This document shows, piece after piece, positions 1 to 21,883 of a stretch of DNA of 21,883 nucleotides; within the stretch, counting starts at the first letter, position 1; the number at the start of each line of letters is the position of its first letter. The notes under the pieces were generated by a model that saw only the letters and a program-made list of their open reading frames with translations, did not search any database and had not been told where the DNA came from. The stretch covers positions 1 through 21,883 of the IMG/VR virus record IMGVR_UViG_3300032516_000227, one strand, 5' to 3'. The position numbers were made by a program, and so were the translations under genes. This stretch comes from a virus.

Positions 1-1
1 C

Positions 2-373
2 AAGTTCGGGCAAGCTGTGAAGTTTGCCACGGTGGACGCACTGGCGCATGACCCTGTAGTACCACGTACCTCGGCTGCTCAGCTGAGCGCGTTAGGTATG
101 GCTGTCCGTGATACTGCCGACCGTTTACGGCGAGCAGTTGGATGGGCGATCCCTGACCGTGGTGCTGAGGTTCGTGCTCGTGCTGAGGAGGAAGGGACTG
201 TCTACCAGGCCTTCAAAGGCTGGTTCTCTGAGCGTGTAACGCCAAGTGACGGTGGTCCTGACCTCCCCAATCCTGCAAACCTGGTGATTGCTGATCTCCT
301 GAAGAACGAGTTGGATCAAGTACCAATTCGTGAGCTGGTTCGGAGGTACCGGCAAGCTGGCATCAGTCACTAA
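2..373 (+). CDS. hypothetical protein, 5' end beyond the window
   Basis: I do not recognise this protein. The reading frame is open from base 2, so the gene most likely begins to the left of the window; the first in-frame start inside is a GTG at 17 with no convincing ribosome binding site, which would give 118 residues. The visible part is hydrophilic, rich in Arg, Glu and Ala, and looks mainly helical, with an Arg/Glu-rich stretch followed by an aromatic WF motif. It has no signal peptide, membrane segment or cysteine motif. It is the last ordinary-looking gene before the RNA-rich region. That the frame is coding is likely from its length and codon use; its function is unknown. Confidence 0.55.
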   Translation, partial: KFGQAVKFATVDALAHDPVVPRTSAAQLSALGMAVRDTADRLRRAVGWAIPDRGAEVRARAEEEGTVYQAFKGWFSERVTPSDGGPDLPNPANLVIADLLKNELDQVPIRELVRRYRQAGISH

Positions 374-375
374 GC

Positions 376-444
376 ATGGCTGATGAAGCGTTCTACCCTC
401 AACCTTCCAACTTCCTTGACTTTGATCCTGCTCGGTTGATGTAA
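376..444 (+). CDS. possible 22-residue peptide
   Basis: A short frame starts with ATG two bases after the preceding stop and encodes 22 residues ending in DFDPARLM. No good Shine-Dalgarno sequence precedes it, so it would depend on translational coupling to the upstream gene. It may be chance. It is listed because these phage genes are packed end to end and this is the last open frame before the RNA-rich segment. Confidence 0.2.
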   Translation: MADEAFYPQPSNFLDFDPARLM

Positions 445-629
445 GCAGGAGTTTGATGTTCTCTTTCCTATGAAGAGATGTACTAGCTGAGTGAATTCAC
501 CGAGTGGTGTATACCATCCGAGTGCTAGATTCTTGGCTAGTCCAGACTAGAGGTCGTCTCAGATCCCAGCCGTGAATGTAACACTAGCGGCATAGGAGAG
601 CGGTGCTTAAGACCGAGGCCTTGACCCAT

Positions 630-762
630 CCAGGGGGACGAAAGAAATACTGGCATGTTGATGGGGTCGCAAGCCCCGAGAATGGTAAGAGTAACCTATA
701 CTCAAGAGGCTAACCGTGCCCCGACTACATGGTTCGAGTCCATGCAAGGGAGGCCCCCTTGG
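630..762 (+). ncRNA. tRNA-like element A (T-arm 728-744)
   Basis: A perfect 5-bp T-arm with the loop TTCGAGT lies at 728-744. Bases 630-637 can pair with 754-762 (8 bp, one bulged T), enclosing the T-arm and a hairpin at 663-677 that carries a GCAA tetraloop. The 3' side can instead fold locally: CAAGGG (745-750) pairs perfectly with CCCTTG (756-761). I found no normal 7-bp acceptor partner upstream at cloverleaf distance, and no anticodon arm with a proper 7-base loop. The boundaries are therefore a guess, and the tRNA origin rests on the T-arm. Confidence 0.3.
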
Positions 763-831
763 TCAGGTGACTATAGTGAGCGTAACCCATGCACTCAACA
801 TGGGCCACCGCATAGTGTTTCTCTGGCATGA

Positions 832-942
832 ACTGATGCCATTGCTTGCAGCTAAGGTGACGGGGATCATGTGCTTACTAGGATTCAGAACGTAGTCCGA
901 AGCGTATGCAGGTGCGAGTCCTGCTTCTGTGAGTCAGTACCA
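832..942 (+). ncRNA. tRNA-like element B (T-arm 908-924, possible encoded CCA)
   Basis: The T-arm at 908-924 has a 5-bp GCAGG/CCTGC stem and the loop TGCGAGT. ACTGAT at 832-837 can pair with GTCAGT at 933-938, directly followed by ACCA (939-942), which would look like a discriminator base plus an encoded CCA. However, eight bases lie between the T-stem and this putative acceptor strand, which is not canonical. An anticodon-like hairpin at 877-896 has an 8-base loop (ATTCAGAA) and one mismatch in its stem. Total length would be about 107 bases, too long for an intronless tRNA. Confidence 0.25.
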
Positions 943-961
943 TACGCCGGTGTGAAACCCG

Positions 962-1062
962 AGGGGTGCTAGTAAAAGGTAAGCAACGATAGCGTAACAG
1001 CACAGAGGTAAGCCTTGTCTCCAGATCATAGGATCTATACAGGTTCGAGTCCTGTCACCCTA
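962..1062 (+). ncRNA. tRNA-like element C (T-arm 1039-1055)
   Basis: The T-arm at 1039-1055 (ACAGG, loop TTCGAGT, CCTGT) is directly followed by CACCC. This pairs with GGGTG at 964-968, in the normal 5' acceptor position. A D-arm-like GCT/AGC stem with an A- and G-rich loop lies at 968-984. A long variable-arm-like hairpin (AGATC, loop ATAG, GATCT) sits at 1023-1036 just before the T-arm, as in class II tRNAs. The middle is about 20 bases too long and contains no canonical anticodon arm. Confidence 0.3.
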
Positions 1063-1065
1063 CAT

Positions 1066-1148
1066 GGGTGTGGCGGAATGGCATACGCAGAGGCAGAAAC
1101 CGATAGCGTTGGTAAGCGATGCAGGTTTGAATCCTGCCGTGTTCACCC
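1066..1148 (+). ncRNA. tRNA-like element D (class II-like, T-arm 1121-1137)
   Basis: Bases 1071-1088 have the layout of a leucine-type D-arm: TG, then GCG, a GAATGGCATA loop, then CGC. The T-arm at 1121-1137 has a GCAGG/CCTGC stem and loop TTTGAAT. A variable-arm-like stem CGTT/AGCG lies at 1106-1117. The spacing between the D- and T-arms (32 bases) is right for a class II tRNA. The acceptor strands GGGTG (1066-1070) and CACCC (1144-1148) pair, but six extra bases separate the T-stem from CACCC. The anticodon segment has no U33-type loop. Confidence 0.35.
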
Positions 1149-1234
1149 ACGATACGCCGAGAGCTACACACTCGTACATGGCGTAGCCGTAGCCGTTCAG
1201 TAGGCTATGTTAAATGCTAACACGTCTGCTGCGC

Positions 1235-1313
1235 CCACTAGAAGGCAGCATGGGCACTGGTGCGCAACCCTACAGAGCCGAGCAATCGGTATCGGTGCAA
1301 CTCCGACTAGTGG
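1235..1313 (+). ncRNA. tRNA-like element E with perfect 7-bp acceptor stem
   Basis: CCACTAG at 1235-1241 pairs perfectly with CTAGTGG at 1307-1313. Just inside the 3' strand is a T-arm (1292-1306, loop TGCAACT, 4-bp stem). Before it lies a class II-style variable hairpin at 1278-1289 (CCGA, GCAA tetraloop, TCGG). The overall 79 bases fit a tRNA. The 36 bases where D- and anticodon arms belong hold only weak pairing (for example GGG 1252-1254 with CCC 1268-1270), and no 5-bp stem with a 7-base loop exists there. No amino acid can be assigned. Confidence 0.45.
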
Positions 1314-1389
1314 CAGAGTAGAATGCCGTAGGTGATCCAGTAATATCAACCGTAACACCGTTCATTCACTTAATGTGGAGGTATAACCT

Positions 1390-1797
1390 ATGAGCAGCTA
1401 TCGTTTGGCGATAGTGAACGGTGTCCTTGTCCGCCAGAAGCGTGCTATGCTGCGCTGGTGGGCTTGGCAATTCAACCGGTCTGAAGAGGATAGGTTGAAT
1501 ACACTGAAGAATAACTTGGTCAAGGCACAAGCAGCAGCCCAGATGCTGGCAGTGCAGATCAAGCAGGAGACTGAGCGAATAGCAGGCCTTAAGAAAAAGG
1601 TTCACGAATGGCAGGATGCTGGTGGTCGCACTGGTGGACCGTCATGGCGTGATCGCTGGTCTCGCAGGAAGGAACCTGTGCTTCTTCAGAAGGACATCAA
1701 CGTGGCCCGTAAGAAGAAAGAGAGAGTCATCGTGCAGCATCCGACCGAAGTTGCACGCCTTGTTGTAGGTCAAACTAAGTACGGTAACAAACCGTAA
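1390..1797 (+). CDS. hypothetical coiled-coil protein
   Basis: This 135-residue protein is not recognised. The ATG has a strong ribosome binding site, GGAGGT at 1379-1383 region, eight or so bases upstream. The N-terminus is basic and Trp-rich (RWWAW near residue 22-26). Residues about 31-75 form a long charged helix with heptad-like spacing typical of a coiled coil. The C-terminal half is strongly basic, with several Arg/Lys clusters and Trp residues, which could bind nucleic acid or membrane. There is no clear transmembrane segment. It is the first robust protein gene after the RNA-rich region and is followed by a row of very small genes, so it belongs to the accessory or early part of the phage genome. 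Function unknown. Confidence 0.8.
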   Translation: MSSYRLAIVNGVLVRQKRAMLRWWAWQFNRSEEDRLNTLKNNLVKAQAAAQMLAVQIKQETERIAGLKKKVHEWQDAGGRTGGPSWRDRWSRRKEPVLLQKDINVARKKKERVIVQHPTEVARLVVGQTKYGNKP

Positions 1798-1813
1798 GGA
1801 GGTAAGCGCAGCT

Positions 1814-1849
1814 ATGTTGTTACTATCATTGTTGTTGGAGCCTGACTAA
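1814..1849 (+). CDS. possible 11-residue hydrophobic leader peptide
   Basis: The sequence AAGGAGGT at 1797-1804 is a near-perfect Shine-Dalgarno site, and the ATG at 1814 is its natural start. The frame encodes only MLLLSLLLEPD before TAA, whose last base is the first base of the next ATG (TAATG). This could be a leader peptide whose translation delivers ribosomes to the 31-residue gene, or the ribosome site may serve another purpose. No function can be stated. Confidence 0.35.
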   Translation: MLLLSLLLEPD

Positions 1850-1944
1850 TGAGCAGAGTAGTACGCTCATTGTCCACGGTGCATACAAGCTACACGATTG
1901 GGCGAACAAAGCCGCTGCGGTTGAACGCAGAGATGGAGGTGTAG
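1849..1944 (+). CDS. small hypothetical protein, 31 residues
   Basis: A 31-residue basic peptide starts at the ATG overlapping the stop of the 11-residue frame, with GGAG at 1837-1840 eight bases upstream. Its stop at 1942-1944 lies one base before the GTG of the next gene. This chain of ribosome sites and overlapping start/stop signals suggests genuine translation by coupling. The peptide has no membrane segment, cysteines or recognisable motif, and is rich in Arg, Ser, Thr and Val. It is unlike any family I know; the case for coding rests on signals and spacing only. Confidence 0.45.
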   Translation: MSRVVRSLSTVHTSYTIGRTKPLRLNAEMEV

Positions 1945-1945
1945 T

Positions 1946-2131
1946 GTGGACATGTATCACATGGTCATTCAGTCGCTGTTAATGTCGATTCCTATGACGA
2001 TAGCAGCCATCGTTAACTTCATCATCCAGCTTATGCACAAGCGTATTACAGGGAGCGATAGTCCATCAACTGTCGGTGACCCTGTAAAGAACGAACATAA
2101 GCACGGCTCCTCGGGTAGCTCAAATGGATAG
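1946..2131 (+). CDS. small membrane protein, single TM
   Basis: The GTG start is preceded by GGAGGT at 1935-1940 (five bases), better placed than for the ATG two codons later. Residues about 6-30 form one strongly hydrophobic helix, followed by a short basic patch (MHKR) and a polar Ser/Gly-rich tail, so the protein should sit in the inner membrane. The tail is odd: its last residues (GSSGSSNG) are encoded by the D-arm of the tRNA-like element at 2109-2175. An earlier stretch (ITGSDSPSTVGDPV) is encoded by a stable hairpin at 2046-2087. The C-terminal part may thus be dictated by RNA structure rather than protein function. A holin or antiholin role is possible but unsupported. Confidence 0.6.
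   Translation: MDMYHMVIQSLLMSIPMTIAAIVNFIIQLMHKRITGSDSPSTVGDPVKNEHKHGSSGSSNG
2046..2087 (+). ncRNA. nested RNA hairpin inside a small gene
   Basis: TTACAGGG (2046-2053) and CCCTGTAA (2080-2087) form a perfect 8-bp stem. Inside it GATAGT (2057-2062) pairs with ACTGTC (2069-2074, one G-T pair) around a 6-base loop, CCATCA. The inner strand is part of a 13-base sequence repeated exactly 78 bases downstream in the tRNA-like element. The pairing is direct from sequence; its role is unknown. Confidence 0.5.
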
Positions 2132-2143
2132 AGCGATAGTCCA
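2053..2143 (+). repeat. direct repeat pair GAGCGATAGTCCA
   Basis: The 13-mer GAGCGATAGTCCA occurs at 2053-2065 and again at 2131-2143. The first copy is in the 2046-2087 hairpin and the second follows the D-arm of the tRNA-like element. A related 13-mer, TAGTCCAGACTAG, is at 2137-2149 and also at 538-550 in the left RNA-rich region, each time forming a stem around CCAG. Confidence 0.7.
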
Positions 2144-2175
2144 GACTAGTGCAGGTTCGAGTCCTGCCCCGTGTG
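2109..2175 (+). ncRNA. tRNA-like element F lacking a normal anticodon arm
   Basis: The D-arm is textbook: TA at 2116-2117, then GCTC (2118-2121), the loop AAATGGATA and GAGC (2131-2134). The T-arm is textbook too: GCAGG, TTCGAGT, CCTGC at 2151-2167. Between them lie only 16 bases instead of about 23, folding as a 4-bp TAGT/ACTA hairpin with loop CCAG and no anticodon loop. The acceptor is weak: CGGG (2112-2115) pairs with CCCG (2168-2171), then mismatches. The element overlaps the end of the small gene before it. It is either a damaged tRNA or a tRNA mimic. Confidence 0.5.
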
Positions 2176-2184
2176 TAGAGTCCA

Positions 2185-2222
2185 GCAGTGGGAACTGCAT
2201 TGCTAACTTGGTGTCTAACACC
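2185..2222 (+). promoter_or_regulatory. two hairpins before a small gene
   Basis: GCAGT/ACTGC closes a GGGA (GNRA-type) tetraloop at 2185-2198, and GGTGT/ACACC closes a CTA loop at 2210-2222. The second hairpin ends one base before the AAGGAG ribosome site of the gene at 2236, so it could affect initiation there or mark an RNA processing site. The string GGTGTCTAAC in it recurs as GGTGTCTAAC at about 2929-2938, just upstream of another gene. Confidence 0.4.
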
Positions 2223-2235
2223 AAAGGAGAAAAGG

Positions 2236-2376
2236 ATGCTTGGAATAACACCAGCTGAAATGCTGACGTTTGCCAAAGCGATCAGTCTCGTAGCATTAGT
2301 ATTGTTGTGTGTCGCCGACCCTTGGTGGCTCCGCATCAGTACGTTGTTGCGAAACGTCCCCCATTTCGACCTATGA
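2236..2376 (+). CDS. small membrane protein, 46 residues
   Basis: The ATG at 2236 has AAGGAG at 2224-2229 seven bases upstream, so this start is preferred over an upstream in-frame GTG at 2188 that lies in a hairpin. The protein has a short polar N-terminus, one hydrophobic helix at about residues 15-27 (SLVALVLLCVA), an interfacial DPWW motif and a basic C-terminal segment, which predicts a small single-span inner-membrane protein. Its stop codon lies directly before the first base pair of the structured RNA at 2377. No family is recognised; small phage membrane proteins of this size include holins and host-takeover factors, but nothing here decides between them. Confidence 0.6.
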   Translation: MLGITPAEMLTFAKAISLVALVLLCVADPWWLRISTLLRNVPHFDL

Positions 2377-2525
2377 CAATGGGATGACGTAAGTCACCCG
2401 TTGGCCCAGAGTGGTGCCAGTGTGCATCACTCAGGGCCAGCCCTTTGTATCGCTTCATAGGGCTCCACATTCTAAACAGTGTGGATGGGTACAAGGATTG
2501 GCTCTGAGTGATGTGCATTGGCACT
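2377..2525 (+). ncRNA. highly structured RNA element
   Basis: Two independent folds stand out. First, 2377-2403 forms an 11-bp hairpin: CAAT.GGG with a bulged A, then TGAC, the GNRA tetraloop GTAA, GTCA, CCC and GTTG. Second, 2414-2439 pairs with 2499-2524 at all 26 positions (22 Watson-Crick, 4 G-T), with further G-T pairs at both ends. This helix encloses a hairpin at 2440-2463 (GCCCT/AGGGC) and another at 2465-2484 (7 bp, loop CTAAAC). The mix of G-T pairs shows it is selected as RNA rather than a DNA palindrome. It sits between two small genes and does not look like a terminator. It could be an RNase III-type processing site, a riboregulator or a stand-alone small RNA. Confidence 0.7.
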
Positions 2526-2552
2526 CAACCTAGACCAACCAGAGGGAAGGCT

Positions 2553-2735
2553 ATGACTGTAGCTGAACTCATTCTGCAACTTGGGGCTATGCCCGGTGAC
2601 GCACACATCAGTGTCATGTTTCCGACTGGCAATGGTGCGTATGATGTCAACATGGTAGAACTTATGGAGCTGCGCGATGGACGTAAGTTCTGCATCATCG
2701 AGATCACTGCTGATGCACCCCTCCGTGCAGTATAA
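2553..2735 (+). CDS. hypothetical protein, 60 residues
   Basis: I chose the ATG at 2553, preceded by a purine-rich AGGGAAGG, because the upstream in-frame ATG at 2508 lies inside the 3' strand of the RNA helix. The product begins with a helix (VAELILQLGAMPGD), followed by beta-like segments (HISVMFP, KFCIIEI). This resembles small phage proteins of the type LIxxLxxxPxDAxV found in many tailed phages, whose function is not established. It has no membrane segment or metal motif. The 3' end overlaps the start of the 47-residue frame that follows by about two dozen bases. The coding call is fairly secure because the N-terminal pattern is a familiar one; no role can be given. Confidence 0.65.
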   Translation: MTVAELILQLGAMPGDAHISVMFPTGNGAYDVNMVELMELRDGRKFCIIEITADAPLRAV

Positions 2736-2856
2736 AACCAGGGATGTATATAAGTTCAACGTAACACAAGACGTGCTTGACTGCATGTATGCGATGATTG
2801 GTTTTCTTCTGGCGCTGGCATATCAGGCCATACTGGTACTTGTGCTAGCCATGTGA
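2713..2856 (+). CDS. small membrane protein, 47 residues, overlapping start
   Basis: An ATG at 2713, inside the end of the preceding gene and in another frame, opens 47 codons ending at the TGA at 2854-2856. The N-terminal half is polar and the C-terminal half (from about residue 26) is one long hydrophobic helix rich in Leu, Ala and Val that ends the protein. This gives a tail-anchored-like topology. No clear Shine-Dalgarno site precedes the ATG, so translation would need coupling; a GTG at 2725 and an ATG at 2785 are alternative starts. It ends five bases before a strong terminator, which fits a last gene in a transcript. Function unknown. Confidence 0.45.
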   Translation: MHPSVQYKTRDVYKFNVTQDVLDCMYAMIGFLLALAYQAILVLVLAM

Positions 2857-2860
2857 GCTA

Positions 2861-2894
2861 GGGAGGGGCGGCTCATGCTGCCCCCTCTCTTTTT
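2861..2894 (+). terminator. strong intrinsic terminator
   Basis: The arm 2861-2872 pairs with 2877-2889 (12 bp, two G-T pairs and one bulged C) around a TCAT loop, followed by five T. This is a classic rho-independent terminator that closes the left, RNA-rich and small-gene section. Confidence 0.9.
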
Positions 2895-2897
2895 GTG

Positions 2898-2930
2898 CCC
2901 CATATGTGGGGAACTTTCCCCATTATTGGG
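2898..2930 (+). promoter_or_regulatory. alternating hairpins after the terminator
   Basis: CCCC (2898-2901), GGGG (2908-2911), CCCC (2918-2921) and GGG (2928-2930) follow each other at six-base intervals. Each G-run can pair with the C-run on either side, so mutually exclusive hairpins are possible. This lies between the terminator and the next gene, where a promoter for the replication operon would be expected. I do not see a convincing sigma-70 promoter. Confidence 0.35.
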
Positions 2931-2964
2931 TGTCTAACTTAGCTGAAGGTTAAGGAGAATTGAA

Positions 2965-3195
2965 ATGATCAGTACTTACCGTGTGATTCAAGTCTATCCG
3001 ACTTACGATGCTTACTCTGAGGTTGAAACCAGAGAGGCAGCGGAGCTGATGGCAAAGAACATCCTTGAAGGACGCCCAGTGTACGAACTTGAATCGCCTG
3101 TGCTTCAGATCGTTGAGGTACTGGCTGATGTTACTTGGGTACCAGAAGGGGCTGAGGTTGTGATCTACAATCGAGCCTACTGGAGTAGAGGATAG
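2965..3195 (+). CDS. hypothetical protein, 76 residues
   Basis: The ATG is preceded by AAGGAGAA with good spacing. The protein is acidic and appears to be a small alpha/beta domain: an N-terminal strand (TYRVIQVYP), a helix rich in Glu and Ala (REAAELMAKNIL), then strands (LQIVEVL, EVVIYN). The pattern resembles small phage proteins in which a strand is followed by an Ala/Glu-rich helix, but I cannot name a family. It is the first gene of the long operon-like block and lies four bases before the phosphoesterase gene, so the two are probably co-transcribed. No catalytic motif is visible. Confidence 0.75.
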   Translation: MISTYRVIQVYPTYDAYSEVETREAAELMAKNILEGRPVYELESPVLQIVEVLADVTWVPEGAEVVIYNRAYWSRG

Positions 3196-3199
3196 CAAC

Positions 3200-3793
3200 A
3201 TGACCACTGTGTTTGTCCTATCTGACCCGCACTTCTGTTGCCCAGGTGTTATGCACCTACCAGGGCGTAAGCCTTTGTACGGGCACCAGAGTATGGAAGA
3301 ACACGACGAGATGATGGTTGAGAACTGGCGTGCAGTAGTAAGCAAGCGTGACAAGGTGTACCTGCTAGGCGATGTAGGCAGGGACAAGGCGCACTACTTC
3401 ACTGGTTCTATCCGACCACGCCTAACGGGATACATCGAGGTGGTTGGAGGTAACCATGATACAGCTGAGATACTACGGCTGTTCGACAAGGTGCATGGTT
3501 GCATCAACAAGGTGATCGCAGGGTCACGATGCATAATCACGCACATCCCTATCCACCCCCAAGAAATGTATTGGGAGTACAACATCCATGGTCACATCCA
3601 TGAGAATGTAGTACGTAAGTTTGCCCACATCCCTGAGTCAGGGCGTGATGGGGAAGCTGACGGGCGCTACATCAACGCTTGTATGGAACACATCGGCTTC
3701 ACCCCCCAACCCATTGAGGAGCTAGTAACACAGCGCTCTGGTAAGGGGAGCAAGTATGTAGGCCTGTTTGAAGGAGATGAGAATGAGGACTAA
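3200..3793 (+). CDS. calcineurin-like metallophosphoesterase
   Basis: This 197-residue protein shows the ordered motifs of the calcineurin-like phosphoesterase superfamily. They are D9-x-H11 in SDPHF, G57-D58 in LLGDVG, the N85-H86-D87 motif in GGNHD, H115 in THIP, and the G-H-x-H type motif around residues 130-134 (HGHIH). Together these hold two metal ions, usually Mn or Fe, and hydrolyse phosphomonoesters or phosphodiesters. The compact length with no extra domain is typical of phage-encoded members, whose substrates are generally unknown. They might remove 2',3'-cyclic or terminal phosphates, or degrade nucleotide signals. The protein has no signal peptide and should be cytosolic. It is placed directly upstream of the primase region, with the next gene overlapping its 3' end. 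Confidence 0.93.
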   Translation: MTTVFVLSDPHFCCPGVMHLPGRKPLYGHQSMEEHDEMMVENWRAVVSKRDKVYLLGDVGRDKAHYFTGSIRPRLTGYIEVVGGNHDTAEILRLFDKVHGCINKVIAGSRCIITHIPIHPQEMYWEYNIHGHIHENVVRKFAHIPESGRDGEADGRYINACMEHIGFTPQPIEELVTQRSGKGSKYVGLFEGDENED

Positions 3794-4058
3794 AGAGCAA
3801 GAGAGAAAGCTAGATGATATGACAGACATCATCTATCAGTGGCTGCTTGATAACCAGGATGATTTCACAGACGGGTACAACTGGTACCTTATGTGTGCTG
3901 AAGAGGATGTAGCAGAGCTTCTACAGCTTAGGTGTCGTAACCTAGCCAAGCGTATCTCCCACATGGAGGCAGTTGATGTCGATAATCAAAGACGAGCCCT
4001 GTCCCAGGTGCAGGGAGATGGGGCGGGACAAGACGGGCAACCACCTCATAGTATTTGA
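3783..4058 (+). CDS. hypothetical protein overlapping the primase start
   Basis: AAGGAG at 3771-3776 points to the ATG at 3783, giving 91 residues; an ATG at 3777 is too close to that site. The gene overlaps the end of the phosphoesterase and the first 83 bases of the primase-helicase in another frame. The first two thirds are acidic and helical, with WLLDNQDD and EEDVAELLQL stretches. The last 25 residues, encoded within the overlap, are Gln- and Gly-rich and probably carry no structure of their own. Unknown function; the unusually long overlap suggests translational coupling to the primase gene. Confidence 0.6.
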   Translation: MRTKEQERKLDDMTDIIYQWLLDNQDDFTDGYNWYLMCAEEDVAELLQLRCRNLAKRISHMEAVDVDNQRRALSQVQGDGAGQDGQPPHSI

Positions 4059-5640
4059 TGATGGTGGTAAGTACTGCAACAGGTGTAAGTATAGAGAGGA
4101 GAGGGGAGTGGTCGTAGATGGAAAAAATCCTGAGAAAATTTTCAGCACATACGATGAAGTCAACACCTTCCCCATCTTTAGCATCCCCCATAAAGGTATT
4201 GGACGTGAAGCCTGTGCTGCCTATGACGTACGCACCGAGTTCAATGGACAGGGAGAACCCATCCGAACCTGGTATCCTCACCATAATAGTGAAGGACTTA
4301 CCGGTTATAAGGGCAAGTCAAGAGAGAAGCAATGGGCAGTTGTGGGAAACACTCGTGAAGGGCTGCTCTTTGGACAGCACCACGTCAAGCCTGGAGGAAA
4401 TCTACTCATTCTTACAGAAGGAGAAGATGATGCTCTTGCTATATGGCAGCAGCTACGTGAAAGTAGTGGCCTTGAAGGATGGGTTCCTTCAGTTGTCTCT
4501 ATATCACACGGCGCAAGTGGTGCTGCCGGAGATGTCACAAGAAATCTAGAGTTCGTTGACTCCTTTAAGAAGGTAGTCATATGTTTTGATAACGATGAGG
4601 CAGGTAAAGATGCAACCAATGCTGTGGCTCAGCTTATCCCAGGCAAAGCGCATGTGGCTAAGCTCGCCCTCAAAGACGCGAATGACATGCTCCTGGCCGG
4701 GAGAGGAGAGGAGCTTAAGTGGGACATCCTCAAGCACGCCCGTAAGTACCAACCCGACGGCATCATCAATGGCGCTGACACATGGGAAAGATACAGCGCA
4801 GCCAGCACACAGCAATGCTACAGCTACCCGTCTACGTGGATCGAACTTAATAGGATGACATATGGATACAGGCTGGGCTCTCTTGTCACAATCACTTCAG
4901 GTACTGGAGTTGGGAAAACGCAGCTCATGCGAGAGCTTAAGTACCACGTCTGGGAATCTACCAACTTGGGAATCGCTGACATATCTCTTGAAGAAGATGT
5001 TGGAGATTCCGTCAGTGGTCTCATGTCGCTTAGAATGGGACAGCGACTACATCTACCTGATGTTGAGCGCGAGGGACACCTCGAACGCGCGGCGCACGAT
5101 GAACTCTTTGCCTCTGGTAGGTTCATGTTCTACGACCACTTCGGAGGGATGGATGACAACAACCTTCTCGGGAAGATTAGATACTTCGCCGCTTGTGGGT
5201 GCCAGACAATCTTCCTTGACCACCTCTCTATTGTCATATCTGAGTACGCTGCCGAAGGAAACGAACGAGAGCGAATAGATACTGTCATGACCAAGCTGGC
5301 TAAGATAGCCAAGGAGTTGAATGTTGTTATCTTCATTGTTGTCCATCTCAGAAAGGTTGGAGGCGGTGAATCGTTTGAGCAGGGAGCTATCCCTTCACTT
5401 GACGACCTACGCGGAAGCGGTACACTCAAGCAACTATCATGGGATGTCATCGCACTATCCCGAAATCAACAGCACCCTGACTACTATTGTAGAAACATTT
5501 CGCAACTTACAGTTCTTAAATGTAGGTTTAGTGGACGAACTGGACCAGCTGACTACCTCTCTTTCAACACAGATACGGGACGAATGGTAGGGGTGGCTAA
5601 GCCAGCTAACTACGATAAGGAAGTGAAGAGGAATTTCTGA
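3976..5640 (+). CDS. bifunctional DNA primase-helicase (T7 gp4-like)
   Basis: The 554-residue product matches T7 gp4 (566 residues) in layout. It has an N-terminal zinc ribbon with C9-x-x-C12 and C34-x-x-C37 and a TOPRIM primase domain with TEGEDD near residue 148 and the D-N-D motif at 205-207. A RecA-like DnaB-family helicase follows, with Walker A GTGVGKT at 309-315, Walker B IFLDH at about 412-416, and a VVHLRK motif. It would form a ring on the lagging strand, unwind DNA using dNTPs, and lay RNA primers at template sites read by the zinc domain. The start is ATG 3976 because GGAGG at 3965-3969 is six bases upstream; the TTG one codon earlier is unlikely. No obvious internal start for a helicase-only form was seen. 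The next gene overlaps the stop by one base. Confidence 0.97.
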   Translation: MSIIKDEPCPRCREMGRDKTGNHLIVFDDGGKYCNRCKYREERGVVVDGKNPEKIFSTYDEVNTFPIFSIPHKGIGREACAAYDVRTEFNGQGEPIRTWYPHHNSEGLTGYKGKSREKQWAVVGNTREGLLFGQHHVKPGGNLLILTEGEDDALAIWQQLRESSGLEGWVPSVVSISHGASGAAGDVTRNLEFVDSFKKVVICFDNDEAGKDATNAVAQLIPGKAHVAKLALKDANDMLLAGRGEELKWDILKHARKYQPDGIINGADTWERYSAASTQQCYSYPSTWIELNRMTYGYRLGSLVTITSGTGVGKTQLMRELKYHVWESTNLGIADISLEEDVGDSVSGLMSLRMGQRLHLPDVEREGHLERAAHDELFASGRFMFYDHFGGMDDNNLLGKIRYFAACGCQTIFLDHLSIVISEYAAEGNERERIDTVMTKLAKIAKELNVVIFIVVHLRKVGGGESFEQGAIPSLDDLRGSGTLKQLSWDVIALSRNQQHPDYYCRNISQLTVLKCRFSGRTGPADYLSFNTDTGRMVGVAKPANYDKEVKRNF

Positions 5641-5879
5641 TGAGAATTAGAGCACGACACATACACGCAGTGGAAGCACTAGCTGATAACATCATAGGCC
5701 TGGCCATTAACTTCTGGGTTAGTCAGCTGTTCCTTGTGCATGTACTGGGTATACCATTCACATACTCACAGAACGCAGCACTATCTGCTGTCATGTTTGT
5801 CATAGCGTACATACGCAAGTATACCATTAGACGGTACTCTAACAGAGTTATACAAAAGATCTATGAAGGAAGGGAGTAA
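5640..5879 (+). CDS. two-span membrane protein, DUF7220-like
   Basis: The 79-residue protein starts at an ATG overlapping the primase stop. It has a polar N-terminal helix (HIHAVEALADN), a hydrophobic span at about 17-37, a short PFTYSQN loop, a second span at about 45-60, and a basic tail (RKYTIRRYSNR). The loop and the spacing of the two spans resemble a family of small phage membrane proteins that I know as DUF7220. This assignment is from memory of the pattern, not a search. Such genes often lie among replication genes and have no established role. It should sit in the inner membrane with the basic tail in the cytoplasm. Confidence 0.75.
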   Translation: MRIRARHIHAVEALADNIIGLAINFWVSQLFLVHVLGIPFTYSQNAALSAVMFVIAYIRKYTIRRYSNRVIQKIYEGRE

Positions 5880-6088
5880 TGCCAACATATACATACAGGT
5901 GTGATAGCTGCGGGTATACCGCTGAGCTAGAGAGAACGATAGATAGGAGAGGGGACAAGGTGTTCGCACCTCACGCACCCAACAAGAAGGGTTGCAAGGG
6001 TGTATTCAAGCAGATCATAACCATAACCTCTACACCATTTGAAACACTCAGAGACAGTGGTGTATTTGAAAGACTGGAGAAGTATTAA
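5879..6088 (+). CDS. zinc-ribbon protein, FmdB-like N-terminus
   Basis: The 69-residue protein begins MPTYTYRCDSCGY, the pattern that opens FmdB-type putative regulators: a short strand, then C8-x-x-C11. The second metal half is atypical. The usual CPxCG is replaced by an HAPNKKGC segment, leaving H32 and C39 as candidate ligands, so zinc binding is likely but not standard. Start and stop overlap those of its neighbours. The C-terminal third is charged, without motifs. It sits between the small membrane protein and the endolysin. A DNA- or protein-binding role is possible; none is shown. Confidence 0.75.
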   Translation: MPTYTYRCDSCGYTAELERTIDRRGDKVFAPHAPNKKGCKGVFKQIITITSTPFETLRDSGVFERLEKY

Positions 6089-6595
6089 ATGAGTAGGTTC
6101 AACGAAGCTCTCCGACGTACCCTGTACTACGAGGGTGGGCTATCTGATGACCCTGCCGACAAGGGTGGTGCCACCTACAAGGGGATATCTCAAAGGTTTC
6201 TTGATAGCATAGGGGATACTCGTAACCCAGCTGAGCTGGATGATGAGGATATTGCTGACCTATACGAGGACCACTTCTGGCTAGCAAGCCAGGCTAACTA
6301 TATACAGAGCGACTTGATTGCATTCAAACTGTTCGACATGTCAGTGAACATGGGTGTATCGCGAGCCGCTAAGATCTTGCAGCAGGCAGTCAATGATGTA
6401 GTAGGTACTGCTGCCGTAGTAATGGATGGGAAGGTAGGGCCGCTGACTATTAGCTATATCAACCACGACATCCAAGATTACGTTCTGATTCATGAGGTAA
6501 GGATGGTGCAGGACGAGTTCTATAGTGAGCTGGTTGCGAATGACATGAGCCAAGCTAAGTTCACACTAGGCTGGGCACGACGGGCTGCATGGTGA
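6089..6595 (+). CDS. endolysin, GH108 family lysozyme
   Basis: This 168-residue protein has the hallmark of glycoside hydrolase family 108 (formerly DUF847): a catalytic Glu in YYEGG (E15), followed by DPADKGGATYKGI. Family members cleave the beta-1,4 bond between N-acetylmuramic acid and N-acetylglucosamine in peptidoglycan. The C-terminal half, containing DGKVGP, corresponds to the peptidoglycan-binding segment usual in these enzymes. There is no signal peptide or N-terminal membrane anchor, so export must rely on a holin. The candidate holin (15298-15723) is far away in the late block. T7 likewise places its lysozyme gene among replication genes (gene 3.5), but that enzyme is an amidase, so this is a functional replacement at an equivalent location. 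Confidence 0.92.
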   Translation: MSRFNEALRRTLYYEGGLSDDPADKGGATYKGISQRFLDSIGDTRNPAELDDEDIADLYEDHFWLASQANYIQSDLIAFKLFDMSVNMGVSRAAKILQQAVNDVVGTAAVVMDGKVGPLTISYINHDIQDYVLIHEVRMVQDEFYSELVANDMSQAKFTLGWARRAAW

Positions 6596-6870
6596 GTAGC
6601 TCCAGATCATGGTGCTCTATCTGTAAACAAGAGGGTGGTGCCCTGTGCACTGAACCCGTGTGTGAGTTCCGAGCCTATACATTACCGGAGAAGAGGGTGA
6701 TAACAGTTAAACGAAAGGTTAAAGAGTGGGCTGTTGAGATCCGCATGACCGTGCTTAAGTACGTGGATGCTAACACAGCAGAGGAAGCGTTCGATGCTGC
6801 ACTAGAAGATACGAACTTTGTTCGTGTACTAGAGCGAGAGATTCTTAACGTAGAGGATGTATCTAAATGA
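6589..6870 (+). CDS. hypothetical protein with N-terminal zinc-finger-like cysteines
   Basis: The 93-residue frame starts at ATG 6589 (or GTG 6592), overlapping the endolysin stop. Its first 25 residues hold four cysteines, C9-x-x-C12 and C20-x4-C25, suggesting a small zinc-binding knuckle. The rest begins with a basic stretch (KRKVKEWAVEIRMT), then a helix rich in Ala, Glu and Asp (ANTAEEAFDAALED) and a final helix. This second part resembles small phage domains in which a beta-hairpin precedes an EEAxxxAL helix. The next gene's ATG overlaps the stop (ATGA). Function unknown. Confidence 0.65.
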   Translation: MVSSSRSWCSICKQEGGALCTEPVCEFRAYTLPEKRVITVKRKVKEWAVEIRMTVLKYVDANTAEEAFDAALEDTNFVRVLEREILNVEDVSK

Positions 6871-7145
6871 ACAAGAACCATATCATTCGTGAGTTGAAAG
6901 ATTTTGTTAAAGCAATGGGTAAGGCACTGCCTCGCTTGGCTACCTGGAACCCGCTCAAGCTGGCACATGCTTGGGTTAACGTGCTTACTGAATCAGTACG
7001 CGCATTGCCGTATACCATAGTGCACGTAGGCTTGGTAGTAGCTGTAGTATGGGCAGGGTTTGAAGCATACGAACACTTCAGCGAACTGGCTTGGCACTTC
7101 AAACACCTCCAAGCGGGTGAAGCACACGTGTTTATCCTCCGATGA
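6867..7145 (+). CDS. small membrane protein, single TM
   Basis: The 92-residue protein has an amphipathic basic N-terminal half, one hydrophobic segment at about residues 50-66 (TIVHVGLVVAVVWAGF), then a His-rich polar C-terminal tail. The positive charges before the span predict an inner-membrane protein with the N-terminus in the cytoplasm. Start and stop overlap the neighbouring genes by four bases each, so it is translated as part of the same operon. It lies two genes downstream of the endolysin, so a role in lysis control is conceivable, but one span and no lipobox make neither holin nor spanin assignment secure. Confidence 0.65.
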   Translation: MNKNHIIRELKDFVKAMGKALPRLATWNPLKLAHAWVNVLTESVRALPYTIVHVGLVVAVVWAGFEAYEHFSELAWHFKHLQAGEAHVFILR

Positions 7146-7360
7146 TTAACACATACGATGCACAAGAAATAGCTACAGCTATCGCTGACATCTACCGGAC
7201 TAAGCTGGCTCAACGCAGGGTAGATGTTACCGGCGATGAGCTGGATGCAGTAAGGAACTTCGTCTATAGTCAGTTGTCTAATAAGGTAGACAACAGCATG
7301 ATACAATCAACGCAGTACGACCCTCGCCTTAATAAGGTAGTAGATCATGTCAAGAACTAA
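7142..7360 (+). CDS. hypothetical protein, 72 residues
   Basis: A small, largely helical acidic protein beginning with a helix rich in Ala, Ile and Glu/Asp (DAQEIATAIADIYRTKL). It has no cysteines, no hydrophobic span and no recognisable motif. The ATG overlaps the preceding stop by four bases, and its end overlaps the next start by 14 bases. The tight coupling on both sides and even codon use support coding. I do not recognise a family. Confidence 0.65.
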   Translation: MINTYDAQEIATAIADIYRTKLAQRRVDVTGDELDAVRNFVYSQLSNKVDNSMIQSTQYDPRLNKVVDHVKN

Positions 7361-7580
7361 AGAACTATTTAACTGGGTGTGGCGTGCAATGACCGAGTAT
7401 GGTATGCTTGACTCACCTCATGATGAGGTTATCGCTTTCGCTACTGGCCTTAGGGACGGTGAAGAAGAGGTAGCTGATTCAAGTAACAACCCATACTCTC
7501 GTTCTGATCTTAACGGCTTCTACAAACAGGGCTTTAAGCATGGCTCAGAAGGAGTAGATGGGCATGGCTATAAAATTTGA
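7347..7580 (+). CDS. hypothetical protein, 77 residues
   Basis: This 77-residue protein is acidic, with a Trp-rich N-terminal helix (LFNWVWRAMTEYGM). The C-terminal part has the sequence NPYSRSDLNGFYKQGFKHG. That last motif is related to FYRKWFIQGQADY in the next gene (S-x-F-Y-x-x-x-F/W-x-x-G). Both proteins may therefore carry a small repeat domain in which Tyr, Phe and Gly recur, and they could have arisen by duplication. The gene overlaps both neighbours. No enzymatic motif is visible. Confidence 0.65.
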   Translation: MSRTKELFNWVWRAMTEYGMLDSPHDEVIAFATGLRDGEEEVADSSNNPYSRSDLNGFYKQGFKHGSEGVDGHGYKI

Positions 7581-7881
7581 TGGATTCAACGATAGCCGAT
7601 TCGGTAGGGCAACCAGTTCTGGCGGGCAGTTCAGCGAGAGCCTGTCTTCCTTCTACCGTAAGTGGTTCATCCAAGGTCAAGCAGACTATCGGGCAGGCAA
7701 TGCCATGCCGGGTGAATGCGAGTTTGACGAGGCCTCTATTGAGGCATGGAACATGGGCTGGCAATGTGACGCCGCAGTAGAGGAGAGGGGTCTTAAGTTA
7801 TCTGATCTTGGGGTTATCACACCTCCACCGTCTGCCTTAGAGATGGCAGTAGGACAGGTATCATATGATACTGATATTTGA
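7564..7881 (+). CDS. hypothetical protein, 105 residues
   Basis: AAGGAG at 7549-7554 is nine bases from the ATG at 7564; an in-frame ATG at 7558 is too close. The N-terminal part is Gly/Ser/Arg-rich. It is followed by FYRKWFIQGQADYRAG and a second helix with AWNMGWQCD, so there are two G-x-x-x-Y/W-x-x-G-like turns typical of small helical repeats. The C-terminus is Pro-rich and overlaps the first 17 bases of the DNA polymerase gene, suggesting coupled translation of this protein and the polymerase. Function unknown. Confidence 0.65.
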   Translation: MAIKFDGFNDSRFGRATSSGGQFSESLSSFYRKWFIQGQADYRAGNAMPGECEFDEASIEAWNMGWQCDAAVEERGLKLSDLGVITPPPSALEMAVGQVSYDTDI

Positions 7882-9673
7882 TATCGAAGCTAACGGGCTA
7901 AGGGATGACGCCACTCAAGTGTGGTGCATAGCAGCGCGTGACGTTCAGACCTACCAGTCTTATACGTTCGACCCTACTTGCATCGCACAAGGCGTAGACT
8001 TCCTTGGTACAGCAGCTGCACTGGTAGGTCATAACATAATCAACTATGACCTACCTCTACTGGAGAGATTGTATGGCTTCAAATTCAAAGGGAAAGTATT
8101 CGATACTCTTATCCGATCTAGGCTACTTCAGTCTGATCGCCCTCGCCCTGCTGGTACCAATGCTGGTACTCACAGCCTAGAGGCGTGGGGCTACCGAGTA
8201 GGTAGAGGTAAGCCTGAGCACACTGACTGGACACAGTACTCACCAGAGATGCTACACCGCTGTGTAGAAGACGTGATGATTACTGAGCTGGTCATGCAAG
8301 CCCTTGATCGAGAGGATCTTGGTAACAAGATTAACTGGACAGAATCATTTGAACTTGAGCAAGACATTGCTCGTATCATGACTGAGCAAGAGATACTAGG
8401 AGTACCGTTCGATGTCGCTAAGGCTAAAGATCTACTGGACCTCATTTCAATTGAGGTTGATTCTATTGATTCTACCATTGTTCCGTTACTCCCAGCTGTA
8501 CCTCTCCCAGCGAGCAAGCAAGCTACGTGGCCGAAGTCTCAGTTTAAGAAAGATGGAACACCTAGCGCAGCGGCGCTGCGTTATTACGGACCTGGATTTG
8601 TCACGTACCGTACTGACTTAATAGTCAAGACCGAGCCGATCAACCTTGGATCGGAGAAGCAGGTCAAAGAATATCTAATGTCCATAGGATGGGTTCCTAC
8701 TGAATGGAACTATAAGAAGGGTAGTAATGGAAAGCCCATACGAGATGAGTATGGCAACAAGGTAAAGACATCACCTAAGCTCACCTTAGAATCTCTTGAG
8801 TCATGCCGCTGGCCGGAAGGACAAGAGGAGTTCGGGGATAAGGTAGTGCGTAGGTTGATGCTTGCACACCGGCGTGGTATGCTTGAGGGGTTTCTTAGGG
8901 ACGTGCGTCCTGATGGAAGGATCTCAGCTGAGACCGTGCCGATGGGTACACCAACGGGTAGAATGACTCACCGAAAAGTAGTCAATGTCCCAGGTGTACA
9001 CTCCCCATTCGGTACTGAACTTAGGGGTTTGTTCGGTCACGACCAGGGAACTATAAGAGCCGGAGTAGATCTGATATCATGTCAGCTACGAGGCCTGTGC
9101 AATGAGATGGGGGATGAGGAATTCCAACGGCAGGTAGTAGAGGGCGATGTCCACTCCTACGTTGCTGAGTTGGCTAACCTTGAGACCAGGCAACAAGGTA
9201 AGAAGCTAGTGTATACCACGCTGTTCGGCGCGGGTATAAACAAAATAGCTGCGGACCTAGGTGTCACGTTGGATGAAGCCAAGCGTATACAAGAAGCTTT
9301 CTTCAAGAACCTTCCTAAACTAAAACTATTACTAGATAGGTTGAAGGGGGAGTGGAAGAATAGTGGTTACCTTAAAGGCTATGATGGACGTGCTATCTGG
9401 GTTCGCGCCGAACACATGCTACTTGTGTACAAGATGCAGAACCTTGAATCAACAGTAATGAAATACTTCCTTAGAGAAGTTCATAAGTCAGGCATCTCAC
9501 AACAAGTAACTGTTAACCATGACGAAGGTCAGTTCCTGATAAAGGAAGGAAGGGAAGATGAGTTCACAAGTGTGGCAAAGGAAGCGATTGCTAATACCAA
9601 CAGCCACTTCAAGCTTATATGCCCGCAAGATATCGACATCAAGTTCGGATACAACTGGGCGGAGTGCCATTGA
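7865..9673 (+). CDS. family A DNA polymerase (T7 gp5-like)
   Basis: The 602-residue protein has an N-terminal 3'-5' proofreading domain with D6-x-E8 (FDIEANG), D62 (HNIINYD) and D136 (CVEDV), and a C-terminal polymerase domain. Motif A is VDLISCQLR (D402), motif B R442, K446, Y450 and F454, and motif C HDE at 552-554. The protein ends FGYNWAECH, close to the T7 terminus. It is about 100 residues shorter than T7 gp5 (704), and the shortening falls partly where the T7 thioredoxin-binding loop lies, so it may use a different processivity factor. Two key positions differ from T7: the steric-gate Glu (T7 E480) is Gln (Q407), and T7 Y530 is Phe. Y450 corresponds to T7 Y526, which permits dideoxynucleotide use. 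Confidence 0.97.
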   Translation: MILIFDIEANGLRDDATQVWCIAARDVQTYQSYTFDPTCIAQGVDFLGTAAALVGHNIINYDLPLLERLYGFKFKGKVFDTLIRSRLLQSDRPRPAGTNAGTHSLEAWGYRVGRGKPEHTDWTQYSPEMLHRCVEDVMITELVMQALDREDLGNKINWTESFELEQDIARIMTEQEILGVPFDVAKAKDLLDLISIEVDSIDSTIVPLLPAVPLPASKQATWPKSQFKKDGTPSAAALRYYGPGFVTYRTDLIVKTEPINLGSEKQVKEYLMSIGWVPTEWNYKKGSNGKPIRDEYGNKVKTSPKLTLESLESCRWPEGQEEFGDKVVRRLMLAHRRGMLEGFLRDVRPDGRISAETVPMGTPTGRMTHRKVVNVPGVHSPFGTELRGLFGHDQGTIRAGVDLISCQLRGLCNEMGDEEFQRQVVEGDVHSYVAELANLETRQQGKKLVYTTLFGAGINKIAADLGVTLDEAKRIQEAFFKNLPKLKLLLDRLKGEWKNSGYLKGYDGRAIWVRAEHMLLVYKMQNLESTVMKYFLREVHKSGISQQVTVNHDEGQFLIKEGREDEFTSVAKEAIANTNSHFKLICPQDIDIKFGYNWAECH

Positions 9674-9674
9674 T

Positions 9675-10268
9675 ATGAAGAATGAACTATACCCTGACGT
9701 GATGCTAGACATCGAATCGTTTGGCACAGGCAGTGATGCTATCGTCGTCAGTATAGGGGCAGTACGATTTCGCCTTGACACAGAGGATGACTTCGATACT
9801 ATCAAAGAGGAAGAGCGTAGCTTCTACGCTGTACTAGACACAGAGGAGCAGGAAGCAGATGGGCGCAAGTCGGACCCTGCAACGATGGATTGGTGGAATG
9901 AACAGAGCGCTGAAGCGCGCGACGTACTCAGACAGCCCGTTGAGGACACTACTGACGCACTTAACAGATTTGTTAGGTTCTGCCGTGGTTGTACTCGTAT
10001 ATGGGGTAACGGTAACATGTTTGACAATGCTATTGTTAGAGATATTTGCACCGATTACGGAGTAGAATACCCAGTCAAGTACTGGTCGGACCTAGATGTA
10101 CGGACACTAACGTACCTATGGAACAAACTGACAGGTTGGACACTCAAAGGTAAGAGGCCCGACTTGAAGGTGGGTGATGCACACAACGCATTAGATGACG
10201 CAAGATCACAAGTACTACAAGTACAACGAATGTTCAAAGAATTAAGAGGAACTAAATATGGCGCTTAA
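9675..10268 (+). CDS. 3'-5' exonuclease, Rv2179c/DUF5051-like
   Basis: The start is ATG 9675, two bases after the polymerase stop with GGAG about ten bases upstream; the longer open frame that reaches back into the polymerase is overlap only. The 197-residue protein has the DEDD-type exonuclease motifs: D12-x-E14 (MLDIES), D117 (GNMFD), D141 (DLDVRT) and H170-x4-D175 (HNALDD). The order and spacing match the Rv2179c-like (DUF5051) phage 3'-5' exonucleases. Two divalent metals would be bound for removal of 3' nucleotides from DNA or RNA. The polymerase already has its own proofreading domain, so this enzyme more likely trims ends or degrades RNA or ssDNA. Confidence 0.9.
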   Translation: MKNELYPDVMLDIESFGTGSDAIVVSIGAVRFRLDTEDDFDTIKEEERSFYAVLDTEEQEADGRKSDPATMDWWNEQSAEARDVLRQPVEDTTDALNRFVRFCRGCTRIWGNGNMFDNAIVRDICTDYGVEYPVKYWSDLDVRTLTYLWNKLTGWTLKGKRPDLKVGDAHNALDDARSQVLQVQRMFKELRGTKYGA

Positions 10269-10845
10269 TCCGCAAGATAAAAGTGGTGGCTCGAAGATCG
10301 GCATACCGGCTGAGGGTACTATCCCCGCACGCCTTGCACGTATCGTAGAGCTGGGTGAGCATGATGGTAAGTTCGGTGTGAAGGACCAGGTACAACTGTG
10401 GTTCTCCCTCCCTACTCGCTTGATAGCTGATGAGGGTGATTACCAGGGCAAGCAGCACATGGTACGCACGCAACGTCTTAGTAAGTCTAGCAATGAAAAA
10501 GCTAGCCTGATGAAGTATGTTAACGTGCTGAACCAGCAAGCTACCGGCTTGGGTGAACTGCTCGGCAAGCCGTGCTACCTCACTATCGTGCACAACGAAG
10601 TGATGAAGGCAGGTACTAAAGATGTCAGCAAATACGCTAACATCATGGGTGTGATGAGTGTGCCGGAAGGTATGACAGTAGGAGAGCTGGACACTGAAGC
10701 ATTCTACTTCGACTTCGATGCACCGGATGCAGATGTCTGGACTAAGCATCTGTGGGATGGGATTCGTGAAGTAATTAAATCAGCAGCTAACTATAAAGGC
10801 TCCAAGGTAGAGCGTATGGTACTGCAACTGGAGGCAACGAAATGA
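10258..10845 (+). CDS. putative single-stranded DNA-binding protein
   Basis: The 195-residue protein starts within the end of the exonuclease gene. The region around residues 21-55 (TIPARLARIVELG, then KDQVQLWFSLPTR) reads as the strands of an OB-fold, and the position next to polymerase and exonucleases fits a T7 gp2.5-like helper. There is an acidic patch, FYFDFDAPDADVW, near residue 150, but the extreme C-terminus is not the acidic tail that gp2.5 and SSB use to contact partners. The call rests on fold pattern and gene context, not on a signature motif, so another replication accessory role is possible. Confidence 0.5.
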   Translation: MALNPQDKSGGSKIGIPAEGTIPARLARIVELGEHDGKFGVKDQVQLWFSLPTRLIADEGDYQGKQHMVRTQRLSKSSNEKASLMKYVNVLNQQATGLGELLGKPCYLTIVHNEVMKAGTKDVSKYANIMGVMSVPEGMTVGELDTEAFYFDFDAPDADVWTKHLWDGIREVIKSAANYKGSKVERMVLQLEATK

Positions 10846-11159
10846 CAACGTATATTCTTACTCGTGAGTATGGTCCTGATCTGAAAGTAACAGTTGATGA
10901 CGACTGTGAGGTATCATTCTACGCTAGCGGTGATCGCTCGGATGGTGTCGCCTCCTTTGAGAAGGCAACACGCAATGTGCATGTTGATGGACTTGGTGAA
11001 TACACCACCCGTACACAGGTAGCAGCGTTCGCGCAGGTAACTTCTGTATTCCCGGAAGGCATGACTGTCTTGAAGAAAGAATACAACTTCGAGAAAGAAC
11101 TTGCTGTATCAGTAGATCGTTCAGCAGAGCGAGAAACAGTCTGGACTCCTTTGGAATAA
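10842..11159 (+). CDS. hypothetical protein, 105 residues
   Basis: This protein starts at an ATG overlapping the preceding stop (ATGA). It is acidic and dominated by short beta-like stretches (TYILTREYG, LKVTVDDD, VSFYAS), with a mixed C-terminal half and no cysteine, membrane or catalytic motif. It lies between the putative ssDNA-binding protein and the HExxH protein, and one base separates it from the latter. I cannot assign a family. Its regular coupling to both neighbours makes coding likely. Confidence 0.7.
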   Translation: MTTYILTREYGPDLKVTVDDDCEVSFYASGDRSDGVASFEKATRNVHVDGLGEYTTRTQVAAFAQVTSVFPEGMTVLKKEYNFEKELAVSVDRSAERETVWTPLE

Positions 11160-11160
11160 C

Positions 11161-11451
11161 ATGAAGATCCCTGCGACATTCAAGGCAGTCAATAGACTGT
11201 GGATTGTTAAACGCATGGGTGCTAAGCGAGCAGCTAAACTAAATGCTCTGTGCTCATATACTAAGCACACCATTTATCTAGCAGACCAGGAAGATCGAGC
11301 AGACATGGAGCACTCGTTTATACACGAGTGTCTCCACGTCCTTGAGCACACCCTTGGTGTGAAGCTAGATCATGACCAGCTAGATGCTGCTGCTGGTATA
11401 GTACACCAGATGATTGAGTCAGCAGAAGGAGAGTACAATGGCAAGGTGTGA
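11161..11451 (+). CDS. small zinc metalloprotease-like protein (HExxH)
   Basis: The 96-residue protein contains F-I-H55-E56-C-L-H59, the zincin HExxH motif, in a helix, followed by H63 and an acidic residue-rich helix (HDQLDAAAGI) that could supply the third ligand. Before it are strands and a loop (HTIYLADQEDRADMEHSF) arranged as in minimal ImmA/IrrE- or SprT-like domains, where a strand of bound substrate lies beside the motif. The small size suggests a bare catalytic core. Peptidase activity, for example against a host regulator, is plausible but unproven; such phage proteins are usually annotated only by motif. Its end overlaps the next gene. Confidence 0.7.
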   Translation: MKIPATFKAVNRLWIVKRMGAKRAAKLNALCSYTKHTIYLADQEDRADMEHSFIHECLHVLEHTLGVKLDHDQLDAAAGIVHQMIESAEGEYNGKV

Positions 11452-11632
11452 TAGCTACCACTACGCTATTAAGGAAGAGGATGAGGAGCTGATAGCTGCG
11501 CTGTATCTAGCGGGGCTACCGGGTAGGGAGATAGCAGATAAGTTTGAGACTCATCACAAGGCTATCTACCGTACACTTGAAAGGTTGGGTATTAAACGAC
11601 GAACGAGGTGGCATGATGTTAGCGCTGATTGA
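11438..11632 (+). CDS. small helix-turn-helix protein
   Basis: AAGGAG six bases before the ATG at 11438 selects this start (64 residues), inside the end of the HExxH gene. Residues about 17-50 (ELIAALYLAGLPGREIADKFETHHKAIYRTLERLGIKRR) form a typical helix-turn-helix of the resolvase/sigma type. The first helix ends in LPGREIA, and the recognition helix is HHKAIYRTLERLGI, followed by a basic arm. It may be a transcription regulator or a DNA-binding accessory factor. It is encoded immediately upstream of, and overlapping, the 5'-3' exonuclease gene. Confidence 0.75.
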   Translation: MARCDSYHYAIKEEDEELIAALYLAGLPGREIADKFETHHKAIYRTLERLGIKRRTRWHDVSAD

Positions 11633-12440
11633 TGCGGATATGCCAGCCAATGAGCTTGGGGGTATATCAGATGAGAATGGGGTACTACTTCCGTGGGAAG
11701 ATATCAAGCCGCTTGCTAAAGGCCGCTTCGTATCTATTCTCATTAAGTCGGAGGCTGGAGGGTTCAGAGCTTTTCTTTCTCGGTCCCACAACTTTCGATA
11801 TGATATCGCTACCATCCTTGGATACAAAGCCAATCGAGATCCTGCTAAGCGACCTCACTATGCAAGACAGATCAAGGAATACTATCATGCTACATTTGGA
11901 GCCGAGTGGTGTGAAGGGTATGAAGCTGATGACGGTATGGCAATGGAGCAGTGGGGAGACTGGCTTGCGCTTGCGAAGCTCTCTAACTACGACGAGGAGT
12001 ACATCAAGTCACATGCTGCGACGGTTATCTGTAGCCGTGATAAAGACCTTAACACTGTTCCGGGTTGGCATTTCGCGTGGACTCTTAAGCGTGAAGCAGA
12101 GAAAAGAGAAGCGCTCGGAGAAGTACACGTAGAGAAGCCACCCTATTATATTACCCTTGTAGAAGCTATCCGTAACTTCTATCGGCAACTCCTAACAGGA
12201 GACCCAGTAGATAATATCAAAGGGTTGTATAACATCGGACCTAAGTCCGCGTGGGTTAAGCAGCTAGAGGATATGCACGACGAGCCTACTATGTATGAGC
12301 ACGTCAAGGACAAGTACGAAAAGTACTATGGTAACTGGTGGTACAAGGCATTGACCGAGACCGCTCAGTTGCTACACATGTGGCGTAAGCCCAACGATAA
12401 GTGGCTGCCTCCTAGTGAAAGGGACAATGACTATTACTAA
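11616..12440 (+). CDS. 5'-3' exonuclease (T7 gp6-like)
   Basis: The ATG at 11616 is five to seven bases from GAGGTG (11605-11610) and opens a 274-residue protein beginning MLALIDADMP, the first metal-binding aspartates of the FEN/5'-nuclease family. Further motifs are YEADDGMA (the acidic cluster), VICSRDKDLNTVPG, and TGDPVDNIKGLYNIGPKSA, which is the helix-3-turn-helix that grips DNA. T7 gp6 has the same order in a protein of about 300 residues; it removes RNA primers and degrades host DNA. Here the gene lies in the same relative place, after the polymerase. It is translated from a start overlapping the HTH gene. Confidence 0.92.
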   Translation: MLALIDADMPANELGGISDENGVLLPWEDIKPLAKGRFVSILIKSEAGGFRAFLSRSHNFRYDIATILGYKANRDPAKRPHYARQIKEYYHATFGAEWCEGYEADDGMAMEQWGDWLALAKLSNYDEEYIKSHAATVICSRDKDLNTVPGWHFAWTLKREAEKREALGEVHVEKPPYYITLVEAIRNFYRQLLTGDPVDNIKGLYNIGPKSAWVKQLEDMHDEPTMYEHVKDKYEKYYGNWWYKALTETAQLLHMWRKPNDKWLPPSERDNDYY

Positions 12441-12639
12441 GATGACTGTCGATGAGAAGAACGATCTGTGGCCCCACGCTCAGGTTACTGACGACGATGA
12501 GGTACAGATAAGGCACCGGTGTAGGGCATGTGATAAGTCAAACATAATGCCCTTAGTAACCATAGCTAAGTTAGTCTCACGAGGACAGTATCACGGGTAT
12601 TGCTATCAATGCAATATCAAACTAAATATAATTAACTGA
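12427..12639 (+). CDS. zinc-ribbon protein, 70 residues
   Basis: The start is ATG 12427, downstream of GAAAGGGAC and overlapping the end of the exonuclease gene; an ATG at 12442 is an alternative. The protein has C32-x-x-C35 (HRCRACDKS) and C59-x-x-C62 (GYCYQCNIK), 23 residues apart. This is the knuckle pair of a zinc ribbon, with beta-like sequence between them. It probably binds nucleic acid or a replication protein. Its stop overlaps the start of endonuclease I. No specific family is recognised. Confidence 0.7.
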   Translation: MTITKMTVDEKNDLWPHAQVTDDDEVQIRHRCRACDKSNIMPLVTIAKLVSRGQYHGYCYQCNIKLNIIN

Positions 12640-13040
12640 TGTACAAATCTAAGCTTGAGAGAACAAATGGTAAGCTCCTCGAAGACAACGGTATCACGTT
12701 CTTCTATGAACCGAAAGAAGGCACAATCGAGTGGCTCCTCCCAGCCTCGGTCCACACGTACACGCCGGACTTCTACATCCCGAGGAAGGATGGAAGCTGG
12801 CTCGTCGTCGAGACCAAAGGCATTTGGGAATACAGTGACAGGTGTAAGCACGCTTGGGTCAAGCGACAGTATCCCGGCCTGGATCTCCGGTTCGTTTTCA
12901 CAAACAGCCGTACAAGAACTAGCAAGGGTGCAAAGCAAACTTACGCAGACATTTGCGAAGGCCGAGGTAGAGGAATCTTCAACGGCTTAACATGGCGGTA
13001 CGCTGATAAGCGCATACCAGAGGAATGGTTAAATGAATGA
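12639..13040 (+). CDS. endonuclease I, Holliday junction resolvase (T7 gp3-like)
   Basis: The 133-residue protein aligns clearly with T7 endonuclease I. The shared stretches are HTYTPDF, VETKGIWE, and the end of the enzyme (ADKRIPEEWLNE against ADKLIPAEWIKE). The catalytic residues of this PD-(D/E)xK fold are present: E7 (T7 E20), D44 (T7 D55), E58 (T7 E65) and K60 (T7 K67). It resolves four-way junctions and branched replication intermediates and helps break down host DNA. It lacks T7's N-terminal extension of about a dozen residues, which takes part in the domain-swapped dimer. It overlaps the genes on both sides. Confidence 0.95.
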   Translation: MYKSKLERTNGKLLEDNGITFFYEPKEGTIEWLLPASVHTYTPDFYIPRKDGSWLVVETKGIWEYSDRCKHAWVKRQYPGLDLRFVFTNSRTRTSKGAKQTYADICEGRGRGIFNGLTWRYADKRIPEEWLNE

Positions 13041-13230
13041 CATGGTACGAGTTACCCGCGACGACTTAGAGCGTATGCGAGATTTGATCGAAGGTGTACT
13101 AACTAACAGCCTCGATCACGATTATCTAATTGATGTATTGGAGATTTTGAATGACAACCTCGAAGGTGAAGACGCGCACTCGGCGCAATCCGAAGACGCT
13201 TTGGCTGACGACAATTACGGAGAAGTATAA
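13033..13230 (+). CDS. acidic hypothetical protein, 65 residues
   Basis: This very acidic protein (Asp and Glu throughout, few Lys) starts within the end of the endonuclease I gene. The first half is helical (DDLERMRDLIEGVLTN, then LIDVLEILNDNL); the last twenty residues are an acidic, Ala/Ser-rich tail. It could be a DNA mimic or an inhibitor of a DNA-binding protein, as short acidic phage proteins often are, but that is only an inference from charge. Start and stop overlap its neighbours by 8 bases and 1 base. Confidence 0.65.
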   Translation: MNDMVRVTRDDLERMRDLIEGVLTNSLDHDYLIDVLEILNDNLEGEDAHSAQSEDALADDNYGEV

Positions 13231-13502
13231 TGGACGAAGTAAACAGTGGACCCGCGTTGCTTGAAGATCAGTCTATCGTAGACGATTTCTGGAGCATCTA
13301 TAACGAGTTCGGTATCCTCCACGCTGTAGCTTATATGGACATCACCACTGGTGGTGACGTAGTAGAGCTAGAGTCTCACATCCCTGCCCTTATGAACAGC
13401 GCAGAGAAGCACGGGGTAAGCCTGATTGAGTTCGTTAAAGAGTGGGATGAGCATATGGAGAAGTCCAGTGAAGAGCCTACCCCAGAAGTCTGTGAAGTCT
13501 GA
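13230..13502 (+). CDS. acidic hypothetical protein, 90 residues
   Basis: The ATG overlaps the preceding stop (TAATG). The product is acidic and mixed alpha/beta, with segments VDDFWSIYNEFGILHAVAYMD and LIEFVKEWDEHMEK. It has no metal, nucleotide or membrane motif. Its 3' end overlaps the next gene in another frame by up to 56 bases. Family unknown; together with the preceding gene it forms a pair of small acidic proteins between the resolvase and the nucleotide-pool enzyme. Confidence 0.65.
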   Translation: MDEVNSGPALLEDQSIVDDFWSIYNEFGILHAVAYMDITTGGDVVELESHIPALMNSAEKHGVSLIEFVKEWDEHMEKSSEEPTPEVCEV

Positions 13503-13881
13503 GAGTGACCCCAGTGGTATACCTCAGCATACAAGAGGTGCGAAGCTTGATGCAGGAAAACTTGCCATCTATTCGATGGTCATTAAGTATTTCTCCCCTG
13601 CACTTCGAGCCGTCGGATGGCTGTCCAACACAGGTGCGAACAAGTACACCTACGGTGGATGGTCTGCTGTCGAGAATGCAGAAGAGCGCTATCTCGAAGC
13701 ACAAGTTCGACACATCTTTGATCTAGCTGAGGGCCAAGAGTACGACATGGTGTACGAAGATCCTGATACAGGAACGAAGTACTTCCACCACCACCTAGTC
13801 TCCGACGCTTGGAACGCATTAGCTGCCCTTACAAAGGCAATAGAAGCGGGACTAGTAACGGAGTATACTGAGAAAACATAA
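13447..13881 (+). CDS. dATP/dGTP diphosphohydrolase-like protein (DUF5664)
   Basis: The conserved core runs from GAKLDAGKL through GANKYTYGGW, RYLEAQVRHIFDLAEGQEYD, then DPDTGTKYFHHHLVSDAWNAL. The arrangement of KxDAGK, a KYxxxNW-like turn, RHxxxxxxGExxD and a His-rich turn with a downstream Asp matches the phage DUF5664 group. These are named as N-terminal dATP/dGTP diphosphohydrolase domains and related to MazG-like helical enzymes. It would hydrolyse purine dNTPs and shift the pool. The start is uncertain: ATG 13447 gives 144 residues but a long overlap with the previous gene, and GTG codons at 13468 or 13492 are possible. No PurZ-type synthase for 2-aminoadenine DNA is visible here. Confidence 0.7.
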   Translation: MSIWRSPVKSLPQKSVKSESDPSGIPQHTRGAKLDAGKLAIYSMVIKYFSPALRAVGWLSNTGANKYTYGGWSAVENAEERYLEAQVRHIFDLAEGQEYDMVYEDPDTGTKYFHHHLVSDAWNALAALTKAIEAGLVTEYTEKT

Positions 13882-14252
13882 TGGCTAAAGGAAGGCCAAT
13901 AAAGCACAAGGAGGGAGATTATTGTGAAACATGTGGGGCTGCCCCTAAGAGGTACAAAGGTTATAGTATAGCTGGCACCAAAACATACGGTGCCGAGTGT
14001 GACTATTGTCACAAGACATCACACGCCGTGACTAGAAAGACTAGCTGCGAGCTGTGCGGATACTCACCTCTCTTTATTAGATCCCTTGATGTGCACCACA
14101 GGGACGGGGACAACACAAACAATGAAGAATACAACCTATGGACACTGTGTGCGACATGCCATAGGGAACTTGAAGCCTCAATCCATGACCTAGGGGATTG
14201 GCAAAAGGCAGAGTCATGGCTAAAGAAGTTTATTACTCGCGCATTTAAGTAA
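13881..14252 (+). CDS. HNH endonuclease
   Basis: This 123-residue protein ends with a clear HNH nuclease core: LDVHHRDGDNTNNEEYNLWTLCATCHRELE. H72-H73, N79/N85 and H94 correspond to the catalytic and metal-binding His-Asn-His residues. Structural zinc is held by C56-x-x-C59 and C90-x-x-C93. Two further pairs, C15-x-x-C18 and C40-x-x-C43, suggest an extra N-terminal zinc finger for DNA binding. It is the last gene on this strand before the terminator, a position where phage homing or genome-processing HNH enzymes often lie. Whether it is a homing nuclease, a nickase or a packaging aid cannot be decided here. Confidence 0.9.
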   Translation: MAKGRPIKHKEGDYCETCGAAPKRYKGYSIAGTKTYGAECDYCHKTSHAVTRKTSCELCGYSPLFIRSLDVHHRDGDNTNNEEYNLWTLCATCHRELEASIHDLGDWQKAESWLKKFITRAFK

Positions 14253-14267
14253 TAACTTAAGCATAAA

Positions 14268-14299
14268 AAAAGGCCCCAACCGTGAGGAAGGGGCCTTTT
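14268..14299. terminator. bidirectional intrinsic terminator between convergent blocks
   Basis: AAAAGGCCCC (14268-14277) and GGGGCCTTTT (14290-14299) form a 10-bp stem with T-runs on the 3' side of either strand. It lies between the end of the + strand replication block and the end of the - strand late block and would stop transcription from both sides. From 14300 to 14346 I see no gene on either strand that needs annotating, apart from a purine-rich GGAGGAGGAGG tract at 14336-14345. Confidence 0.92.
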
Positions 14300-14346
14300 C
14301 TTTGCCTTGATTTTTAGTCCAAGGACTTAAGCCAGGAGGAGGAGGA

Positions 14347-14583
14347 TTATGGCTTTTTCTTTGTTGGTGTACGCGGTCGCGTAATCAACTCAGACCCATG
14401 TAGGGCTGCTACCAACTCCTTAATATCCATACGAATCTCTTGCAAGAGATCTGACATAGCGTCATGACCCGCTTCAAGTACTGCAACCCTAGTGCCCAGC
14501 CTAGCAACCCAGCCAGCCGCAGCTACTGATGTTGATACCGTGTATAGGATTACTCCAAGCATAACGTCGTCTACCTGTAACAC
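14347..14583 (-). CDS. small membrane protein with coiled coil
   Basis: The 78-residue product starts at GTG 14583, one base after the stop of the preceding late gene, or at ATG 14562 (71 residues). One hydrophobic span at about residues 7-28 is followed by a helix with heptad-like Leu/Val/Ile spacing (30-62) and a basic Pro/Lys-rich end. This layout, a short N-terminal anchor and a cytoplasmic or periplasmic coiled coil, is seen in several phage lysis or tail accessory proteins. As the last gene of the late block, after the holin-like gene, a lysis role is reasonable but not shown. It has no lipobox. Confidence 0.7.
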   Translation of the reverse strand: MLQVDDVMLGVILYTVSTSVAAAGWVARLGTRVAVLEAGHDAMSDLLQEIRMDIKELVAALHGSELITRPRTPTKKKP

Positions 14584-14584
14584 T

Positions 14585-15277
14585 TTAGTAAGCCGTTACT
14601 TCGGCCCATGCAACATCAATAACGTACATTGCCGTGCCTGCGATAGGCCACACTGTCCTGTTACGTATTACAATACCTTCGTTAGCTGCCAGCACAATGG
14701 GGTACTCACCGTTGGATACGTTGAAGTTCAACGCCAAGCCATTGTCGGTGGAAGCTACAGCTTCTTCTGTTGCTGCTGCCGGGTTAGTACGGTTGCCTCT
14801 GACCAGGGACGATTTGAATGCTTGAGCATCCAGCGTCTGTGTACCTGCGGTCAAAGCAGCAGTCGTTGCTACCTGCATCGTATTGACAAGGGAGGTTGCC
14901 ATAGAAGTACGGACCTTAGCATTGTTACCGGTGAGGGTAACAGCCGTGCCACCAGAGGCGGCAACAGTAAAGGAACGTGCGACTACTGCGTCTACCGAAC
15001 CATAGTCACTAAGGGTAGCCCCTGTGAATGGTGTCAAGGTAAGAACTTTAACATTCAAACTCTTCAGTACGAGTAGACGAGTTGCGTCTGCCCATCGAAG
15101 AGAGAAGATTTGACCACCAGCCGCTAGGCCAGCAGTCAGCGTACCGGTTGGTACTGATACTCGATAGTGCCCGAGAGCACCAGCATCTGTGGGTTTAGCA
15201 ATGTGGTGCAAACCACTTGCCGGTGCAGCGCCCACATCGGCCTGTAGGCCTACGCTGCCGCCTTCAATTCGTGACAT
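14585..15277 (-). CDS. beta-rich hypothetical virion protein, 230 residues
   Basis: The sequence is rich in Ala, Thr, Val and Gly, with few charged residues and alternating short strands, as in phage capsid-decoration or tail-associated beta-sandwich proteins. It has no cysteines, membrane span or enzyme motif. There are repeated polar/Ala segments such as TAALTAGTQTLDAQAF. No strong Shine-Dalgarno site precedes the ATG at 15277; the leader is AT-rich. The gene is between the holin-like gene and the small membrane protein, in the late block. A structural role is inferred from composition and place. Confidence 0.7.
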   Translation of the reverse strand: MSRIEGGSVGLQADVGAAPASGLHHIAKPTDAGALGHYRVSVPTGTLTAGLAAGGQIFSLRWADATRLLVLKSLNVKVLTLTPFTGATLSDYGSVDAVVARSFTVAASGGTAVTLTGNNAKVRTSMATSLVNTMQVATTAALTAGTQTLDAQAFKSSLVRGNRTNPAAATEEAVASTDNGLALNFNVSNGEYPIVLAANEGIVIRNRTVWPIAGTAMYVIDVAWAEVTAY

Positions 15278-15297
15278 AATCTAATACCATTAGTTAA

Positions 15298-15723
15298 TTA
15301 AAATTTCCGCCATACATTCAACCCAATGGCTGTCATGACGGTTGCTTTCATGATGAACCCGAGGTCACCACCATTCTGTAGTACTTCAGCAAGAGCTTTG
15401 ATACCAACGATAACGCCTTCCAAGAAGGCTGGGTACCCAAACCCTTGTAGCAGGCCACCAAGCATCACTGCATTGATGATGCCAACTACAGATACAGTTA
15501 CGTACTCATCCTTCCACGAGAACTGGTTCTGTGATGCCAGTATCTGATCGAGATGTTGGTCGTTGACCGTTACTTCCTGTTCACCTGTTTGCTTTGCAGC
15601 AGCCAGTTGCCCTTGTATTGCGTCTCTAGCAATCTTTCTTTCTTCTTTTTTCTGGAAGACATCAGCGATTGGTTTAACAATCATACTGAGACCACCACTC
15701 AAGAAATCTCCTATAACACTCAT
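15298..15723 (-). CDS. holin-like protein, Holin_3TMs type
   Basis: This 141-residue protein has an amphipathic N-terminal region with a hydrophobic patch, then a charged helix. After the motif FSWKDEY (near residue 68-74) come three hydrophobic segments at about 74-93, 95-112 and 120-136, and a basic end. The W-K/R-D-E motif before the spans and the three-span C-terminus resemble the Holin_3TMs family of gene-transfer-agent and phage release holins. It would pierce the inner membrane at a set time to release the GH108 endolysin encoded at 6089. Placement right after tail genes matches where T7 has its holin (gene 17.5). The family call is from pattern recognition. Confidence 0.75.
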   Translation of the reverse strand: MSVIGDFLSGGLSMIVKPIADVFQKKEERKIARDAIQGQLAAAKQTGEQEVTVNDQHLDQILASQNQFSWKDEYVTVSVVGIINAVMLGGLLQGFGYPAFLEGVIVGIKALAEVLQNGGDLGFIMKATVMTAIGLNVWRKF

Positions 15724-15724
15724 A

Positions 15725-16534
15725 TCAGAATCCTACGTAATAGCTGACGTTTACGCGGCCAAGTACCGCTGTGCCTGCTGCTGCTGCTACCACAGTTGTA
15801 GCGGTGTTAGCTGCTGAACTCTTGAGTGGCACACCAGGCTGCCAATCTACGTCTACCTGAGTACCGCCCGCAGCCATAGCGTTACCTACTGACCATGCAG
15901 GTGATCCTGGGAGGTTAGTGGTAGTATGGATGATGGTAGCCGTACCTGCCAATGCAGCGGTAGCGTTACGCACAATACTGATTGCGGTAATGTAGTGGAA
16001 CATACCAGTACCGGCTGCCGGTAGTGTAGCCGTTGCTGCTGTGTTTGCCGCTGCTGTAGCGGTTACCCACAACGTAGCCGGTATGGGTCTATTATAGATA
16101 ATGAAGCCAGCTGCTGTCGAACGTACTGATACAGTCACGTTACCAGATGTATACGCAGATACACGACACCGTACTCGGCGGAAGCCTGTAGTACCAAGGG
16201 TATACGTACCAGTCATAGTGGTAGCAGTTACTACCGACGGAGCGTACTGTTCTGCTGTCAGTGTACCAGCCAGTGTCTGTCCTTGTACCCAGATTGGCAT
16301 AGCAATGTAGTTAGTGCCGTCAATGGTACCTTCCCACACTAGCGTCAATGAGCCTGCGCCAGTAGTGACATAGTAAGTAACTACTGCTGCACCATTCAAA
16401 TCAAGAACAGTTTCAGCGTTAACAGCAGCAAGAGTAGCAGAGATAGTTCGACCGTCAGTTACAGTCTCACCCGTAGTACCATCAGGTGGTGCTACCTTGA
16501 ACTCGTTTCCACGAGCATCATATAGAATCGCCAT
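15725..16534 (-). CDS. beta-rich structural protein downstream of the tail fibre
   Basis: The ATG overlaps the stop of the tail fibre gene (TAATG), so the two are translationally coupled. The 269 residues are rich in Ala, Thr, Val and Gly, and look like tandem beta-sandwich domains. The first has VTYYVTTGAGSLTLVWEGT and the pattern DGTNYIAMPI, which recalls domains that decorate phage virions. There is no signal or membrane segment. Likely a virion accessory or fibre-associated protein; the coupling suggests a stoichiometric partner of the fibre. No homology-based name can be given. Confidence 0.75.
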   Translation of the reverse strand: MAILYDARGNEFKVAPPDGTTGETVTDGRTISATLAAVNAETVLDLNGAAVVTYYVTTGAGSLTLVWEGTIDGTNYIAMPIWVQGQTLAGTLTAEQYAPSVVTATTMTGTYTLGTTGFRRVRCRVSAYTSGNVTVSVRSTAAGFIIYNRPIPATLWVTATAAANTAATATLPAAGTGMFHYITAISIVRNATAALAGTATIIHTTTNLPGSPAWSVGNAMAAGGTQVDVDWQPGVPLKSSAANTATTVVAAAAGTAVLGRVNVSYYVGF

Positions 16535-18513
16535 TAAGCGCTCCTCGTATAGTTAATAACCAACGGCCCTGCCACTGGTGTAAGTGAATTTACTTGTAAA
16601 GTGAATGACCCTGTTGCAGGGAATGCCATCATGGTCAGGATATCTGTACCATCATTGGCGTTTGTCTGTGTCTCATCTACCCCGGCTGACATCACTATGA
16701 TCTTGTCTGTGCTAGCTACACCTGCATCAGTTACAACTACTTGCTGTAGTCGTGATGCCGGGTAAGGTAGTGTGACCGTGGCTTGGGTAATAGAGAAGGA
16801 ACCGCTACCAGCTGTAGCATTGAGGGTAGTACCACTCATGCTTAGGTTGGTGCCTAGTGTAATCTCTTCCTCTGGGCCTACCCCTGCTGCTGATCCCCTG
16901 CCGACTAGGCGAGAGATAGCTGATAGGTTAGATCGCTTGGCGAAAGTAACCGTACCTGCTGGTATAGTAGTTGCAAAGGAGCCTGTGCCACTGCCCGTGA
17001 CATCGCCTGTCAAGGTGATCGTCTGATCGCCTGTGTTGCTGCCCGCAAGGTTCAGCATTGTTTTGGCAGTGGCTGTGCTAAGTTCTTCTGGTACACCAGC
17101 GGCAGCGGTATTCCTACCGATGAATGTCTGAGTGTTACGGTTCTCCATCTTAGCGAGGGTAACCGCTTGTGCAGCAATTGTAGTAGCGAAGGAACCAGTA
17201 CCGCTACCTGTAACGTCAGCGGTTAGTGTGATCGTTTGATCCCCACTATTCGTCCCTGTAAGGTTAAGCAGCGTCTTAGCCTGCGCTACCGTGAGATCTT
17301 CAGGAGAACCTGCACCTGCTGTGGTACGGCCCTTGAAGGTAGCAGTCGCTACGTTAAGAAGCTTCGCATTAGTGACAGCCTGAGCTGCAATGGTCGTAGC
17401 AAACGATCCAGTACCCGATCCAGTTACATCAGATGTAAGAGTAATCGTCTGGTCACCGGTGTTAGTACCGGTAGAGGTACCGCTACCTGACGGTGCACCA
17501 ATGGCAGCGGGTGTGATAGTTGCTGTAGATACAGTAGTCAGCCTACCCTTAGCATCGTAGGTGATGACAGGGACTACAGAGGCAGATCCTGTTGGACCAC
17601 CAGCTACGATAACAGTATCAAGTGTGAGGGTAGTACCTGTACCCCCTACAATTACATCCCCTTTATCTCCGTCAGGACCAAGTCCGTCTGCTCCACCACC
17701 AGCAGCAGTCAGAAGGAATACAAACCCGATAACATCGTTGTTAGCAGGCAGTGTACCGCTACTCACGTGCGTGACGGGTACCGTCCACCAACCTACGTTG
17801 TCTGTTACTGCACCGCTTACTTGGTACAGTGCAGTGTGGTCAGCGTTACTTGACTGAGAGAAGAAGATTCGGTTGCCAGTCGTAAGGAATGGCATAACCG
17901 ACGAGACATCGTTGTTCTCTTGGTTGGTATCGTTGAAGTACAGCTCAGTAACACTAGCCGGTGCAACATTGTTCATGCTGAACGCTTTGTTACCGGGGTT
18001 AGCAGTAGCAGTGGATGTGTTAAACTTCCAGCTAAACGACAGTGTAGCCACACCAGTACCGCCTGTTGGTGTAGCAGGGTGCCACCTGTTGACATTACCA
18101 TCATAAGTAAGGACTTGCCCGTCCTGGGCGCTGTCTCCCCCGTACACATCAGAGAGGTGGGATACCAACATACCGCCTATAGCACCCGTATTGGTGCTGG
18201 CAGCTTTGAAATCTATCCATGGACCCCACTCTCCAGTGTCCTGCTCAAACCGCAGCTTAGCCCCGCTACGCTCATGCTTAGGCATTGGGCCTATGGGACC
18301 AGCCTCGCCCTGTTTGCCGGGCTCTCCGGGGCTTCCAGGTGCCCCTACGGGGCCAGCAGACCCCTTGGCTCCAACAGCACCAGGCGCACCATCCTTCCCG
18401 TCCTTGCCTGGGTCTCCTTTCTCACCCTTATCCCCCATCCTACCAGGCGGACCCATAGGCAAAGTGCCTACGACAGCGCTGATAGTATCCTTAAGGTTTA
18501 CTTTCTCAAGCAT
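16534..18513 (-). CDS. tail fibre protein with collagen-like segment and tandem repeats
   Basis: The 659-residue protein begins with about 20 residues that may attach to the virion, then 19 uninterrupted Gly-X-Y triplets (residues 21-77), which would form a collagen-type triple helix. Residues 78-345 form beta-rich domains, including FEQDTGEWGPWID and a TVPVTHV segment. Three tandem repeats of exactly 71 residues follow, with cores beginning at G353, G424 and G495 (GDQTITL, then DVTGSGTGSFATT). A final beta-rich domain (560-659) is likely the receptor-binding tip. A trimeric host-recognition fibre fits all of this. It is followed directly by a coupled beta-rich gene. Confidence 0.88.
   Translation of the reverse strand: MLEKVNLKDTISAVVGTLPMGPPGRMGDKGEKGDPGKDGKDGAPGAVGAKGSAGPVGAPGSPGEPGKQGEAGPIGPMPKHERSGAKLRFEQDTGEWGPWIDFKAASTNTGAIGGMLVSHLSDVYGGDSAQDGQVLTYDGNVNRWHPATPTGGTGVATLSFSWKFNTSTATANPGNKAFSMNNVAPASVTELYFNDTNQENNDVSSVMPFLTTGNRIFFSQSSNADHTALYQVSGAVTDNVGWWTVPVTHVSSGTLPANNDVIGFVFLLTAAGGGADGLGPDGDKGDVIVGGTGTTLTLDTVIVAGGPTGSASVVPVITYDAKGRLTTVSTATITPAAIGAPSGSGTSTGTNTGDQTITLTSDVTGSGTGSFATTIAAQAVTNAKLLNVATATFKGRTTAGAGSPEDLTVAQAKTLLNLTGTNSGDQTITLTADVTGSGTGSFATTIAAQAVTLAKMENRNTQTFIGRNTAAAGVPEELSTATAKTMLNLAGSNTGDQTITLTGDVTGSGTGSFATTIPAGTVTFAKRSNLSAISRLVGRGSAAGVGPEEEITLGTNLSMSGTTLNATAGSGSFSITQATVTLPYPASRLQQVVVTDAGVASTDKIIVMSAGVDETQTNANDGTDILTMMAFPATGSFTLQVNSLTPVAGPLVINYTRSA
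16963..17457 (-). repeat. three tandem 213-bp repeats in the tail fibre gene
   Basis: Conserved cores encoding 23 residues lie at 17389-17457, 17176-17244 and 16963-17031, exactly 213 bp apart. The cores are almost identical in protein, while the DNA between them has diverged. Such in-frame repeats let the fibre lengthen or shorten by recombination. Confidence 0.85.
18283..18453 (-). repeat. collagen-like Gly-X-Y repeat
   Basis: Nineteen consecutive Gly-X-Y triplets are encoded here, many of the Gly-Pro-X, Gly-X-Lys and Gly-Asp-X kind. The first half is strongly charged (Lys and Asp/Glu), as in other phage collagen stalks. Confidence 0.9.
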
Positions 18514-18514
18514 G

Positions 18515-20164
18515 TTAGTAATCCGCTATCCCTGCTTCTCGTGCCATTTCGATATCATCTATGTATTGGTATGCAGTAGACTTGGCTACCTCAAAGATCT
18601 TTTCAGGCGGTATGTCTGTTGCATTTTCCAAACTAAGCTGCTGTAGGAACTCAGCATCATAACCAGGCGGGAGTTTTTGTGTCTTCAACCACTCTGTAAA
18701 TTGCCTAGTTTGATCCTTTTTAATATCAACAGTATCTGTAACAACAGTAGCTTCCTTCTTAACAGCCGCCATTATAGTATCTGTTTTAGTAGGAGCAGCT
18801 TCTTCCACCTTCTGCACTAGGGCGGCTACATCACCACGCTGCGCATCCCTAAGCGCTCTGGCTCTGTCGAGAGGGGCGTTCTGGAATGCTTGGATACGCT
18901 GTGCCCGTTGATAAGCTCGATCAGCATTCTGGTGTATAGCCAGCATCCTCTCTGCTATACGAACTTCTTCGCTCTTAGGTTTAACCTTCGGCGGGCTTAG
19001 TGGCTTCTCTTTCTTTATGGGTAATCCTATCACTTCAAAGATAGGCTCGTTACGCGGGCCTCTGTAACCCACCTCTTCACCAATAGTAACCTCACGAACA
19101 CCTGGTGCCTTGCGGAGTTTATAACCTTCCCGCTCTAGCGATTGCCAGACTCGGTACGACTCAGGGCTGAGGGTATCATCACTACCGAATCGGTGTTTAT
19201 CCCTTAGAACCTTACCTATCAACTCCCGATACATGTCCAGGCCTAACCCTCTACCTCTATGCTCTGGTTTTAATTCAGAGTAAGAGATCATAACAAGGTC
19301 TTTCTCCTTGTTATAGTCGGTGCTTATACCACCGAAGAAGTTTTTATCTCTACCATCAGAGCCTTCTCTAATTACACTAGCTGTATAGTTTGGGGCTTTT
19401 TTAGCAGAAGTACCACCAGGTAGCGGTATGTTGTCTACCTTCAACTCTACAGGAGCGTTGCTTCGTATAACAGCTACAGGTATCTCTCTAATACCAAGGC
19501 GCTGCGCAGCTAATACGCGCTTAAGCCCATCTCTGGTTACAGTAGTATAGTCTAGTACTGGGATATTTGTTAACCCATCTTTAACCATCTTAGCAGCTAG
19601 CTCATCTATCTCTTTACTAAAACCTGGGTTGGTCTTAGCAAAGTTGGTCATACCAGAACCAGTAGAATACCTGGATATGACATAAGAATCTTGTACAGTA
19701 TTCTTACTAGGAAAATCTTTAGCTATATCTAGGTAGTCTTCTGGTGACATCTTAAGGACATCAACGCCTAACTCTTTCTTATCTCTATATGCTTGATCTA
19801 TTAAGGTACGATCATACCCAACATCACCAGTACTCTCACCCCACCACGTCTTCTCGTTGTGACGCTTCATGGCGGTGTAAACATCTGCCCAGTTCTTATC
19901 CTTACCTTGGTACAGGGGAATGTTAATCTTAGCACCAGGCTCTAGTCCGTTGTTACGGCGGTAGATATCCAGCTGATTATGCATATCAGCAGTCTCAACC
20001 CTATTCAATCCAGGTAGTTCTTTACCTGGCGGGATATTGTGAAACTGTAAGTTCTTTGGGGCGACGCCAGCATAGAGCTTTCGCCCTTCCATAGCGACTT
20101 CTTCAGCCTTACGTAGGGAGGGGCTGAGTCTAGCGAGAGACGTGAGTACGCTTATAGCGCCCAT
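18515..20164 (-). CDS. large late protein with ParB-like segment and GNAT acetyltransferase motif
   Basis: The 549-residue protein lies between the transglycosylase virion protein and the tail fibre. Residues about 185-235 include NIPVLDYTTVTRDGLKRVLAAQRLGIREIPVAVI, which has the P-x-L-D ... DG-x-x-R ... AA-x-x-LG ... I-P-V-x-V-I pattern of ParB/Srx-like domains. Residues about 258-353 look like a GNAT acetyltransferase: a strand with ISYSELKPEHRGRGLG, where R303-G-R-G-L-G is the acetyl-CoA pyrophosphate loop, then a long helix and a later hydrophobic REGYKL segment. The C-terminal third is a long charged helical region. If packaged like T7 internal virion proteins, it could be injected and act on host targets. 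Both domain calls are from motif pattern only. Confidence 0.7.
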   Translation of the reverse strand: MGAISVLTSLARLSPSLRKAEEVAMEGRKLYAGVAPKNLQFHNIPPGKELPGLNRVETADMHNQLDIYRRNNGLEPGAKINIPLYQGKDKNWADVYTAMKRHNEKTWWGESTGDVGYDRTLIDQAYRDKKELGVDVLKMSPEDYLDIAKDFPSKNTVQDSYVISRYSTGSGMTNFAKTNPGFSKEIDELAAKMVKDGLTNIPVLDYTTVTRDGLKRVLAAQRLGIREIPVAVIRSNAPVELKVDNIPLPGGTSAKKAPNYTASVIREGSDGRDKNFFGGISTDYNKEKDLVMISYSELKPEHRGRGLGLDMYRELIGKVLRDKHRFGSDDTLSPESYRVWQSLEREGYKLRKAPGVREVTIGEEVGYRGPRNEPIFEVIGLPIKKEKPLSPPKVKPKSEEVRIAERMLAIHQNADRAYQRAQRIQAFQNAPLDRARALRDAQRGDVAALVQKVEEAAPTKTDTIMAAVKKEATVVTDTVDIKKDQTRQFTEWLKTQKLPPGYDAEFLQQLSLENATDIPPEKIFEVAKSTAYQYIDDIEMAREAGIADY

Positions 20165-20165
20165 T

Positions 20166-21883
20166 TTAGAAGAAGCTAGCTTTTAGATCTGTTACGTTAG
20201 AGTCGGCACTAGTCGTCTGTAGGTGACCAATGACTTGGTCTGCGTAATCAAGGTCTGCCTGATCTGGTTCTCCTTTATTACGACCACCGTGATACAGGGC
20301 AATTGCCTTAATTACATCTCCGTTGGTTCTATCTAGGAGTACTTTGAACAAATCAGCAGCGGCATTAGCCGAGTCTTCTGCATCTTTCCTATCTGCAAGA
20401 CCAAAGTCTTTAGCAGTATCTTTAGTAAACTGGAACAACCCTGTAGCAGACGATCCTTTAGCCTTAGCACTAGGATTAAGAGAAGACTCTGTCATGGCTA
20501 TCGCTAGCCCTACGTTAGGGTCCAATCCTTTAGCTGCCCAGGTACTCTGAATAGTGGAAATGTGCTGCGCTGCGGAAGTGGATAGGTTATCTGGGAGTTG
20601 GAATGTACCCAGCCCAAGGTCTCCGAACTGCGGGCCACGTTGGATTTTACCACTTTGTGGGTCATTCAGCGGAATGTGGTTACCCTTCTCGTCTACCATG
20701 AACATCGAGCCAGTTTCTGTATCACGGTAGGTACCGGCATCAAGCTTTTCTATCTTGTTACCAGTGCCTTTTACTGCACTAGCCGGTACTGGGGCAATGC
20801 CAGCCTGTGACAAGGCCTCATCTAGGGCTGATCGGTCGCCAGTACTCTGTGCGGTAGCGATACCACGAGCAATAGCAGCTTGAGTAGCAACAGTCATCTG
20901 TTGTGTAGAGGCAGGGATGTCCTGTCCATTACCAAAGAGACGGGTTTGCTGCGCTCTAAGGTTGGTTTCATTAACCGTGTCGTTTATAAACTGGTCAGGT
21001 ACCCACTCTTTAGAGGCGAATACGAACGTGCCCCACTCCGGCTGTTGTAACAAGGGGTGGATCTGTTCATTAAGAACCTCCAACGCATCCTTAACTTCAC
21101 TCGGAATGGAAGGATTAGTCATTATTGGCGTAGCGTATAGGTCAGCCCCACCCGCAGCAGCTTGGTATCGCTGCGTCTGAGCGTCAGGAACCGAGCGAGT
21201 AGCGTCAGTAAGGGTGAATTTACCCTTACTTTGGTCATATACCAGGTTAGCATTAGTACCAGCAATACCTTGAGCGATAGAGCGCTTGCTGTCTTCTAGG
21301 TTAGCAAGCGTAGCACGCTGCGCTTTCAGCTTAGTGTCTTCACTAGCTGTTACGAAGCTCCCCCTAACGTGAGCTAGAGTGCCTAGCATGGCATTAGGCA
21401 TGTCCAAGGCTGCTGCTGCCGCTGCTATCCTGGCACACGTTACTGGGTCTTGCGAGTCTATACACTGATCTGCAAGCCCTCGAACTACAACCTCGGCATC
21501 CTTGGAGTTTACTGTTCCAGTCTTTACCGCCTCAGCTATATTACCAGCAAGAGCTTCGCGTATGGCTTTAGACGCAGCAGGCATATCATTTATTACACCG
21601 GCAAGGTACGCATACTTAGGGTTACTAGCCGCCAACTCTTTGGCTGCTTTAGGGTTACCATGTATTAGCTGCATCATGTTTAGGTAAGCATCTACCGCAC
21701 TACGACCACCAGCAAAGTTGATTGCATACAGGTCGGGAGCTGCATTGATACCAGCCATCTGTGCTACAGCAACTACTGAGTCTCGTCGGTCTTTGATGAC
21801 TTTAACGAGATCGTTGTTGTTGGCAATATCAGTGTACGTCTTTACCTGTGCATCAATGGCTTTATCCATAGCGTCATAAGCTG
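20166..21883 (-). CDS. virion protein with C-terminal lytic transglycosylase (SLT) domain, partial
   Basis: Visible are 567 residues from an in-frame ATG at 21869, but the frame is open to the window edge, so the true start is probably further right. The first 430 residues are Ala-rich and helical, as in ejected internal virion proteins. Residues about 440-550 are a soluble lytic transglycosylase domain. They hold E461 in AMTESSLNP (the catalytic Glu), the ATGLFQF motif at 475-481 and ALYHGG near 524-529, all standard for this family. It would cut a local hole in peptidoglycan as DNA enters the cell. In T7 gp16 the equivalent domain is N-terminal; here it is C-terminal. Confidence 0.85.
   Translation of the reverse strand, partial: AYDAMDKAIDAQVKTYTDIANNNDLVKVIKDRRDSVVAVAQMAGINAAPDLYAINFAGGRSAVDAYLNMMQLIHGNPKAAKELAASNPKYAYLAGVINDMPAASKAIREALAGNIAEAVKTGTVNSKDAEVVVRGLADQCIDSQDPVTCARIAAAAAALDMPNAMLGTLAHVRGSFVTASEDTKLKAQRATLANLEDSKRSIAQGIAGTNANLVYDQSKGKFTLTDATRSVPDAQTQRYQAAAGGADLYATPIMTNPSIPSEVKDALEVLNEQIHPLLQQPEWGTFVFASKEWVPDQFINDTVNETNLRAQQTRLFGNGQDIPASTQQMTVATQAAIARGIATAQSTGDRSALDEALSQAGIAPVPASAVKGTGNKIEKLDAGTYRDTETGSMFMVDEKGNHIPLNDPQSGKIQRGPQFGDLGLGTFQLPDNLSTSAAQHISTIQSTWAAKGLDPNVGLAIAMTESSLNPSAKAKGSSATGLFQFTKDTAKDFGLADRKDAEDSANAAADLFKVLLDRTNGDVIKAIALYHGGRNKGEPDQADLDYADQVIGHLQTTSADSNVTDLKASFF

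Follow-up and report, generated by a model that had tools for sequence, protein, structure and literature searches.

The window analysed here is a 21.9-kb virus record (IMGVR_UViG_3300032516_000227; 21,883 nt), the + strand of which carries a phosphoesterase gene (3200), a primase/helicase gene (3973), an endolysin gene (6089), and a DNA polymerase gene (7865). Judging from its gene content, this + strand block is likely to be an early gene block; the - strand carries a tail-type gene that has a transglycosylase domain. An RNA element at 2377-2525 lies between two small + strand ORFs, i.e., a 46-aa membrane-like ORF upstream (ATG at 2236, stop at 2374-2376) and a 60-aa ORF downstream (ATG at 2553). 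The element starts immediately 3' of the TGA at 2374-2376 and ends approximately 17 nt upstream of GAGGGA, the Shine-Dalgarno-like sequence of the downstream ORF (about 2542-2547, + strand). An intrinsic terminator, consisting of a stem-loop followed by CTCTCTTTTT, is located on the + strand at 2865-2884, about 340 nt downstream of the element. The element itself has no U-run after 2525 and is absent from the list of terminators, and no promoter-like site was found near it. An earlier reading of the letters alone (hereafter, the sequence-only reading) had placed the element after one stop codon and before the next ribosome site, without a U-tract, and this placement is as described.

Fold strength and architecture

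The region 2377-2525 has a minimum free energy (MFE) of -87.0 kcal/mol, as compared to a mean of -49.4 kcal/mol for shuffled sequences (z -8.77; 0 of 200 shuffles as low); the comparison with shuffles that the sequence-only reading had proposed thus places the fold far below its background. When folds were computed along the entire window, on both strands and in sliding windows of 150 nt, the two lowest z-scores both fell at the element. The long helix, P1, pairs a 5' arm at 2414-2439 with a 3' arm at 2499-2524; all 26 positions form standard pairs, as had been claimed, including four G-T pairs in both orientations (2420-2518, 2423-2515, 2424-2514, and 2435-2503), and RNAfold lengthens the helix to 28 pairs. 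The adjacent hairpin, H1 (2377-2403), is likewise present with its 11 pairs and GTAA loop and carries one bulged A; its basal pairs use, on the 3' side (2400-2403), bases that also belong to a second strand described below.

Inside P1, the first inner hairpin of the sequence-only reading (2440-2445/2460-2465) is not part of the MFE structure. The MFE interior is instead a three-way junction in which 2445-2451 pairs with 2488-2494, with the inner hairpin Hb (2464-2485) and a weak four-pair hairpin (GCUU/GGGC, 2452-2463) as the other two arms. The alternative hairpin at 2440-2465 (AGCCCU/AGGGCU, 14-nt loop) overlaps the weak hairpin, and since both inner alternatives are invariant in the related phage described below, comparison favours neither. 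Masking of the ribosome site by the element was considered and set aside, as the Shine-Dalgarno-like bases are partly paired in the local fold, but not by P1.

Conservation in a related phage

Protein searches identified a single close relative, IMG/VR contig IMGVR_UViG_3300049491_000354 (stretches L002/L104/L108), along with many distant ones at about 30-47%; the primase/helicase of the close relative shows 83% protein identity (74% at the DNA level). This phage carries the same RNA between the same two small genes (L002 4607-4770; fold z -7.94) and has a similar stem at the place equivalent to the terminator at 2865-2884, so that in both phages the RNA element and the terminator precede the primase/helicase gene. 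A comparison of 43 nested pairs (9 in H1, 27 in P1, and 7 in Hb) between these two sequences, the only ones available for it, found 12 pairs that vary, 11 of which retain standard pairing; two are double changes (2419-2519, A-U to C-G; 2469-2480, A-U to U-A), and the sole broken pair is the innermost one, 2440-2498. P1 comprises 24-26 standard pairs in both phages, H1 pairing survives three single-side changes, and Hb, the sequence of which has changed while its pairing is kept, shows one double and two single compatible changes; the GNRA loop, which had featured prominently in the sequence-only reading, is not conserved.

Some pairs switch to or from G-U between the two phages, and because of its G-U pairs the + strand folds better than the - strand, with -87.0 versus -62.8 kcal/mol in the window and -95.2 versus -62.7 kcal/mol in the relative, i.e., an advantage of 24-33 kcal/mol across both. 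The alignment over the region contains indels of 1, 2, and 4 nt and the region is thus not coding. Pairs kept through changes, together with the strand asymmetry, support maintenance of the structure at the RNA level. The sequence-only reading had made the same claim from G-T pairs alone and had named disruption of the helix in homologous phages as a possible refutation; in the single homologue found, the helix is preserved.

Variation is unevenly distributed along the element. A 46-nt run inside the element (2420-2465) is identical in both phages, and no exact match between the window and the compared 18 kb of the relative is longer; in P1, none of 15 pairs varies in the inner half as compared to 5 of 11 in the outer half (Fisher p about 0.007, calculated by hand).

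With regard to known families, covariance models of Rfam 15 run over 2377-2525 identified no family at the gathering score, in agreement with the statement of the sequence-only reading that no named RNA has this layout, and the same search found no similarity to known aptamers. At relaxed E-values only microRNA precursors matched, with 20.9-27.9 bits versus a threshold of 90 (best, mir-3927, 27.9 bits); these were rejected as chance similarity to a long stem. INPHARED isolate phages yielded a match neither to the RNA nor to the protein of the next gene. Exact core patterns retrieved from IMG/VR the one relative plus unrelated sequences that lack the flanking structure, and a 16-base pattern, too short to be informative in either direction, gave scattered matches in genome contigs among the matches listed. 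When 0.83 Mb and 25 whole records were searched with a covariance model of the element, the two copies already known were the only ones to appear, together with their reverse strands, whose matches are explained by the near-palindromic nature of long stems. The model detected no copy in distant relatives, which may reflect absence, divergence, or fragmentary records. With no match in Rfam 15, the element is a new family as far as the catalogue is concerned; in kind, it is related to phage intercistronic RNAs and strand-exchange RNAs that are already known.

A competing hairpin and the predicted order of folding

The main feature of the element, which the sequence-only reading overlooked, is a competing hairpin at 2400-2417/2424-2441, the 5' strand of which is a supposed linker. 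Strand A (2400-2417) pairs with strand B (2424-2441) at 17 of 18 positions, the sole mismatch being A-A (2408-2433), and this hairpin has a free energy of -31.3 kcal/mol (-28.3 kcal/mol for its equivalent in the relative). Strand B also builds the inner half of P1, in which it pairs with strand A' (2499-2516), part of the P1 3' arm. The element hence contains two mutually exclusive helices with a common strand, both conserved in both phages; the window and related phage loci (0.99 Mb) contain 81 strong helices, and a strand-sharing pair among them occurs only in this element, in both phages. None of the 17 A-B pairs differs in the relative, and they hence provide no covariation of their own; strand A is invariant although nine of its bases (2404-2412) are single-stranded in the final fold.

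When the order of folding was approximated by the MFE of growing chains, which is not a kinetic simulation, A-B was present for transcripts with 3' ends at 2429-2511 and B-A' from 2512 onward. Growing transcripts of the relative flip at the equivalent point, and their path loses A-B briefly at 3' ends 6977-6992 and 7007-7012. At full length, the state that retains A-B has -67.9 kcal/mol versus the MFE of -87.0 kcal/mol, i.e., it is 19 kcal/mol worse. The helix formed by 2445-2451, which are invariant in the relative, and 2488-2494 adjoins B and can form just before A' emerges; it therefore represents a natural candidate for a toehold. The A-A mismatch is predicted to weaken the first helix relative to the second, and in the yxjA riboswitch such a mismatch, occurring naturally in the P1 helix, was shown to control strand exchange (PMC9756952).

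Further RNA-like features of the two phages

Two other long-stem RNAs are found in the relative, upstream of the region that the window covers. One (L108 347-448; z -7.2) has 18 uninterrupted pairs plus seven, encloses two hairpins, one of them a GUAA hairpin and the other of nine pairs, and has, like the element in the window, a stop codon on one side (about 343) and a ribosome site on the other (about 451); the second (L108 64-236) is a 29-pair helix, the 3' strand of which takes in GGAGGT, the ribosome site ahead of an ORF at about 236. These additional RNAs hint at a recurring design.

A separate group of observations concerns tRNA-like pieces, which span 500-1150 and 2109-2175 in the window and are found at L108 5358-5751, 6672, and 2866-2920 in the relative. 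T-arm motifs resembling GGTTCGANTCC, with acceptor- and D-arm-like flanks, occur at window positions 731, 911, 1042, 1124, and 2154, and the relative retains several of the pieces, among them an exact run of 32 nt at 1108. While ARAGORN identified no tRNA among these pieces, RF00005 scores 32.9 bits at 2109-2175, where 11 nt stand in place of the anticodon arm, and the pieces may represent tRNA-like RNAs that lack a normal anticodon arm; a weak YrlA match was also observed at 1038-1088. In the same gene block, the palindrome-like TAGTCCGGACTA recurs (window 538-549 and 2137-2148), and TAGTCYRGACTA has six exact matches in L108 (359, 422, 2476, 2742, 3591, and 5124) and two in the window; the repeated palindrome TAGTCCGGACTA is possibly an operator or part of RNAs.

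On the - strand of the window, a strong fold at 14201-14350 (z -6.1) combines a long GC stem with a T-run after it; it is located where the + and - gene blocks converge and is probably a terminator. An unexpectedly stable - strand fold at 11260-11460 (z -7.8 in the scan and -4.7 for a longer stretch) is antisense to an ORF at 11161-11451.

Possible function of the element

Our preferred reading, to which we assign a probability of roughly 40%, is that the element is a cis-acting intercistronic RNA that undergoes co-transcriptional strand exchange and ends in an RNase III-type helix, thereby delaying cleavage. Strand B, on leaving the polymerase, would form the 17-bp hairpin with the upstream strand A, A-A mismatch included; about 50 nt later, 2488-2494 would pair with 2445-2451 as a toehold and place A' beside B. 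Branch migration would then allow A' to displace A, with A' favoured by full pairing at A2433 and by about 11 further pairs. The exchange would yield the uninterrupted 26-28 bp helix P1 and free strand A, so that H1 could close completely. As the first hairpin, being short and mismatched, would be a poor substrate for a double-strand nuclease and P1 a good one, the element would delay the RNase III-type cleavage that separates the upstream from the downstream cistron, a role similar to that of the R sites of T7. While the analysis shows the RNA-level fold, the conservation of both pairings, and a predicted folding order, refolding in the cell, cleavage, and an effect on expression are inferred, with processing, antitermination, or a released RNA as the candidate outputs. 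A point that counts against this mechanism is the invariant inner sequence, which asks for more than a nuclease site, for which little sequence is needed.

The same sequence bears on two alternatives. A static processing or insulating stem, in which P1 and H1 alone matter, as an RNase III site or as a barrier to exonucleases, and in which the A-B complementarity simply follows from A and A' being mutual copies, would be consistent with a long and continuous P1 that separates a stop codon from the ribosome site of the next gene, as well as with the similarly placed second long stem of the relative (L108 347-448). We nevertheless consider it rather unlikely, as a plain stem has no need of 46 invariant inner nucleotides, and as strand A, despite its nine unpaired bases, and all 17 A-B pairs are invariant. 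That the 46-nt exact match includes predicted loops would instead fit a trans-acting phage RNA or a binding site for a protein or ligand, in which processing of P1 releases or displays the core UUGUAUCGCUUCAU...GGGUACAA; however, the searches described above yielded no promoter-like site nearby and no Rfam relative, no target was found, and the loop doubles as the proposed toehold, which is possibly enough to hold it invariant, making this explanation unlikely as well.

Two further explanations appear less probable still. Cis-acting antitermination of the put type would allow polymerase to read through the terminator that lies about 340 nt downstream and so reach the replication genes; the arrangement of RNA, terminator, and primase/helicase gene in both phages agrees with this, but the support is positional, with no match in sequence or family, and we judge it improbable. 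A DNA-level role, as a cruciform, a replication origin, or a repeated protein-binding site, could draw on good folding of both strands and on three copies of GGCYCWGAGTG, two direct and one inverted (2403, 2428 on the - strand, and 2500). It is, by contrast, hard to reconcile with the 24-33 kcal/mol advantage of the + strand in both phages and with pairs that change to and from G-U, and GGCYCWGAGTG is not enriched elsewhere; a replication origin at the element was rejected since no change in GC skew occurs here. We regard a DNA-level element as very improbable.

The element can also be placed among known systems. Put RNAs of HK022 are, like the element, structured RNAs that precede a terminator in a phage operon; they are shorter and of a different build, and the element differs from them in size, architecture, and sequence, with antitermination only a candidate function here. 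In the leader of MS2, an RNA phage, and in SRP RNA, an early local hairpin gives way to a long-range helix during transcription, and the output of refolding of this type is translation timing or maturation. The predicted refolding of the element from an early hairpin to a long helix resembles that of these RNAs, which have been named as folding test cases (PMC12212151), while its sequence is unrelated to theirs. That phage transcripts can carry RNase III sites is known from T7 mRNA, one such site being R1.1 in the early mRNA, which is described as a 49-nt stem (PMC8708148). The element shares with R1.1 and the other T7 sites a stem of about two helical turns in the intercistronic space of a phage transcript; its helix is longer, uninterrupted, and encloses a three-way junction, it has an adjoining hairpin and a competing upstream strand, and its own cleavage is putative, with no sequence relation seen. 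Like the Bacillus yxjA riboswitch, the element has one strand that serves two mutually exclusive helices, the first of which contains a natural A-A mismatch (PMC9756952); unlike yxjA, it has no known aptamer and no directly attached terminator (no U-tract), and its position is intercistronic in a phage.

A more specific proposal is that the element is a ligand-free three-strand timer of the toehold type, in which a 17-bp helix is exchanged for a 26-bp helix without an attached terminator to set the time at which an intercistronic site is activated, and that sister long-stem elements lie between other early genes; we regard this as possible but, on the whole, doubtful. If true, it would provide a DNA phage with a three-strand RNA design whose known examples are chiefly riboswitches and engineered toehold devices, in a compact element with clear mutational predictions (i.e., changes to A, A', or the A-A mismatch), and would show a way for phages to time how neighbouring genes are expressed with no regulatory protein involved. 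Even as a mere processing stem, the element would represent a conserved RNA outside all catalogued families.
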